Assembly (NCBI GenBank): GCA_947628315.1
Contig: CANQZJ010000005.1
Span: 1 to 58,451, forward strand
Length of the DNA stretch: 58,451 nt
Source: an uncultured Oscillospiraceae bacterium
GTDB lineage: Bacteria > Bacillota > Clostridia > Oscillospirales > Oscillospiraceae
Direction of reading: 5' to 3'
The stretch's first letter is position 1, and each line of letters begins with the position of its first letter. Below, one piece after another: positions 1 through 58,451 of this stretch. The translations under genes and the position numbers were made by a program. Below the pieces are notes generated by a model. The model was given only the letters and a program-made list of their open reading frames with translations, did not search any database and had not been told where the DNA came from.

Positions 1-555
1 GTCGCCAACCTGACCCGCATCGCCGGGTCGGTGAGCTACCCCAGCCGGTTCATGCTGGTGTGCGCCATGAACCCCTGCAAGTGCGGGTGGTACGGCCACC
101 CCTCCGGGCGATGCACCTGCACCGAGCAGTCCATCCGCCGGTATCTGTCCCGGCTGTCCGGCCCCATGCTGGACCGCATCGACATCTGCGTGGATGTGCC
201 CTCGCTGGAGTACGACGAGCTGTCCGGCGAGTCCGGCCCGGCGGAGGCGTCCAGCGTGATCCGGGCGCGGGTCAACGCGGCGCGGGCCGTCCAGACCGGG
301 CGGTTCGGCGCGGACGGCCCCGCCTGCAACGCCCAGATGGGCCCAAAGGAGCTGAAAGCGTACTGCGCGCTGGACGGGGAATGCCAGCAGCTGATCCGGG
401 GGGCGTACGACCGGCTGGGCCTCACCGCCCGGAGCTACGACCGCATCCTGCGGGTGGCCCGCACCATCGCCGACCTGGACGGGGCGGAGAACATCGAAGT
501 CCAGCACCTGGCGGAGGCGCTGCAGTACCGCCCGCCGGAGCATTTGAGAGTGTAA
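1..555 (+). CDS. comM: YifB/ComM-family Mg-chelatase-like AAA+ ATPase, C-terminal part (5' end outside window)
   Basis: The gene enters the window already open, so only about 184 C-terminal residues are seen. They include the family's NPC-K-CG cysteine segment (CAMNPCKCG, then a second CTC cysteine pair), the LSGPMLDRID stretch that carries the sensor/arginine-finger region, and the C-terminal Mg-chelatase helical domain ending in ALQYRPP. In ComM-type proteins this AAA+ hexamer acts in branch migration during transformation recombination, and YifB homologues are widespread in bacteria that are not known to be competent. No lesion is visible. It ends at a bidirectional terminator facing secG. 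The family call is firm; the role in this organism is inferred. Confidence 0.88.
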   Translation, partial: VANLTRIAGSVSYPSRFMLVCAMNPCKCGWYGHPSGRCTCTEQSIRRYLSRLSGPMLDRIDICVDVPSLEYDELSGESGPAEASSVIRARVNAARAVQTGRFGADGPACNAQMGPKELKAYCALDGECQQLIRGAYDRLGLTARSYDRILRVARTIADLDGAENIEVQHLAEALQYRPPEHLRV

Positions 556-563
556 AGGGCATG

Positions 564-600
564 AAAAAATCCCTCTCCGATCCGGAGAGGGATTTCCCTT
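564..600. terminator. Bidirectional intrinsic terminator between comM and secG
   Basis: A perfect 13-bp stem (567-579 with 583-595) closed by a 3-nt loop, with A-rich sequence on the left and T-rich sequence on the right, so it can end transcription from both converging genes. Confidence 0.85.
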
Positions 601-609
601 TGCTGTTCG

Positions 610-852
610 TCAGCCGGCCACGATGCTGATGATCACGGTGAGCACCATGAAGCCGATGGCCACCCACTTGGTCAGGCGGGCCAGCTTGGCGTCGGCGGTC
701 TTAGCCTTGTTCTTGGACAGGAAGGTGTCGGCGCCGCCGGCGATGGCGCCGGACAGGCCGGCGCTCTTGCCGGACTGGAGCATCACGATGGCGATGAGCA
801 CCAGGGCCACCAGGAAGTAGATGATAGACAGTACGATTTGAACGGGAGTCAT
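610..852 (-). CDS. secG: Preprotein translocase subunit SecG
   Basis: An 80-residue protein starting MTPVQIVLSI. It has two hydrophobic helices (about residues 4-23 and 54-76) around a short glycine-rich loop (SGAIAGGADTFL), the standard SecG hairpin that assists SecYE in protein export. The start at 852 is preferred over longer in-frame options because a GAAAGGA ribosome binding site lies about 8 nt upstream and the length then equals that of normal SecG. It is divergent from lexA and ends at the shared terminator with comM. Confidence 0.92.
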   Translation of the reverse strand: MTPVQIVLSIIYFLVALVLIAIVMLQSGKSAGLSGAIAGGADTFLSKNKAKTADAKLARLTKWVAIGFMVLTVIISIVAG

Positions 853-916
853 ATTGGATCGAGTCCTTTCGGTTTCATTGTCAAATGGGCGCGGCACGCC
901 CAAACAGGTAAAATGT

Positions 917-945
917 ATGTTACCACACTTGTTTGAGAAATGCAA
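917..945 (-). promoter_or_regulatory. Possible secG promoter
   Basis: On the minus strand TTGCAT (940-945) and TAACAT (917-922) are separated by 17 bp upstream of secG. The -10 is weak, but the -35 form recurs in this window. Confidence 0.35.
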
Positions 946-989
946 GGACTTTTTTCGCGGACAGAGGGGAAAAAATCTCAAAAATTTTA

Positions 990-1004
990 GAACAAACGTT
1001 TGAC
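990..1004 (+). promoter_or_regulatory. LexA (SOS) operator overlapping the lexA -35
   Basis: GAACAAACGTTTGAC is an imperfect palindrome of the Firmicutes SOS-box type (GAAC-N4-GTTY). It covers the TTGACA -35 of lexA, so bound LexA would block its own promoter. Confidence 0.75.
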
Positions 1005-1028
1005 AAAATAGAAAGGATGTTGTATACT
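1000..1028 (+). promoter_or_regulatory. lexA promoter
   Basis: TTGACA (1000-1005), a 17-bp spacer, and TATACT (1023-1028). This is a near-consensus sigma-A promoter placed directly on the SOS box. Confidence 0.85.
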
Positions 1029-1070
1029 CGATTGCAGAGGAACAGGCAACGATGGGAAGGAGCGTTTGAC

Positions 1071-1670
1071 ATGAGCAAACTGACCCCGAAACAGCAGCAG
1101 ATCTATGACTATATCCTGGCGTTCACCGACGAGCACGGCTACCCCCCCTCGGTGCGTGAGATCGCCGAGGCGGTGGATCTGAAGTCCCCCTCCACCGTCC
1201 ACTTCCATCTGAAGGGGCTGCGGGATCAGGGGCTCATCTCCCAGGCGGAGGGCAAGACCCGGGCCATCACCATCACCGACGGAGCCCACAACCGCAGGGA
1301 TCAGGTGCCTTTGGTGGGCTATGTGGCCGCCGGCACCCCCATTCTGGCCCAGGAGAACATCGAGGAGTATCTCACCTTTGACACCGAGGGCCTCACCGGC
1401 GAGCATTTCGCCCTGCGGGTCCGCGGCCAGTCCATGATCGAGGCGGGCATCCTGCCGGACGACCTGGTGATCGTTCACCAGCAGCAGGCGGTGCGCAACG
1501 GCGACATCGTGGTGGCCCTGTTCGAGGACGAGGCCACCGTAAAGACCTTCCGGCGGGAGAACGGCCACGTGTGGCTGTACCCGGAGAACTCCAGCCCGGA
1601 GTACCAGCCCATCGATGGCGAGGGATGCTCCATCCTGGGCCGGGTGGTGGCGGTCATCCGCCGGTACTGA
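1071..1670 (+). CDS. lexA: LexA SOS repressor / self-cleaving protease
   Basis: A 199-residue protein with an N-terminal winged helix-turn-helix (about residues 1-65, including PPSVREIAEAV) and a C-terminal S24 peptidase domain. The self-cleavage bond is Ala87-Gly88 (VAAGTP); the catalytic dyad is Ser121 (GQSMIEAG) and Lys158 (ATVKTF). RecA-stimulated autocleavage releases the SOS regulon. The start at 1071 is chosen because it begins the HTH domain, has GGAAGGAG upstream, and any earlier start would lie inside the promoter. The operator over its own -35 predicts autoregulation. All key residues are intact. Confidence 0.97.
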   Translation: MSKLTPKQQQIYDYILAFTDEHGYPPSVREIAEAVDLKSPSTVHFHLKGLRDQGLISQAEGKTRAITITDGAHNRRDQVPLVGYVAAGTPILAQENIEEYLTFDTEGLTGEHFALRVRGQSMIEAGILPDDLVIVHQQQAVRNGDIVVALFEDEATVKTFRRENGHVWLYPENSSPEYQPIDGEGCSILGRVVAVIRRY

Positions 1671-1685
1671 TTTGACCGCAAAGGG

Positions 1686-1715
1686 AAAGAGCCGAAAATC
1701 GGCTCTTTCTTTTTT
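1686..1715 (+). terminator. lexA terminator
   Basis: A 10-bp stem (1686-1695 with 1699-1708), 3-nt loop, then a T-rich tract to 1715. A TATGAT -10-like element for proB follows at 1729-1734 without a clear -35. Confidence 0.88.
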
Positions 1716-1769
1716 GCTGTGTCTGTGGTATGATAGGGCAAACTTTAGCGAGACAGAGAGGGAAAGCGC

Positions 1770-2555
1770 ATGAAGATCGTGGTGAAGGTGGGCACCTCCA
1801 CCCTGGCCCACGCCACCGGGCGGCTGAACATCCGCCGGGTGGAGGAGCTGGTGAAGGTGCTGGCGGACTTGAAAAACGCGGGGCACCGGATCATTCTGGT
1901 GACCTCCGGGGCCATCGGCATGGGGGTGGGCAAGCTGAACCTGCCCGGCCGTCCGGCGGATATGCCCACCAAGCAGGCCGCCGCCGCGGTGGGCCAGTGC
2001 GAGCTGATGTACACCTACGACCAGCTGTTCTCCCAGTACGGACACACGGTGGCCCAGATTTTGCTCACCGCCCAGGACGTGCAGTTCCCGGAGCGGCGGC
2101 ACAACTTTGAAAACGTGATGGGCCGCCTGCTGGAGCTGGGGGCGCTGCCCGTCATCAACGAGAACGACGCCGTGTCCACCGACGAGGTGGGCGTGTCCAC
2201 CACCATCGGGGAGAACGACACCCTCTCCGCCATCGTGGCCGGGTGCGTGGGGGCCGATCTGCTGGTGATTTTAAGCGACATCGACGGGCTCTATACCGCC
2301 GACCCCCGGAAGGACGAGAGCGCCGCCCTCATCCCCGTGGTGGAGGCCATCACCCCGGAGGTGGAGGCCCTGGCCGGGGGCACCGGCTCGGCGCTGGGCT
2401 CCGGCGGCATGGCGACGAAATTGAAGGCCGCCCGGCTGGTGATGGAGCAGGGGTGCGACATGGTCATCGCCAACGGGCGGGATCCGGACGTGCTCTATGA
2501 CATCGCGGCGGGCAGGGCCGTTGGCACCCGGTTCGTGGGGAGGAAGGACGCATGA
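1770..2555 (+). CDS. proB: Glutamate 5-kinase
   Basis: Catalyses the first step of proline synthesis, ATP-dependent phosphorylation of glutamate. The 261 residues form a single amino acid kinase domain: VKVGTST at the N-terminus, the VTSGAIGMG phosphate loop, INENDAV and the [11 protein letters not shown] segment. It lacks the C-terminal PUA domain found in the roughly 370-residue E. coli enzyme, a natural short form in many Firmicutes. It overlaps proA by 4 nt (ATGA), so the two are translationally coupled. End-product inhibition by proline is a family property and is not shown by the sequence. Confidence 0.96.
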
Positions 2556-3808
2556 CGACCTTAGAATTATTGCAGCGGGCCAGGGCCGCCAGGGGCGCCA
2601 TGGCTCTGGCCGGTACCGATACCAAAAACGCCGCGCTCACCGCGATGGCCGGCGCGCTGGAGAGGCGCGCCGACGCCATCCTGGCGGCCAATGCCCTGGA
2701 TCTGGAGGCGGCGAGAGGAACCATCTCCGACGTGATGCTGGATCGGCTGGCGCTGTCCGGGGAGCGCATCGCCGGCATGGCCCGGGGCGTCCGGGAGGTG
2801 GCCGCCCTGCCCGACCCGGTGGGGGAGATCCTCAGCCGGGCGGAGCGGCCCAACGGGCTGGCGATCGAGCGCACCGCCGTGCCCATGGGGGTCATCGCCA
2901 TCATCTATGAGAGCCGGCCAAACGTCACCTCCGACGCGGCGGCGCTGGCGCTGAAAGCGGGCTCCGCCTGCGTGCTGCGCTGCGGCAAGGAGGCCCACCG
3001 CTCCGCCGCCGCCATCGTGGAGGCGCTGAAAGAGGGCCTGACCGCCGCCGGGCTGCCCGCCGACGCGCTGGGGCTGGTGGAGGACACCACCCGGGCCTCC
3101 GCCAATGAGCTGATGACCGCAAACGGTTACGTCGACCTGTTGATCCCCAGAGGCGGCGCGGGGCTCATCCGGGCCTGCGTGGAGCAGGCCACCGTCCCCG
3201 TCATCGAGACGGGCACCGGCATCTGCCACATCTACGTGGACAGGGACGCCGACCAGGACATGGCGCTGGACATCCTGGAGAACGCCAAGTGCAGCCGGCC
3301 CTCCGTGTGCAACGCCGCCGAGGTGTGCCTGATCCATCGGGATATCGCCGGGGAGTTTTTGCCCCGGCTGAAACAGCGTTTGACGGACGACCGGGCCGCC
3401 GCCGGCAAGCCCCCGGTGGAGCTGCGGCTGGACAGCGGGGCCGCGGAGGTCATCGACGGCGTCCCCGCCGGGGAGCGGGACTTTGACACCGAGTTTTTGG
3501 ACTATGTCATGGGCGTCAGGCTCGTGGACGGCGTGGAGGACGCCATGGCCCACATCGCCGCCCACTCCACCGGCCACTCGGAGAGCGTCGTCACCGAAAA
3601 CGAGGAGACCGCCCGGAAATTCCTTCGGGGGGTGGATTCCGCCGCCGTGTACTGGAACGCCTCCACCCGGTTCACCGACGGGGGGGAGTTCGGCCTGGGC
3701 TGCGAGATGGGCATTTCCACCCAGCGGCTCCACGCCAGAGGGCCCATGGGGTTGCGGGAGCTGTGCACGTATAAGTACGTCATCCGGGGGAACGGGCAGA
3801 TCAGATAG
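2552..3808 (+). CDS. proA: Gamma-glutamyl phosphate reductase
   Basis: NADPH-dependent reduction of glutamyl 5-phosphate to glutamate semialdehyde, the second proline step and partner of the unstable product made by ProB. At 418 residues it has normal family length. The catalytic cysteine is Cys253 within SVCNAAE, and the aldehyde-dehydrogenase-fold segments ([19 protein letters not shown], and the C-terminal [19 protein letters not shown]) are present. It is the last gene of the proBA operon and is followed at once by a strong terminator. Confidence 0.97.
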
Positions 3809-3814
3809 GGAACG

Positions 3815-3846
3815 ACCGGCGGGGCCGCGAGGCCCCGCCGGTTTTT
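3815..3846 (+). terminator. proBA terminator
   Basis: A 12-bp GC-rich stem (3815-3826 with 3831-3842), a GCGA tetraloop, and a T run to 3846. Confidence 0.92.
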
Positions 3847-3869
3847 GCGGACGGGCGGGAAATCCGCCG

Positions 3870-3898
3870 TTGAAGATTCGGCCCCTTTGGGCTATACT
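3870..3898 (+). promoter_or_regulatory. Promoter of the SUV3-like helicase gene
   Basis: TTGAAG (3870-3875), a 17-bp spacer, TATACT (3893-3898); the start codon is 39 nt downstream of the -10. Confidence 0.75.
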
Positions 3899-3937
3899 AA
3901 GGTCAATGTATCATCTTGCGGAGGGGAGGGAGACGGT

Positions 3938-5959
3938 ATGCCGCGCCACAACAGGGGAAGGGGCTGGAATCCGGGCTGGGTGCAGCAGGCCGGGGACGCC
4001 CTGGCCCACGCCTGGAAGGAGACGAAGCGGGACGGCTCCGCCGTGTGGCGGCTGGCGACGTACTTCCACCAAGCCCTCCGGGGCCGCTGCCCCTCCGGGT
4101 CGAGGCCGCGCACCGCCCAGGCCACCGCGTGGCTGGGGGAGTTCCTGGCCATCGAGCGGCGGTGTGACCCCAAGCACCTCCCCGAGCTGCTGCGGAATTT
4201 CGTCAAGGCGTACCCGTGGATCGCGGGCAACCGGGCCGACGACCTGGCCGTCCGGGTGGTGGAGCGCTATCCCCGCGTCATCCACGAGGCCGCCCGGCGG
4301 TCGCTGGAGGCGTTCACCCTCTCCCACCCGGAGGCCAACGTGAACGCCCTGTTGACGGCGAAGGGTTTTCCGAAAAACCTGCTGTTCACCGACGGGCTGG
4401 AGGGGGTCTGGTCGGTGTGGTATGTGCCCCAGGCCATCCGCACCAGCCTGTCCCTGCTGGTGGCGCTGAACCCCAGGGACGAGTACCCGGAGGCCCGGGC
4501 CATGCACCGGAAGTTCGTCCTCCACATCGGCGGCACCAACACCGGCAAGACCTATGAGGGCTTTCAGCACCTGAAGATGGCCAAGACCGGCGTGTATCTG
4601 GCGCCCCTCCGCCTGCTGGCGCTGGAGGGGCAGGAGACACTGCTGGACGCGGGGATCAAATGCAGCCTCACCACCGGCGAGGAGGAGGACGTGCGGGAGG
4701 GGGACACCCACGTGGCCGCCACCGCCGAGAAGCTGGATATGAAGCGCCGGTGGGATGTGGCGGTCATCGACGAGTGCCAGATGATCGCCGACCCCCAGCG
4801 GGGCTACGCCTGGACGCGGGCCATTTTGGGCGTGCTGGCCCCGGAGGTGCACCTGTGCGCCGCGCCGGAGGCGGAGCAGCTGCTGATCCGCCTCATCGAC
4901 AGCTGCGGCGACAGCTGGGAGGTCGTCCGGCATGAGCGCACCACCCCCCTCATCTGCATGAACCGCACCGTGGACTATCAGCGCGTCCAGCCGGGGGACG
5001 CCCTCATCACCTTCTCCAAGGTGGGGGTGCTGTCGGTGGCGGAGGATCTGCGGCAGAGCGACAAGGAGCCCGCCATTATCTACGGGGCGCTGCCCTACTC
5101 CACCCGGCGCAAGCAGATGGAGGGATTCCTGGACGGGCAGATGGAGTATGTGGTGTCCACCGACGCCATCGGCATGGGGCTGAACCTGCCTATCCGGCGC
5201 ATCATCTTCATGGAGACGGAGAAGTTCGACGGGGTAGAGCGCCGGGATTTAAGGCCCGAGGAGATCAAGCAGATCGCCGGCCGGGCGGGGCGCTTCGGGA
5301 TGTATAACAAGGGATTCGTGGGGGCCACCCAGAATTTGCCGGCCATCCGGGCGGGGCTGGAGGCGGTGGTGCCGCCGCTGCAGTACGCCGTGGCGGGGTT
5401 CTCCGACCTGGTGCTCCAGGTGGACTTCGATCTGCTGGAGGTGCTCACCGAGTGGAGCAAAATGCCCAGCCCGGAGCCCTACCGCAAGCTGGACATCACC
5501 CGGTATCTCACCATCATCTCCAAAATGCGGGAGATGGGGTTCGTCCTCACCAAGGAGCAGGAGCTGCGGGCGGCCAACATCCCCTTTGACGAGACGGAGG
5601 ACGCATTGCGGGATCTGTTTTATCAGTTCCTCCGCCGCTGGCAGCAGGGGGAGCCCATCGAGCAGCCGGGCCTCCCCGACGGGGAGACCACCCTGCCGGA
5701 GCTGGAGCAGTATTACCGCAAACTGGATCTGTATTTCTCTTTTGCCAGGGCATTTGACTGCCCGGTGGACGAGGACAGGCTCTACGACACCCGGGAGGAG
5801 GTGGCGGAGGAGATCAACGAGATCCTGCTCTACCGCCTGCGCAGCAACATCCGCTTCTGCGACCGGTGCGGCAAGGCGCTGCCCCTCCGGCACAAGGGGC
5901 GGCTGTGCGACGCCTGCTACCGGGCCACCCGGCCCAACCGCCCCAGATACGGGAAATAG
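3938..5959 (+). CDS. SUV3-like superfamily II RNA helicase with C-terminal zinc ribbon
   Basis: A 673-residue protein. An N-terminal region of about 190 residues shows no motif I recognise. The helicase core follows: Walker A GGTNTGKT (about 198-206), the DECQ box (about 277), a motif III/IV region, STDAIGMGLNLP (motif V) and QIAGRAGRFG (motif VI, about 444). After it comes the alpha-helical SUV3-type C-terminal region and a terminal zinc ribbon (CDRCG...CDACY, from about 640). SUV3 is best known as the mitochondrial RNA helicase that works with polynucleotide phosphorylase, so a role in RNA turnover is likely but inferred. The start at 3938 has GGGGAGGG just upstream; earlier starts fall in or before the promoter. 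It is monocistronic. Confidence 0.85.
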   Translation: MPRHNRGRGWNPGWVQQAGDALAHAWKETKRDGSAVWRLATYFHQALRGRCPSGSRPRTAQATAWLGEFLAIERRCDPKHLPELLRNFVKAYPWIAGNRADDLAVRVVERYPRVIHEAARRSLEAFTLSHPEANVNALLTAKGFPKNLLFTDGLEGVWSVWYVPQAIRTSLSLLVALNPRDEYPEARAMHRKFVLHIGGTNTGKTYEGFQHLKMAKTGVYLAPLRLLALEGQETLLDAGIKCSLTTGEEEDVREGDTHVAATAEKLDMKRRWDVAVIDECQMIADPQRGYAWTRAILGVLAPEVHLCAAPEAEQLLIRLIDSCGDSWEVVRHERTTPLICMNRTVDYQRVQPGDALITFSKVGVLSVAEDLRQSDKEPAIIYGALPYSTRRKQMEGFLDGQMEYVVSTDAIGMGLNLPIRRIIFMETEKFDGVERRDLRPEEIKQIAGRAGRFGMYNKGFVGATQNLPAIRAGLEAVVPPLQYAVAGFSDLVLQVDFDLLEVLTEWSKMPSPEPYRKLDITRYLTIISKMREMGFVLTKEQELRAANIPFDETEDALRDLFYQFLRRWQQGEPIEQPGLPDGETTLPELEQYYRKLDLYFSFARAFDCPVDEDRLYDTREEVAEEINEILLYRLRSNIRFCDRCGKALPLRHKGRLCDACYRATRPNRPRYGK

Positions 5960-5963
5960 CGCG

Positions 5964-5992
5964 AAAAAAGGCACGCCTCTCGGCGTGCCTTT
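5964..5992. terminator. Bidirectional terminator between helicase gene and putP
   Basis: An 11-bp stem (5967-5977 with 5982-5992), loop TCTC, flanked by an A run on the left and TTT on the right. It serves both convergent genes. Confidence 0.85.
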
Positions 5993-6008
5993 GCTGTATA
6001 TGGGGAGA

Positions 6009-7544
6009 TCAGGCCTTTCGCGCGGCGTCGTAGGCGTCGGTGACGGCCTTGTCCGGGGCGGGGGTCAGCAGGGAGACGATGACGATGACCGCACAGCCCA
6101 CCAGGAAGGCGGGGAGCAGCTCGTAGAGATCCCACGCGCCGCCCAGGGGCCGCACCAGAAACTTCCACAGGAACACCACCGCGCCGCCGGCGGCCATGCC
6201 GGCCAGGGCGCCGTATTTGTTGCTGCGCTTCCAGAACAGGGCCATGAGCATCACCGGGCCGAAGGCGCCGCCGAAGCCCGCCCAGGCGAAAGACACCACC
6301 TGGAACACGGAGCTGTTGGGATCCCAGGCCAGCGCTACGCCGATGAGGGCGATGACGATGACGGTGGCCCGGGCGAAGATCATGGAGGCCTTTTCGGACA
6401 GCTTGATCTTCAGGAAGTTCTGGATCAGATCCTGGGACACGCTGGAGGCCGCGGTGAGCAGCTGGGAGTCGGCGGTGGACATGGTGGAGGCCAGGATGCC
6501 CGCCAGCGCGACGCCGGCGATGATGGCCGGCAGGACGCCGAAGGTGCTGAGGAAGTTGGACAGCTGGATGACGATGGTCTCGGAGTCGGAGCTGGTGGTG
6601 AGAAGGGGGATCTTGCCCGCCGCGGACACGCTGTACCCCACCACGCCGATGAGGATGGCCACCGCCATGGAGATGGTCACCCAGACGGAGGCGATGCGGC
6701 GGGAGAGCTTCAGCTCGTCCTCGTGGCGGATGGCCATGAACCGGAGCAGGATGTGGGGCATGCCGAAGTAGCCCAGGCCCCAGGCCAGCGTGGACACGAT
6801 GGGCAGGAAGCCGAAGGAGCCCGCCTCGCCGGTGGCGGCGTTATAGCCCTTGGTCAGGTCGAGATAGCCGGGGAGCTTGGCGGCGTTGGAGATCACAGCG
6901 CCCATGCCGCCGGCCTGGACGATGCCGAACACCACGATCACCGCCAGGGCGATGGTCATGACGACGGACTGGATCAGGTCGGTGGTGGACACGGCCAAAA
7001 AGCCGCCCAGCACCGTGTAGCCGATGATGACCGCCGCGCCGATCAGCATGGCGGCGTGGTAGTCCGCGCCGGTGAGGGTGTTGAACAGCGTGCCCACCGC
7101 CTTGAAGCCGGAGGCGGTGTAGGGCACAAAGAACACCAGGATGATGACGGCGGCCAGGCAGGACAGCAGCTTGCGGTCATCCCCCCAGCGGCGGGAGAAG
7201 AAGTCGGGCACGGTGATGGCGCCCAGGTCAGCGGAGTACCGGCGGAGCCGCCGGGCGACAATGAGCCAGTTGAAATAGGTGCCGACGGCAAGGCCGATGA
7301 CCGTCCAGCTCACCTCCGCCAGACCGGCGAAGTAGGCCAGGCCGGGCAGGCCCATCAGTAAGTAGCTGCTCATGTCGGACGCCTCGGCGCTCATGGCGGT
7401 GACCAGGGGGCCCAGTTTGCGGCCGCCCAGGAAGAACTCGCCGGACGAGGAGCCGCTGCCCTTGCGGCTGAAATAGAAGCCCACCAGCACCATCCCGACC
7501 AGATAGACGGCGATGGCGGCCAGGATGCAGATCGTGGCAGTCAT
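6009..7544 (-). CDS. putP: Sodium/proline symporter (SSS family)
   Basis: A 511-residue, roughly 13-helix sodium:solute symporter of PutP type. It couples Na+ entry to proline uptake at the cytoplasmic membrane. Typical segments are EFFLGGRKLGP after helix 1, SAEASDMSSYLLMGLPG in helix 2 (Na+ and proline site region), and STADSQLLTAAS in the later core. The start at 7544 is preferred to 7550 because the GGAGGT ribosome binding site (7551-7556) touches the upstream ATG but lies 6 nt from this one. Together with proBA nearby it suggests an active proline economy, though the genes are separate units. Confidence 0.92.
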   Translation of the reverse strand: MTATICILAAIAVYLVGMVLVGFYFSRKGSGSSSGEFFLGGRKLGPLVTAMSAEASDMSSYLLMGLPGLAYFAGLAEVSWTVIGLAVGTYFNWLIVARRLRRYSADLGAITVPDFFSRRWGDDRKLLSCLAAVIILVFFVPYTASGFKAVGTLFNTLTGADYHAAMLIGAAVIIGYTVLGGFLAVSTTDLIQSVVMTIALAVIVVFGIVQAGGMGAVISNAAKLPGYLDLTKGYNAATGEAGSFGFLPIVSTLAWGLGYFGMPHILLRFMAIRHEDELKLSRRIASVWVTISMAVAILIGVVGYSVSAAGKIPLLTTSSDSETIVIQLSNFLSTFGVLPAIIAGVALAGILASTMSTADSQLLTAASSVSQDLIQNFLKIKLSEKASMIFARATVIVIALIGVALAWDPNSSVFQVVSFAWAGFGGAFGPVMLMALFWKRSNKYGALAGMAAGGAVVFLWKFLVRPLGGAWDLYELLPAFLVGCAVIVIVSLLTPAPDKAVTDAYDAARKA

Positions 7545-7574
7545 AAACATACCTCCAGAACAGAAGTCTGGGGT

Positions 7575-7603
7575 ATCATATCACGATTTAAAGCAGAACA
7601 CAA
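7575..7603 (-). promoter_or_regulatory. putP promoter
   Basis: On the minus strand TTGTGT (7598-7603), 17 bp, TATGAT (7575-7580), about 30 nt before the start codon. Confidence 0.7.
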
Positions 7604-7737
7604 GGTGAAAAAGTCACAAACATGAATGCGAAAAAGACCGGCGTTGCATTTATATACAGAAGCTGCCGGAGAAAACCGCTGTTTATGGACGATTATACAG
7701 AAATGATCCGGACAGGATGAATTTTCTGGAATTCAAC

Positions 7738-7766
7738 TTGCAAATGGGGGAGAAACGGCATATAAT
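7738..7766 (+). promoter_or_regulatory. Promoter of AGCS symporter gene
   Basis: TTGCAA (7738-7743), a 17-bp spacer, TATAAT (7761-7766). The implied leader is only about 25 nt, leaving no room for a riboswitch. Confidence 0.85.
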
Positions 7767-7798
7767 GATCCACAAGTTGAGAGAAAGAGGGGAGCGCC

Positions 7799-9367
7799 AT
7801 GCTCGCAAATCTGCCCGTTCTCGCCCTGACCGCCATCGAGGGCGCGAACGATCAACCGACGACCTTCCTGGACGTGGTCACCGCGATCAACAAGGCCGTC
7901 AACAACGTCGTCTGGGGCTGGCCCGCCATCATCCTGCTGACCATCGTTGGCATCCTGATGACCTGCCTGACCAAGTGCTTCCAGGTCAGCCACTTCGGCC
8001 ACTGGATCAAGCAGACCGTCGGCCGGGTCTTTGACAAGGACGTGTCCGGCCACACCAAGGACAAGTCCATCTCCCAGTTCCAGTCCCTGTGCACCGCCCT
8101 GGCGGCCACGGTGGGCACCGGCAACATCGTGGGCGTGGCGGGGGCCATCATCACCGGCGGCCCCGGCGCGGTGTTCTGGATGTGGGTTATCGCCTTCTTC
8201 GGGATGATGACCAACTATTCCGAGAACGTGCTGGGCATCTTCTACCGCCGCAAGAGCGCCAGCGGCGAATGGCACGGCGGCGCTATGTACTACCTGCGGG
8301 ACGGCCTGGGCGCCAAGAAGGGCTGCAAGACCGTCGGCGCGGTGCTGGCGGTGCTGTTCTCCATGTTCTGCTTCCTGGCCTCCTTCGGCATCGGCAACAT
8401 GACCCAGGTGAACTCCATCTCCGGCAACATGGCGGCCGTGTTCGGCGTGCCCAAATGGGTCACCGGCGTGGTGATCCTGGCCCTGGTGGCCCTGGTCATC
8501 CTGGGCGGGCTGAAGCGCATCGCCTCCGTCACCGAGAAGATCGTGCCCTTTATGGTCATCCTGTACGTGGTGGGCACCCTGGTCATCCTGCTGACCAACC
8601 TGCACCAGATCCCCGCCGTGTTCGGCGCCATCTTCAAGGGGGCCTTCGGCGTGAAAGCCGCCGCCGGCGGCATCGTTGGCTCCGGCATCAAGCTGGCCAT
8701 CGAGCAGGGGGCCAAGCGGGGCGTGTTCTCCAATGAGGCCGGTCTCGGCTCCTCCGTCATGGTTCACTCCAGCTCCAACGTGAAGGAGCCGGTGCGCCAG
8801 GGCATGTGGGGCATCTTCGAGGTGTTCGCCGATACCATCATCGTCTGCACCCTCACCGCCTTCTCCATCCTGTCCTCCGACCTGGTGGATCTGTCCACCG
8901 GCGCGGTGGTCACCGAGTGGGAGGGCGTGGCCATCGACAAGGCCAACCTGATGAGCACCATCTTCGGCGAGCAGTTCGGCTTCATCGGCTCCGCCTTTGT
9001 GGCCGTGGCCGTCATGCTCTTCGCCTTTTCCACCGTGCTGGGCTGGTCTCACTATGGCTCCACCGCCTGCGGCTATCTGTTTTCCGACAAGGCCGTGCTG
9101 GTCTACCGGATCATTTTCGTGGTGGCCATCTTCGGCGGCGCGGTGATGGGCGAGAACCTGGCCTGGGACATCGCCGACACCCTCAACGGCATGATGATGA
9201 TCCCCAACCTCATCGGCGTGCTGGTGCTGTGCCCGGTGGTCTATAAGATCACCAGGAACTACGTGGATCGCAAGATGCGCCACCAGGACATCGAGCCCAT
9301 GCTGTCCAACTTCAAGGACATCCAGGACGAGTTCGCGCCGCTGGTGAAGTCCGGGGAGTCGGAATAA
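7799..9367 (+). CDS. Sodium:alanine/glycine symporter (AGCS family)
   Basis: A 522-residue polytopic membrane protein of the alanine or glycine:cation symporter family, which imports small neutral amino acids with Na+. Family landmarks are FQSLCTALAATVGTGNIVG (the AGCS signature), GGPGAVFWMW, and SNEAGLGSSVMVHSS. The start follows an AAAGAGGGG ribosome binding site. Alanine and glycine cannot be told apart from sequence alone. It is monocistronic between a strong promoter and a bidirectional terminator. Confidence 0.92.
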   Translation: MLANLPVLALTAIEGANDQPTTFLDVVTAINKAVNNVVWGWPAIILLTIVGILMTCLTKCFQVSHFGHWIKQTVGRVFDKDVSGHTKDKSISQFQSLCTALAATVGTGNIVGVAGAIITGGPGAVFWMWVIAFFGMMTNYSENVLGIFYRRKSASGEWHGGAMYYLRDGLGAKKGCKTVGAVLAVLFSMFCFLASFGIGNMTQVNSISGNMAAVFGVPKWVTGVVILALVALVILGGLKRIASVTEKIVPFMVILYVVGTLVILLTNLHQIPAVFGAIFKGAFGVKAAAGGIVGSGIKLAIEQGAKRGVFSNEAGLGSSVMVHSSSNVKEPVRQGMWGIFEVFADTIIVCTLTAFSILSSDLVDLSTGAVVTEWEGVAIDKANLMSTIFGEQFGFIGSAFVAVAVMLFAFSTVLGWSHYGSTACGYLFSDKAVLVYRIIFVVAIFGGAVMGENLAWDIADTLNGMMMIPNLIGVLVLCPVVYKITRNYVDRKMRHQDIEPMLSNFKDIQDEFAPLVKSGESE

Positions 9368-9385
9368 GATCCATCAAAGCAAAAC

Positions 9386-9417
9386 AAAGAGCGCCTGCGG
9401 ATCGCAGGCGCTCTTTT
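9386..9417. terminator. Bidirectional terminator between AGCS and MATE genes
   Basis: A 14-bp stem (9386-9399 with 9403-9416) with a 3-nt loop and TTTT on the right. The stem itself ends in AAA/TTT, so it can serve both directions. Confidence 0.9.
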
Positions 9418-9427
9418 GCTGTCCGGA

Positions 9428-10813
9428 TCACTCCGCCGGGGGCGGGGCGGCGGGCTCCGGCTCCCGGATCAGCTGCCGGATGGAGAACACCGCGGCGATG
9501 GCCAGCACCAGCTCCGCCAGGGGCTGGGCGTAGGCCAGGCCGTACAGGGGGAACAGCCGGTTGAGGATCACCAGGGCGGGGATCTCCAGCGCCACCTTGC
9601 GGAGGAGGGCGAAGATCAGGGCCTTCCTGCCCATGCCGCAGGCCTGGAAGACGCCCACCGCCAGGAAGTCGACGCACAGGAGCGGCTGGGCCAGGCACAT
9701 TCCCCGGAGGAACCGGGCGCCGTAGGCCACCACGGCCCCGTTTTTCATAAACAGCCGGATCAGGCCGGAGGCGAAGACAAAATATCCGGCGGTGATGACC
9801 GCCATGAACGCCAGGGAGACCCCGGCGGCGAACAGGATGCTCTCCCGCATGCGGCGGCGATCCCTGGCGGCGTAGTTATATCCCACCAGCGGCATGACGC
9901 CCTGGGAGAAGCCCATGCCGATGTACATGGGGATCATGCTGAGCTTGTAGGAGATGCCCATGGCGGCCACCGCGTCGGGGCCGTAGACGGAGGTGAAGTT
10001 GTTGAGCACCGTCATGCCGGTGACGTTCAGCAGGTTCTGGATGGAGGCGGGCACGCCCACCGCGCAGATGGACAGCACCACGTCTTTTTCGGGCCTGAAC
10101 CACTTGGGGTGGATCGCCACAAAGGTGCGGCCCCGCTTCACCCACAGGAGCACGAAGAAGTAGCCGCAGGCGAAGCAGTTGGACAGGAAGGTGGCCAGGC
10201 CCGCCCCGGCGGCGCCCATCCCCAGTCCCCAGGGGAGGATGAAGATGGGATCCAGCACGATGTTCAGCAGACATCCGCTCATGGTGCCGATGCTGGCGTG
10301 GACGGAGGAGCCCTCCGCCCGCACCATCTGTGCGATGACCACGTTCAAAATGGCGGGGGCGGCGCCGCAGGCCACCGTCCAGCGGCAGTACCCCGCCGTG
10401 GCGGCCACGGTTTCACTGTCGGTGCCCAGGATGGTCAGCAGGGGGTCGCGGAAGGCCAGATAGGCCGCGGAGAACAGCAGGCCGGAGATCAGCGCGCAGT
10501 AGAAGCCGAAGGCGGCGCTTTTGCGGACGGCGTCGTAGTCCTTTTTGCCCAGAGAACGGCTCATCATGCTGGAGGAGCCGATGCCAAACAGGTTGTTCAC
10601 CGCGTTGAAGGCCAGCAGCAGCGGGGCCGCCAGCGTCACCGCGGAGTTCTGCACCGCGTCGTTGAGCATGCCCACAAAATAGGTGTCCGCCAGGTTGTAG
10701 AGCACCATCACCAGCGAGCTGAGGATGGTGGGCACCGACATGGTCAGCACCGCCCGGCGGATGGGCATCCGCTCAAACAGTTCGATTTTCTCCTCGTTGT
10801 TGTTCAATGCCAT
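9428..10813 (-). CDS. MATE family efflux transporter
   Basis: A 461-residue, 12-helix multidrug and toxin extrusion protein with two homologous halves. Signals include PTILSSLVMVLYNLADTYFVG near the N-terminus, GIGSSSMMSRSLGK, and in the second half VPASIQNLL and GFSQGVMPLVGYNYAA. It most resembles the DinF/NorM-like cluster common in Firmicutes, which exchanges Na+ or H+ for cationic compounds. The substrate cannot be read from sequence. The C-terminus is a short proline/alanine-rich tail. The start is the first ATG after an in-frame stop region, with GGGAGC about 10 nt upstream. Confidence 0.9.
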   Translation of the reverse strand: MALNNNEEKIELFERMPIRRAVLTMSVPTILSSLVMVLYNLADTYFVGMLNDAVQNSAVTLAAPLLLAFNAVNNLFGIGSSSMMSRSLGKKDYDAVRKSAAFGFYCALISGLLFSAAYLAFRDPLLTILGTDSETVAATAGYCRWTVACGAAPAILNVVIAQMVRAEGSSVHASIGTMSGCLLNIVLDPIFILPWGLGMGAAGAGLATFLSNCFACGYFFVLLWVKRGRTFVAIHPKWFRPEKDVVLSICAVGVPASIQNLLNVTGMTVLNNFTSVYGPDAVAAMGISYKLSMIPMYIGMGFSQGVMPLVGYNYAARDRRRMRESILFAAGVSLAFMAVITAGYFVFASGLIRLFMKNGAVVAYGARFLRGMCLAQPLLCVDFLAVGVFQACGMGRKALIFALLRKVALEIPALVILNRLFPLYGLAYAQPLAELVLAIAAVFSIRQLIREPEPAAPPPAE

Positions 10814-10856
10814 CGGTCACATGCTCCCGTGTGTTTTGACAGTATCGTTGTCTCCT

Positions 10857-10884
10857 ATGATATCATATCGGACGTAAAAAGCAA
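10857..10884 (-). promoter_or_regulatory. MATE gene promoter
   Basis: On the minus strand TTGCTT (10879-10884), 16 bp, TATCAT (10857-10862). Confidence 0.5.
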
Positions 10885-10920
10885 GGGATAAAACGGCCCA
10901 GCCGGGGCGCGCTCCGGCGT

Positions 10921-10958
10921 AAAAAAACGCCGGAGCAAGCGATACGAAGCTTGCTCCG
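10921..10958 (-). terminator. Terminator of the tRNA operon
   Basis: On the minus strand a 10-bp stem (10958-10949 with 10940-10931) begins 3 nt after the CCA of tRNA-Lys and is followed by a run of Ts (A run 10921-10927 on the plus strand). Nearly the same stem and loop follows tmRNA at 54253. Confidence 0.88.
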
Positions 10959-10961
10959 ACG

Positions 10962-11037
10962 TGGTGACCCAGCGGGGACTCGAACCCCGGACCTTCGCCT
11001 TAAAAGGGCGTTGCTCTACCAACTGAGCTACTGAGTC
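10962..11037 (-). tRNA. tRNA-Lys (UUU)
   Basis: Cloverleaf with a 7-bp acceptor stem (5' GACTCAG with CTGGGTC), anticodon loop CTTTTAA giving anticodon UUU, T-arm loop TTCGAGT, and an encoded CCA end. It is the last gene of a five-tRNA operon. The bounds include CCA. Confidence 0.95.
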
Positions 11038-11078
11038 ATATGCATTTATTGGGGGCCGCATAATCCGCGAAGCGGAAA

Positions 11079-11190
11079 GGGGCCCCCGCAAAGCCGCCCT
11101 CCAGGCTTTGTGGGGAAAGGAGGAGCAGCGGAGTGAACGAGCCCTGCCGCTTGCGGCGGGGCGAGCGATACGCAGCTTGCGCCGACGTGG
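11079..11190 (-). repeat. 112-bp spacer repeat, copy A (between tRNA-Gln and tRNA-Lys)
   Basis: This segment is repeated at the same length and about 95% identity at 11422-11533. Both copies end exactly with the CCA terminus of the upstream tRNA gene, and each contains internal inverted repeats (about 11084-11115 and 11145-11156). Confidence 0.9.
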
Positions 11191-11261
11191 CTGGGGTGGT
11201 TGGAGTCGAACCAACGATCAGGGAGTCAAAGTCCCTTGCCTTACCGCTTGGCTACACCCCA
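11188..11261 (-). tRNA. tRNA-Gln (UUG)
   Basis: Acceptor stem TGGGGTG with CACCCCA, discriminator G, anticodon loop CTTTGAC giving anticodon UUG, encoded CCA. Fourth gene of the tRNA operon. Confidence 0.95.
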
Positions 11262-11310
11262 ACATGGAGTGGTGAGGGCCGGAGCGGACGCCCCGGCCCT
11301 CAGCCTGATA

Positions 11311-11387
11311 TGGGGTGGGTAATGGGGCTCGAACCCACGACACCCGGAACCACAATCCGGTGCTCTCCCAGCTGAGCTATACCCACC
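11311..11387 (-). tRNA. tRNA-His (GUG)
   Basis: Acceptor GTGGGTA with TACCCAC, the extra 5' G(-1) opposite discriminator C that marks histidine tRNAs, anticodon loop TTGTGGT giving GUG, encoded CCA. Third gene of the operon; the bounds include G-1 and CCA. Confidence 0.95.
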
Positions 11388-11421
11388 ATATCAACTTGTC
11401 TGCCGACGTGTGCACCCTTAC

Positions 11422-11533
11422 GGGGCCCCCGCAAAGCCGCCCTCCAGGCTTTGTGGGGAAAGGAGGCGCAGCGGAGCGAGCGAGACCTGCCGCTTGCGGC
11501 GGGGCGAGCGATACGCAGCTTGCGCCGACGTGG
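11422..11533 (-). repeat. 112-bp spacer repeat, copy B (between tRNA-Arg and tRNA-His)
   Basis: Second copy of the tRNA spacer repeat, differing from copy A at about five positions. It begins with the CCA end of tRNA-Arg. Confidence 0.9.
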
Positions 11534-11607
11534 TACGCCTGAAGGGACTCGAACCCCCGGCCCGCTGCTTAGAAGGCAGCTGCTCTATCCACCTGAGCTA
11601 CAGGCGC
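11531..11607 (-). tRNA. tRNA-Arg (UCU)
   Basis: Acceptor GCGCCTG with CAGGCGT, discriminator A, anticodon loop CTTCTAA giving UCU, encoded CCA. Second gene of the operon. Confidence 0.95.
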
Positions 11608-11610
11608 ATA

Positions 11611-11684
11611 TGGAGCGGGTGATGGGAATCGAACCCACGCGACCAGCTTGGAAGGCTGGGATTCTACCATTGAACTACACCCGC
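11611..11684 (-). tRNA. tRNA-Gly (UCC)
   Basis: Acceptor GCGGGTG with CACCCGC, discriminator U, anticodon loop CTTCCAA giving UCC, encoded CCA. First gene of the operon; only 3 nt separate it from tRNA-Arg. Confidence 0.95.
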
Positions 11685-11713
11685 ATGGCGACTCCGCAAA
11701 TGTCAGCCTTAGA

Positions 11714-11743
11714 ATAATAGCACACGGGGGAAAGGCTTGTCAA
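11714..11743 (-). promoter_or_regulatory. tRNA operon promoter
   Basis: On the minus strand TTGACA (11738-11743), 18 bp, TATTAT (11714-11719), 30 nt before tRNA-Gly. Confidence 0.8.
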
Positions 11744-11767
11744 TCCCCAGTTTGCAAAAAAACTCGC

Positions 11768-12535
11768 TCACGGCGGGCCCAGGATATCCTCCAGGCAGTC
11801 CTCCACCTCCGGGCCGGGGAGCAGGGCGGCGCTGAGACCCGCCCGTTCCGCCGCCGCCAGCTTCTCCCGTACGGAGCGGGGGCTGTCGTACAGCACCAGA
11901 TGGGCTTGTCCCCGATCCAGGTAGGTGTAGTAGTGGGCGCAGAGGCCGCGGTCGAGGAACGTGGCCGGATCCAGGCGCGCGATCTGGCGCTCCAGCGCCT
12001 CCCGGGTGACGGGCGTGCCCCGGCCTGACGCGGGGAGGGCGAAGTCCTCCCGCACCCATTCCACCGCCAGGGCGGCGCGATCCTGCCCGTACCGCCGGGC
12101 GGCGGCCCGGAGGCGGCGCTCCAGCGATCCGGCGGTGATGGCGGAGGGGATCAGGATCCGGGCGGATCGGACGAGGGTGGCGCAGCCCTCCGGGACGTAA
12201 AGCGTCCAGCCCCGGGCGGCGCAGTTGCGGTCCAGCAGCTCCACCAGCCGGGGCAGGCAGCCGGGGAGCGTGCCCTCAAAGTCGCAGACGATCCCCTTGC
12301 AGGCCCGCCGTTTGCACTCCGTCAGGATCTGGCGGGCGCAGCTCACCGGGTCGCCCTGGCCGTCAAAGCCCCGGCAGTCCAGAAGCAGATAGCCGCCTCT
12401 CAAATCGGCGGGCAGACGGGCGCCCATGAGCCGCGCCCCGGGGCCTATCCGGTAGGCCATGTGGGCGGGGATCGCCCCCCACCGCCCGGAGCGGGTGGGA
12501 CGGCCGGCTGGCAGGGCAAAGATCAGCTCTCTCAT
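11768..12535 (-). CDS. Uncharacterised protein, possible degenerate GH18-like TIM barrel
   Basis: 255 residues, not firmly recognised. The segment KGIVCDFEG (about residues 80-88) resembles the strand that carries the DxxDxE acid of family 18 glycosidases and spore-cortex YaaH-like proteins. The C-terminal stretch (YDSPRSVREKLAAAERAGLSAAL) resembles the last barrel strand where such proteins have a 'bend the chain, then the protein acts' pattern. The full catalytic DxxDxE motif is not visible, so activity is doubtful. No signal peptide is seen. It starts after AAGGGGGAAAC and is divergent from yqeG. Confidence in it being a real gene is high; in function, low. Confidence 0.6.
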   Translation of the reverse strand: MRELIFALPAGRPTRSGRWGAIPAHMAYRIGPGARLMGARLPADLRGGYLLLDCRGFDGQGDPVSCARQILTECKRRACKGIVCDFEGTLPGCLPRLVELLDRNCAARGWTLYVPEGCATLVRSARILIPSAITAGSLERRLRAAARRYGQDRAALAVEWVREDFALPASGRGTPVTREALERQIARLDPATFLDRGLCAHYYTYLDRGQAHLVLYDSPRSVREKLAAAERAGLSAALLPGPEVEDCLEDILGPP

Positions 12536-12547
12536 ATCGTTTCCCCC

Positions 12548-12576
12548 TTGTGAGCGGTCAAAACTTGTGGTATGAT
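12548..12576 (+). promoter_or_regulatory. yqeG operon promoter
   Basis: TTGTGA (12548-12553), 17 bp, TATGAT (12571-12576). Confidence 0.7.
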
Positions 12577-12621
12577 ACTACCGATCTTATGCCGGGATCG
12601 GAGAGAATAGAAGGTGAGACC

Positions 12622-13125
12622 ATGGCGCTGTTCCGGGCGACGTTTCTGGCGGACGACATCTATCAAATCACCGGGAAGGCGCTTCAGCGCCGCGGCTTCA
12701 AGCTGCTGCTGGCCGACCTGGACAACACCCTGGCGCCCTACGGCGTGCCTCTGCCCGACGACCGGCTGCGGGCCTGGCGGGACGATCTGAACGCCCATGG
12801 GGTCACCCTGTTCATCCTGTCCAACAACCGGAAGGAGAGCCGCCCCCGGATCTTCTCCGAGGCGCTGGAGATCCCCTATATCGGCCACGCGGGCAAGCCC
12901 AAGACGCCCTCCTTTTATAAGGCCATGGAGCAGATGGGAGTCACCAGGGAGCAGACTGCCATCATCGGCGACCAGGTGTTCACCGACGTGCTGGGCGGCA
13001 ACCGGGCCGGGGTGGCCACCATTCTGGTGAAGCCCATCCGGCTGGCGGGCAATCCGGGGCGGTATCTGCGCTACGCGGTGGAGGCGCCCTTCCGCCTGCT
13101 GTCCCGAAAGGGGGAGACCCTGTGA
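12622..13125 (+). CDS. yqeG: YqeG family HAD-IIIA phosphatase
   Basis: A 167-residue HAD-fold hydrolase of the YqeG group. Motif I is DLDNTLAP, motif II the SNN triplet (ILSNNRKE), motif III a lysine in GKPKTP, and motif IV GDQVFTD. YqeG proteins are found across Firmicutes near genes for translation or nucleotide metabolism; the substrate is not established. The start at 12622 is used because an earlier in-frame start would lie upstream of the -10. It overlaps the next gene by 4 nt (GTGA), so the two form an operon. Confidence 0.9.
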   Translation: MALFRATFLADDIYQITGKALQRRGFKLLLADLDNTLAPYGVPLPDDRLRAWRDDLNAHGVTLFILSNNRKESRPRIFSEALEIPYIGHAGKPKTPSFYKAMEQMGVTREQTAIIGDQVFTDVLGGNRAGVATILVKPIRLAGNPGRYLRYAVEAPFRLLSRKGETL

Positions 13126-13976
13126 GCGCCATCTTCTGCCCCGCGGGCAACGCGGAGAATTTCCCCTACAAGTCGTCGGCGGACGCGCCGAGGTGGCTGA
13201 GGGAGATCGGCCTGGACTGCTACGAGTACCAGTGCGGCAAGGGCGTCCACGTGGGGGAGGAGGCGGCCCGGAGGATCGGGCTGGCGGCGGAGGAGAACGG
13301 CATCGTCCTGTCTCTCCACGCGCCGTACTTTATCAACCTGGCGAACCCCGACCCGGAGTCGCTGAAAAAGACCGTCGGCTACATCACCTCCGCCTGCCTT
13401 GTGGCGGGCTGGATGGGCGCGGGACGGGTGGTCGTCCACTCCGGGGCGCTGATGGGAAGGAGCCGGGGGGAGGCGCTGGACATCGCGAAAAAGTCTCTGG
13501 CGGAGGTCATCGCCGCCTGTGACGACGCCGGGTTCGGGCACATCGCCCTGTGCCCCGAGACCATGGGCAAGATCAACCAGCTGGGCGACCTGGACGAGGT
13601 GCTGGCCCTGTGCGGGCTCGACGGGCGGCTGATCCCGTGCATCGACTTCGGCCACCTGTATGCCCGCTCCCTGGGGGCGGACGACGGGGCGGAGGCTGTG
13701 GAGCGGATGTTAAATCGCATGGAGGAGGCGCTGGGCGCGGAGCGGGCGTCCCGGTTCCACAGCCACTTCTCCCACATCCAGTTCACCCCGGGCGGCGGGG
13801 AGAAATGCCACCGCACCTTCGCGGACGACGGCGGCTACGGCCCCGCCTGGGAGCCTCTGGCCGCCGCCGTGGCCCGCCGGGGGTGGAGCCCCGCCTTTAT
13901 CTGCGAGTCCGCCGGCACCCAGGCGGAGGACGCCCTGACCATGAAGCAGATCTACCGGCGATACGCCGACACATAG
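13122..13976 (+). CDS. Endonuclease IV-like / sugar-isomerase-like TIM barrel protein
   Basis: 284 residues with the AP-endonuclease-2/xylose-isomerase barrel pattern. Candidate metal ligands appear at the ends of successive strands: LSLHAPYF, VVHSGA, CPETMG, IDFGHLYAR, HSHFSHIQF and CESAGTQ. This resembles deoxyribonuclease IV (Nfo), which cuts at abasic sites, but the match is not close enough for me to exclude a sugar-phosphate isomerase/epimerase. It begins with GTG inside the stop of yqeG and is followed 16 nt later by the M24 peptidase gene. Operon: yqeG, this gene, peptidase. Confidence 0.75.
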   Translation: MSAIFCPAGNAENFPYKSSADAPRWLREIGLDCYEYQCGKGVHVGEEAARRIGLAAEENGIVLSLHAPYFINLANPDPESLKKTVGYITSACLVAGWMGAGRVVVHSGALMGRSRGEALDIAKKSLAEVIAACDDAGFGHIALCPETMGKINQLGDLDEVLALCGLDGRLIPCIDFGHLYARSLGADDGAEAVERMLNRMEEALGAERASRFHSHFSHIQFTPGGGEKCHRTFADDGGYGPAWEPLAAAVARRGWSPAFICESAGTQAEDALTMKQIYRRYADT

Positions 13977-13992
13977 AAGGAGATGGGTTTAC

Positions 13993-15057
13993 ATGGATCA
14001 TTTTGAAAAGATCGCCGCCAGGCTGCCGGAGTACGGCATCGACGCCATGCTGGTGACCTCCGCCCCCGGCGAGTTCTACGCCGCCGGCTTCCACGGGGAG
14101 GGCGTGGCCCTGGTGACCCCGGGCAAGACCTGGTACTACACCGACTCCCGGTACATCGAGGCCGCCGAGCAGCTGGTGAAGGGCGCGGAGGTGGCGCTGG
14201 GCCTCCGGGGCAGGAGCTATCCCGCCATCGTGGCGGAACTGTGCGCCGCAAACAACATCAACAAGCTGGGCTTTGAGGAGAACTACATGTCCGTGGCCGC
14301 CTACCGCCGCTGGACGGAGGCCATCAAAGCGGAGTTCGTGCCCGCGTCGGCGCTGCTCACCGGCCTGCGGGCGGTGAAGGACGAGGGGGAGATGGCCGCC
14401 ATCCGGGAGGCCCAGCGGCTCACCGACGCCGCCTTTGCCGAGATCTTGAACGACATCAAGCCCGGCGCGGCCGAGTGCGAGATCGCCGCCAAGCTGACCT
14501 ATTACATGGCCAGGCTGGGGGCCGAGCGCAACTCCTTCGACCCCATCGTGGCCTGCGGGGCCAACGGCTCCAAGCCCCACGCCATCCCCAGCCAGAAGAA
14601 GATCGAGAAGGGGCACTTCGTCACCATGGACTTCGGCTGTGTCGTCGGCGGGTACTGCTCCGACATGACCCGCACCGTGGCGGTGGGGGAGCCCACCGAC
14701 GAGATGCGGCTGGTCTACGACACCGTGCTGAAGGCCCAGCTGGACAGCATCGCCGCCGCCCGGGCCGGCGTGCCCGGGGCGGACATCCACGCCGTGGCCG
14801 CCAAGGTCATCGGCGACGCGGGCTACGGCGACTGTTTCGGCCACGGCCTGGGCCACTCGGTGGGCATCGAGATCCACGAGGAGCCCAGCTTCGCCCCCCG
14901 GTGCACCGCCCCCAACCCGGTGGGCGCGATCATCACCGTGGAGCCCGGCATCTATCTGCCCGGGAAGTTCGGCGTCCGCATCGAGGACATGGTGTGGCTC
15001 ACCGAGGACGGCTGCGTCGACCTGACCCATTCGCCGAAAGAACTGATCATCCTCTAA
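13993..15057 (+). CDS. M24 family Xaa-Pro aminopeptidase/dipeptidase
   Basis: A 354-residue cytoplasmic metallopeptidase that removes residues before proline. The creatinase-type N-terminal domain spans about residues 1-125. The catalytic pita-bread domain has the five metal ligands in order: Asp in VTMDFG, Asp in CSDMTRT, His in GHGLGH, Glu in VEPGIY, and Glu in RIEDMV. The start follows AAGGAGATGG. Its place just upstream of efp repeats a very common Firmicutes order (yqhT-efp). Whether it acts on dipeptides or longer peptides cannot be read here. Confidence 0.93.
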   Translation: MDHFEKIAARLPEYGIDAMLVTSAPGEFYAAGFHGEGVALVTPGKTWYYTDSRYIEAAEQLVKGAEVALGLRGRSYPAIVAELCAANNINKLGFEENYMSVAAYRRWTEAIKAEFVPASALLTGLRAVKDEGEMAAIREAQRLTDAAFAEILNDIKPGAAECEIAAKLTYYMARLGAERNSFDPIVACGANGSKPHAIPSQKKIEKGHFVTMDFGCVVGGYCSDMTRTVAVGEPTDEMRLVYDTVLKAQLDSIAAARAGVPGADIHAVAAKVIGDAGYGDCFGHGLGHSVGIEIHEEPSFAPRCTAPNPVGAIITVEPGIYLPGKFGVRIEDMVWLTEDGCVDLTHSPKELIIL

Positions 15058-15070
15058 AATGTAAAATGTC

Positions 15071-15099
15071 TTGCAATCGGCGGAAAAGTAGGGTATAAT
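15071..15099 (+). promoter_or_regulatory. efp promoter
   Basis: TTGCAA (15071-15076), 17 bp, TATAAT (15094-15099), just downstream of the peptidase stop. Confidence 0.88.
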
Positions 15100-15149
15100 A
15101 ACCTGACTAAACGTTGTCACTTAAACTTTTCATACGGGAGGAATTACCC

Positions 15150-15719
15150 ATGGCAATGATCACCGCAGGCGATTTCCGCAACGGCGTGACCTTCGAGATG
15201 GACGGCAAGGTCATGCAGGTTCTCGAGTTCCAGCACGTCAAGCCCGGCAAGGGCGCGGCTTTCGTGCGCACCAAGTACAAGAACGTCATCACCGGGGCCA
15301 TCCGCGAGGAGTCCTTCAACCCCACCGCCAAGTTCGAGCAGGCCTTCGTGGACCGCAAGGACATGGAGTACAGCTACAACGACGGCGACCTGTACTACTT
15401 CATGGATCCCGAGTCCTATGAGCTGGAGCCCATCTCCAAGGACATCCTGGGCGACAACTTCAAGTTCGTCAAGGAGAACATGGTCTGCAAGATCAGCTCC
15501 TACAAGGGCAATGTGTTCATGGTGGAGCCCCCGAACTTTGTGGATCTGGAGGTCACCGACACCGAGCCCGGCTTCGCCGGCAACACCGCCACCAACGTGA
15601 CCAAGCCCGCCACCCTGGAGACCGGCGCCGAGATCAAGGTGCCCCTGTTCATCGGCCCCGGCGACAAGATCCGCATCGACACCCGCACCGGCGAGTACCT
15701 GGAGCGGAGCAAGGGCTGA
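15150..15719 (+). CDS. efp: Translation elongation factor P
   Basis: A 189-residue EF-P with the three beta-barrel domains. It enters the ribosomal E/P region to relieve stalling at polyproline. The modifiable lysine is Lys34 in the KPGKGAA loop tip, the position that receives lysyl or 5-aminopentanol groups in other bacteria; no modifying enzyme gene is seen here. The C-terminal domain signature ([21 protein letters not shown]) is intact. The start at 15150 follows GGGAGGAA; the upstream in-frame ATG has no ribosome binding site. Confidence 0.97.
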
Positions 15720-15739
15720 CGCCCGGAAAGGGACAAGAC

Positions 15740-16180
15740 ATGACCATCACCGAGAAAGTGGCTTACATCCAGGGCCTGTTCGACGGCATGGGCCTGGACA
15801 AGTCCGAGGAGCCCCAGGCCAAGGTGCTGTCCGAGGTACTGGACGTGCTGAGGGAGATCGGCGACGAGATGGATATGCTGGACGCCACCCTGGACGAGCA
15901 CGGCAAGGAGTTCGACGGGGTGGAGGACGCCATCAACGACCTGACCGAGGGCCTCACCGAGCTGGAGGACGAGGTCTACGGCGTCGACGACGATGACGAC
16001 GAGGACGATCTGGAGGATGACGACGAGGACTTCTTCCAGGTGGACTGCCCCAACTGCGGGGAGGAGCTGATCATCGACGACGAGGTTCTGGAGGCCGGCT
16101 CCATCGACTGCCCCAAGTGCGGGCAGAAGTTCGCCCTGTCTTTCGATGAGGACGAAGACGAGGAAAAAGAGGACGACTGA
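15740..16180 (+). CDS. CD1247-type acidic protein with C-terminal zinc ribbon
   Basis: 146 residues in three parts: an N-terminal helical domain with coiled-coil character (about 1-80, the CD1247 N-terminal type), a run of aspartate and glutamate (about 81-98), and a zinc ribbon with two CPxCG knuckles (CPNCGEE and CPKCGQK) before a second acidic tail. The function is unknown in the family as far as I know. It follows efp by 20 nt with its own GGAAAGGG site, and is probably cotranscribed with efp. A role linked to translation or RNA polymerase is only guesswork from context. Confidence 0.8.
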   Translation: MTITEKVAYIQGLFDGMGLDKSEEPQAKVLSEVLDVLREIGDEMDMLDATLDEHGKEFDGVEDAINDLTEGLTELEDEVYGVDDDDDEDDLEDDDEDFFQVDCPNCGEELIIDDEVLEAGSIDCPKCGQKFALSFDEDEDEEKEDD

Positions 16181-16188
16181 ACGATATA

Positions 16189-16221
16189 AAAAATTTCCCG
16201 GCCAATGGCCGGGAAATTTTT
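16189..16221. terminator. Bidirectional terminator
   Basis: A perfect 15-bp stem (16189-16203 with 16207-16221) with a 3-nt loop and A/T-rich bases, serving both convergent genes. Confidence 0.93.
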
Positions 16222-16227
16222 ATGCCC

Positions 16228-17271
16228 TCACAGCTTCTTTTTCAGCCGGTCGATCTCCCGGCAGTATGCCTCCTGCCCGGCGCCGCTGGTGATGCCGTAG
16301 TCCGTCCTGCGAACCTCCAGCAGTTTTTCCAGGGAGGCGATGGCTCCGGGAATGTCTCCGGCCAGCTCCTGGTAGTAGGCTCCCTGCTCCCAAATCCAGG
16401 TGGGCCGTGGCGGTACGGCGTACTTTGCGCACCGCAGGGTGATCTCCGCCGCTTTTACAAAGTCGCCGGTCATGGCGTACGCCTCAGCGTAGAGTCCCCA
16501 GTGGTCGTCGTTCTCCGGCAGGTTCCGAACCATCTCATTCCAAATCTTTAACGCTCCCTCCCGATCCCCGGACTTCCAAGTGATGAGGCCCCGGTAGTAG
16601 GGAACGCGGATGGGCTCACGCAGCTTTGCGGTATCCAGCTCCGAGTACCGGCCGCAGACCTCCATGGCTTCTCCGAACCGGCTGTCGGCCAGCAGGGCGT
16701 CCATCAGCCACTGATAGGCCGTGTCCACGCTGGGATTCTCTGACAGGAATCCCTTTAGATAATCAATGACCGCCCGATGGCTATCCGCCAGCTCCCAGTA
16801 CGGCCCCATAAGGCCCGTGGCCCGCACCAGCTCCCACAGGGCGGCGTTGTTGTCCGCCCGGCGGGCCAGGGAGTTTTTGGCGTATTCCGCCGCCCGGCGC
16901 TTGCAGGCGTCGCCCCGGTGGTTCTCCAAATAGGCCAACAGGGACCACACCCGGTCGTTTTCCGGCTCCCGCCGGGCTTTGTCCAGCAGGAAAGCCGCCT
17001 CCCGATCCAGCGCGGCGTTTTCTACCTCCCGCTGGGTGTCCAGCATATTCTCGATGCGCTCCATCCGGGTCTCGTCCGTCAGGGCGAACAGCGCGTCGAT
17101 GGTGACGCCGAAGTAGGCCGAGATGGCGGGCAGAAGCTGGATGTCCGGCGCGGCCGCTTCGTTTTCCCACTTGCTCACCGCCTGGGCGGTGACCCCCAGG
17201 GCGGCGGCCACCGCCTCCTGGGTGACGCCCCGCTGCTGACGCAATACTTTTATCTGATTACCGATCTCCAT
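16228..17271 (-). CDS. XRE-family helix-turn-helix regulator with TPR-like C-terminal domain
   Basis: 347 residues. The N-terminal HTH_3 domain (about 1-65) has the typical VTQEAVAAALGVTAQAVSKWE recognition region. The rest (about 80-347) is all helical, with repeated W/Y-A-x-G-D patterns of tetratricopeptide type, likely a sensing or protein-binding scaffold. Comparable regulators in Firmicutes respond to peptides or cell status; the ligand here is unknown. It is divergent from the ABC exporter pair, so local control of that exporter is a fair inference. Confidence 0.85.
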   Translation of the reverse strand: MEIGNQIKVLRQQRGVTQEAVAAALGVTAQAVSKWENEAAAPDIQLLPAISAYFGVTIDALFALTDETRMERIENMLDTQREVENAALDREAAFLLDKARREPENDRVWSLLAYLENHRGDACKRRAAEYAKNSLARRADNNAALWELVRATGLMGPYWELADSHRAVIDYLKGFLSENPSVDTAYQWLMDALLADSRFGEAMEVCGRYSELDTAKLREPIRVPYYRGLITWKSGDREGALKIWNEMVRNLPENDDHWGLYAEAYAMTGDFVKAAEITLRCAKYAVPPRPTWIWEQGAYYQELAGDIPGAIASLEKLLEVRRTDYGITSGAGQEAYCREIDRLKKKL

Positions 17272-17315
17272 TGATGTTTACCTCCAAATGGTTGTGCCCG
17301 GCCGGGACTGTCTTT

Positions 17316-17344
17316 ATCATAGCGAATGTTTGGGCGAAAGACAA
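17316..17344 (-). promoter_or_regulatory. Promoter of the HTH regulator gene
   Basis: On the minus strand TTGTCT (17339-17344), 17 bp, TATGAT (17316-17321). Confidence 0.65.
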
Positions 17345-17451
17345 TGGCGGCGTGTTCCACACCGTTCAACCGGCGGTTGCGTGGACGGCGTCTGCGTGAT
17401 CCGTACAGGCGGTACTTGGAATTTTCAGGGCAAAAATCCCAGTAAATTGGT

Positions 17452-17480
17452 TTGACTTTTTCCCATTTAAGGGATATAAT
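17452..17480 (+). promoter_or_regulatory. ABC exporter promoter
   Basis: TTGACT (17452-17457), 17 bp, TATAAT (17475-17480), near consensus. Confidence 0.88.
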
Positions 17481-17527
17481 TGCCCCCGTGCGAAAAAATA
17501 CCGCCGCCGGCGAAGGAGGTGACCGCC

Positions 17528-19285
17528 TTGAAGTTGATTTTCCGATATCTGCGCAAATACGGCTGGAGCGTGCTGCTGGTGATGGCCGTCAAGCTGCTGG
17601 GCACCATGGCGGAGCTGACGCTGCCGTACATCCTGGAGCACCTGCTGGACAAGGTGGTGCCCCTGGGCCGGATGGGGCCGGTGATCTTCTGGGGCCTGCT
17701 GATGATCGCGGCGGCCATCCTCACCCGGTTTTTGAACGTCACCGCCAACCGCCGGGCGGTGGAGAACGCCCACAACATCTCCTATGACGTGCGGCAGGCG
17801 CTGTTCCACAAGACGGCCAACCTCTCCGGCAGCCAGTTCGACGCATTCGGCCTGCCCAGCCTCATCAGCCGCATGACCAGCGACAGCTACAACGTCCAGT
17901 CCTGCGCCCAGTCCCTCCAGACCCTGTGCGTCCGGGCGCCCATTCTGCTGGTGGGCAGCATCATCATGGCCCTGTCCATGGACGTGGAGATGGCCCTCAT
18001 CATGGTGATCATGGCCCCCATCCTGGTGGTGGTGTGCGTGGGGGTGTCAAGGTTCGGCATCCCCCTCTACAACAAAGTCCAGCAGCGGCTGGACGACGTG
18101 GTGCGCATCATGCGGGAGGACATCACCGGCATCCGGGTGGTGAAGGCCCTGTCCAAGGAGGAGTATGAGAAGGGCCACTTCGGCGGCGCCAACGACGCCA
18201 TGGCCAAAAGCGACATCAAGGCCAGCACCATCATGGCCATCCCCGGCCCGGCCATGCAGATGTGCCTGAACATCGGTTTGACGATGTCCGTGATCCTGGG
18301 CGCCTACCGGGTCAACGCCGGCAGGATGGATCCCGGCGTTATCCTGGCGTTCCTCACCTACTTCAACATGATCGGCATGGGCGTGATGGGCCTGAACCGG
18401 GTGTTTATGATGCTCAGCAAGGCGTCCGCCTCCGCCGACCGCATCGACCTGGTTCTGGCCGCCGGGGAAGGCCAGACCACGCTGCCCGAGAGCGAGGGCA
18501 AGACCCCCGCCGGGGAGGAGTTCATCCGCTTTGAGCACGTGGACTTCAGCTACGGCGAGACGGTGGATCCCGCCCACGCGGGCTTCGCCGGGGCGGAGCG
18601 GGAGAAATGCCTGTACGACATCAATTTCTCCCTGAAAAAGGGGGAGAGCCTGGGCATCATCGGCTCCACCGGCTGCGGCAAGTCCACCGTTCTGAACCTG
18701 CTCATGCGGTTCTACGACGTGGACGAGGGCGCGGTGTTCGTGGACGGCAGAGACGTCCGCACCTATGAGAAGGACGACCTCCACCGCAAATTCGGCGTGG
18801 TGTTCCAGAACGACATGGTGTTCAACGACACCCTGCGGCACAACATCGACTTCGGCCGGGGGCTGGAGGAACAGGACATCCTGGACGCCGTGGAGGACGC
18901 CATGGCCGCCGAGTTCATCAATGAGCTGTCCGACGGGCTGGACTACATGGCGGACATCAAGGGCGCCAACCTGTCCGGCGGGCAGAAGCAGCGGCTGCTC
19001 ATCGCCCGGGCCCTGGCGGGGCACCCGGAGATCCTGATCCTGGACGACTCCTCCTCCGCGCTGGACTATAAGACGGACGCATCCCTGCGGAAGGCCATCT
19101 TCGCCCGGCACAGCGACGCCGCCGTGATCATGGTGGCCCAGCGGGTGAGCTCGGTGCAGTCCATGACCAACATCCTGGTGCTGGAGGAGGGCCGGTGCAT
19201 CGGCTACGGAGACCACGCCCATCTGCTGGAGACCTGCCCGACCTACCGCACCATCTACGAGACCCAGATGGGCTCCATGGCGTGA
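17528..19285 (+). CDS. ABC exporter half-transporter, degenerate-site subunit
   Basis: 585 residues: six transmembrane helices (about 1-310) fused to an ATPase domain. Walker A is GSTGCGKST and the signature is a perfect LSGGQ. After Walker B the catalytic glutamate is replaced by aspartate (LILDDSSSALD) and the switch histidine by glutamine (VAQRVSS), the hallmarks of the degenerate subunit in heterodimeric exporters such as TM287/288 or BmrCD. The start is TTG at 17528: AAGGAGG lies 8 nt upstream, and the nearest upstream ATG falls inside the -10. Its partner follows 35 nt later. Likely drug, lipid or peptide export; the substrate is unknown. Confidence 0.9.
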   Translation: MKLIFRYLRKYGWSVLLVMAVKLLGTMAELTLPYILEHLLDKVVPLGRMGPVIFWGLLMIAAAILTRFLNVTANRRAVENAHNISYDVRQALFHKTANLSGSQFDAFGLPSLISRMTSDSYNVQSCAQSLQTLCVRAPILLVGSIIMALSMDVEMALIMVIMAPILVVVCVGVSRFGIPLYNKVQQRLDDVVRIMREDITGIRVVKALSKEEYEKGHFGGANDAMAKSDIKASTIMAIPGPAMQMCLNIGLTMSVILGAYRVNAGRMDPGVILAFLTYFNMIGMGVMGLNRVFMMLSKASASADRIDLVLAAGEGQTTLPESEGKTPAGEEFIRFEHVDFSYGETVDPAHAGFAGAEREKCLYDINFSLKKGESLGIIGSTGCGKSTVLNLLMRFYDVDEGAVFVDGRDVRTYEKDDLHRKFGVVFQNDMVFNDTLRHNIDFGRGLEEQDILDAVEDAMAAEFINELSDGLDYMADIKGANLSGGQKQRLLIARALAGHPEILILDDSSSALDYKTDASLRKAIFARHSDAAVIMVAQRVSSVQSMTNILVLEEGRCIGYGDHAHLLETCPTYRTIYETQMGSMA

Positions 19286-19320
19286 TACTTACCGAAAACT
19301 GACGGAAAGGAGGGACACAT

Positions 19321-21096
19321 ATGCCCGGACGGGGAGACCGGGGCGGCCAGGGCCGCCCGAGAGACACGCGGGGCGCGCTGCTCCGCATCCTGCGATATCT
19401 GGCGGCCTATAAGTGGGCGGTGTTCCTCCTGCTGATCTGCGCCTTCGCCAGCAACATCGGGAACCTGCTGGGGCCGTCCTTCGCCGGCGACGCCATCGGC
19501 GTGGCTGAGGCCGGCGCGGGCAGGGTGGACTTTGACAGGATATTCTTCTACGCCAAATGCATGCTGGCGGCCTATCTGGGCGGCAATCTGCTGTCCTTCC
19601 TGGTGAGCCAGGGGATGATGCGGGTGAGCCGCCACGTGGCCCAGCGGATGCGGAAGGACGTGTTCGACAAGCTGATGACCCTGCCCGTGAAATACTTCGA
19701 CGTGAACCAGGCCGGCGACATCATCAGCCGGGTGTCCTATGACATCGACGTGGTGAGCACCAGCCTCGCCACCGACGTGGTACAGATCTTGACCTCCGTG
19801 GTGACGGTGGCGGGCTCCTTCGTGATGATGTGCGTCACCTCTCTGCCCCTGGTGACGGTGATGCTGGTCACCATCCCCGTATCCATCCTGTATACCCGGT
19901 ACATGGGCAAAAAGACCCGGCCCCGGTACTCCAAACGCAGCCGCGCCTATGGCGAGATGAACGGCTTTGTGGAGGAGATGTTCTCCGGCCAGAAGACCAT
20001 CCTGGCCTACGCCCACGAGGACGGCGTGTGCGACGATTTCAGCGCCATCAACCACAAGGCGGCGGACGCCTACCGGGACGCCGACTCCCTGGGCATGACC
20101 ATGGGCCCCACCATCGGGCTCATCTCCAACCTGGGGCTGGCCCTGATCGGCCTGCTGGGGGCGGTGTTCTATCTGCAAAACATCGTCAATTTGAAGCAGA
20201 TCTCCAAATTCGTGCTGTATTCCCGGAAGTTCTCCGGCCCCATCAACGAGATCGCCAACATCGTCAACGAGATCTACTCCGCCCTGGCCGCCGCCGAGCG
20301 GGTGTTCCAGCTGCTGGATCAGCCCGAGGAGCTGGAGGACATCTACGGCGCGGAGGAGCTGAAAGCGCCCGCCGGGGATGTGGAGGCGGATCACGTGTCC
20401 TTCGGCTACGTGCCGGGAAAGACCATCCTCCACGATCTGAGCCTGAAGGCGGAGCCGGGGCAGACGGTGGCCATCGTGGGCCACACGGGCGCGGGCAAGA
20501 CCACCGTCATCAACCTGCTCATGCGGTTCTACGACGTGGACAGCGGACAAATTTTAGTGGACGGCAAGGAGATACGCACCCTCACCCGGAAGAGCCTGCG
20601 CCGGGCCTACGCCATGGTGCTCCAGGACACCTGGGTGTTCCGGGGAACCATCTTCGAGAACATCGCCTACGGCAAGGAGAACGCCACCATGGAGGAGGTG
20701 GTGGCAGCCGCCAGGGCCGCCCGCATCCACGGCTACATCATGCGTCTGCCCGAGGGCTACCACACCGTGGTCAGCGAGGACGGCGGCAACATCAGCAAGG
20801 GGCAGAAACAGCTGCTCACCATCGCCCGGGCCATGCTGTACGACACCCGGATGCTGATCTTGGACGAGGCCACCTCCAACGTGGACACCCACACCGAACA
20901 GCAGGTGCAGAAGGCCATGCGGGAGCTGATGAAGGGAAAGACCAGCTTCGTCATCGCCCACCGGCTGTCCACCATCCAGAACGCGGACAAGATTTTGGTG
21001 ATGGATCACGGCGACGTGGTGGAGCAGGGCACCCACGACGAGCTGATGGCCCGGAAGGGCGCCTATTACAAGCTGTACGCCTCCCAGTTCGAGTGA
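19321..21096 (+). CDS. ABC exporter half-transporter, catalytic subunit
   Basis: 591 residues: six-helix membrane domain then ATPase. It carries Walker A GHTGAGKTT, a canonical Walker B with glutamate (LILDEATSNVD) and the switch histidine (IAHRLST), but its signature is altered to ISKGQ. This complements the upstream subunit: its Walker site pairs with the partner's LSGGQ to give the one competent ATP site, and its poor signature belongs to the degenerate site. The basic, glycine-rich N-terminus (about 20 residues) precedes helix 1. The start follows GGAAAGGAGGG. Two-gene operon. Confidence 0.92.
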   Translation: MPGRGDRGGQGRPRDTRGALLRILRYLAAYKWAVFLLLICAFASNIGNLLGPSFAGDAIGVAEAGAGRVDFDRIFFYAKCMLAAYLGGNLLSFLVSQGMMRVSRHVAQRMRKDVFDKLMTLPVKYFDVNQAGDIISRVSYDIDVVSTSLATDVVQILTSVVTVAGSFVMMCVTSLPLVTVMLVTIPVSILYTRYMGKKTRPRYSKRSRAYGEMNGFVEEMFSGQKTILAYAHEDGVCDDFSAINHKAADAYRDADSLGMTMGPTIGLISNLGLALIGLLGAVFYLQNIVNLKQISKFVLYSRKFSGPINEIANIVNEIYSALAAAERVFQLLDQPEELEDIYGAEELKAPAGDVEADHVSFGYVPGKTILHDLSLKAEPGQTVAIVGHTGAGKTTVINLLMRFYDVDSGQILVDGKEIRTLTRKSLRRAYAMVLQDTWVFRGTIFENIAYGKENATMEEVVAAARAARIHGYIMRLPEGYHTVVSEDGGNISKGQKQLLTIARAMLYDTRMLILDEATSNVDTHTEQQVQKAMRELMKGKTSFVIAHRLSTIQNADKILVMDHGDVVEQGTHDELMARKGAYYKLYASQFE

Positions 21097-21102
21097 TTTT
21101 TT

Positions 21103-21132
21103 GAGGATCGCGCCGCCGGCGCGATCCTCTTT
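21103..21132 (+). terminator. ABC exporter operon terminator
   Basis: An 11-bp GC-rich stem (21103-21113 with 21119-21129), a 5-nt loop and a short TTT tail; T tract modest. Confidence 0.7.
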
Positions 21133-21137
21133 GGCTC

Positions 21138-21166
21138 TTGCGTATCTGTGCGGAGCAGTGTATAAT
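21138..21166 (+). promoter_or_regulatory. Aldo/keto reductase gene promoter
   Basis: TTGCGT (21138-21143), 17 bp, TATAAT (21161-21166). Confidence 0.8.
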
Positions 21167-21202
21167 CAATACATATCAATCACATGAAATGGAGTGTTGG
21201 TC

Positions 21203-22318
21203 ATGTCCGACTACTTTGGAAAAGAGACCCCCAAGCTGGGCTTCGGCCTGATGCGCCTGCCCAAGGTGACGGTGCGCATCGACGTGAAGCAGACCGGCGC
21301 CATGGTGGACAAGTTCCTGGAGACGGGGTTCACCTACTTTGACACCGCCTATGTGTACGTGGGCTCCGAGGCGGCGGCCAAAAAGGCCCTGGTGGATCGC
21401 CACCCCCGGGACAGCTACACCCTGGCCTCCAAGCTGAACGTGATGGTGGCCCCCACGGTGAAGTCTGCCCATAAGCAGTTCGAGACCAGCCTGCAGCGCA
21501 CCGGCGCGGGCTATTTCGACTACTATCTGCTCCACGCCCTGTCCTCCGGCAACGTGGGGCGGTACGAGAAGATGGGCCTGTGGGACTTTGTGAAGGAGCA
21601 GAAGGAGAAGGGCCTCATCAGGCACATCGGCTTCTCCTATCACGACGGGCCGGAGCTGCTGGACAGGCTGCTCACCGAGCACCCGGAGGCCGAGTTCGTC
21701 CAGCTGCAGATCAACTACGCCGACTGGGAGAACCCCAAGGTGACCTCCCGGGCCAACTATGAGGTGGCGCGGAAGCACAACAAGGGCATCGTCATCATGG
21801 AGCCGGTGAAGGGCGGCCGCCTGGCCGACCCGCCCGCCGAGGTGAAGAAGCTGTTTACCGACTACGCCCCCGACGCGTCCCCCGCCTCCTGGGCCATCCG
21901 GTTCGCGGCGTCGCTGGACGGGGTGCTCACCGTGCTGTCCGGTATGTCCAACCTGGCCCAGATGGAGGACAACCTGGGCTTTATGAAAGACTTCAAGCCG
22001 CTCAATGACGACGAGCGGGCCATCATCCAAAAGGCCCAGGAGATCCTGGGCAAGTCCGCCGCCATCCCCTGCACCGCCTGCCGGTACTGCGTGGAGGGCT
22101 GCCCGAAGCACATCCCCATCCCGGAGATCTTCGCCGCCGCCAACAAGCATTTGACCAGCGGCCAGGACGACGAGGCCAGGGCGGACTACGCCGCGGCCAC
22201 GGCGGACGCCGGCAAGGCCTCCGACTGCGTGGCCTGCCGCCAGTGCGAGAAGATGTGCCCCCAGCATCTGCCGGTGGTGGATCACCTGAAACAGTGCGCC
22301 GAGATGTTGGAGAAATGA
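21203..22318 (+). CDS. Aldo/keto reductase with C-terminal dicluster ferredoxin-like domain
   Basis: 371 residues. The AKR (beta/alpha)8 barrel fills about 1-280 and has the catalytic tetrad candidates: Asp and Tyr in FDTAYVYVGS, Lys in LASKLN, His in LLHAL. The C-terminal region has two cysteine clusters, CTACRYCVEGCP and CVACRQCEKMCP, suited to two [4Fe-4S] centres. This fusion is common in anaerobes and is probably an oxidoreductase linking a carbonyl substrate to an Fe-S electron carrier; the substrate is unknown. The start at 21203 is chosen for GGAG 8 nt upstream. A HAD phosphatase gene follows after 1 nt. Confidence 0.92.
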   Translation: MSDYFGKETPKLGFGLMRLPKVTVRIDVKQTGAMVDKFLETGFTYFDTAYVYVGSEAAAKKALVDRHPRDSYTLASKLNVMVAPTVKSAHKQFETSLQRTGAGYFDYYLLHALSSGNVGRYEKMGLWDFVKEQKEKGLIRHIGFSYHDGPELLDRLLTEHPEAEFVQLQINYADWENPKVTSRANYEVARKHNKGIVIMEPVKGGRLADPPAEVKKLFTDYAPDASPASWAIRFAASLDGVLTVLSGMSNLAQMEDNLGFMKDFKPLNDDERAIIQKAQEILGKSAAIPCTACRYCVEGCPKHIPIPEIFAAANKHLTSGQDDEARADYAAATADAGKASDCVACRQCEKMCPQHLPVVDHLKQCAEMLEK

Positions 22319-22319
22319 C

Positions 22320-22985
22320 ATGAGCGGATTCGACCCCATCCTGTTCGACCTGGACGGCACCCTCACCGACTCGGGGGAGGGCATCCGCAATTCGGTGGCC
22401 TACGCCTTAAAGCGCTACGGCGTGGAGGTGGCCGACCTGTCCGTCCTCAACTGCTTTATTGGCCCGCCCCTCCACGAGAGTTTCGAGGAGTTCTTGGGCC
22501 TCCCCGCCGGGGAGGGGCAGAAAGCGGTCGAGATCTACCGGGAATACTACCGGGACCGGGGCATCTACGAGAACCTGGTGTACCCCGGCATCCCGGAGCT
22601 GCTGGCGGAGCTGACCGCCCGGGGGAGGACCCTGGCGGTGGCCTCCTCCAAGCCGGAGGTGTTTGTCCGGCGGGTGCTGGACCACTTCGATTTGAGCAAA
22701 TACTTCGCCGTCATCGCCGGGGCCGACCTGGGGGGCGCCCACTGCGACAAGGCGGAGATCATCGGCGTGGCCCTGGAGCGGTTGGATATGCCCCAGGGCA
22801 GACCCCTGATGGTGGGGGACCGGGAGCATGACATCCTGGGGGCGAAGGCCGTGGGCGTCGCCAGCGCCGGGGTGCTGTTCGGCTACGGCAGCCGGGAGGA
22901 GCTGGAAGGGGCCGGTGCGGACTACATCGCGGCCACCGCCGCCGACCTGGTGCCCATCATCGACCCCGCCGGATCGGGAATATAA
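22320..22985 (+). CDS. HAD family phosphatase (phosphoglycolate phosphatase-like)
   Basis: 221 residues with the HAD motifs in order: FDLDGTLTDS, the ASSKPE motif II, a lysine in the DKAEII region (about residue 142), and GDREHD. The helical cap lies between about residues 15 and 85. Most like Gph/PGP or 5'-nucleotidase subfamily members, which act on small phosphorylated metabolites. It is translationally close to the aldo/keto reductase gene and ends at a strong terminator. Confidence 0.88.
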   Translation: MSGFDPILFDLDGTLTDSGEGIRNSVAYALKRYGVEVADLSVLNCFIGPPLHESFEEFLGLPAGEGQKAVEIYREYYRDRGIYENLVYPGIPELLAELTARGRTLAVASSKPEVFVRRVLDHFDLSKYFAVIAGADLGGAHCDKAEIIGVALERLDMPQGRPLMVGDREHDILGAKAVGVASAGVLFGYGSREELEGAGADYIAATAADLVPIIDPAGSGI

Positions 22986-22992
22986 GCGCAAA

Positions 22993-23027
22993 AAAGCGCC
23001 CGGACGGGTCAAACGTCCGGGCGCTTT
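22993..23027 (+). terminator. Terminator after HAD phosphatase gene
   Basis: A 14-bp stem (22993-23006 with 23014-23027), 7-nt loop, short T end. Confidence 0.85.
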
Positions 23028-23090
23028 CGTAAAAAACCGCTCCGCAATCCAAAGTTGCGCCATAGGTGATGGTGTCAACTGCGCTTTCTG

Positions 23091-23099
23091 TGCTATAAT
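23091..23099 (+). promoter_or_regulatory. Extended -10 promoter of the small HTH gene
   Basis: TGCTATAAT, a perfect extended -10, without a good -35 at 17 bp; 23 nt from the start codon. Confidence 0.6.
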
Positions 23100-23122
23100 T
23101 GGCGCAGAAAGGAGGGCCTGAT

Positions 23123-23476
23123 ATGCCGGTCAAATTCCTTGGGACATACCTCCCGGTCATCTGTGGGGTCTTCATTGTCGTGATGCTGGTCCTGTTCATC
23201 AGGTCCCCCGTGGTGCGGGCGCTGAAAAAGTATCTCCGGGAGTCCCCGGCCAGGGAGGCGGAGAAGCAGGCCGTCCGGGGGACCCTGGGGGAGCGGCTGA
23301 AAGAGCACCGCACCCGGTGTAAGATGACGCAGGAGTTCGTGGCGGAGGCGCTGGGCGTCAGCCGGCAGGCGGTGAGCAAGTGGGAGAACGGCGCGGCGGA
23401 CCCGTCTACCGCCAACCTGATCGCCCTGGCCAAGCTGTACGGCGTGCCGCCGGAGGAACTGCTGCGGGAGCTGTAA
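23123..23476 (+). CDS. Membrane-anchored XRE-type HTH protein
   Basis: 117 residues: one transmembrane helix (about 8-26), a basic linker, and a C-terminal HTH_3 domain (about 55-112) with MTQEFVAEALGVSRQAVSKWE as its recognition region. The order, membrane anchor first and DNA-binding domain last, is unusual, because most XRE proteins start with the HTH. The cytoplasmic side should hold the HTH. The start at 23123 has GGAGG 7 nt upstream. Single gene between its own promoter and terminator. The target is unknown. Confidence 0.85.
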   Translation: MPVKFLGTYLPVICGVFIVVMLVLFIRSPVVRALKKYLRESPAREAEKQAVRGTLGERLKEHRTRCKMTQEFVAEALGVSRQAVSKWENGAADPSTANLIALAKLYGVPPEELLREL

Positions 23477-23483
23477 CCGCGAA

Positions 23484-23517
23484 AAAAGGAGCGGAGGGAT
23501 CGTCCCTCCGCTCTTTT
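23484..23517. terminator. Bidirectional terminator
   Basis: A stem of at least 10 bp (23490-23499 with 23503-23512), AAAAAA on the left and TTTT on the right, between convergent genes. Confidence 0.88.
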
Positions 23518-23522
23518 GCGTG

Positions 23523-24302
23523 CTATTGGCCGCCGGTCAGCTGTGCCGCAAAAGCGGCGGGTTTGGCGGTCAGCTCCACCCATGCGGGGCGGAAGCCGCT
23601 TTTGATGGCGTTGCGCACCGATCTCAAATTGGACCAGGCGGCGCAGTAGAAGGGGACTTTGCCCCGCTCCAAGATCTCCAGGGCGAGCCGGCTGGTCAGG
23701 GCGGAGGCCACGCCCCGGCGGCGGTATGCCGGCAGCACGTCCACCCCAATCTGCCACATGGTTTCGCAGTCCGCGGAGCAGCCCGCCAGCCCCACAAGGG
23801 CCCCGCCGTCATAGGCGCCCACACCCAGCACATCCAGCTCCCGGCGGGCCTCACACAGGGCGTTGGCCCACTCCGGCGTGTACAGCCCATCAAAGTCGGA
23901 CTGGTGCAGAACCCGCAGCTCAAAAGGGCAGGGGAGGGGCCTCAGCAACTCCAGATTCGGGAGGAAGTACTCCGCCATGAAGCAGACCCGCAGGCCCTTT
24001 GCCCGGAGCGCGTCGTCAAGGATGAGAAGATTGGGCGTCTCAAAGCAGCGGAAGGCCGGGAAACGGCCGATGTATTCCTCCACGGCGGCGCGGCAGTCCT
24101 CTCCCACAGAGGCCACGATGTTGTTTCCGTAGGAGATCAAATTACAATCAAAGGGGAGGGCCAGATACCGGCGGGCGGCGGGATTGACCGCCGAGACCGC
24201 CACCACGTTTTCAGTCCGGGTGAAGTCCTCCGGGGCGCAGTTGGCGTCAATGGCCGATTGGGCCATGGCGATACGCAGGATATCCTGATTGGTAAAGTTC
24301 AT
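23523..24302 (-). CDS. GNAT family N-acetyltransferase
   Basis: 259 residues. The N-terminal half (about 1-130) is unassigned. The C-terminal half is the GNAT fold, with the acetyl-CoA pyrophosphate loop in VLPAYRRRGVASALTS (R-R-x-G-V-A, about residues 190-200) and the NLRSVRNAIKSGF helix that often closes this fold. The acceptor substrate is not predictable. The start at 24302 is preferred because of AGAGGAGC 5 nt upstream. The gap to the GH2 gene is 10 nt, so the two are cotranscribed. Confidence 0.85.
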   Translation of the reverse strand: MNFTNQDILRIAMAQSAIDANCAPEDFTRTENVVAVSAVNPAARRYLALPFDCNLISYGNNIVASVGEDCRAAVEEYIGRFPAFRCFETPNLLILDDALRAKGLRVCFMAEYFLPNLELLRPLPCPFELRVLHQSDFDGLYTPEWANALCEARRELDVLGVGAYDGGALVGLAGCSADCETMWQIGVDVLPAYRRRGVASALTSRLALEILERGKVPFYCAAWSNLRSVRNAIKSGFRPAWVELTAKPAAFAAQLTGGQ

Positions 24303-24312
24303 GTTCGCTCCT

Positions 24313-25965
24313 CTAAGGGGCCCCAACTCCCGCCGTCTCCGCGGCCAGGGCCTTGTCAATGTCCGCCCGGATGGCCAGCATGGGCTCCACCGGAACCTTT
24401 CGAACTGCCCGGTCATAGGTGTAGAGACCGTTGATCTCGCCCTCCACGTCGGACAGCTGGGTGTAGATGCAGCCGCACAGGCCGTTGGGGATGGAGGGCA
24501 GCACCATCTCGTCGTACAGCGCCCGGAGCTTGGCCATCAGCGCCTCCTCGGAGTCCACCGCGCCGTAGCCGTAGATCTTGTGGCCCAGAGGCGCGCCGGT
24601 GTGCCGGGTGAAGCCGCCGCACTCGCTGAGGAACAGGAATTTGCCGGGGCGGGTGGAGCGGAGCACCTCGTTGCGGTAGTAGACGTGCTCGCTCTCGGCG
24701 TCGCTCTCCTTCCGGGCGAACCAGCCGGAGGTGGCGATGTAGAACCGGGAGGGGTCGAAGCCCTTGCAGTCCCGGTAGATGCGGTCGGAGTCGTACTGGC
24801 CCCAGCCCTCGTTAAAGATGGTGTAGCCCACCACGCAGGGGTGATTGTACAGGTGGATCTGGGTATCCCGGACGTGCTGTTCAAAGAAGGCCTTGCGCTT
24901 GGCGGTGTTGGGACGGTGGGTGTCAGTCCGGTGCTTGAAGCCGAAGTAGGGCATGATGGTGTCCCGAAAGTAGTGGTACTTGCCGGAGTTCACCATGTCC
25001 TGGAGCACCAGCATCCCCAGCCTGTCGCAGGCGTAGTAGAAGGCCTCCGGCTCGATCTTGATGTGCTTGCGGAGGGTGTTGCAGCCCAGCTCCTTCATGC
25101 GGAGGACGTCCCGCTCATATTCCTCCGGCGAGGCGGGGAGGAACAGGCCGTCCTTGAAATAGCCCTGATCCAGCACCCCGTGGAGGAACACCGGCTCCCC
25201 GTTGAGGAGCAGACGGGTGTGGCCGTTGATCTCCGCCGTGGACACGGTGCGGAGGGCGAAATAACTCTCCACCCGGTCGGTATCGGTGGCGACGGTGAAG
25301 CGGTACAGGTAGGGGTCGTCAGGCGTCCATAAATGGGGCTCCGGCAGGTCGACGCGCACCCGCTTGTCCCCGGTGACAAGGGTGATCCCCGCCTCCGGGA
25401 CGGCGAGGGTGATCTCCTCCGCATCGGTGGCGACCTCCACGGTGGCGCCGGTGAGGTCGGGGGTGATCTTCAAACCGTCGATGGCGCGGTCGGCGGGCAC
25501 CGCCTCCATCCACACCGGCTGCCAGATACCGGACACGGGGGTGTACCACATACCGTGGGGGTTCTTCGTCTGCTTGCCGTAGGGGTAATCCGTGGAGAGG
25601 GCGTCCACCGCCTCCACGACGAGGGCGTTTTCCCCCTCCCGCAGGACGTCGGTGACGTCGGCGGAGAAGGGCAGATAGCCGCCCTCGTGCTTGACGACAG
25701 AGATGCCGTTGACGAACACCTCCGCCACCTGATCCACCGCGCCGAAGTGGAGGATCAGGCGGCAGCCCCCCGGCAGGAAGCCCTCCGGGAGGGTGAAGGC
25801 GGTCTCATACCGGAGCTCGTCCCCCACATCGCCGTAGGCGGACAGGGGGGCCTGGGGCGGCCAGGGCAGGCGGATGATCCGCCCGTTCAGCGTCCAGCCG
25901 CTGTTCAGGGGGAGAAAGCTGTTTCGTTTCAGTTGGGGGCGGGGGTAGTACTCATCCCAGGTCAT
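24313..25965 (-). CDS. Glycoside hydrolase family 2 protein
   Basis: 550 residues with the GH2 order: N-terminal sugar-binding beta domain (about 45-160), immunoglobulin-like domain (about 165-255), then the catalytic barrel. The acid/base glutamate is in FNEGWGQYD and the nucleophile glutamate in FLSECGGF. It could be a beta-galactosidase, beta-glucuronidase or beta-mannosidase; at 550 residues it is short and lacks the C-terminal extensions of LacZ. No signal peptide, so it acts in the cytoplasm on imported sugars. The start follows GAGGAGGGG. Confidence 0.9.
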   Translation of the reverse strand: MTWDEYYPRPQLKRNSFLPLNSGWTLNGRIIRLPWPPQAPLSAYGDVGDELRYETAFTLPEGFLPGGCRLILHFGAVDQVAEVFVNGISVVKHEGGYLPFSADVTDVLREGENALVVEAVDALSTDYPYGKQTKNPHGMWYTPVSGIWQPVWMEAVPADRAIDGLKITPDLTGATVEVATDAEEITLAVPEAGITLVTGDKRVRVDLPEPHLWTPDDPYLYRFTVATDTDRVESYFALRTVSTAEINGHTRLLLNGEPVFLHGVLDQGYFKDGLFLPASPEEYERDVLRMKELGCNTLRKHIKIEPEAFYYACDRLGMLVLQDMVNSGKYHYFRDTIMPYFGFKHRTDTHRPNTAKRKAFFEQHVRDTQIHLYNHPCVVGYTIFNEGWGQYDSDRIYRDCKGFDPSRFYIATSGWFARKESDAESEHVYYRNEVLRSTRPGKFLFLSECGGFTRHTGAPLGHKIYGYGAVDSEEALMAKLRALYDEMVLPSIPNGLCGCIYTQLSDVEGEINGLYTYDRAVRKVPVEPMLAIRADIDKALAAETAGVGAP

Positions 25966-25991
25966 GCCGATCCCCTCCTCTCGTTTTCTCC

Positions 25992-26020
25992 ATTGTAACT
26001 TGTTTTGCGGGGCAAATCAA
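25992..26020 (-). promoter_or_regulatory. GH2-GNAT operon promoter
   Basis: On the minus strand TTGATT (26015-26020), 17 bp, TACAAT (25992-25997). Confidence 0.7.
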
Positions 26021-26047
26021 GACCCCCGGGACGATGCCCCGGGGGTC
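26021..26047 (-). terminator. Hairpin ending the oligopeptide transporter operon
   Basis: A 10-bp GC stem (26021-26030 with 26038-26047). Downstream on the minus strand the T content is modest (TTGATTTG), which doubles as the GH2 -35 region. Confidence 0.6.
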
Positions 26048-26055
26048 GGTTGCGT

Positions 26056-27300
26056 TCAGTCTGCCAGGGTGTAGGCACTGTGCAGGTTGGTGACGTCGGC
26101 GTCCTTGCCGTTGGAGTGGATGACCCCCTCCCGGCACCAGACGGTCCATATGCCGTCCTCCGCCAAGGCGTCTGCCGCGGCGGGGTCAAACTTCTCCGCG
26201 ATGTAGACGGGGGCCATGGACAGCGCCATCTCGGCGCAGCCGGCGTCCCGCGACCAGCACGTCAGGGTGGGCAGCGCGGCCTTGCACAGGCCGTCCGCCG
26301 GATCCAGGAAGGTGGTGCGGATATCGCCGTCTGACATCTCGTAGCAGCGCCACTCGTCCTGGGAGGACAGGGGGAAGCTCCGCAGGGAGACGAGGGCGGC
26401 GGGCGACGCATACTCCAGGGCGCCGGCGACGAGATAAGCGCTCTCCGGGCGGTCAAAGAGGTTCAGGGAGTACCGGCCGCCCCGGTCGTCCAGGTTGCGG
26501 ACGAAGCCGTCGTAACTGGTGAGGGCGCCGTGGGTGTAGCCCGCGCCGGTCAGCTGCTCCGCCAGATAGTCGGCGGAAAAGGCGTTGGTCATCCAGGAGA
26601 GATCCAGCAGACAGGTCAGCTCGTTCTCCTGGAGAAAGGCCAGGTACTCCGCCGACACGTTCAGCCGCACCTGATCGTTCCCCAGCAGCTCCAGGTCGAT
26701 GGAGGCGGGATCCCCGGCAAAGGCGGCGATCTCCCCGTAGAACTCCGCGATCTCGGCGCTCTGCCGGGGGTCGAAGTCCGCGGTCTGCCAGTCCTCCGTG
26801 CAGGAGAACAGGGTGTCGTACCGCTCGTGGATGGGGCCCAGGTAGATGGATCGCTCTCCGCTGCGCCGGATCAGGTCAAAGGCGCGATAGAGGGCGTCGT
26901 CCACGGTGAACACCGTGTTGGGGCTCTGCGCGAGGTCGTAGAGATTGGTCACGCCGTCAAAGCTCTGATAACAGTTGAACAGCCGGTAGGCGGTGTGGGC
27001 GGCGGTGCTGTAGAGGGCCGCCACCGCCCGGTACTCCGCCGAGGCGGACTGCCCGCCGGCGCCGATCTCATACAGAAGGGTGAAATCGCCGGCGCAGCTC
27101 TCTCCGGTGGAGCCGACGGCCTCGATGGTCTGCCAGCCGGACTGGCGGCTCACCAGAGAGTACACGCCGTAGGCGATGGCCGCCACCGCGATGACCAGGA
27201 ACACCGCCGCGCCGATCAGGCGCAGCCGGTTCTCCTTCCAGATCTCTCCGAGCCGCCTCCCCTCGCGGGGGCCGCCCGATCCTTTTGATGTCTGTCCCAA
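26056..27300 (-). CDS. Unrecognised membrane-anchored protein following oppF
   Basis: About 414 residues; no family recognised. A basic N-terminus (about 1-25) is followed by one transmembrane helix (about 29-50) and a large, acidic outer domain of about 360 residues rich in aromatic residues and with several cysteines (for example in NCYQS, LFSCTED, TCLLDL, GLCKAAL, TCWSRDAGC). The repeated pattern of Asp-Leu-Tyr and long helices hints at a sensor or substrate-interacting domain, but this is guesswork. The start is taken as TTG at 27300, 2 nt after the oppF stop, implying translational coupling; an in-frame start inside oppF is possible but would be basic and proline-rich shadow sequence. 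It ends the transporter operon. Confidence 0.6.
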   Translation of the reverse strand: MGQTSKGSGGPREGRRLGEIWKENRLRLIGAAVFLVIAVAAIAYGVYSLVSRQSGWQTIEAVGSTGESCAGDFTLLYEIGAGGQSASAEYRAVAALYSTAAHTAYRLFNCYQSFDGVTNLYDLAQSPNTVFTVDDALYRAFDLIRRSGERSIYLGPIHERYDTLFSCTEDWQTADFDPRQSAEIAEFYGEIAAFAGDPASIDLELLGNDQVRLNVSAEYLAFLQENELTCLLDLSWMTNAFSADYLAEQLTGAGYTHGALTSYDGFVRNLDDRGGRYSLNLFDRPESAYLVAGALEYASPAALVSLRSFPLSSQDEWRCYEMSDGDIRTTFLDPADGLCKAALPTLTCWSRDAGCAEMALSMAPVYIAEKFDPAAADALAEDGIWTVWCREGVIHSNGKDADVTNLHSAYTLAD

Positions 27301-27302
27301 GG

Positions 27303-28604
27303 CTAAATGATGGCCAGCGCCAGCAGGATGAGGAAGATCACCAGGATCACGGCGAGGGTGACCAGGCCGATGATCGCGCCTTTCCAACACGCCTTATAGT
27401 TGCGGATGTAGTTGAAGTGCCGGAAGATCAGCGCCCCGATGATGCCCAGGATGGGCAGCAGGAAGGACAGCACGGAATACCAGATGGAGCCGGTGTCGTG
27501 GGTGGGGGCGGCCAGGAACTGGTCGTCCGCCTCGGTGACCACGGCGGCCTCCGCCACAGAGGCGGTGGCCTCCTCGGGGGAGGCGATGGTGATGGCCTGG
27601 ACGGGGACGTCCTTCTCACGGAGGGCCTTGTACTCCTCGATCTCCTTTTTGTTGCCGTAGACCCAGTGGTCGTGGCCGATGTTCACGAACTCCGGCTTAT
27701 CCACGCTGTAGTCATGGATGGAGGGGTCGTAGGTGTAGAGCACCTTGTTCTTCTCCAGCCGGGGATCGGGGATGGGGATGGCGGAGATGAGGGAGTGGGT
27801 GTAGGGGTGCAGGGGGAAGTTGAACAGCTCGTCGGAGCTGGCCACCTCCACGATGCGGCCCTTGTAGATGACGCCGATGCGGTCGGAGATGAAGCGCACC
27901 ACGGACAGGTCGTGGGCGATGAACAGATAGGTCAGGCCCTTTTCCCGCTGGAACTTCTTCATCAGGTTCAGCACCTGGGCGCGGATGGACACGTCCAGAG
28001 CGGAGATGGGCTCGTCGGCCACCACCAGCTCCGGCTCCATGACCATGGCCCGGGCGATGCCGATACGCTGCCGCTGGCCGCCGGAGAACTCATGGGGATA
28101 GCGGGTCAGATGCTCGGGGAGCAGACCCACCTCCTCGATCATGGTCTCCACCTTGTGGACGCGGTCAGCCTCGTTCTCGAACAGGTGGAAGTTGTACAGG
28201 CCCTCGGAGATGATGTAGTCCACGGTGGCGCGCTCGTTCAGGGAGGCGGCGGGATCCTGGAACACCATCTGCACGTTGCGGATGACCTCCCGATCCAGGG
28301 AGTGGGGGATCTTGCCGGAGATCTTGATGCCCTTGTAGTCGATCTCGCCGGCGGCCAGGGGATTGACCCGGATGACGGCGCGGCCGATGGTGGTCTTGCC
28401 GGAGCCGGATTCGCCCACCAGGGAGAAGGTCTCGCCCTTGTAGATGTCGAAGGAGGCGTCGGTCACGGCGCGGACGGCGTTGTCGCCCTTGCCGAAGGTG
28501 ATGTCCACATTCTTGACGGACACCAGGATCTCCTTGCCGTTCTCGGCGATGGGGCCCTTCATCTCATGGAGAGTGCCCGCCTTTACATTCGCTGTGTTAG
28601 CCAA
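27303..28604 (-). CDS. oppF: Oligopeptide ABC transporter ATPase (OppF/AmiF type) with C-terminal membrane tail
   Basis: 433 residues. The ATPase core (about 1-330) matches streptococcal AmiF closely: Walker A GESGSGKT (64-71), Q-loop [13 protein letters not shown], signature [14 protein letters not shown], Walker B with [10 protein letters not shown]-loop IAHDLS. AmiF ends near residue 308 in memory; here a linker of about 45 residues (alanine/glutamate rich) leads to two predicted transmembrane helices (about 376-394 and 409-432), unusual for a peripheral ATPase. The start is TTG at 28604, because AAAGGAGG lies 8 nt upstream and the GTG at 28613 is inside that site. It overlaps oppD by 8 nt. 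Confidence 0.88.
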
Positions 28605-30375
28605 GCTCGGCACCTCCTTTGTCCTGGATGTTGAACGCCGACATCAGCTTTCCGTGGATGTTGTGGATGCTGTCCGGCTTGTCGATTTTGGGGGAGCGGG
28701 GATCCAGCAGCCAGGTCTTGGCGAAGTGGGTCTCGCTGACCTGGAACATGGGGGGCTCCTCCAGGGTGTCGATCTTCATGCAGAAGGGGTTGCGGGGGGC
28801 GAAGGCGTCGCCCACGATCTGATTGTACAGGGAGGGCGGCGTGCCGGTGATGGAGTAGAGCTCGCTGCCCGACTGCGCCAGCTGGGGCAGGGAGGACAGC
28901 AGCGCCCAGGTGTAGGGGTGCTTGGGATCGTAGAACACGTCCTCCACGGTGCCCAGCTCGATGACCTGGCCGGCGTACAGCACCGCCACACGGTCGGCGA
29001 TGTTGGCCACCACGCCGAGGTCGTGGGTGATGAACACGATGGTGTAGCCGAACTCCCGCTGCAGCTCCTTGATGAGCTGGAGGATCTGGGCCTGAATGGT
29101 CACGTCCAGAGCGGTGGTGGGCTCGTCGCAGATGAGGATCTTGGGCTGGCAGGACAGGGCGATGGCGATGACGATACGCTGGCGCATACCGCCGGAGTAC
29201 TGGAAGGGATAGTCGTCGAACCGCTGCTCGGCCTTGGGGATGCCCACCTTGCGCATCATCTCCAGGGCGCGGCGCCGGGCCTCGGCCTCGGAGCAGCCCT
29301 GGTGGCGGATGATGACGGAGGTGATCTGCTTGCCGATGGTGATGATGGGGTTCAGGGAGGTCATGGGATCCTGGAATACGGTGGCGATCCGGCGGCCGCG
29401 CACCTGGGCCCAGTCCTTGGGGAACTTCATGTTGGCCAGGTTCAGGATGCAGGTGCCGTGGAGCTGCTCCGGGGTCTCGTCCAGGTAGCGGACGCGGAAC
29501 ACCACGGTGTCGAACACGGCGTTGCGCTGGTTCTCATCGTTCAGATCCACGCCCATCTCCATGGCCTTTTTCAGGGATTTTACCAGCTTGCGGGCCAGCT
29601 GGATCCGCTGGTGCAGCGGATAGCGCCCCACAGACAGGTAGATCTCCTTGGCCAGGATCTCATTGCGCTTTTCGGTCTCCGGGCTGATTTGGCCGCCCTG
29701 GATCTCCTGGGCGCGCTTTGCCTTCAGCTCGGCCATTCTCGCGTTATACTGGGACAGATACGCGGAGTCGTGCGCCACGGCGGCGGCCTTTTCCTTGGCA
29801 AGGCGCTCGTTCCGGGCCTTCAGATCCTTGATCTCCTTGTCCAGCCGGCTGATGGTGTCGCTCAGTTCCTTGATCTGCGCCTTTTCCTTGTGGGGATCCA
29901 GCGTCTGCTTCAGGTTGAAGGCGTCGGTGCGCTGACGGGTCAGCTCTTTCACCTCGTCCTCAGCCTCTTTGGATTCCTCGGCGCTGAGGCCGCACTTTTC
30001 CTTCTTTTCGCGCTCCAGAGTCAGGATATCCCGGTAGGTTGCGGCGCCGAACTCCAACTTGGAGTGCTCGTTCAGCTTTTTCCGCGACCAGTCGATCAGC
30101 GGATTGGCCAGGCCGTTGAGCTTGACCACGGTGTCGGCCAGTTCGTCATCGTTGAAAATGAGTTTGCCCTCGCTGATGAAGCCGTTGGAGTCCAGCATGC
30201 CGGCAAAGGTCTTGGTGAACACCGACTTGCCGGAGCCGGACTCGCCCACGATGGCGATGGACTCGCCCTCGTAGATGTCCAGAGAGATGCCGCGGATGGC
30301 GGTCAGGATACGGCCGCGGACGCGGAACTTTACATGCAGATCCTTGACGGACAGCAATACTTTTTTCTCTTCCAC
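28597..30375 (-). CDS. oppD: Oligopeptide ABC transporter ATPase (OppD/AmiE type) with ~240-residue coiled-coil-like insertion
   Basis: 592 residues against about 355 for AmiE. Walker A GESGSGKS (44-51) is followed by a highly charged insertion (about 75-318) with long Lys/Glu/Leu heptad-like stretches (about 115-240), before the fold resumes at the Q-loop [12 protein letters not shown] (about 333-344). Then come the signature [15 protein letters not shown], Walker [12 protein letters not shown]-loop ITHDLGV, and the C-terminal peptide-transporter extension (SVSETH-like [12 protein letters not shown]). Catalytic residues are intact, so it should work as an ATPase with an added protruding arm. 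The start is GTG at 30375 with GGAGG 7 nt upstream. Confidence 0.92.
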
Positions 30376-30387
30376 TGCTGTCCCTCC

Positions 30388-31374
30388 TTACATGTGGGTC
30401 CGCGGGTCGGACGCGTCGCCCAGGTTCTGGCCGGTGACGTACAGCACCACGGTGATGACAGAGGCGACGGCCACCGGCGTCCAGAACTCCCAGCCCCAGC
30501 CGGGGGTGACCATGGCGTTCTGCGCCTCGTAGATCAGGCGGCCCAGGGAGGCCTCGGTCATGCCCAGCCCAATGTAGGACAGGAACACCTCGGAGGAGAT
30601 GTAGCCCGGGATGGCGGCGGCGATCTCCAGCACGATGACGGAGGTCATAAAGGGCAGGATGTTCTTGGTCGCGATCTTAAAAATGCTGGTACCCAGGCAG
30701 CGGGAGGCCAGATTGTACTCGTGGTCGCGGATGATGATGACACGGGTGCGGATGTAGTAGGCCATGCCCAGCCAGCCGATGATCGTCATGGCGAACACCA
30801 GCGTCCAGAAGCTGGGGGAGAACACCATGACCAGCACGGAGATAAACAGGGTGGAGGGGACGTTGCCCAGGACGTTGTAGACCTCGTTCATGATCATATC
30901 CACCCGGCGGGAGAAGCCCCACACGGCGCCCAGCAGCGTGCCGATGGTCATATTGATGGCGGCGCAGATGACCGCCAGGCTGATGGAGATGCGGGAGCCG
31001 TTCCAGATGGAGTCAAAGGTGGAGGCGCCGGTGCCGCCGGTACCGAAGATCCACTTCAGGGCCGGGCCAAAGTGGTCGAAGGCCTTGGTGGGGCTCAGGT
31101 GCATGGCGCCGGAGTCGTTGACGTTGATGAAGGGGTTCACCTGGGGATCGTAGTGGATCACGACGGGGTAGATGTACGCGAAGGCCACCAGCACCGCCAG
31201 CAGAACCAGCACCACGATGTTGACCTTGTTGCGGAAGAACACGCGGAACACGCTTCTCCAATAGGAATAGCGGGGCGCGGTGATCTTTTCAGACTCCAGC
31301 TCGTTGTGGTCGATGACGGAAAACAGCTCCGCGTCGGTCAGGCCGTATTTCTTGTTCAAGTCCATATCAGTCAT
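30388..31374 (-). CDS. oppC: Oligopeptide ABC transporter permease (OppC/AmiD type)
   Basis: 328 residues with six transmembrane helices. The N-terminal ITAPRYSYWRSVFRVFF and C-terminal GQNLGDASDPRTH segments are those of streptococcal AmiD. The EAA-type cytoplasmic loop that docks to the ATPases is around EYNLASRCLGTS. A loop of about 60 residues lies outside between helices 1 and 2. It pairs with OppB to form the peptide channel. It starts 6 nt after oppB with GAGGTGAGG upstream, and its stop overlaps the oppD ribosome binding site. Confidence 0.94.
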   Translation of the reverse strand: MTDMDLNKKYGLTDAELFSVIDHNELESEKITAPRYSYWRSVFRVFFRNKVNIVVLVLLAVLVAFAYIYPVVIHYDPQVNPFINVNDSGAMHLSPTKAFDHFGPALKWIFGTGGTGASTFDSIWNGSRISISLAVICAAINMTIGTLLGAVWGFSRRVDMIMNEVYNVLGNVPSTLFISVLVMVFSPSFWTLVFAMTIIGWLGMAYYIRTRVIIIRDHEYNLASRCLGTSIFKIATKNILPFMTSVIVLEIAAAIPGYISSEVFLSYIGLGMTEASLGRLIYEAQNAMVTPGWGWEFWTPVAVASVITVVLYVTGQNLGDASDPRTHM

Positions 31375-31380
31375 CGTGCC

Positions 31381-32976
31381 TCACCTCGCTTTCTCTGTGA
31401 AGGAGATCCGCGGATCCACCATGGCCATCAGCACGTCGCCCAGGATCAGGGACAGCACGGACAGGATGGCGTAGAACAGCGTCACGCCCACGATGACCGC
31501 GTTGTCATACTGGTTGATGGCGTCGATCAGCAGGCCGCCGGCGCCGGGAACCAGGTACACGCGCTCGGTGATCAGAGCGCCCGTCATGGCGAACAGCAGG
31601 GAGCCGGGGATGCCCTGGATGATGGGGATTGCGGCGATCTTCATGATGTGCTGGAAGAAGATCTCGGTGTCGTTCATGCCGCCGGATCGGGCGAACTTCA
31701 CGTAGTCGGAGTTCATCTGGTCGATCATGTAGCGGCGCATCCACTTCATCATGCTGGCGATGGAGGGCAGCGCCAGCGAGACGATGGGCAGGACGTACAT
31801 CAGTTTTGTGACGTTGTCCATGTCAAAGGTGGAGGGCAGGCCGGCGGCGCGGCCGATGCCCTTGAAGATGAAGATGTACGCCAGGGAGGGCACAGCCGAG
31901 ATGAACATGATGTACACCGTGCCGATCTTGTCGAACAGGCCCTCTTTGTACCGGGCCATGATGACGCCGATGGGCAGGCCCAGGATGTAGACAAAGATGG
32001 TGGAGATGATGCCGATCACAAAGGAGTAGCCCATACGGGACATACTGACGTTGTTGGTGCTCACGTTGGTGTAGTCATCCGTATACCGCTGCTCATTCAG
32101 GGCGTTGGCCGTTCTGGAGCCGGCCAGATATGTGGCGGTGTGCAGGTTGTCCGCGCTCATCTCCACGTGCCCCGTGGGGTAGGTGATCAGGGACTGCGAC
32201 CAGGAGCCCTGGCTCTTGGTCATGGTCTGGAACACGTCCACGCCCTGAGTGACGGAGAAGGACGTGCCCAGATGGATGGTGAGCAGGTTCTGGTGGAGAT
32301 AGGGGAAATTGCCGTCGAAGTAGAGCAGGTACTTATGGAGCGTACCGTTGCCGATGATGGCGGGAGAGAAGTGCTGCTCTCCCGTCTCGGGGTCGACGGC
32401 GAGGGGATCATATAGTGTAAAGGTCAGGCCGCGCTCTCCGATGTCCTCGGTCTCGGGAACGTAGTGGATGTTGTCCACCTGGAACAGGCCCCCGAAATAC
32501 GACAGGAACCGCTTGATGACCGAGTAATCTTTATAGGCGAAAAGCTGTGCCTGGCCGCCTTTGGCAAGTTTACCGCGAAGAACCAGGGCGCCCAGTCTGG
32601 TGACTGTGTACCCCTGGGACTCATAGTACTCTGTGAATTGCTTGACATATTTGGCGGTCAGCTCGGAGTCGTTGGAGCCGTCTTCCGCCCGGCCCAGGGA
32701 GACAGCGTCAGCCCGGGTCTCCTCGTCGATCTCACCGTTCCGGGTGAGTTCGTTCATGTAGTCGGCATAGGGGACGTAGTCCAGGTAACCGAACTCCTCC
32801 CACCGCCTGTACCGGTACACGACGCGGGCGTTGTTGGCCTGCTTGGTATAGTTGCCGTCCGCCGCGAACACCTTGTCGCGGTTCATCAGGCCGTAGACCA
32901 ACAGCATAACGATCAGAATCACAAGGAGGATCGACACGATACCGTGCAAGAGCCGTTTCAAAACATATTTCGTCAT
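31381..32976 (-). CDS. oppB: Oligopeptide ABC transporter permease (OppB/AmiC type) with large ectodomain
   Basis: 531 residues. Helix 1 (about 9-31) is followed by an external domain of about 280 residues, then five helices from about residue 310. Streptococcal AmiC (about 498 residues) has a comparable external insertion, and matching landmarks can be seen (KYLLYF, F-HQN, a PTG segment). The ATPase-docking loop is near DYVKFARSGGMNDTEIF, and the C-terminus ends LGDVLMAMVDPRISFTEK as in the Ami family. The start follows a weak GGTAGG site. This ectodomain marks the system as Ami type rather than enterobacterial Opp type. Confidence 0.93.
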   Translation of the reverse strand: MTKYVLKRLLHGIVSILLVILIVMLLVYGLMNRDKVFAADGNYTKQANNARVVYRYRRWEEFGYLDYVPYADYMNELTRNGEIDEETRADAVSLGRAEDGSNDSELTAKYVKQFTEYYESQGYTVTRLGALVLRGKLAKGGQAQLFAYKDYSVIKRFLSYFGGLFQVDNIHYVPETEDIGERGLTFTLYDPLAVDPETGEQHFSPAIIGNGTLHKYLLYFDGNFPYLHQNLLTIHLGTSFSVTQGVDVFQTMTKSQGSWSQSLITYPTGHVEMSADNLHTATYLAGSRTANALNEQRYTDDYTNVSTNNVSMSRMGYSFVIGIISTIFVYILGLPIGVIMARYKEGLFDKIGTVYIMFISAVPSLAYIFIFKGIGRAAGLPSTFDMDNVTKLMYVLPIVSLALPSIASMMKWMRRYMIDQMNSDYVKFARSGGMNDTEIFFQHIMKIAAIPIIQGIPGSLLFAMTGALITERVYLVPGAGGLLIDAINQYDNAVIVGVTLFYAILSVLSLILGDVLMAMVDPRISFTEKAR

Positions 32977-33010
32977 AACCTACCAACTCTCTTTACATGG
33001 TCGGATACTG

Positions 33011-33050
33011 CGTGGAAAAAGCAGAAGGGGGCGGGGAATACCCCGCCCCC
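33011..33050 (-). terminator. Partial terminator between oppA and oppB
   Basis: A perfect 10-bp GC stem (33027-33036 with 33041-33050), loop AATA, and on the minus strand a T-rich stretch ending in TTTTT (33013-33017 region). It would let the binding protein be made in excess of the permeases. Confidence 0.8.
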
Positions 33051-33096
33051 TTCCATTGGATTCTGGGGTGTTTTGCCTATGAAGACAGGGACGCGA

Positions 33097-35346
33097 TCAA
33101 TAGATACCCACGTTCTGCATCATGCCGCCGTCGGGGAGCATGGTGTCGAGGTAGGTCTGAGCATCGCCGTAGTCGGGGCCCCAACCGGAGGAACCGCCGA
33201 AGTCGAAGTTGAAGCAGTAGCCGCGGTCGCCATAGTAGGAGGCGTAGCTGGCGGTGTCGGAGTCAGGAGCGGACACCAGGTCGATGACGACGCGGTTGCC
33301 CAGAGCGGACTCGATGGACTGCTTCATAGCCTGGTCCATAGCGGCGCCGATGGTGCTGTAGTCACGGTACACATAGTCCAGGTGGATGGGGTTCTCGGCG
33401 CTGACCTCGATGCCCTCAGCAGCCAGCTCCTCCACGGCCTTGTCCATATACTGGGCAGCGGCATCGGGGTTGTACCAGCCGTCGAAGCCATAGCTGGCGC
33501 CGGCGCCGTCGTTACCAGCGGGATCCCAGACCTTGATGGGGAAGCCGTCGGCGTCAATCTGAGCCTGCAGAACCTCGCCATAGTAGGTGCCGGCGGGGAA
33601 GGTGGTGGGAGTGCCGTTGATGTCGATGGTGAACTCCGCGGCGGACAGAACGAAGCTGCCGGGCACGTAGGAGTTGGTCAGAGCGGCGTACTTCAGATCC
33701 TCGCCCACGCTGGCGGCGTTGACGGTGGCGCGGTCACGGGCAAAGGCCAGAGCCAGACGGAAGTTCTGGTTCAGCTTCGCGGCATCCGCGCGCGCGGCCA
33801 TATCCATGGTCTGCGCGGAGCGCATGACGGACTCGTCATTGAAGTTGGCGTAAGCGTAACGATGGATGTTGACCCAGTTCAGGAAGGAGGTGTTGTCCTC
33901 CAGAACCACGTAGGCGTACTTGTCGAAGTAGGTCTTGCCGTCGGGATCGTCGGGCACCGCGGTGGCCTTGGCCTGCTCCAGGGCGGCGGAGCCCAGGCCG
34001 CACCCGCCGTTGAAGGTGCCGTCCATCACGTTGTTCCAGGTGAACAGAGGATCAGAACCGTCGGAGTAACGGAAGGTCACGGTCTTGATCTGGACGTTGT
34101 CCGCATCCCAGTAGGAGGGGTTGGCGGTGAAGGTCATGGTGTTCTGATAGGTGTAGTTGGACACCAGATAGGGGCCGCAGTAGGCGATGTGCTGATAGTC
34201 CTTGCCGAAATTATAGTCAGCGGCGGAGGAGTCGAAATCGGCGCCGAACTTGCCGCCCTGGGACTCATAGTAGCTGCGGCTCATGGGGGCCAGAGCGCTG
34301 TAGCCGGTCAGGGTGATCAGCCAGGGAGAGGCATAGTCCAGAGTGAGCTCCAGAGTGTAGTCGTCGAGCGCCTTCACGCCGACCTGGCTGAAGTCGGTGA
34401 CCTCACCGGAGACATAGTTGGCCAGGTTGGTGACGGGGGCCAGAACGCTGGACAGGGTGCCGCCGCAGTCAGCGGCGTGCTGGACAGCCGCCACCCAGTC
34501 GTCGGCGATGACGTCGGCGACCTCACGGCCCTGATAGTCCACCCACTTCAGGCCCTGCTTGATCTTGAAGGTGTAGGTCAGGCCGTCCTCAGAGACGGTG
34601 TAGCTCTCAGCCAGAGCGGGCTGCTGGATGTTCTCAGCGTCGTAGGCCAGCAGGCCTTCCCAAGTCATGGACAGGGGAGCGCCGGTCGCGGTCTGGTTGG
34701 TGGAATAGGTGTCCCAGGTGGTGGGCTCATAGCCGGAGGTGTAGGCCAGGGTGTAGCTGTCAGCCAGGGTGTAGCCGTTGTCGGCAGCCCACTGCTTGGC
34801 CCAGTCATGCCAGGTGCCGGTGCCGCTCAGCTCGCCCCACTTGGCGGTGAGCTCGGAGCGGACGGAGGGCTCCAGGTACTGATCGGTGATCAGCAGGCCC
34901 TTGTAGGAGCGGTAGTCGCCGTCAAAGCCCCAGTCCACAGAGGGGACGCTGTGGGGGATGATCTTGCTGATGGCGTAGTTGCCGGCGTTGTTCTCATAGG
35001 GGAAAACAGCGCCGGACTCCAGCAGCTTGGCCTCGGCCACGGCCATCAGGCCCATGCGCTCGCCCTGGTCGTAGTTCTCGAGGGCGACCTCATAGTACTT
35101 ACGGAACTCGCCGAACACCTGCTCATACAGGGTGTCGGAGATCTCGTAATGGGCGGCCTCGTCAACGGCGTCCTGGGTGTTGACGTCGGCAGCCAGGCGG
35201 TCGTCGACCTCGGCGGCGGGCTCGGTGGTAACGGGGGCGTCAGTGGGATTCTGAGCGGGGCCGGGGCCCTGCCCGGTCTTGCCGCAGGCGCACAGTGCGA
35301 ACACCATGACCAGCGCCAGCAGCAGAGCAAGGATTCTCTTCATCAT
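33097..35346 (-). CDS. oppA: Oligopeptide-binding lipoprotein, apparently circularly permuted (OppA/AmiA type)
   Basis: 749 residues. A lipoprotein signal ends in LCAC (lipid on Cys21), followed by a Pro/Thr linker (22-60). Residues about 68-170 then look like the end of a normal AmiA/AliA protein: a helix, an AEAKLLESGAVFPYE stretch, SKIIP, and YKGLLITDQYLEPSVRSELTAKW. After a linker (171-197) the normal start of the family appears (YTLAYTSGYEPTTWDTY, then VSEDGLTYTFKIKQGLKW, about 251-268) and runs to SSGWGPDYGDAQTYLDTML. The protein stops at QNVGIY, where family members continue for about 110-130 residues. The fold is therefore probably complete but rearranged. It starts with ATG-ATG 6 nt after GGAGG. 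Confidence 0.85.
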   Translation of the reverse strand: MMKRILALLLALVMVFALCACGKTGQGPGPAQNPTDAPVTTEPAAEVDDRLAADVNTQDAVDEAAHYEISDTLYEQVFGEFRKYYEVALENYDQGERMGLMAVAEAKLLESGAVFPYENNAGNYAISKIIPHSVPSVDWGFDGDYRSYKGLLITDQYLEPSVRSELTAKWGELSGTGTWHDWAKQWAADNGYTLADSYTLAYTSGYEPTTWDTYSTNQTATGAPLSMTWEGLLAYDAENIQQPALAESYTVSEDGLTYTFKIKQGLKWVDYQGREVADVIADDWVAAVQHAADCGGTLSSVLAPVTNLANYVSGEVTDFSQVGVKALDDYTLELTLDYASPWLITLTGYSALAPMSRSYYESQGGKFGADFDSSAADYNFGKDYQHIAYCGPYLVSNYTYQNTMTFTANPSYWDADNVQIKTVTFRYSDGSDPLFTWNNVMDGTFNGGCGLGSAALEQAKATAVPDDPDGKTYFDKYAYVVLEDNTSFLNWVNIHRYAYANFNDESVMRSAQTMDMAARADAAKLNQNFRLALAFARDRATVNAASVGEDLKYAALTNSYVPGSFVLSAAEFTIDINGTPTTFPAGTYYGEVLQAQIDADGFPIKVWDPAGNDGAGASYGFDGWYNPDAAAQYMDKAVEELAAEGIEVSAENPIHLDYVYRDYSTIGAAMDQAMKQSIESALGNRVVIDLVSAPDSDTASYASYYGDRGYCFNFDFGGSSGWGPDYGDAQTYLDTMLPDGGMMQNVGIY

Positions 35347-35459
35347 TGGTTTCCTCCTTAAAAAATATCTTTAACCTTCGGCGGCGTCCGCACGTCTGCA
35401 CGGGGCGGCCGGGAGATTAAACCCGGAAAGGCCCTGTTTTCACTTTACTACGCGAAAGT

Positions 35460-35477
35460 GTCCCGGTATACCGGGAC
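35460..35477. repeat. 18-bp perfect palindrome in the opp leader
   Basis: GTCCCGGTATACCGGGAC, in the untranslated leader upstream of oppA. No T tract follows on either strand. Confidence 0.8.
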
Positions 35478-35480
35478 GAA

Positions 35481-35502
35481 ACGGCCTGCGGCCGCAGGCC
35501 GT
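35481..35502. repeat. 22-bp perfect palindrome in the opp leader
   Basis: ACGGCCTGCGG joined to its exact inverse CCGCAGGCCGT, 3 nt from the other palindrome. It could be an operator or an RNA hairpin. Confidence 0.8.
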
Positions 35503-35565
35503 AATGCCGCTTCGCACGTGGCAGAAATACAACTGTCCGCAAAGTGTAAACAAAGCATACACCAT

Positions 35566-35593
35566 ATTTTATACGAAACCGCCTGTTTGTCAA
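35566..35593 (-). promoter_or_regulatory. Oligopeptide transporter operon promoter
   Basis: On the minus strand TTGACA (35588-35593), 16 bp, TAAAAT (35566-35571). It implies a leader of about 210 nt that carries the two palindromes. The 410-bp gap between oppA and etfA holds this promoter, the palindromes and the etfA terminator; I see no gene in it. Confidence 0.75.
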
Positions 35594-35660
35594 TAGTTTT
35601 TTTGCTCAATTCGTTTCATATAAAGGTATTGCATTCTGGCAGGATTCCCATCTTTTGCAA

Positions 35661-35704
35661 GAAATGACGGGAAAATGTCATTTTTTCCGTAGAAATGACG
35701 GAAA
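35661..35704. repeat. Repeated GAAATGACGG motif upstream of the opp promoter
   Basis: GAAATGACGG occurs at 35661 and again at 35692, with an inverted TGTCATTT between them. It lies 70-110 bp upstream of the opp -35, a possible activator site. Confidence 0.5.
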
Positions 35705-35741
35705 GGCGGCGTCCGAAACGGGGGTTCCGGACGCCGCCTTT
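35702..35741 (-). terminator. Butyrate operon terminator
   Basis: A 14-bp stem (35702-35715 with 35728-35741), 12-nt loop. On the minus strand the stem ends in TTT but no longer T run follows. Confidence 0.75.
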
Positions 35742-35757
35742 GGCGATATGTCACAAA

Positions 35758-36864
35758 TTACGCCTTGGAGGCCTTGTACTTCGCGATGGCCTCGGTGAGC
35801 ATGGGGCCGACCTTGAACAGGTCGCCCACGATGCCGTAGGTGGAGGCGTCGAAGATGGGGGCGGAGGCGTTCTTGTTCACGGAGATGATGACCTCGGAGT
35901 CCTGCATACCGGCCAGGTGCTGGATGGCGCCGGAGATGCCCAGGGCAACGTAGATCTTGGGGTGGACGGTCTTGCCGGTCTGGCCCACCTGGTGATCCTG
36001 GCTGATGAGGCCGGCGTCCACCACGGCGCGGGAGGCGCCTACCACGCCGCCCAGCACGTTGGCCAGCTCCTCGGCGATCTCGATGCCGCGCTTGGGATCC
36101 TTGCTGATGCCGCGGCCCACGGAGACGACCACGTCGGCGCCGATCAGATCCACCAGCTTCTTGGCGGACTTCTTGATCTCGATGAGGTCAACGTGGATGT
36201 CGTCGGAGGTGAGCTGCACGTCCACCTTGACCAGCTGGGTCTTTGCGGCGGTCTCCTCGTTGTAGGGGGCGGTCTGCATCACGCCGGGGCGGACGGTGGA
36301 CATCTGGGGGCGGTAGTCCGGGCAGACGATGGTGGCCATCAGGTGGCCGCCGAAGGCCGGACGGGTCATCTTCAGGTTCCTGGTGTCCTCGAAGGCGGTG
36401 TTGTCCACGTCGATGGTGGAGGTGGTCTTGAGGAAGGCCTTGTACTTCTCCACGTCGATGTCCAGGTGGGTGCAGTCGGCGGTGAGGCCGGTGTGCAGCC
36501 GGGCGGCCACACGGGGGCCCAGGTCGCGGCCGATGTTCGTCGCGCCGATGAGGAAGATCTCGGGCTTGTACTCCTCCACCAGGTCGCAGAGGACTTTGGT
36601 GTAGGCGTCGGTGGTGTAGTCCTTCAGCAGGGGGTGGTCGCAGACGTAGACCTTGTCGGCGCCGTAGCCGCCCAGGGCTTTGGCGAACTGCTCGTTGACG
36701 CCGCTGCCCAGCAGCACACCGCACAGCTCCACGCCCAGGTCGTCGGCCAGCTTGCGGCCCTCGCTCAGCAGCTGATAGCCGGTGCCCAGGATGACGCCGT
36801 CCCGCTGCTCACAAAATACCCACACGCCCTTGAAGGCGGCGGTGTCTTTACTGTTAAAAGCCAT
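35758..36864 (-). CDS. etfA: Electron transfer flavoprotein alpha subunit
   Basis: 368 residues. The FAD-binding C-terminal domain is clear: GLISQDHQVGQTGKTVHP (about 288-305) and YVALGISGAIQH. The N-terminal part carries an extension typical of clostridial EtfA. With EtfB and Bcd it forms the complex that in C. kluyveri and Acidaminococcus oxidises NADH, reduces crotonyl-CoA, and passes a low-potential electron to ferredoxin. Last gene of the operon; GGGAGGAG precedes the start. Confidence 0.95.
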   Translation of the reverse strand: MAFNSKDTAAFKGVWVFCEQRDGVILGTGYQLLSEGRKLADDLGVELCGVLLGSGVNEQFAKALGGYGADKVYVCDHPLLKDYTTDAYTKVLCDLVEEYKPEIFLIGATNIGRDLGPRVAARLHTGLTADCTHLDIDVEKYKAFLKTTSTIDVDNTAFEDTRNLKMTRPAFGGHLMATIVCPDYRPQMSTVRPGVMQTAPYNEETAAKTQLVKVDVQLTSDDIHVDLIEIKKSAKKLVDLIGADVVVSVGRGISKDPKRGIEIAEELANVLGGVVGASRAVVDAGLISQDHQVGQTGKTVHPKIYVALGISGAIQHLAGMQDSEVIISVNKNASAPIFDASTYGIVGDLFKVGPMLTEAIAKYKASKA

Positions 36865-36879
36865 GTTTCCGCTCCTCCC

Positions 36880-37683
36880 TTAAATGATGTGCTTCTCGCC
36901 CAGGATGGACACCAGCTGGTCGCAGGCGGCCTTGTCGGCGCCCTCCATCATGGTGCCCTTGCCCTTCACGGGCGGGGAGAAGGACTTGTAGACCTGGGTG
37001 GGGGAGCCCTTCAGGCCCACCTGCTCCACGGTGATGGCGGGGTCGTCGGACAGGGCGTTGAAGTCCCACACGGTGTAGGGCTTGGCGTAGCATCCCATAA
37101 TGCCGGAGACGCTCATATACCGGGGCTCGTTCAGCTCCTTGATGCAGGTGAGCACGCAGGGGGTCTGCACGCCGATGGTCATGTAGCCGTCCTCCAGGGC
37201 GCGGCGGACGGTCAGCCGGCCGTTGGAGTAGTCGATGGCGGTGACGTAGGTGACCTGGGGCAGGCCCAGCTTCTCGGCGATCTGGGGGCCCACCTGGGCG
37301 GTGTCGCCGTCGATGGCCTGGCGGCCGCACATGACGATGTCGTCCTTGTCCACGCCGATCTTGTTGATGGCGGCGGTGAGGGTGGAGGAGGTGGCCCAGG
37401 TGTCGGCGCCGCCGAACTCCCGGGCGGAGATCAGATAGGCCTCGTCGGCGCCCATAGCCAGGCACTCCCGGAGCATGGACTCCGTGGGGGGCGGGCCCAT
37501 GGAGACCACAACGACCTTGACGTCCTTGTCGGCGTCCTTCAGCTGGAGGGCGGCCTCCAGGGCGTTCATATCGTCGGGGTTGGAGATGGTGGCCATAGCG
37601 GCGCGATCCATGGTGCCGTCCTCTTTCACGGCCACCACGCCGGAGGTATCGGGCACCTGCTTCACACAGACAATGATTTTCAT
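36880..37683 (-). CDS. etfB: Electron transfer flavoprotein beta subunit
   Basis: 267 residues starting MKIIVCVKQVPDT, the standard EtfB opening. The nucleotide loop CGRQAIDGDTAQVGPQIAE (about 123-141) is of the type seen in bifurcating EtfB proteins, which bind a second FAD in place of AMP. This assignment rests on the clostridial context as well as the motif. It lies between bcd and etfA with a GGAGG site. Confidence 0.95.
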   Translation of the reverse strand: MKIIVCVKQVPDTSGVVAVKEDGTMDRAAMATISNPDDMNALEAALQLKDADKDVKVVVVSMGPPPTESMLRECLAMGADEAYLISAREFGGADTWATSSTLTAAINKIGVDKDDIVMCGRQAIDGDTAQVGPQIAEKLGLPQVTYVTAIDYSNGRLTVRRALEDGYMTIGVQTPCVLTCIKELNEPRYMSVSGIMGCYAKPYTVWDFNALSDDPAITVEQVGLKGSPTQVYKSFSPPVKGKGTMMEGADKAACDQLVSILGEKHII

Positions 37684-37702
37684 ATCGATGGTTCCTCCTT
37701 CC

Positions 37703-38860
<1,158 letters not shown>

Positions 38861-38891
38861 AAATGATCCTCCTTAAACGCGACCCGCCGGC

Positions 38892-39764
38892 TTACAGCTC
38901 GTCCACGGGGGTCTTGGTGCGGTCGGCGTTGTAGACGTAGAAGCCCTTGCCGGTCTTGACGCCCAGCTGGCCGCCGCGCACCATCTTCCGGATCAGCGGG
39001 CAGGCGCGGTACTTGCTGTCGCAGGTCTCATGGTACAGCACGTCCATGATGGCCAGGCAGATGTCCAGGCCGATGAAGTCGCCCAGCTCCAGGGGGCCCA
39101 TGGGGTGGTTGGCGCCCAGCTTCATGGCGGCGTCGATGCCGGCGATGTTGGACACGCCCTCCATCTTGATGAAGGCGGCCTCGTTGATCATGGGGATGAG
39201 GATGCGGTTCACCACGAAGCCGGCGGCCTCGTTGACCTGCACGGGGGTCTTGCCCAGCTCCTCGGAGATGGCGACGATCTCGGCCACCATGTCGGCGGGG
39301 GTGTTGGCGCCGGCGATGACCTCGACCAGCTTCATCCGGTCGGCGGGGTTGAAGAAGTGCATACCGATGAGGGGACGGCTCAGGCCCTTGCCGATCTCGG
39401 TGATGGACAGGGAGGAGGTGTTGGAGGCGAACCTGCACTCCGGCTTGCAGATCTTGTCCAGCTCGCCGAAGGTGGTCTGCTTGACCTTCATGTCCTCAAA
39501 GGCGGCCTCCACGATCAGGTCGCAGTCGGCGCACAGATCCTCCTTCAGGCCGGGGGTGATGGCGGCGACGATGGCGTCCACCTTGTCCTGCTCCATCTTG
39601 CCCTTTTCCACCAGCTTGGCGTAGCCCTTCTGGATCTTGGCCTTGCCGCCATCCGCCCACTCCTGCTTGATGTCGCACAAAGCGACGGCCCAGCCGCTCT
39701 GGGCAAACGCCTTGGCAATGCCCTGGCCCATGGTGCCGGCGCCGATGATACCAACTTTTTTCAT
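38892..39764 (-). CDS. hbd: 3-hydroxybutyryl-CoA dehydrogenase
   Basis: 290 residues. Begins MKKVGIIGAGTMGQGIA, the Rossmann loop for NAD(P)H. The catalytic His-Glu pair region is visible in GMHFFNPADRMKLVEVI. Reduces acetoacetyl-CoA to 3-hydroxybutyryl-CoA. The start at 39764 has GGAGG 8 nt upstream; the upstream in-frame ATG lies before that site. Standard clostridial length. Confidence 0.95.
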   Translation of the reverse strand: MKKVGIIGAGTMGQGIAKAFAQSGWAVALCDIKQEWADGGKAKIQKGYAKLVEKGKMEQDKVDAIVAAITPGLKEDLCADCDLIVEAAFEDMKVKQTTFGELDKICKPECRFASNTSSLSITEIGKGLSRPLIGMHFFNPADRMKLVEVIAGANTPADMVAEIVAISEELGKTPVQVNEAAGFVVNRILIPMINEAAFIKMEGVSNIAGIDAAMKLGANHPMGPLELGDFIGLDICLAIMDVLYHETCDSKYRACPLIRKMVRGGQLGVKTGKGFYVYNADRTKTPVDEL

Positions 39765-39803
39765 GTATGGTTCCTCCTTATATGATATGTTGATGTGGTT
39801 CAT

Positions 39804-40580
<777 letters not shown>

Positions 40581-40644
40581 CCTGTTTTCCTCCTCAAATG
40601 TATTTTGAGCGTTCTTCTGGATGGGGACGGCGGGGAGCGCGCCA

Positions 40645-40660
40645 TGTCAAAAATTTAACG
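40645..40660. promoter_or_regulatory. Putative Rex operator upstream of crt
   Basis: TGTCAAAAATTTAACG matches the Rex half-sites TGTTAA-N4-TTAACA at 10 of 12 positions. It lies about 40-55 nt downstream of the predicted crt transcription start, a road-block position. Confidence 0.5.
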
Positions 40661-40705
40661 ATGTTTGCGCACACCTCACACAGCGTCCCAAAATTCCACC
40701 CTCAC

Positions 40706-40734
40706 AGTATACAGCGGTTCGCCTCCGATTGCAA
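40706..40734 (-). promoter_or_regulatory. Butyrate operon (crt) promoter
   Basis: On the minus strand TTGCAA (40729-40734), 17 bp, TATACT (40706-40711). Confidence 0.8.
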
Positions 40735-40795
40735 GCAATTTTTCCGGGAAGGGGAGGGCAATTTTGAGAGGATCTGACCGCTTCCGCAAAACAGG

Positions 40796-40823
40796 AAAAA
40801 ACCGCCTCCCGTCGGGGAGGCGG
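40796..40823 (-). terminator. Terminator of the rimP-infB-ribF operon
   Basis: A 9-bp GC stem (40802-40810 with 40815-40823), tetraloop GTCG, and on the minus strand a run of Ts (A run 40796-40801). Confidence 0.88.
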
Positions 40824-40840
40824 CCCTGTGAGATCCCGGT

Positions 40841-41560
40841 TCAGAACAGCCCGGAGAACAGTCCGCCGAGCCAGTTGGCCAGGGGTATGTAGGCGATCGG
40901 CAAAAAGATGGCGGGGAGCATATTGCCCACCTTGATCTTCTCTTTGCCCAGCCCCAGCATGTTGATGGAGATGCCCACGATCAGCGCGCCGCCGATGGCG
41001 GTCATCTCCACGATGACGGCCTCGGGCAGATAGGGCCCCACCCAGCCGGCCAGCAGGGTGATGCCGCCCTGGTAGATCAGCACCGGGATGACGGAGAAGG
41101 CCACGCCGATCCCCATGGTGGCGGCGAAGGAGATGGAGGTGACTCCGTCGATGACGCCCTTGGAGACGATGGTGGTGTAGTTGTGATTGAGGCCGGCGTC
41201 GATGGAGCCGGTGATGGCCATGGCCCCCACGCAGAACAGCAGGGAGGCGCTGACAAAGCTCTCGGTGAAGCGGCTGCTGCCATCTCCCTTCGCGACCTTG
41301 GAGCGGAGCAGGTCGCCGGCGTGTTCCAGCCGCAGCTCGATGTCGATGGCGCTGCCGACGGCGGTGCCCGCCACCATGCACACGATGACGCACAGCATAT
41401 CCCGGGTGCCGATGAGGTTGCTGACGCCCACGCCGAACACGCACAGCCCCAGGGCGTGGGTGATGACGGACATGAGCTTGCCGCTGATGAGGTTTTTGAA
41501 CAGCAGGCCCACGGCGGAGCCGATCAAAACCAGAATGACGTTGATGATAGTTGCCAGCAT
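40841..41560 (-). CDS. DUF554 family membrane protein
   Basis: 239 residues, six to seven hydrophobic helices. Family landmarks are the opening MLATIINVILVLIGSAVGLL, the conserved IDIELRLE charged loop, and the repeated glycine-rich helix with GGALIVGISINMLGL near the C-terminus. DUF554 (YdfK/YqgA) proteins are putative membrane channels or transporters of unknown substrate. The start at 41560 gives the normal family N-terminus. It follows ribF by 13 nt and is the last gene of the operon. Confidence 0.88.
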   Translation of the reverse strand: MLATIINVILVLIGSAVGLLFKNLISGKLMSVITHALGLCVFGVGVSNLIGTRDMLCVIVCMVAGTAVGSAIDIELRLEHAGDLLRSKVAKGDGSSRFTESFVSASLLFCVGAMAITGSIDAGLNHNYTTIVSKGVIDGVTSISFAATMGIGVAFSVIPVLIYQGGITLLAGWVGPYLPEAVIVEMTAIGGALIVGISINMLGLGKEKIKVGNMLPAIFLPIAYIPLANWLGGLFSGLF

Positions 41561-41573
41561 GGGGAGAACCTTC

Positions 41574-42479
41574 TTATCTGTTGTTGAAATAGGCGCGGGT
41601 GTCGGCGGCGTTGGCCTGGATGGCCGCCCGCAGCTCGCCGGTGGAGGCGAACTTCCGCTCAGGCCGGAGCTGCTTATAAAACTCCAGGCGGATGGTCTGG
41701 CCGTACAGGTCGCCGTCGAAGTCCAGGATCCACGGCTCCACGGTGACGGCCTCGCCGCTGTCCACGGTGGGGCGGACGCCCACGTTGGTGACGGCGACGC
41801 GGCCCGCTCCGTCCGGCAGATACACCCTGGAGGCGTACACGCCGAAGGTGGGGGAGAGGATGCCCTCCGGCAGGGCCAGGTTGGCGGTGGGGGCGCCCAT
41901 CTTCCGGCCAAAGCCCCGGCCGTGGATCACCGTGCCGGACAGCACATGGGGGTGGCCCAGAAAGCGGATGGCCGTCTCCATCTCCCCCTGGGCAATGAGG
42001 GAGCGGATGTAGGTGGAGGACACGGTGACCCCGTCCAGCTCCACCCGGGGGATGATGTCGCAGCCGATCCCCAGCTCTGCGCACAGCGCCTGGAGCCGCT
42101 GGGGGGTGCCCTCGCCCCTGTAGCCGAAGCGGAAGTCGTGCCCCGCCACCAGGTGGACGGCGCCGTGCTCCCCCACCAGATAGTCGGTGACGAAGGCCCG
42201 CCAGTCCATGCGCATCATGGTCTGGTCAAAGTGGGAGATGATGACTTCACGGATGCCGTACAGCCGCTCCATCAGCGCCTCCCGGTCGGCGGGGGTGCTG
42301 ATGAGGGGGACGCGGCCGCCGGACACGATGACCTCGTGGGGGTGCTTGTCAAAGGTGAAGGCGGCGGGGACGGCGTTCAGCCTGGCCGCCTGCTCCGCCA
42401 CCCGGCGCAGCAGGGCGCCGTGACCCAGATGTACCCCGTCGAAGAAGCCCAGGGCGATGACGCGTTTTGTCTGTTCCAT
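41574..42479 (-). CDS. ribF: Bifunctional riboflavin kinase / FAD synthetase
   Basis: 301 residues. The N-terminal nucleotidyltransferase domain has the GFFDGVHLGH motif (about 12-21) for FMN adenylylation, and the C-terminal riboflavin kinase domain has GRKMGAPTANLALP (about 190-203). Makes FMN and FAD, needed by the Bcd/EtfAB flavoproteins encoded next door. It follows truB by 4 nt, the usual truB-ribF order. Confidence 0.95.
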   Translation of the reverse strand: MEQTKRVIALGFFDGVHLGHGALLRRVAEQAARLNAVPAAFTFDKHPHEVIVSGGRVPLISTPADREALMERLYGIREVIISHFDQTMMRMDWRAFVTDYLVGEHGAVHLVAGHDFRFGYRGEGTPQRLQALCAELGIGCDIIPRVELDGVTVSSTYIRSLIAQGEMETAIRFLGHPHVLSGTVIHGRGFGRKMGAPTANLALPEGILSPTFGVYASRVYLPDGAGRVAVTNVGVRPTVDSGEAVTVEPWILDFDGDLYGQTIRLEFYKQLRPERKFASTGELRAAIQANAADTRAYFNNR

Positions 42480-42483
42480 GGTA

Positions 42484-43362
42484 TCAGACCTCGAAAAAAC
42501 TTTTGATGGTGGTCAGGTTTTCACCGTCGCTGCGGCAGAGGGCGAGAAACGCCCCGCCCTCGCCGTAGACCCGGTAGTCCCCGGGGGTGGCGCCGGGGAG
42601 GGCGACGGCCGCGCCGTTGCGGAGACGTTTTTCTTTTCCGCCCGACAGGGTAATGGCGGGATAGTCGGAGAAATAAGCATCCACCGGAAGGAGCAGCGAT
42701 CCCGGCCTGCCGCCGTCCGCGGCGGCCTGGACGGCCTCCAGGGTGACGGACTGCTCCAGGGTGAATCCGGCGGCGCGGGTGCGGCGGAGAGAGGACATGG
42801 CGCCTCCGCAGCCCAGGGCCTGCCCGACGTCGTGGCACAGGGTGCGGACGTAGGTGCCCTTGGAGCAGACCACCCGCAGTTCGTACTCGCCCGGCGCGAT
42901 CCGGCGGACGACCTCTAATGTATGGATGGTCACGGGCCGGGGCGCGCGCTCCACCTCTCTGCCCTTCCGGGCCAGCTCATAGAGCTTTTTGCCGTCCCGC
43001 TTGACGGCGGAGAACATGGGGGGCACCTGTTCGATATCCCCCCGGAACCGGGGCAGCGCGGCCTCAAGATCGGCCTGGGTGACTGTGACCGGGCGGGTCT
43101 CCAGAACCTCCCCGGTCATGTCCTGGGTGTTGGTGACCACGCCCAGGCGCAGCCCGGCGATGTACTCCTTGTCCGAGCCGGCGGCGAACTCCACCGCCCT
43201 TGTGGCCCGGCCGATGAATACCGGCAGCACCCCCGTGGCCATGGGATCCAGCGTCCCGGCGTGGCCCACCCGCTTTTCGTGGAACATGCCACGGAGCTTG
43301 GCGCACACGTCCATGGACGTCCAGCCCTGGGGCTTGTCGATGACCAGGATGCCGTTAGCCAT
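42484..43362 (-). CDS. truB: tRNA pseudouridine-55 synthase
   Basis: 292 residues. The catalytic aspartate is in HAGTLDPMATGVLP; the GWTSMDVCAKLR N-terminal segment and the YELRVVCSKGTYVRTL motif of TruB are present. A C-terminal PUA-like domain follows (about 225-292). It makes the psi55 of the T-loop. The start overlaps the end of nrnA by 8 nt. Confidence 0.96.
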   Translation of the reverse strand: MANGILVIDKPQGWTSMDVCAKLRGMFHEKRVGHAGTLDPMATGVLPVFIGRATRAVEFAAGSDKEYIAGLRLGVVTNTQDMTGEVLETRPVTVTQADLEAALPRFRGDIEQVPPMFSAVKRDGKKLYELARKGREVERAPRPVTIHTLEVVRRIAPGEYELRVVCSKGTYVRTLCHDVGQALGCGGAMSSLRRTRAAGFTLEQSVTLEAVQAAADGGRPGSLLLPVDAYFSDYPAITLSGGKEKRLRNGAAVALPGATPGDYRVYGEGGAFLALCRSDGENLTTIKSFFEV

Positions 43363-44314
43363 GGGCGTCCTCGTTCAGCTGGGCGTCAATGGCGGCCAGG
43401 ATGGCGGCCCTGGCCTCGGCCATGGCGCCCTTCACGGTGCAGCCCGCGGCGGCGGCGTGGCCGCCCCCGTCCAGCCGGGCGCACACGGCGGAGGCGTTCA
43501 GCAGTTTGGCGTTGGTGCGCAGGGAGATGCGGCACTCCCCGTTCTCCTGCTCCCGGATGGTGACGGAGTGCTGGACGCCCTCCACCTGTCCGGCGAAGGC
43601 GGCGATGTCCTCCATGTCCTCCTGGGTGGCGCCGGCCTGGGCCATCAGCGCCAGCGTCACCGGGGCCACGGCCACCGTGCCGCCGTGATAGTACTCCAGC
43701 GCCTGGCCCAGCAGGCTGTCCAGCAGCATGCGGCTCCGGGACTTGGTGCGGAAGTGCCGCTTGTTGATGAGCTGATAGGGGATACCCTGGTCGATGAGCT
43801 CCGCCGCCACCCGGTGGGTGTTGGCGGTGGTGTTGGCGTAGGCGAAGCAGCCGCAGTCGGTGGACACCGCCAGATACAGCGGCGCGGCCACGGCGGCGTC
43901 CATCGCACCCAGATCGGTGCAGATCTGATAGACGATCTCCCCGCAGGCGGCCTTGTCCGCCTCCAGGCAGGTCTCTTTGGCGAAAAACGCCTGGGAGGGG
44001 TGGTGGTCGATGGCGAGGTCGATGCCGTCCTGATACCGCTCCGCGTTGGGGGGCAGCAGGCCAAGGCTCGCCACATCCACGCTGACCACCGTGTGGGGGA
44101 CGAATCCCTCCGGGGCGGTATACCCCTCCAGATAGGAGGCCAGCAGCTCGGTGGCGTCCAGGGCGGAGAGGACGTGGGCGGTCTTGCCGATGGCCCGGAG
44201 CGCCCCGCACAGGGCGGCGGCGCAGCCGATGGTGTCCCCGTCGGGCCGCTTGTGGGTGAGAATGAGATAATTGTCGTGGGCTTTGAGGAACTCCGCCGCT
44301 TCCAGACAGGTCAT
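43355..44314 (-). CDS. nrnA: DHH-family phosphoesterase (NrnA-type nanoRNase/pAp phosphatase)
   Basis: About 319 residues. The DHH domain has the DGDTIGC motif, VDVAS and the DHH box (AIDHHPSQ); the C-terminal DHHA1 domain has GGGHAAAAGC. NrnA degrades short oligoribonucleotides and dephosphorylates pAp. Start: ATG at 44314 is 7 nt from GGAGG, whereas ATG at 44320 overlaps the rbfA stop as ATGA but almost touches that site; either is possible. Confidence 0.93.
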   Translation of the reverse strand: MTCLEAAEFLKAHDNYLILTHKRPDGDTIGCAAALCGALRAIGKTAHVLSALDATELLASYLEGYTAPEGFVPHTVVSVDVASLGLLPPNAERYQDGIDLAIDHHPSQAFFAKETCLEADKAACGEIVYQICTDLGAMDAAVAAPLYLAVSTDCGCFAYANTTANTHRVAAELIDQGIPYQLINKRHFRTKSRSRMLLDSLLGQALEYYHGGTVAVAPVTLALMAQAGATQEDMEDIAAFAGQVEGVQHSVTIREQENGECRISLRTNAKLLNASAVCARLDGGGHAAAAGCTVKGAMAEARAAILAAIDAQLNEDAHG

Positions 44315-44316
44315 GG

Positions 44317-44709
44317 TCATTCCTCCTCGTCGTCCAGCACGATGTGGGCGTTGGCCGGGTTGGCCGGCTTGACTACCTCCGGGTTGCGCAGCATCTCCAG
44401 GATGTGGGCCCCCCGGTCGATGGAGTCGTCCTCGATGAAGAGGAGCTCCGGGGTGTAGCGGAGGTTCAGGGCGCGGCCCACCTCCCGCCGGAGGTAGCCC
44501 GCGGCGGACTTGAGGCCCTTCACCACCTCTTTGGCGGAGGACTTGTCCAGCATGGACACATAGACCTTGGCGTAGCGCAGGTCGTTGGTGGCGTCCACCC
44601 GGGTGACCGAGATCATCCCCGTGACCCGGGGATCCTTCACCGTGGGGATGAGGGCGGCCAGCTCCCGCTGGAGCTCCTCGTTGATGCGGCCCATGCGATT
44701 GTTTGGCAT
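44317..44709 (-). CDS. rbfA: Ribosome-binding factor A
   Basis: 130 residues with the KH-like RbfA fold: RINEELQRELAALI at the start and the central VTGMISVTRVDATNDLRYAKVYVS. It helps mature the 30S subunit at the 16S 5' end. An AAAGGAGG site lies 9 nt before the ATG. It is separated from infB by 77 nt that include a stable hairpin. Confidence 0.95.
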   Translation of the reverse strand: MPNNRMGRINEELQRELAALIPTVKDPRVTGMISVTRVDATNDLRYAKVYVSMLDKSSAKEVVKGLKSAAGYLRREVGRALNLRYTPELLFIEDDSIDRGAHILEMLRNPEVVKPANPANAHIVLDDEEE

Positions 44710-44753
44710 AGTGTGATGCCTCCTTTACCCGTTTGGGTACAGTATGCCCGAAA

Positions 44754-44777
44754 GGGGCGGGCGAAGCCGCCCGCCCC
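44754..44777 (-). repeat. Hairpin between infB and rbfA
   Basis: A perfect 10-bp GC stem (44754-44763 with 44768-44777), loop AAGC. On the minus strand only TTT follows, so weak termination or mRNA end protection is possible. Confidence 0.6.
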
Positions 44778-44786
44778 TCGAAATCC

Positions 44787-47144
44787 TTACGGTTCGATCT
44801 GCTCCATCTGGAAGGCCTCGATGACGTCGCCCTCTTTGATGTCCTGGTACTTCTCGATGCCGATGCCGCACTCGTAGCCCCGGGCCACCTCGCGGACGGA
44901 GTCCTTGAAGCGCTGGAGGGAGTTCATCACGCCCTCGTGGATGACGATGCCGTCCCGCACCAGACGGATCTGGGCGTTTCTCGCCACCTTGCCCTCGGTG
45001 ACGTAGCAGCCGGCCACCACGCCCACGCCGGAGATCTTGTAGACCTGGCGCACCTCGGCCTCGCCCAGGGCGACCTCCTTGAACTGGGGGGCCAGCATGC
45101 CCTTCATGGCGGCCTCGATCTCGTTGATGCAGTCGTAGATGACGCGGTACATCCGCATATCCACCTTGTTGCGGGCGGCGGAGTCGGCGGCGTTCTTGTC
45201 CGGGCGGACGTTGAAGCCCACGATGATGGCGTTGGAAGTGGCGGCCAGCATCACGTCGGACTCGTTGATGGCGCCCACGGCGCAGTGGATGACCCGCACC
45301 CGGACCTCGCTGTTGGAGATCTTCTCCAGGCTGGCCTTCACCGCCTCGGCGGAGCCCTGCACGTCGGCCTTGACGATGATGTTCAGGTCCTTCATCTCGC
45401 CGGCCTGGATCTGGCTGAACAGCTCCTCCAGGGAGACCTTCTGCTTGGCCGCGCCGGTGGTGGCGTTCTTCATCTCGGTCTTGCGCTGCTCCACCAGCTC
45501 CCGGGCCATGCGCTCGTCGGCCACGGCGTGGAAGTCGTCGCCGGCGTTGGGCACCTCGCCCATGCCGATGATCTCCACGGGGACGGAGGGGCCGGCGGAG
45601 GTGACTTTTTTGCCCTTGTAGTCGGTCATGGCGCGGACGCGGCCCACCGCCATGCCGGCGATGATCACGTCGCCCTGCTTCAGGGTGCCGTTCTGCACCA
45701 GCAGGGTGGCCACGGGGCCCCGGCCCTTGTCCAGCCGGGCCTCGATGACGGCGCCGTGGGCGGTGCGGTTGGGGTTGGCCTTCAGCTCCCGCACCTCGGC
45801 CAGGACGGCCAGGTTCTCCAGCAGCTCGTCCACGCCCATGCCGGTCTTGGCGGAGATGGGCACCACAATGGTGTCGCCGCCCCACTCCTCGGGGATCAGC
45901 TCGTATTCGGTGAGCTGCTGCTTGACGCGGTCGGGGTTGGCCTCCGGCTTATCCATTTTGTTGATGGCCACGATGATGGGGATGTCGGCGGCCTTGGCGT
46001 GGTTGATGGACTCGATGGTCTGGGGCATGATGCCGTCGTCCGCCGCCACCACCAGGATGGCGATGTCGGTGATCATGGCGCCTCTGGCGCGCATGGCGGT
46101 AAACGCCTCGTGGCCGGGGGTGTCCAGGAAGGTGACGGGGCGGCCGCCCACGTCCACCTGATACGCGCCGATGTGCTGGGTGATGCCGCCGGCCTCGCCG
46201 GAGACCACGTTGGCGTGGCGGATATAGTCCAGCAGGGAGGTCTTGCCGTGGTCAACGTGGCCCATGACCACCACCACCGGGGCCCGGGGCACCAGATCCT
46301 CCTCTTTGTCCTCGGCGGTGTCGATGAGCCTCTCCTCGATGGTGACGATGACCTCTTTCTCCACCTTGCAGCCCAGCTCCTCCGCCACGAAGGAGGCGGT
46401 GTCGAAGTCGATGACGTCGGACAGGGAGGCCATGACGCCGTTCCGCACCAGGCACTTGACCACCTCCGCGCCGGTCTTCTTCATGCGGGAGGCCAGCTCG
46501 CCCACGGCGATCTCGTCGGGGATCTTGACGGTGAGGGGGGTCTTCTTGGCGATCTCCAGCTGGAGGCGGCGCATCCGATCCTGCTCCTCCTGGCGGCGCT
46601 TGCTGCCCATGTTCTGGTTCCGGTTCTTGCCGCCCCGGTTCTGGAACTTCTGCTTGCCGGTCTGCATCCGGTCGGCCTTGTCGGGGGCCAGATCCTCCAG
46701 CCGCTGGTCGTACTTCTCCAGGTTGACGTGGCCGCCCTTGCGGGTGTCCACCACCTTCTTGGCGGGGGTGCGGCTCACGGGCTGAGCGGGCTTGGCGGGC
46801 TGCTCCTTCTGGCCCTGGGGAGCGGGCCTGGCGGCCTCCCTGGCGGGGGCGGCGGGCTGCTTCTCCTGGGCGGCGGGAGCTTTGCCCTCCTCCTTGGCCG
46901 GGGCCTTGGGGGCGGGCTGCTCCTTCTGGGGCTCGTGGTACACGTCGGCGTAGATGGACTCGATGGACTCCACCTGGTGCGTCTGGGTCAGGTGCTCAAA
47001 GACGATGGCCAGCTCCCGGTCGGTGAGGGCGCGGGTGGGGGACACGGCGTCTTTGGTATAGCCGGCCAGAATGGCGGTGATGGCTTTGGCTTGCATCCCA
47101 AAGTCCTTGGCCACATCTCTGGCGGTGTATTTGGCAAGGCTCAT
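44787..47144 (-). CDS. infB: Translation initiation factor IF-2
   Basis: 785 residues. A short IF2N-like domain (about 1-55), a Pro/Ala/Lys/Glu-rich linker (about 70-190), a second IF2N-type domain (about 205-260), then the GTPase: [10 protein letters not shown] (G1), [10 protein letters not shown] (G2), DTPGHEAF (G3), NKMDK (G4), SAKTGMG (G5), and the C-terminal domains that bind fMet-tRNA. The start at 47144 is preferred because GGAGG lies 8 nt upstream and the ATG overlaps the ylxQ stop (ATGA); the GTG 9 nt earlier is inside that site. Confidence 0.97.
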
Positions 47145-47542
47145 ACGGGCCACCTCCTGTTGTTTCGCTCATGGGGTTCTGTCATTGAGGGTCTGGGGCC
47201 GCCGGACAGGGGCTTCAGGCGCCCGTCCTCCTCTGCCAGCCGCTTTTCCACGGCGGCGGCGAGGCCGCGCTCGGTGACGGCCAGCACCGCGCAGGATGAC
47301 CGCCCCAGGGCGAAGCCGGTCTGGGCTTTCGTGCGGGGCAGGACGGCGCAGGGCACGTTTGACCGCTCCGCCAGACGTTTCGCCTTATCGGCGCTGTTGG
47401 GGGCCGCGTCCGACGCGGTGAGCACCAGTTTGGCGCGGCCCGCGGCGCAGGCCTCCGCCACGGGCTCCTCGCCCACGGCCAGGTTGCCGCCCCGGAGGGC
47501 CAGCCCCAGCAGGGACAGCGTTTTGTCAATCACCGCCGTCAC
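47141..47542 (-). CDS. ylxQ: L7Ae-family RNA-binding protein (YlxQ)
   Basis: 133 residues. The L7Ae/L30e fold spans about 5-100, with [17 protein letters not shown] and the [15 protein letters not shown] stretch seen in YlxQ. It likely binds kink-turn RNA. The proline/arginine-rich tail (about 105-133) is extra. The start is GTG at 47542; another GTG at 47533 is possible. It overlaps ylxR upstream and infB downstream. Confidence 0.9.
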
Positions 47543-47801
47543 CCGCTCTCATCTGCGCCTCCAGCGCCTCGTAGACCTCCGGGCTCACCTGGGCGGACAG
47601 GGCCCGCTCGATGGCGCGGCTCTTCTTCGCCTTGGCGAAGCAGGCCGTGTCCGGGCAGAGGTAGCAGCCCCGCCCCGGCTTTTTGCCCCGGAAGTCCAGT
47701 GATATCTCGCCCTCGGGGGAGCGCACCACCCGGATCAGCTCCTTTTTGGGCTTCATCTCCCGGCAGCCAAGGCACTGGCGCAGGGGTATCTTTTTCGGCA
47801 T
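47526..47801 (-). CDS. ylxR: YlxR family (DUF448) RNA-binding protein
   Basis: 91 residues with the YlxR signature RQCLGCREMKPKKELIRVV and GRGCYLCPDTAC. A small basic protein between nusA and infB in most Firmicutes; some studies of the family link it to transcription regulation. GGAAGGGAG precedes the start. Confidence 0.93.
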   Translation of the reverse strand: MPKKIPLRQCLGCREMKPKKELIRVVRSPEGEISLDFRGKKPGRGCYLCPDTACFAKAKKSRAIERALSAQVSPEVYEALEAQMRAGDGGD

Positions 47802-47837
47802 GGCGTCTCACTCCCTTCCGCAGGCGTCAAAAACAGT

Positions 47838-48983
47838 TTATTCCTCGATCTCGATGGGCTCCTCACCGGCGCCGGCCTCCTCCTCGGGGGGCTCGGGGGC
47901 GCTGGCGGGACGGATGTCGATCTTAAAGCCGGTGAGCCGGGCGGCCAGGCGGGCGTTCTGGCCCTCCTTGCCGATGGCGAGAGACAGCTGGTCGTCGGGG
48001 ACGATGACCCGGCAGCTCTTGCCCTCCTCCAGCTCGATGACCTGGAGCACGTCGGCGGGGGCCAGGGCGGCGGCCACATACTGGCCGGCGTCCTCCGACC
48101 ATTTGATGATGTCCACCTTCTCGCCCTTCAGCTCCTCCACCACGGCGTTGACACGCTGGCCCCGGGGGCCCACGCAGGCGCCGATGGGATCCACGTTGGG
48201 ATCCTCGCTCCACACCGCCAGCTTGGTGCGGCTGCCCGCCTCCCGGGCGATGGACTTGACCTCCACGGTGCCGTCGTAGATCTCGGGCACCTCCAGCTCA
48301 AAGAGCCGCTTGACCAGGCCGGGGTGGGTGCGGGAGATGAGCACCTGGGGCCCCCGGGTGGAGCGGCGGACTTCCACCACGTACACCCGAACCCGGTCGC
48401 CCTCGCGGATGACCTCTCCCTTGACCTGCTCGCCGGCGGACAGGAACGAGTCGGTGAACTCGGAGCCGGAGGTGAGCCGGATGGCGACGGAGCCGGTGCG
48501 CTCGTCCACGCGGGTGACGGTGCCGGTGAGGATCTCGTGCTCCTTGGCGGAGAACTCGTCGAAGATCATGCCCCGCTCGGCCTCCCGCATGCCCTGGATG
48601 ATCACCTGGCGGGCGGTCATGGCGGCGATGCGGCCGAAGTTCTTGGGCTTGATCTCGATGCGGAGCACGTCCCCCAGCTGGGCCCGGGGCAGAGCGCGCT
48701 GGGCGTCCTCCAGGCTGATCTCGGTGTGGGGGTTGTCGACCACTTCCACGACGTCCTTCTTCACAAACATGCGCACCGAGCACTTCTCCTCGTCGGCCTC
48801 CACCGTCACGTTGTCGGTGATGCCCTCGTGGTCACGCTTGTACGCGGCCACCAGCGCCTGGGTGATCTTCTCCAGCATGTAGCTCTTGGGGATACCCTTT
48901 TCCTTCTCGATGTCGGAGATGGCGGCAAAAAACTCGGGGGCGTCCAGCTCCGTGTTCTTGGGGGCGATCTTTTTCTTAGCCAT
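47838..48983 (-). CDS. nusA: Transcription termination/antitermination factor NusA
   Basis: 381 residues: N-terminal RNA polymerase-binding domain (about 1-130), S1 domain (about 135-200), two KH domains with CVGPRGQRVNAVVEEL and LSLAIGKEGQNARLAARLTG, then a short acidic tail instead of the proteobacterial repeats. It modulates pausing, intrinsic termination and antitermination. It may regulate its own operon through the leader hairpin upstream of rimP. Confidence 0.96.
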   Translation of the reverse strand: MAKKKIAPKNTELDAPEFFAAISDIEKEKGIPKSYMLEKITQALVAAYKRDHEGITDNVTVEADEEKCSVRMFVKKDVVEVVDNPHTEISLEDAQRALPRAQLGDVLRIEIKPKNFGRIAAMTARQVIIQGMREAERGMIFDEFSAKEHEILTGTVTRVDERTGSVAIRLTSGSEFTDSFLSAGEQVKGEVIREGDRVRVYVVEVRRSTRGPQVLISRTHPGLVKRLFELEVPEIYDGTVEVKSIAREAGSRTKLAVWSEDPNVDPIGACVGPRGQRVNAVVEELKGEKVDIIKWSEDAGQYVAAALAPADVLQVIELEEGKSCRVIVPDDQLSLAIGKEGQNARLAARLTGFKIDIRPASAPEPPEEEAGAGEEPIEIEE

Positions 48984-48995
48984 ATCGATTACTCC

Positions 48996-49442
48996 TTAAA
49001 AATCAACGTGCAGCCGCACCTGGGCCACGTCTTTTTTGTCAAACCGCCTGCCGTCCGCCAGGACGACGGCGCCGTCCTCATATCCGGCCAGCGCGCCGGT
49101 GAACTCCTTCGCGCCGTCCACCGGGCGGTACAGGCGGACGTCCACCTGCCGGCCCATGCACTTCTCGAAGTGCTCCGGCTTTTTCAGCGCCCGCTCCAGG
49201 CCGGCGGAGGACACCTCGAAGGTGTAGCTGTTGGGGATGGGGTCGGCCTCATCCAGCAGGTCGGACAGGGGGCGGGACACCGCCTCGCAGGCGTCCAGGT
49301 CGACGCCGCCCTCCCGGTCGATGTAGACCCGGAGGAACCACTCGCCGGCCTCTCTCACGTATTCCACGTCCCACAGGGTACAGCCGGCCCGCTCCACGAT
49401 GGGCCCGGCAAGCTCGGCCACCACGTCGGCGATTTTGGGCAT
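48996..49442 (-). CDS. rimP: Ribosome maturation factor RimP
   Basis: 148 residues with the RimP N-terminal motif GCTLWDVEYVREAGEWFLRVYID and the PYTFEVSSAGLERAL-like segment (here NSYTFEVSSAGLERAL). It assists 30S assembly. The start at 49442 has GGAGG about 10 nt upstream; longer in-frame starts would include the leader hairpin. First gene of the operon that runs to the DUF554 gene. Confidence 0.95.
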   Translation of the reverse strand: MPKIADVVAELAGPIVERAGCTLWDVEYVREAGEWFLRVYIDREGGVDLDACEAVSRPLSDLLDEADPIPNSYTFEVSSAGLERALKKPEHFEKCMGRQVDVRLYRPVDGAKEFTGALAGYEDGAVVLADGRRFDKKDVAQVRLHVDF

Positions 49443-49453
49443 AACAGCGCCTC

Positions 49454-49489
49454 CTTGAAAAAAGAGTGAGGCGCGAGCCTCACTCTTTT
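49454..49489 (-). terminator. Leader terminator/attenuator of the rimP-nusA-infB operon
   Basis: On the minus strand a perfect 13-bp stem (49489-49477 with 49472-49460), GCGA-type loop and TTTTTT, 10-20 nt before the rimP ribosome binding site and about 15 nt after the predicted transcription start. Confidence 0.85.
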
Positions 49490-49510
49490 CTAACCTTAAC
49501 TTACGCTGGC

Positions 49511-49539
49511 ATTTTACCACAGGTGAATGGGAAATGCAA
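49511..49539 (-). promoter_or_regulatory. rimP operon promoter
   Basis: On the minus strand TTGCAT (49534-49539), 17 bp, TAAAAT (49511-49516), between argS and the leader hairpin. Confidence 0.75.
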
Positions 49540-49553
49540 GCATTTTTTTCGCG

Positions 49554-51299
49554 TTACATTTTCACCGGGGCGTTGACGCCCAGCAGATTCAGACCGTTGG
49601 CCAGCACCAGCCGGACGGCGTCCGCCAGTTTCAGCCGGACGGCCTGGAGCTCCGGCTCGATGCCCTTCACCCGGCAGGCGTTGTAGAACCGGTGGAAGTC
49701 CCCCGCCAGCACGGTGAGATAGCGGTTGATGCGGCTGGGGTCGTAGTCCCGGGCGGCCAGCTTGATCTCCTCCGGGTACTGGGCCAGGGTCTTGACCAGG
49801 GTCTTCTCCTCTTCCGTCTCCAGCAGCTCCGGGTGGATGGAGGAGGCCCGGGGGACCGCCGCGCCGTCCTCCGCCAGATTGGCCAGCAGGGAGCAGATGC
49901 GGGCGTGGGCGTACTGGACGTAGTACACCGGGTTGTCGCTGTCCTGCCGGACGGCCAGATCCAGGTCGAAGTCCAGAGGGGAGGTGGCGGCGCGGTTGTT
50001 GAAGTAGTACCGGGCGGCGTCCACGCTGATCTCGTCCAGCAGGTCGTGGAGGGCGATGGCCTTGCCGGTGCGCTTGGACATCCGCACGGGCTTGCCGTCC
50101 TGGAGGAGGTTCACCAGCTGCATCAGCACGATGACCAGCCGGTGGGAGCCGTCCAGCCCCAGGCCGTCCAGCGCCGCCTGGAGGCGGGCCACATGGCCGT
50201 GGTGGTCGGCGCCCCACACGTTGATGACCAGGTCGAAGCCCCGCTTCTCGAATTTGTTGCGGTGGTAGGCGATGTCGGCGGCGAAGTAGGTGTAGAACCC
50301 GTTGGCGCGGCGGAGCACGTCGTCCTTCAGATCCAGCTTGTCCACCTGATCCTGCGTTTTCCCTTCGGCCAGGTACTTCTGCTTGAGCAGGCCGGTGGTG
50401 TCCAGCCACAGGGCGCCGTCCTTCTCGTATGTCCAGCCCTTTTGTGTGAGCAGATCCACCGTCTCGGCCACATAGCCGGACTTGTGGAGCTCGGACTCGA
50501 AGAACCACTGGTCGTACTCAATGCCGTACTTTTTCAGGTCGGACTGCATTTTGGGGATATTCCGCTCCAGGCCGAAGGCGGCCATGGCGTCCAGCGCCTC
50601 ATCCTCCTTGCCCCGGTACGCATCGCCGTAGGTCTCGTAGAAAGCCTGGGCCAGCTCTTTGATGTCCTCGCCGTGGTAGCCCTCCTCGGGGAAGGGGAAA
50701 TTGTCCTCCCCCACGATGATCTGCATGTACCGGGCGTAGATGGAGGTGGCGAACTTGTGGATCTGGTTGCCGGCGTCGTTGACGTAGAACTCCTTCCAGG
50801 TGTCGTACCCGGCCCGCTTCAGCACGTTGGCCAGGGTGTCCCCCAGCACGCCGCCCCGGGCGTTGCCCATATGCATGGGCCCGGTGGGGTTGGCGGAGAC
50901 GAACTCCACCATCACCTTTTTGCCCGCGCCGATGTCGGTAGCGCCGTAGGCGTCGGGCTCCGCCTCCACGGCGGCCAGCACGTCCCCGTACCATTTGGGG
51001 GCATAGAAGAAGTTCAAAAAGCCGGGGCCGGCGATCTCCGCGCGGTCAAAAAAGGTGCCCTCCAGCTCCAGATGATCCAGGATGATCTGGGCGATGGCCC
51101 GGGGGGCCATGTGCAGCGCCCTGGCCCCCGCCATGGCGAAGGAGGAGGCGAAGTCGCCGTTTTTGCTGTCCTTGGGGACTTCCACAGTCCCGTTGATGGT
51201 CTGGCCGGCGGGGAGCAGACCCCGGGCCGCCGCCTTTTCATAGGCGGCCTGGGTCAGCTGGGCCACCTGATCTCTCGCGGCCTGGATGAGGTTAGACAT
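49554..51299 (-). CDS. argS: Arginyl-tRNA synthetase
   Basis: 581 residues, class I synthetase. The N-terminal Add-1 domain is followed by the HIGH-like box as HMGN (SANPTGPMHMGNARG) and the KMSKS-like box as RMSKRTG; the anticodon-binding DALR domain is C-terminal (about 465-581). The start at 51299 has GAAAGG 9 nt upstream. It follows the DUF1934 gene, as in B. subtilis (ywiB-argS). The 95-bp gap holds a repeat with two hairpins and no T-box. Confidence 0.97.
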   Translation of the reverse strand: MSNLIQAARDQVAQLTQAAYEKAAARGLLPAGQTINGTVEVPKDSKNGDFASSFAMAGARALHMAPRAIAQIILDHLELEGTFFDRAEIAGPGFLNFFYAPKWYGDVLAAVEAEPDAYGATDIGAGKKVMVEFVSANPTGPMHMGNARGGVLGDTLANVLKRAGYDTWKEFYVNDAGNQIHKFATSIYARYMQIIVGEDNFPFPEEGYHGEDIKELAQAFYETYGDAYRGKEDEALDAMAAFGLERNIPKMQSDLKKYGIEYDQWFFESELHKSGYVAETVDLLTQKGWTYEKDGALWLDTTGLLKQKYLAEGKTQDQVDKLDLKDDVLRRANGFYTYFAADIAYHRNKFEKRGFDLVINVWGADHHGHVARLQAALDGLGLDGSHRLVIVLMQLVNLLQDGKPVRMSKRTGKAIALHDLLDEISVDAARYYFNNRAATSPLDFDLDLAVRQDSDNPVYYVQYAHARICSLLANLAEDGAAVPRASSIHPELLETEEEKTLVKTLAQYPEEIKLAARDYDPSRINRYLTVLAGDFHRFYNACRVKGIEPELQAVRLKLADAVRLVLANGLNLLGVNAPVKM

Positions 51300-51330
51300 G
51301 GGGGTCATCCTTTCTTGGGGGTCATCGGCA

Positions 51331-51393
51331 GGGGGCGGCCTCCGGGCCGCCCCACCGCGATTCGGGCCGGCACATGGGCCGGCCCCTACGGCG
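51331..51393. repeat. REP-like intergenic element with two GC hairpins
   Basis: Two inverted repeats, about 51333-51353 (GGGCGGCC/GGGCCGCCC type) and about 51363-51386 (GGGCCGGC/GGGCCGGCCC type), joined by ACCGCGATTC. The right edge touches the stop of the DUF1934 gene. Confidence 0.65.
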
Positions 51394-51394
51394 G

Positions 51395-51835
51395 TCATTG
51401 GGGAAGGACGGGGTTTTTCTTCACGTTCATGCGGAACTGGTTCTGTCCCGCCAGCAGATTGTCGATCTCCAGGGCGTAGTCGATCTCCAGATCACCGCCG
51501 CCCTCGTCCACGGTGGAGCGCATCCGGCGGGTGTTCACGCCGATGGACAGGGCCCCGTAGGGCGTCTCGTACATGGACAGGTGGCGGCGGCCCTCCTCGA
51601 ACACCATCTGGGAGTTGATATTGCCCTCCCGCACCAGGGTGACCCGGCCGCCGTCGATGAGCAGTTTTGTGGTGGTGCCCTCCAGGCCGGTGAGCTCGCT
51701 CTCCTGGTAGGAGATGGAGTACTTGCCGCGGCCCTCCCGCTTCAGGGTGCCGGCGGTGACCAGCTCCATCTCGTCCGGGGAGCTCTCGGCGTATATCTGC
51801 TTTCCTTTGATGGATATAATCACGTTGTCGTTCAT
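51395..51835 (-). CDS. DUF1934 (YwiB-like) calycin-type beta-barrel protein
   Basis: 146 residues, mainly beta strands with the DUF1934 pattern: ISIKGKQ at the start, a YQESELTGLEGTTTKLLI strand pair and the C-terminal DLEIDYALEIDN. Family function is unknown; the fold resembles calycins. It lies between murI and argS, a conserved Firmicutes position. AAGGGGGAT precedes the ATG. Confidence 0.88.
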   Translation of the reverse strand: MNDNVIISIKGKQIYAESSPDEMELVTAGTLKREGRGKYSISYQESELTGLEGTTTKLLIDGGRVTLVREGNINSQMVFEEGRRHLSMYETPYGALSIGVNTRRMRSTVDEGGGDLEIDYALEIDNLLAGQNQFRMNVKKNPVLPQ

Positions 51836-51890
51836 CGCATGATCCCCCTTTCTACGGGATATGACGGTTCACTTATGCTGTGTGACAGGA

Positions 51891-52706
51891 TCAATATTGG
51901 GTGATGTCGATGCGCTCCACCTCGGCGGACACGTCCTCCCCCAGGAAGATGGAGGCCAGGGAGGCGAAGTCCTCGGTGGAGTCGCTGACAAAATAGCGGC
52001 GGCGCCCCGCGTCGGGCCGCCCGACCCGGAGGCCGTCCCTGTCCAGACGCTCCGCCACCCAGTGGGCGCACTGGGCGCCCACGTCGATGAGGGACACATT
52101 CGGCCCCATGTACGCGCCCACCACATCCTTTAACAGGGGATAGTGGGTGCAGCCCAGGATGAGGGCGTCCACGCCCTGGGCCTTGACGGGGGAGAGGTAT
52201 TCGGCCACCACCTGCTCCGCCACCGGGTCGCCTGGGAGGAAGCGGCCGTTCTCCACCAGAGGCACCAGCAGGGGACAGGCTTTCGCCGTCACCTCCGTGC
52301 CGGGGCGGAGAGCCTCGATGGCCCGCTCATATGCCCCGGAGCGGATGGACGCCTTGGTGCCGATGAGGCCCACCTTGCCGTCCACCGTCGCCTTTGCGGC
52401 GGCGTGGGCGGCGGGCTCCACCACGCCGAACACGGGGATGTCGTTTTCCTTTTGAAGAATGTCCAGGGCGTTGGCGGACACGGTGCCGCAGGCGATGACG
52501 ATGGCCTTGGGGTCAAAGGAGCGCAGGAAGGCCACGTCCTGCCGGGCGTATCGGACGATGGTGTCTTTGGAGCGGCCGCCGTAGGGCACCCGCCCGGTGT
52601 CGCCGAAGTAGACCAGATCCTCCTCCGGCATCAGCCGCGCCAGCTCCCGCACGGCGGTGAGCCCGCCCAGGCCGGAGTCGAATACCCCGATGGGACGCGT
52701 ATCCAT
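51891..52706 (-). CDS. murI: Glutamate racemase
   Basis: 271 residues. Provides D-glutamate for peptidoglycan. The FDSGLGGLTAV opening and both catalytic cysteines are present: Cys73 (VIACGTVSAN) and Cys186 (LGCTHYP). The residue after Cys73 is Gly where most racemases have Asn (CNT), an oddity that may be lineage-specific. The start at 52706 has GGAGGG 6 nt upstream. First gene of murI-DUF1934-argS. Confidence 0.92.
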   Translation of the reverse strand: MDTRPIGVFDSGLGGLTAVRELARLMPEEDLVYFGDTGRVPYGGRSKDTIVRYARQDVAFLRSFDPKAIVIACGTVSANALDILQKENDIPVFGVVEPAAHAAAKATVDGKVGLIGTKASIRSGAYERAIEALRPGTEVTAKACPLLVPLVENGRFLPGDPVAEQVVAEYLSPVKAQGVDALILGCTHYPLLKDVVGAYMGPNVSLIDVGAQCAHWVAERLDRDGLRVGRPDAGRRRYFVSDSTEDFASLASIFLGEDVSAEVERIDITQY

Positions 52707-52734
52707 CAAATCCCTCCTCTTCAAAAGCGTAGCT

Positions 52735-52763
52735 ATTATATGCTATCCATTCCGCAAAAACAA
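52735..52763 (-). promoter_or_regulatory. murI promoter
   Basis: On the minus strand TTGTTT (52758-52763), 17 bp, TATAAT (52735-52740). Confidence 0.8.
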
Positions 52764-52799
52764 GAGGGATTTTGTGAAGATCCGGCGGCCATTTCCCCC

Positions 52800-52828
52800 T
52801 TGCGGTTTTCCGCAAAGGATGTTATACT
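52800..52828 (+). promoter_or_regulatory. smpB promoter
   Basis: TTGCGG (52800-52805), 17 bp, TATACT (52823-52828). Confidence 0.75.
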
Positions 52829-52861
52829 ATTACTCCACGCCGGACGAAGGAGGTGTTTCCC

Positions 52862-53323
52862 ATGGCGAAGCAGGGTACCAGGCAGATCGCGGCCAACCGC
52901 AAGGCCTTCCACGACTATTTCATCGAGGACAAGCTGGAGGCGGGCATCGAGCTGGCCGGCACCGAGGTCAAGTCCATCCGCCTGGGGAACGTGAACCTGA
53001 AGGACTCCTTCTGCGCGGTGAAGGACGGGGAGATGATGCTCTACGGCATGCACATCTCCCCCTATGAGAAGGGCAACATCTTCAACAAGGATCCCCGGCG
53101 CACCCGGCGGCTGCTGCTCCACAAGAAGGAGATCATGCGGCTCCAGGCAAAAGTCCAGCAGGACGGCTACGCGCTGATCCCCCTGTCGCTGTATTTCAGC
53201 GGCCCGCGGGTGAAGGTGGAGCTGGCGCTGGCCCGCGGCAAAAAGCTGTACGACAAGCGGGAGGCCGCCGCCCAGCGGGACGCCAGGCGCGAGATGGATC
53301 GCATGGCGCGGGGGCGCTACTGA
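52862..53323 (+). CDS. smpB: SsrA-binding protein SmpB
   Basis: 153 residues. The oligonucleotide-binding barrel has the SmpB landmarks [24 protein letters not shown] and LLLHKKEI, and the C-terminal tail is basic ([15 protein letters not shown]), the part that enters the mRNA channel. It carries tmRNA to stalled ribosomes. The tmRNA gene is only about 580 bp downstream. The start at 52862 has AAGGAGG 8 nt upstream. Confidence 0.96.
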
Positions 53324-53344
53324 TCACTATAAGGAGGAATTGAC

Positions 53345-53863
53345 ATGAGCAATCCCATCGTGACCTTTGAAATGGAAAACGGCGGCGTGATGAAGGCGGA
53401 GCTGTATCCTGACGTCGCGCCCAACACGGTGAACAACTTTATCTCCCTGGTGAAGCGGGGCTTCTATGACGGGCTTATCTTCCACCGGGTGATCCCCGGC
53501 TTTATGATCCAGGGCGGCGACCCCCAGGGCATCGGCGTGGGCGGCCCCGGCTACTCCATCAAGGGTGAGTTCGCCCAGAACGGCGTGAAGAACGATCTGC
53601 GCCACGACCGGGGCGTGCTGTCCATGGCCCGGGCAATGGATCCCGACTCCGCCGGCAGCCAGTTCTTCATCATGGTGGAGGCGGCCCCCCACCTGGACGG
53701 CGCTTACGCCGCCTTCGGCAAGGTCACCGAGGGCATGGACGTGGCCGACAGGATCGTGTCCGTCCGCACCAATTTCCAGGATAAGCCCCTCACCGACCAG
53801 CGGATGAAGAAGGTCACCGTGGACACCTTCGGCGTGGATTACCCCGAGCCGGAAAAAGTTTAA
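53345..53863 (+). CDS. Cyclophilin-type peptidyl-prolyl cis-trans isomerase
   Basis: 172 residues. Cyclophilin core with FHRVIPGFMIQGGDP (the catalytic Arg and the Phe/Met/Gln pocket), GSQFFIM and the AFGKVTEGMDV motif. No signal peptide, so it acts in the cytoplasm. It follows smpB by 21 nt with AAGGAGGAA, probably as an operon, and ends 42 nt before tmRNA. Confidence 0.95.
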   Translation: MSNPIVTFEMENGGVMKAELYPDVAPNTVNNFISLVKRGFYDGLIFHRVIPGFMIQGGDPQGIGVGGPGYSIKGEFAQNGVKNDLRHDRGVLSMARAMDPDSAGSQFFIMVEAAPHLDGAYAAFGKVTEGMDVADRIVSVRTNFQDKPLTDQRMKKVTVDTFGVDYPEPEKV

Positions 53864-53905
53864 CAAGGCCCCGACGGGCCCTTCGGCCGCCTCCGGCGGC
53901 CTCAG

Positions 53906-54252
53906 GGGGGCGTACTGGTTTCGACGGGGATGAAGAAGCGGGATAAGCGGGTGGCGGCGCCCAGCCGCCTTGAAATGGGCAATTATAAATTAAAGAACAA
54001 CGATAACGTCGTTCTCGCCGCTGCTTAAATAGCGGCCGTCCTTGGCGGAAGGGCCACGAGCCGTCCGGGGCGTGAAATCAGTGGCGTCCGTGCGTCCGGA
54101 AAGAGTTGACCGGGCCATGCATCATGACTCTACCGACCTCCTGAGTGTGACAGCCCACGCCGGGGGAAGGGAATGTAAATGACTGCCTGCACCCGGAGAA
54201 AGTCCCGTGGAATCGTTTTCGGACAGGGGTTCGATTCCCCTCGCCTCCACCA
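53906..54252 (+). ncRNA. ssrA: Transfer-messenger RNA (tmRNA, SsrA)
   Basis: 347 nt. The 5' end GGGGGCGTACTGG and 3' end with GGTTCGATTCCCC and CGCCTCCACCA make the alanine-tRNA-like half (7-bp acceptor stem with one G-U). The tag reading frame is aligned as Asn-Tyr-Lys-Leu-Lys-Asn-Asn-Asp-Asn-Val-Val-Leu-Ala-Ala-Ala, ending at TAA 54026-54028, with GGC (53978-53980) the probable resume codon. The hydrophobic LAAA end fits ClpXP-type degradation signals. CCA is encoded, and a terminator starts at the next base. Confidence 0.93.
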
Positions 54253-54292
54253 CGCCGGAGCAAGTTGCGTATCGCTTGCTCCGGCGTTTTTT
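54253..54292 (+). terminator. tmRNA terminator, near-copy of the tRNA-Lys terminator
   Basis: A 12-bp stem (54253-54264 with 54275-54286) and TTTTTT, beginning right after CCA. Stem and loop match the minus-strand terminator at 10921-10958 almost base for base. Confidence 0.92.
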
Positions 54293-54294
54293 AC

Positions 54295-54323
54295 TTGCCT
54301 ATCGCGTGTCAATCTGCTATACT
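54295..54323 (+). promoter_or_regulatory. Promoter of the HerA-like ATPase gene
   Basis: TTGCCT (54295-54300), 17 bp, TATACT (54318-54323). Confidence 0.7.
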
Positions 54324-54363
54324 GTTCGCAGGATTCCCCACATTTTTTACGGGAGTGACGACA

Positions 54364-55959
54364 ATGTTCTATGATAATAAAGTCTGGATCGGCAAGAGCG
54401 ACACGGAGAACCTCTCCATCATCCCCAAAATGGCCAACCGCCACGGCATCATCGCCGGCGCCACCGGCACCGGCAAGACCATCACCCTGAAGGTGCTGGC
54501 CGAGTCCTTCAGCGACGCGGGCGTCCCCGTGTTCCTGGCGGACGTGAAGGGCGACCTGGCGGGCATGTGCCGCGTCGGCGTGGACAGCGAGGATATGCAG
54601 AAGCGCATCGCCAAATTCGGCCTGGCCGACGCGGGCTTCCAGTACAAGGCGTACCCCACCTGCTTCTGGGACATCTACGGCCAGAAGGGCCTGCCCCTGC
54701 GCACCACCATCAGCGAGATGGGCCCCACCCTCCTGAGCCGCCTGATGGATCTCACCGACGCCCAGACCGGCATCCTCTCGGTGGTGTTCAAGATCGCCGA
54801 CGAGGAGGGCCTGCTGCTCATCGACACCAAGGATCTCAAGTCCATGCTCAGCTACGTGGCGGAGCACAACAAGGAGTACGGCGCCCAGTACGGCAATCTG
54901 CCCACCCAGAGCATCAACAGCATCCTGCGCAACGTGATCGCCCTGGAGGAGGCCGGCGGCGACGTGTTCTTCGGCGAGCCCGCCCTGGACATCCACGACT
55001 GGTTCCGCACCAGCGCCGACGGCAAGGGCGTCATCAACGTGCTGGACAGCGAGAGCCTCATCAACAACCCCATGATGTACTCCACCTTCATGCTGTGGAT
55101 GCTGTCCGAGCTGTTCGAGGTCATGCCCGAGGCCGGCGACTGCGACCGTCCCAAGATGGTGTTCTTCTTCGACGAGGCCCACCTGCTGTTCAACGACGCC
55201 CCCAGGGCGCTGATGGAAAAGCTGGAGCAGGTGGTGAAGCTGATCCGCTCCAAGGGCGTGGGCGTGTACTTCATCACCCAGAGCCCCAAGGACATCCCCG
55301 ACGGCGTCCTGGGCCAGCTGGGCAACAAGATCCAGCACGCCCTCCACGCCTACACCCCCGCCGACCAGAAGGCCGTGAAGGCCGCGGCGGACTCCTTCCG
55401 GGCCAACCCGGAGTTCGACACCAAGCAGGCGCTCACCGAGCTGGGCATCGGCGAGGCGCTGGTGTCCTTCCTCCAGGAGGACGGCGCCCCCGCCGTGGTT
55501 CAGCGGGCCAAGATCCTGCCGCCCCAGAGCCAGATGGGCCCCATCGGCGACGCGGATCGGGCGGCGGCCGTCCAGACCGACGGCCTGTTCGGCAAGTACG
55601 GCACCGCCGTGGATCGGGACTCCGCCTATGAGTTCCTCCAGCGCAAGGCCGTCCAGGCCCAGCAGGAGGCCGAGGCCCAGGCTGCTCTGGAGGAGCAGGC
55701 CAAGGAACAGGCAAAGGCCGCGAAGGAGGCCGAGAAAGAGGCCGAGCGGATGGCAAAGCAGCAGGAGCGTGAGGCCGAGCGGGCGGAGAAAGCCCGGGAG
55801 CGGGCCATCGCCAGCGTGGCGAAATCGGCTCTGGGCACCGTGGGCCGGGAGCTGGGGTCCGACCTCGGCAAGACGTTCGGCAGCTTCGGCAAGAAGCTGG
55901 GCGGCAACCTGGGCGGCAGCATCGGCCGGGGCCTGCTTGGCACCCTGTTCGGACGATAA
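54364..55959 (+). CDS. HerA-like (DUF853/YjgR) ATPase
   Basis: 531 residues. Walker A is GATGTGKTITLKVLAE (about 32-47), the acidic Walker B is FFFDEAHLLF (about 264-273), and ITQSPKDIPD follows. After about residue 425 comes an Ala/Glu/Lys coiled coil, then a glycine-rich C-terminus (repeated GKxxGGNxGG pattern). DUF853 proteins belong to the HerA/FtsK ATPase group; their cell role is not settled, and a DNA- or membrane-related motor is possible. The start at 54364 has GGGAG 9 nt upstream. Single gene. Confidence 0.88.
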   Translation: MFYDNKVWIGKSDTENLSIIPKMANRHGIIAGATGTGKTITLKVLAESFSDAGVPVFLADVKGDLAGMCRVGVDSEDMQKRIAKFGLADAGFQYKAYPTCFWDIYGQKGLPLRTTISEMGPTLLSRLMDLTDAQTGILSVVFKIADEEGLLLIDTKDLKSMLSYVAEHNKEYGAQYGNLPTQSINSILRNVIALEEAGGDVFFGEPALDIHDWFRTSADGKGVINVLDSESLINNPMMYSTFMLWMLSELFEVMPEAGDCDRPKMVFFFDEAHLLFNDAPRALMEKLEQVVKLIRSKGVGVYFITQSPKDIPDGVLGQLGNKIQHALHAYTPADQKAVKAAADSFRANPEFDTKQALTELGIGEALVSFLQEDGAPAVVQRAKILPPQSQMGPIGDADRAAAVQTDGLFGKYGTAVDRDSAYEFLQRKAVQAQQEAEAQAALEEQAKEQAKAAKEAEKEAERMAKQQEREAERAEKARERAIASVAKSALGTVGRELGSDLGKTFGSFGKKLGGNLGGSIGRGLLGTLFGR

Positions 55960-55971
55960 TCAAAGAAAAGC

Positions 55972-56003
55972 AAAAGGGCCGGCGCGCTGCGCCGACCCTT
56001 TTT
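55972..56003. terminator. Bidirectional terminator
   Basis: Hairpin with an outer AAAGGG/CCCTTT stem and an inner CGGCGC/GCGCCG stem around a GCT loop (one mismatch between them), T run on the right, A run on the left; between convergent genes. Confidence 0.8.
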
Positions 56004-56019
56004 GAATGTCGTTTTGACG

Positions 56020-57471
56020 TCACGCCCGGTGCATGGGCACCTTGTCCGCGCCCTGCATTTTCAGGTTCTCGAACACCTGCCGGTCGTCGGCCTGGCCGAT
56101 GAGTCCGTCCCGGTACTTTTTGGCCTCGGCCACCATCATGTTCTTGCTGGGGCCGCCCACGCAGCCGCCCTCGCACACCATGCCCTCGATGAAGTCGGCG
56201 GGCAGCTTGCCCACCTTCATGAGCAGCAGGGCCTTCTTGCACTCGGCGGCGCCGTTGCAGCGCATCACCTGGGGGTGGACATCCTCGCCCTGCTCCTTCA
56301 GGCACTGCTCCACAGCGGCGGTGACACCGCCGCTGTCGCCGAAGCGCTTGCCGTAGACGGACGCGGCCTGGGAGTAGTCCTCCTCCGGCTCCAGCTCGAT
56401 GTCCTTGGCGTACATCAGGGAGCGGATCTCGCCGTAGGTCAGCACGTAGTCCGCGTTGCCCTCGATGCCGTGATCCTTGGCCTCGCTCTTTTTGGCGATG
56501 CAGGGGCCCACGAACACGGTGACGGCGTCGGGATCCTTTTCCTTGACCATGCGGGACACGCCGCACATGGGGGAGACGGTGGTGGAGATGTTGCCCGCCA
56601 CCGTGGGGTAGTGCATGCGGATCATGTTGACGAAGGCGGGGCAGCAGGAGGTGGTCAGCTTCTTGCCCTCCTTGTAGGCCTCCGCCCACTCCCGGGCCTC
56701 GGCATAGGCGGTGAGGTCGCCGCCCAGGCCCACCTCGATCATGTCGGCGAAGCCGGCCTTTTTCAGCGCCGTGCGCCAGCTGGCCATGGTGATGTCGGGC
56801 CCGAACTGGCCCTCGGTGGCGGGGGCCAGCATGGCCACCACCCGCTTGCCGGCGCGGATGGCGTTGATGACCTGCACGATGTCCGCTTTGGTGCCGATGG
56901 CGCCGAAGGGGCAGTTGTGGATGCAGGCGCCGCAGCGGATGCACTTCTTCTCGTCGATGCAGCAGACGCCGTACTCGTCATAGGTGATGGCGTCCACGGG
57001 GCACACACGCCGGCAGGGGCGCTCCAGGTGGGCGATGGCGTTGTAGGGGCACGCCTGGGCGCACTTGCCGCACTCCTTGCACTTGGTGGGGTCTATGTAG
57101 GCGTGGTGGCCGCCCATGGAGATGGCGCCGAACTGGCAGGAGTTCTGACAGGCCTTTCCGATGCACTTGCGGCAGTTGTCCGTCACCAGATAGGAGGCGA
57201 TGGGACACTCCTCGCAGGCCGCGCTGATGACCTGCACCACGTTGTCGGACTTCTGCCCGGAGGGGCACTTGCCCTCGGCCAGGCGCACCCGCTGGCGGAT
57301 GATCTCCCGTTCTTTATAGATGCAGCAGCGGAACTGGGCCCTGGGGCCGGGGATCAGCTTGCCGGCGATGTCGTCCCGGCCTTCGTCCAGCTTGCCCTCC
57401 CAGGCCAGCCGGGCCACCTCCAGGACTACCTGGTGTTTTACATCCCACAGGGCGGCGTCATAGGTAATCAT
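56020..57471 (-). CDS. Monomeric [FeFe]-hydrogenase
   Basis: 483 residues. The N-terminal 190 residues hold many cysteines in [4Fe-4S] patterns, including CEECP, CRKCIGKAC, CKECGKCAQACP and CIRCGACIHNCP. The H-cluster motifs follow: TSCCPAF (L1, about 274-280), VGPCIAKKSE (L2, about 321-330) and EGMVCEGGCVGG (L3, about 429-440). This arrangement resembles the group B type of clostridial hydrogenases more than the classical CpI (no 2Fe-2S domain, GPC in place of MPC). It would make or use H2 with ferredoxin. The HydEFG maturases are not in the window. GGAGGGG precedes the ATG. Confidence 0.9.
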   Translation of the reverse strand: MITYDAALWDVKHQVVLEVARLAWEGKLDEGRDDIAGKLIPGPRAQFRCCIYKEREIIRQRVRLAEGKCPSGQKSDNVVQVISAACEECPIASYLVTDNCRKCIGKACQNSCQFGAISMGGHHAYIDPTKCKECGKCAQACPYNAIAHLERPCRRVCPVDAITYDEYGVCCIDEKKCIRCGACIHNCPFGAIGTKADIVQVINAIRAGKRVVAMLAPATEGQFGPDITMASWRTALKKAGFADMIEVGLGGDLTAYAEAREWAEAYKEGKKLTTSCCPAFVNMIRMHYPTVAGNISTTVSPMCGVSRMVKEKDPDAVTVFVGPCIAKKSEAKDHGIEGNADYVLTYGEIRSLMYAKDIELEPEEDYSQAASVYGKRFGDSGGVTAAVEQCLKEQGEDVHPQVMRCNGAAECKKALLLMKVGKLPADFIEGMVCEGGCVGGPSKNMMVAEAKKYRDGLIGQADDRQVFENLKMQGADKVPMHRA

Positions 57472-57534
57472 CTAAGCCCCTCCTTTATCTTTTCTCGCGA
57501 TGGGTTCGCTTTTCATTTTATGCCTGTACCATAT

Positions 57535-57563
57535 AACATACCTTGAAACGGCCAAAATGTCAA
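57535..57563 (-). promoter_or_regulatory. Hydrogenase gene promoter
   Basis: On the minus strand TTGACA (57558-57563), 17 bp, TATGTT (57535-57540). Confidence 0.7.
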
Positions 57564-57614
57564 TCGCTCAATGGCTCCCTTCCCGTAAACTTTTTGGCAG
57601 AACGGCGGACAGGC

Positions 57615-57644
57615 TTGAAAAGCGGCGGCCATCGGTGGTAAAAT
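57615..57644 (+). promoter_or_regulatory. deoC promoter
   Basis: TTGAAA (57615-57620), 18 bp, TAAAAT (57639-57644). Confidence 0.6.
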
Positions 57645-57678
57645 GCAGCGGGAATACCATGAACGGGAGGCTGACCCC

Positions 57679-58335
57679 ATGGAACTGCGCGACATTCTGA
57701 GCAAGGTGGATCACACCCTGCTGGCCCAGGACGCCACCTGGGAGGAGATCAAGGGCGTCTGTGACGACGGCATCAAATACAAGACCGCCAGCGTCTGCAT
57801 CCCGGCCAGCTATGTGAAGCAGGCCAGGGAGTATGTTGGGGACAGGCTGGCCGTCTGCACTGTCATCGGCTTCCCCAACGGCTATTCCACCACCGCCGTG
57901 AAGGCCTTTGAGGCCGCCGACGCGGTGAAGAACGGCGCGGACGAGATCGACATGGTCATCAACATCGGCTGGGCCAAGGATGGGCGCTGGGACGATCTGC
58001 TCGCTGAGATCAGGGCCGTCCGGGCCGCCTGCGAGGGCAAGGTGCTCAAGGTCATCATCGAGACCTGTCTGCTCACCGACAGGGAGAAGATCAGGCTGTG
58101 CGAGATCGTCTCCGCCTCCGGCGCGGACTACATCAAGACCTCCACCGGCTTTGCCGGAGGCGGCGCCACCCGGGAGGACGTGGCCCTGTTCGCCGCCCAC
58201 GTGGCGCCCCACGTGAAGATCAAGGCCGCCGGAGGCATCGCCTCTCTGAAAGACGCCGAGGACTTCATCAACCTGGGCGCCTCCCGGCTGGGCACCAGCC
58301 GCATCGTGAAGATCGTCAAGGCCGGCGAAAAATAA
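57679..58335 (+). CDS. deoC: Deoxyribose-phosphate aldolase
   Basis: 218 residues, class I aldolase barrel that splits 2-deoxyribose 5-phosphate into acetaldehyde and glyceraldehyde 3-phosphate during deoxynucleoside breakdown. The Schiff-base lysine is Lys153 (DYIKTSTGF) and the second lysine is in VKIKAAGGI. The start at 57679 has GGGAGG 8 nt upstream. No other deo genes are adjacent inside the window. Confidence 0.95.
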
Positions 58336-58338
58336 GAG

Positions 58339-58376
58339 AAGCAGCCCCTGCCGGTGATGGCGAGGGCCGCTTTTTT
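58339..58376 (+). terminator. deoC terminator
   Basis: An imperfect GC hairpin (GCAGCCCCTGCC with GGCGAGGGCCGC) followed by TTTTTT (58371-58376). Confidence 0.7.
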
Positions 58377-58386
58377 GTAGTTCGAA

Positions 58387-58409
58387 AACCACTCGCTAGG
58401 CGAGTGGTT
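58387..58409. repeat. Perfect 10-bp hairpin near the right edge
   Basis: AACCACTCGC and its inverse GCGAGTGGTT around TAG. It is not followed by a T tract. It resembles the sub-terminal hairpins at IS200/IS605-type ends, but no transposase lies inside the window. Confidence 0.5.
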
Positions 58410-58451
58410 CAAAAGAAGCCTGATGGCGATATTGATCATTTGAACGCATTT

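Follow-up and report, generated by a model that had tools for sequence, protein, structure and literature searches.

A circularly permuted chain order in an Ami/Opp-type oligopeptide-binding lipoprotein encoded beside oppBCDF in an uncultured Oscillospiraceae bacterium

We analysed a window of 58,451 nucleotides (the whole stretch, positions 1 to 58,451 of contig CANQZJ010000005.1), in which the gene for an oligopeptide-binding lipoprotein with a permuted chain is followed by oppB, oppC, oppD, and oppF, in that order (Table 1). The open reading frame starts with MMKRIL...LCAC-G, which includes the lipobox, and ends with ...MMQNVGIY; the protein thus stops directly after the GWGPDYGDAQTYLDTML strand, as an earlier reading made from the letters alone (the sequence-only reading) had pointed out with correct coordinates, and its new C-terminus, NVGIY, is the loop that follows the GWGPDYGD strand. 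Lys-3, Ala-20, and Cys-21 are invariant in 17 same-genus homologues, and the pLDDT of the AF2 model ma5d8a089fc50 stays mostly below 50 over residues 1-56, in keeping with the Pro/Thr linker that had been proposed behind the lipobox. A terminator scan returned six terminator-like sites, compared with 4.8 expected, and the hairpin at 33055 has by far the longest stem among them; it lies where a strong terminator, within about 50 bp of the stop codon, had been claimed. Between the promoter-like site and the start codon we note a leader of ~220 nt (35346-35566), and, because a Rfam search over positions 26000-37000 gave no match, this leader holds no known RNA family. Further, the large OppB resembles AmiC as judged by length and position only, and the C-terminal extension of OppF past oligo_HPY contains two hydrophobic stretches that resemble membrane helices on visual inspection, which is unusual for a soluble ATPase.

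Table 1. Positions of the genes and sequence features of the locus, in window coordinates
Feature	Positions	Strand	Basis or remark
Promoter-like TTGACA-16-TAAAAT	35566..35593	(-)	scan of 26800-35800: 2 sites, 2.0 expected by chance
Permuted oligopeptide-binding lipoprotein gene (P0001), 749 aa, class T1	33097..35346	(-)	
Signal peptide and lipobox LCAC; lipidated Cys would be residue 21	35284..35346	(-)	lipobox by eye, sequence
Flexible linker from lipid anchor to fold, residues 22-62, P/T/A/E-rich	35161..35283	(-)	pLDDT and sequence
Displaced module, first part, residues 63-120: end of canonical Domain III (Lobe 2), new N-terminus of the fold	34987..35160	(-)	alignment with AliD from chain position 504; domain limits in the available text of PMC11192437
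Displaced module, second part, residues 121-159: last canonical Domain I segment (Lobe 1)	34870..34986	(-)	PDB profile alignment; limits in the available text of PMC11192437
Two helices at the place of canonical C-terminal helix a19, residues 160-190	34777..34869	(-)	helices 160-173 and 179-189 in the AF2 model
Join of old C-terminus to old N-terminus, residues 191-196	34759..34776	(-)	old N-terminus matched from 193-198
Core, residues 197-749: first two Domain I segments, Domain II, most of Domain III	33100..34758	(-)	Pfam, phmmer, profiles, structure comparison
W722-D725, W-x-x-D motif match to the peptide N-terminus clamp	33172..33183	(-)	phmmer alignment and invariance
Terminator-like hairpin, 15-pair stem, between binding-protein gene and oppB	33022..33055	(-)	begins 42 nt past the stop
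OppB permease, 531 aa, ~330 residues before the BPD_transp_1 domain (only from 333)	31381..32976	(-)	
OppC permease	30388..31374	(-)	
OppD ATPase, 592 aa, ~230-aa insertion between Walker A and signature	28597..30375	(-)	
OppF ATPase, 436 aa	27303..28613	(-)	

The only Pfam domain above its cut-off in the 749-residue protein is SBP_bac_5 (PF00496), which we take to be the family of cluster C binding proteins (117.9 bits compared with a cut-off of 32.4; residues 242-741, profile positions 3-365 of 368), and two further Pfam rows, one of them at residues 160-215, are at chance level (E 0.14 and 0.25). The break is also where the Pfam model stops, so the annotation of the permuted protein looks complete. 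Three PF00496 proteins are encoded in the genome; L182 is canonical, and in L183 segment C was missed by the generic segment HMMs described below. The closest solved relatives of the window protein are AmiA, AliB, AliC, and AliD, and in the structure comparison by VIA-align, in which the reported matches are sequential, residues 193-749 superpose on AmiA, with 31-34% identity to the four proteins. When the front part and the rest were aligned separately to solved binding proteins, as the sequence-only reading had suggested doing with AmiA/AliA/OppA, the two gave different ends of the canonical chain. By single-sequence comparison, residues 193-748 match AliC, AliB, and AmiA from near their N-termini to about position 500, and the ordinary N-terminal domain, said to start near residue 198, is indeed matched from ~193-198; residues ~80-170 were aligned by phmmer to the C-termini of AliC (522-602), AliB (521-606), and AmiA (532-618) in three of the three alignments printed, with weak scores of 2.6-5.8 bits.

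In the module, Gly-122, Gly-140, and Asp-142 are invariant in 27 sequences. A profile of the module built from 27 sequences was then compared with 177,635 distinct PDB sequences (E up to 10). All six matches lie at the C-termini of family-5 binding proteins: AliC 519-630 of 633 (E 1.6e-11), AliD 504-613 of 627 (E 4.1e-11), AmiA 518-625 of 638 (E 5.5e-10), AliB 515-614 of 626 (E 1e-9), and, near the C-terminus, two MppA chains (E 0.35 and 0.38). Canonical C-terminal features had been recognised by eye at residues 68-170, and the profile places them on the Ami C-termini. When a module profile of 43 sequences was compared, profile against profile, with 21 sliding windows that cover 13 canonical Ami-type relatives, the C-terminal window scored 99.3% (E 7e-21), the three windows overlapping it scored 96-99%, and all those ending at or before residue 525 scored 9.4% or less. 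The AF2 model has helices at residues 63-89 and 94-110 in the first part of the module, and the two helices at residues 160-190, by their position and the alignment to AliC 519-630, would be the counterpart of a19.

Separate module and core profiles, built from 43 of 48 T1 proteins (L060 and L096-L099, five in all, and the 13 canonical proteins were left out), found the module ahead of the core in all 48 distinct T1 proteins and behind it in all 13 canonical ones. Each parent module is present once, cyclically shifted, with no second copy of the module after the core, and the order is not the canonical one (Domain I-II-I-III-I, with the last Domain I segment C-terminal): the module at residues 63-190 precedes the core. 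An ordinary binding protein that had shed its C-terminal part and acquired an unrelated domain at the N-terminus would likewise show Pfam only SBP_bac_5 at 242-741, but here the N-terminal stretch shows homology to precisely the part that is missing; we rejected this explanation on the profile-profile comparison and the PDB profile matches, and consider it extremely improbable. The circular permutation put forward in the sequence-only reading is supported by the module order and by both profile comparisons.

The T1 order was found at full length in 17 of 37 genomes of the same genus (its own included; order checked) and in 0 of 23 other genomes of the order. It was also found in 8 of 150 genomes of a family sample, own included, as judged by colinear match ranges only (one being 96-749), and in 5 of 391 genomes drawn evenly from the class, own included, with E up to 1e-25; the search of Oscillospiraceae genomes that had been advised thus recovered the same order in the genus and the family. 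A scan of 84,980 species gave T1 at at least 27 loci (L031-L056 and L060), and the listed records are titled Lachnospiraceae, Oscillospiraceae, Ruminococcaceae, Clostridiaceae, and others, with one Bacilli MAG (L056, 31% identical). An oppB gene lies downstream in 26 of the 26 listed loci L031-L056 (39-64% identity) and, among the matches listed, also at L057 and L058, which are the closest canonical loci (40-41%); at the T1 locus L060, no opp gene was found. An artefact of assembly or binning might be suspected, given that the genome of the window is fragmented (198 contigs, 76.8% complete) and that most of the related records are MAGs, but the 48 distinct T1 proteins come from separate genomes or records, one of which (L034) carries the title of a Pseudoflavonifractor strain rather than of a MAG, and OppB follows in all the listed loci. 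We regard the probability of such an artefact as practically nil.

In a quick tree from the longer alignment, the T1 proteins group as one clade, apart from 13 canonical Ami-type proteins (SH-aLRT 95), and in a segment-A quick tree they lie on one side of a branch with a support of 63 only; L056, L081, and L100 have long branches in the quick trees, where the program warns that its stars count less. The canonical order is ancestral because the OppA-type outgroups are canonical, apart from the T2-T4 cases described below. The distance between Walker A and signature in OppD, 350 residues in the window, is 287-483 residues in 22 of the 22 T1 operons of L031-L056 with a readable OppD (the window being counted apart, and L035, L036, L039, and L053, with no readable OppD, lying outside the 22), and 116 residues, without the insertion, in canonical L057 and L058. 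Because T1 is one clade, the insertion may reflect shared history rather than function. Separately, we note that the N-terminus of the T1 homologue L099, MKCISRRDFMKGMVVGG, has a twin-arginine-like signal and, later, a lipobox-like LSACG; the signal, if real, would imply export after folding.

In AliD, according to the available text of PMC11192437, Lobe 1 consists of Domain I (residues 29-63, 191-296, and 583-617) and Domain II (64-190), Lobe 2 is Domain III (297-582), and the C-terminal helix a19 (622-652) packs on Lobe 1; by these limits Lobe 2 is continuous, Lobe 1 is split, and the anchor is on Lobe 1 in the canonical layout. In our mapping, the AliD residue number is the chain position plus 25, and the alignment, read with the limits of that text, places the T1 cut at AliD residues ~526-529, within Domain III. 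The permuted layout would therefore have Lobe 1 (Domains I and II) continuous and Lobe 2 split, with the two lobe crossings kept, and the lipid anchor would be shifted from Lobe 1 to Lobe 2. Because the tail section is now at the front, it is probably the other half of the protein that is tethered to the membrane; the anchor had already been suggested to lie on the other side of the fold, and the alignment and the AliD limits point to the same shift.

The residues Trp-722 and Asp-725 are retained without change in 17 and in 27 sequences, and by motif they correspond to the Ami clamp for the peptide N-terminus, described in the available text of PMC11192437 as W498/D501 in AliD, W500/D503 in AliB, and W504/D507 in AmiA, which would be their predicted role. 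Further, the moved module includes the segment that in AliD, by the same +25 mapping, carries the pocket residues Ile-603 and Asn-608. The old C-terminus (the end of Domain III, the last piece of Domain I, and the terminal helix) thus follows the lipobox and a loose linker and is fused to the old N-terminus, and the chain now ends in the loop behind the GWGPDYGD strand. We propose that the moved module would fold back into its usual place to give an ordinary two-lobed Venus-flytrap. This protein would take the peptide by its N-terminus and hand it to OppBC/DF. Overall, we put at about 0.93 the probability that the protein is the binding lipoprotein of an Ami/Opp-type oligopeptide importer, that its chain is circularly permuted, and that the module refolds in its usual place. 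The module of a permuted chain could also dock on a neighbouring molecule in a domain-swapped dimer, and AliC was crystallised domain-swapped (8qlh; available text of PMC11192437), at another hinge, AliC 290-294; the single-chain AF2 prediction, which is confident over most of the module, would argue against this arrangement, and we consider it improbable.

To place T1 among other binding proteins, 130 SBP open reading frames (118 distinct) were classified with four segment profiles made from 21 ordinary canonical proteins and then by comparison with solved structures. The generic segment HMMs recognised segment C in some but not all T1 and canonical Ami-type proteins, 32 of the 118 distinct frames reading just A-B2, and the T1 module HMM was used where they missed it. 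Three further permuted types were found, and their best solved relatives are OppA and DppE of B. subtilis (8are, 8ay0). First, T2 (L064, 304-1959, and L126) has the module first and ends ...NNDAQFGR or ...NNDMQFGK; its cut falls in the loop that is also cut in T1, but it belongs to the OppA branch. Residues 99-547 of L064 match OppA 15-450, and its module matches OppA weakly (39-96 to 463-520, i-Evalue 3.2) and canonical L071 at 52% identity (41-106 to 573-638, 7e-16); T2 was seen in 1 of 245 class genomes. Second, in T3 (L069, 4002-5846), residues 366-609 match DppE 52-284 (2e-31), 58-225 match 291-442 (4e-15), and 260-323 match 448-512 (2e-9), and the two halves are ~80% identical to canonical L071 with their order swapped. 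Third, T4 (L107, L108, and L112) is cut between OppA positions 364 and 367, with residues 214-563 of L107 matching OppA 17-364 (2e-81) and 56-195 matching 367-507 (7e-26); a search aimed at T1 found it in 3 of 391 class genomes, including G095, which consists of a single contig, and gave no match in G123, of the same group. An artefact was rejected for T1 and T3 on their many independent assemblies, for T4 on its three genomes, including the single-contig one, and for T2 on its two.

The three distinct cut points alone imply at least three permutations. In a segment-A quick tree of 117 proteins, the five labels need four changes, and the starred branches alone force four for the canonical label. 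We conclude that at least three permutations arose apart from T1. All four cuts apparently lie in Lobe 2/Domain III, T1 by the limits of AliD and T2-T4 by OppA and DppE positions, Domain III of OppA being presumably ~271-486 (Salmonella protein). Four uniform cuts would all fall in Lobe 2 with a chance of ~4% (0.46^4, an estimate from the AliD limits), which is only suggestive.

Both orders occur within the T3 genus, from which 81 genomes were drawn. At a match threshold of E<=1e-60, 29 genomes gave a match: 16 permuted at full length, 4 permuted in part (1-582, 1-551, 183-614, and 206-614, all four running across the point where the old ends are joined), 8 canonical, seen as two blocks 63-82% identical to the permuted query, and 1 too short to tell. 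The permuted order is thus present in 20 of the 81 genomes and the canonical one in 8. The segment order was confirmed for the 16 permuted and 8 canonical proteins, and 4 more canonical loci were taken from elsewhere. The T3 junction joins the old C-terminus, ...PLGYKYF, to the old N-terminus via about nine residues, and the new C-terminus is at ~NINEPLLP, where canonical proteins continue. The binding-protein gene follows oppF in 14 of 16 T3 loci (L069, L155-L165, and L176-L179) and in 12 of 12 canonical ones; L176, the most distant (49% identical), has no opp gene within 2.4 kb upstream, and at L177 the sequence ahead of the gene is only 149 bases long. In a tree of T3 and canonical proteins, T3 does not lie on one side of a branch (two changes), and, because one T3 clade is not rejected (p-AU 0.231), we do not claim several T3 origins. 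Since the two orders mostly share one syntenic location, either seems to permit transport, and the genus offers a natural experiment to ask whether an ABC importer is affected by the order of the chain and by the side that bears the lipid tether.

Why the permuted order persists is a separate question. It may be neutral, the product of a tandem duplication whose ends were later lost, and the shifted anchor would then have brought no advantage; this would be a rival only on the reason for persistence, and we see it as an even bet. The linker of ~40 residues speaks for it, because with a linker of this length a shift of the attachment may have little effect, as does the presence of both orders at mostly one syntenic place in the T3 genus. 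The at least four origins on the tree, with cuts that apparently all lie in Lobe 2, count against it to the suggestive degree given above, and so does the remark of the authors who described TpMglB-2 that their permuted proteins are mostly tethered ones (available text of PMC4990184). Rather doubtful, and offered tentatively, is the alternative that the permutation is recurrent and selected in family-5 binding lipoproteins of Clostridia, the cut always lying in Lobe 2, so that Lobe 1 is closed into one stretch, the tether moves to Lobe 2, and presentation to the permease changes. The T3 genus, with both orders beside the same oppBCDF genes, would allow a direct test of this. Family-5 peptide-binding proteins are well studied. 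A single permuted clade here includes records titled Oscillospiraceae, Lachnospiraceae, and others; the permuted proteins may have been overlooked because Pfam's profile stops at the T1/T2 break, and naming by family profile can hide topology.

The sequence-only reading knew of no described permuted peptide-binding lipoprotein of this type, and we likewise found no report of a permuted family-5 binding protein in the literature searched, outside which most subscription papers lie. The available text of PMC12667903 (CIRPIN) does not mention oligopeptide, solute, ABC transporter, periplasmic, or lipoprotein, and that of PMC2861598 (OpuAC) holds no permutation terms. Permuted binding lipoproteins are already known, and what is new here is the family, the spread, and the recurrence. 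TpMglB-2 (Tp0684; 'Type Ic / Cluster Bc'), according to the available text of PMC4990184, is an ABC-importer lipoprotein with a natural circular permutation that retains ligand binding, and the authors find its type also in Gram-positives, many of them gut commensals. It has the cluster B sugar-binding fold, whereas the window protein belongs to family 5 by Pfam and by PDB sequence and structure matches; in TpMglB-2, the first three strands of the N-lobe now stand at the C-terminus and the chain has acquired a fourth lobe crossing (PMC4990184), whereas in the window protein the C-terminal module has moved to the front and two crossings would be kept. CPSARST also reports a permutation between binding proteins, relating glycine-betaine-binding to molybdate-binding proteins, but these have other folds and a sequence identity below 24% (available text of PMC2395249). 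The OppA/DppE-type family-5 SBPs of B. subtilis (8are, 8ay0) are of the same family and have the canonical order. The nearest known systems are the Ami proteins AmiA, AliB, AliC, and AliD of S. pneumoniae (PDB 8a42, 8qlj, 8qlh, and 8qlc), which share the fold, the C-terminal module, the W/D clamp, and an AmiC-like large OppB, but have the canonical order, with the module C-terminal and the anchor on Lobe 1. The window protein is Ami-type family-5 by sequence and fold, yet stands outside the defining chain order, and is thus a permuted variant of these proteins.
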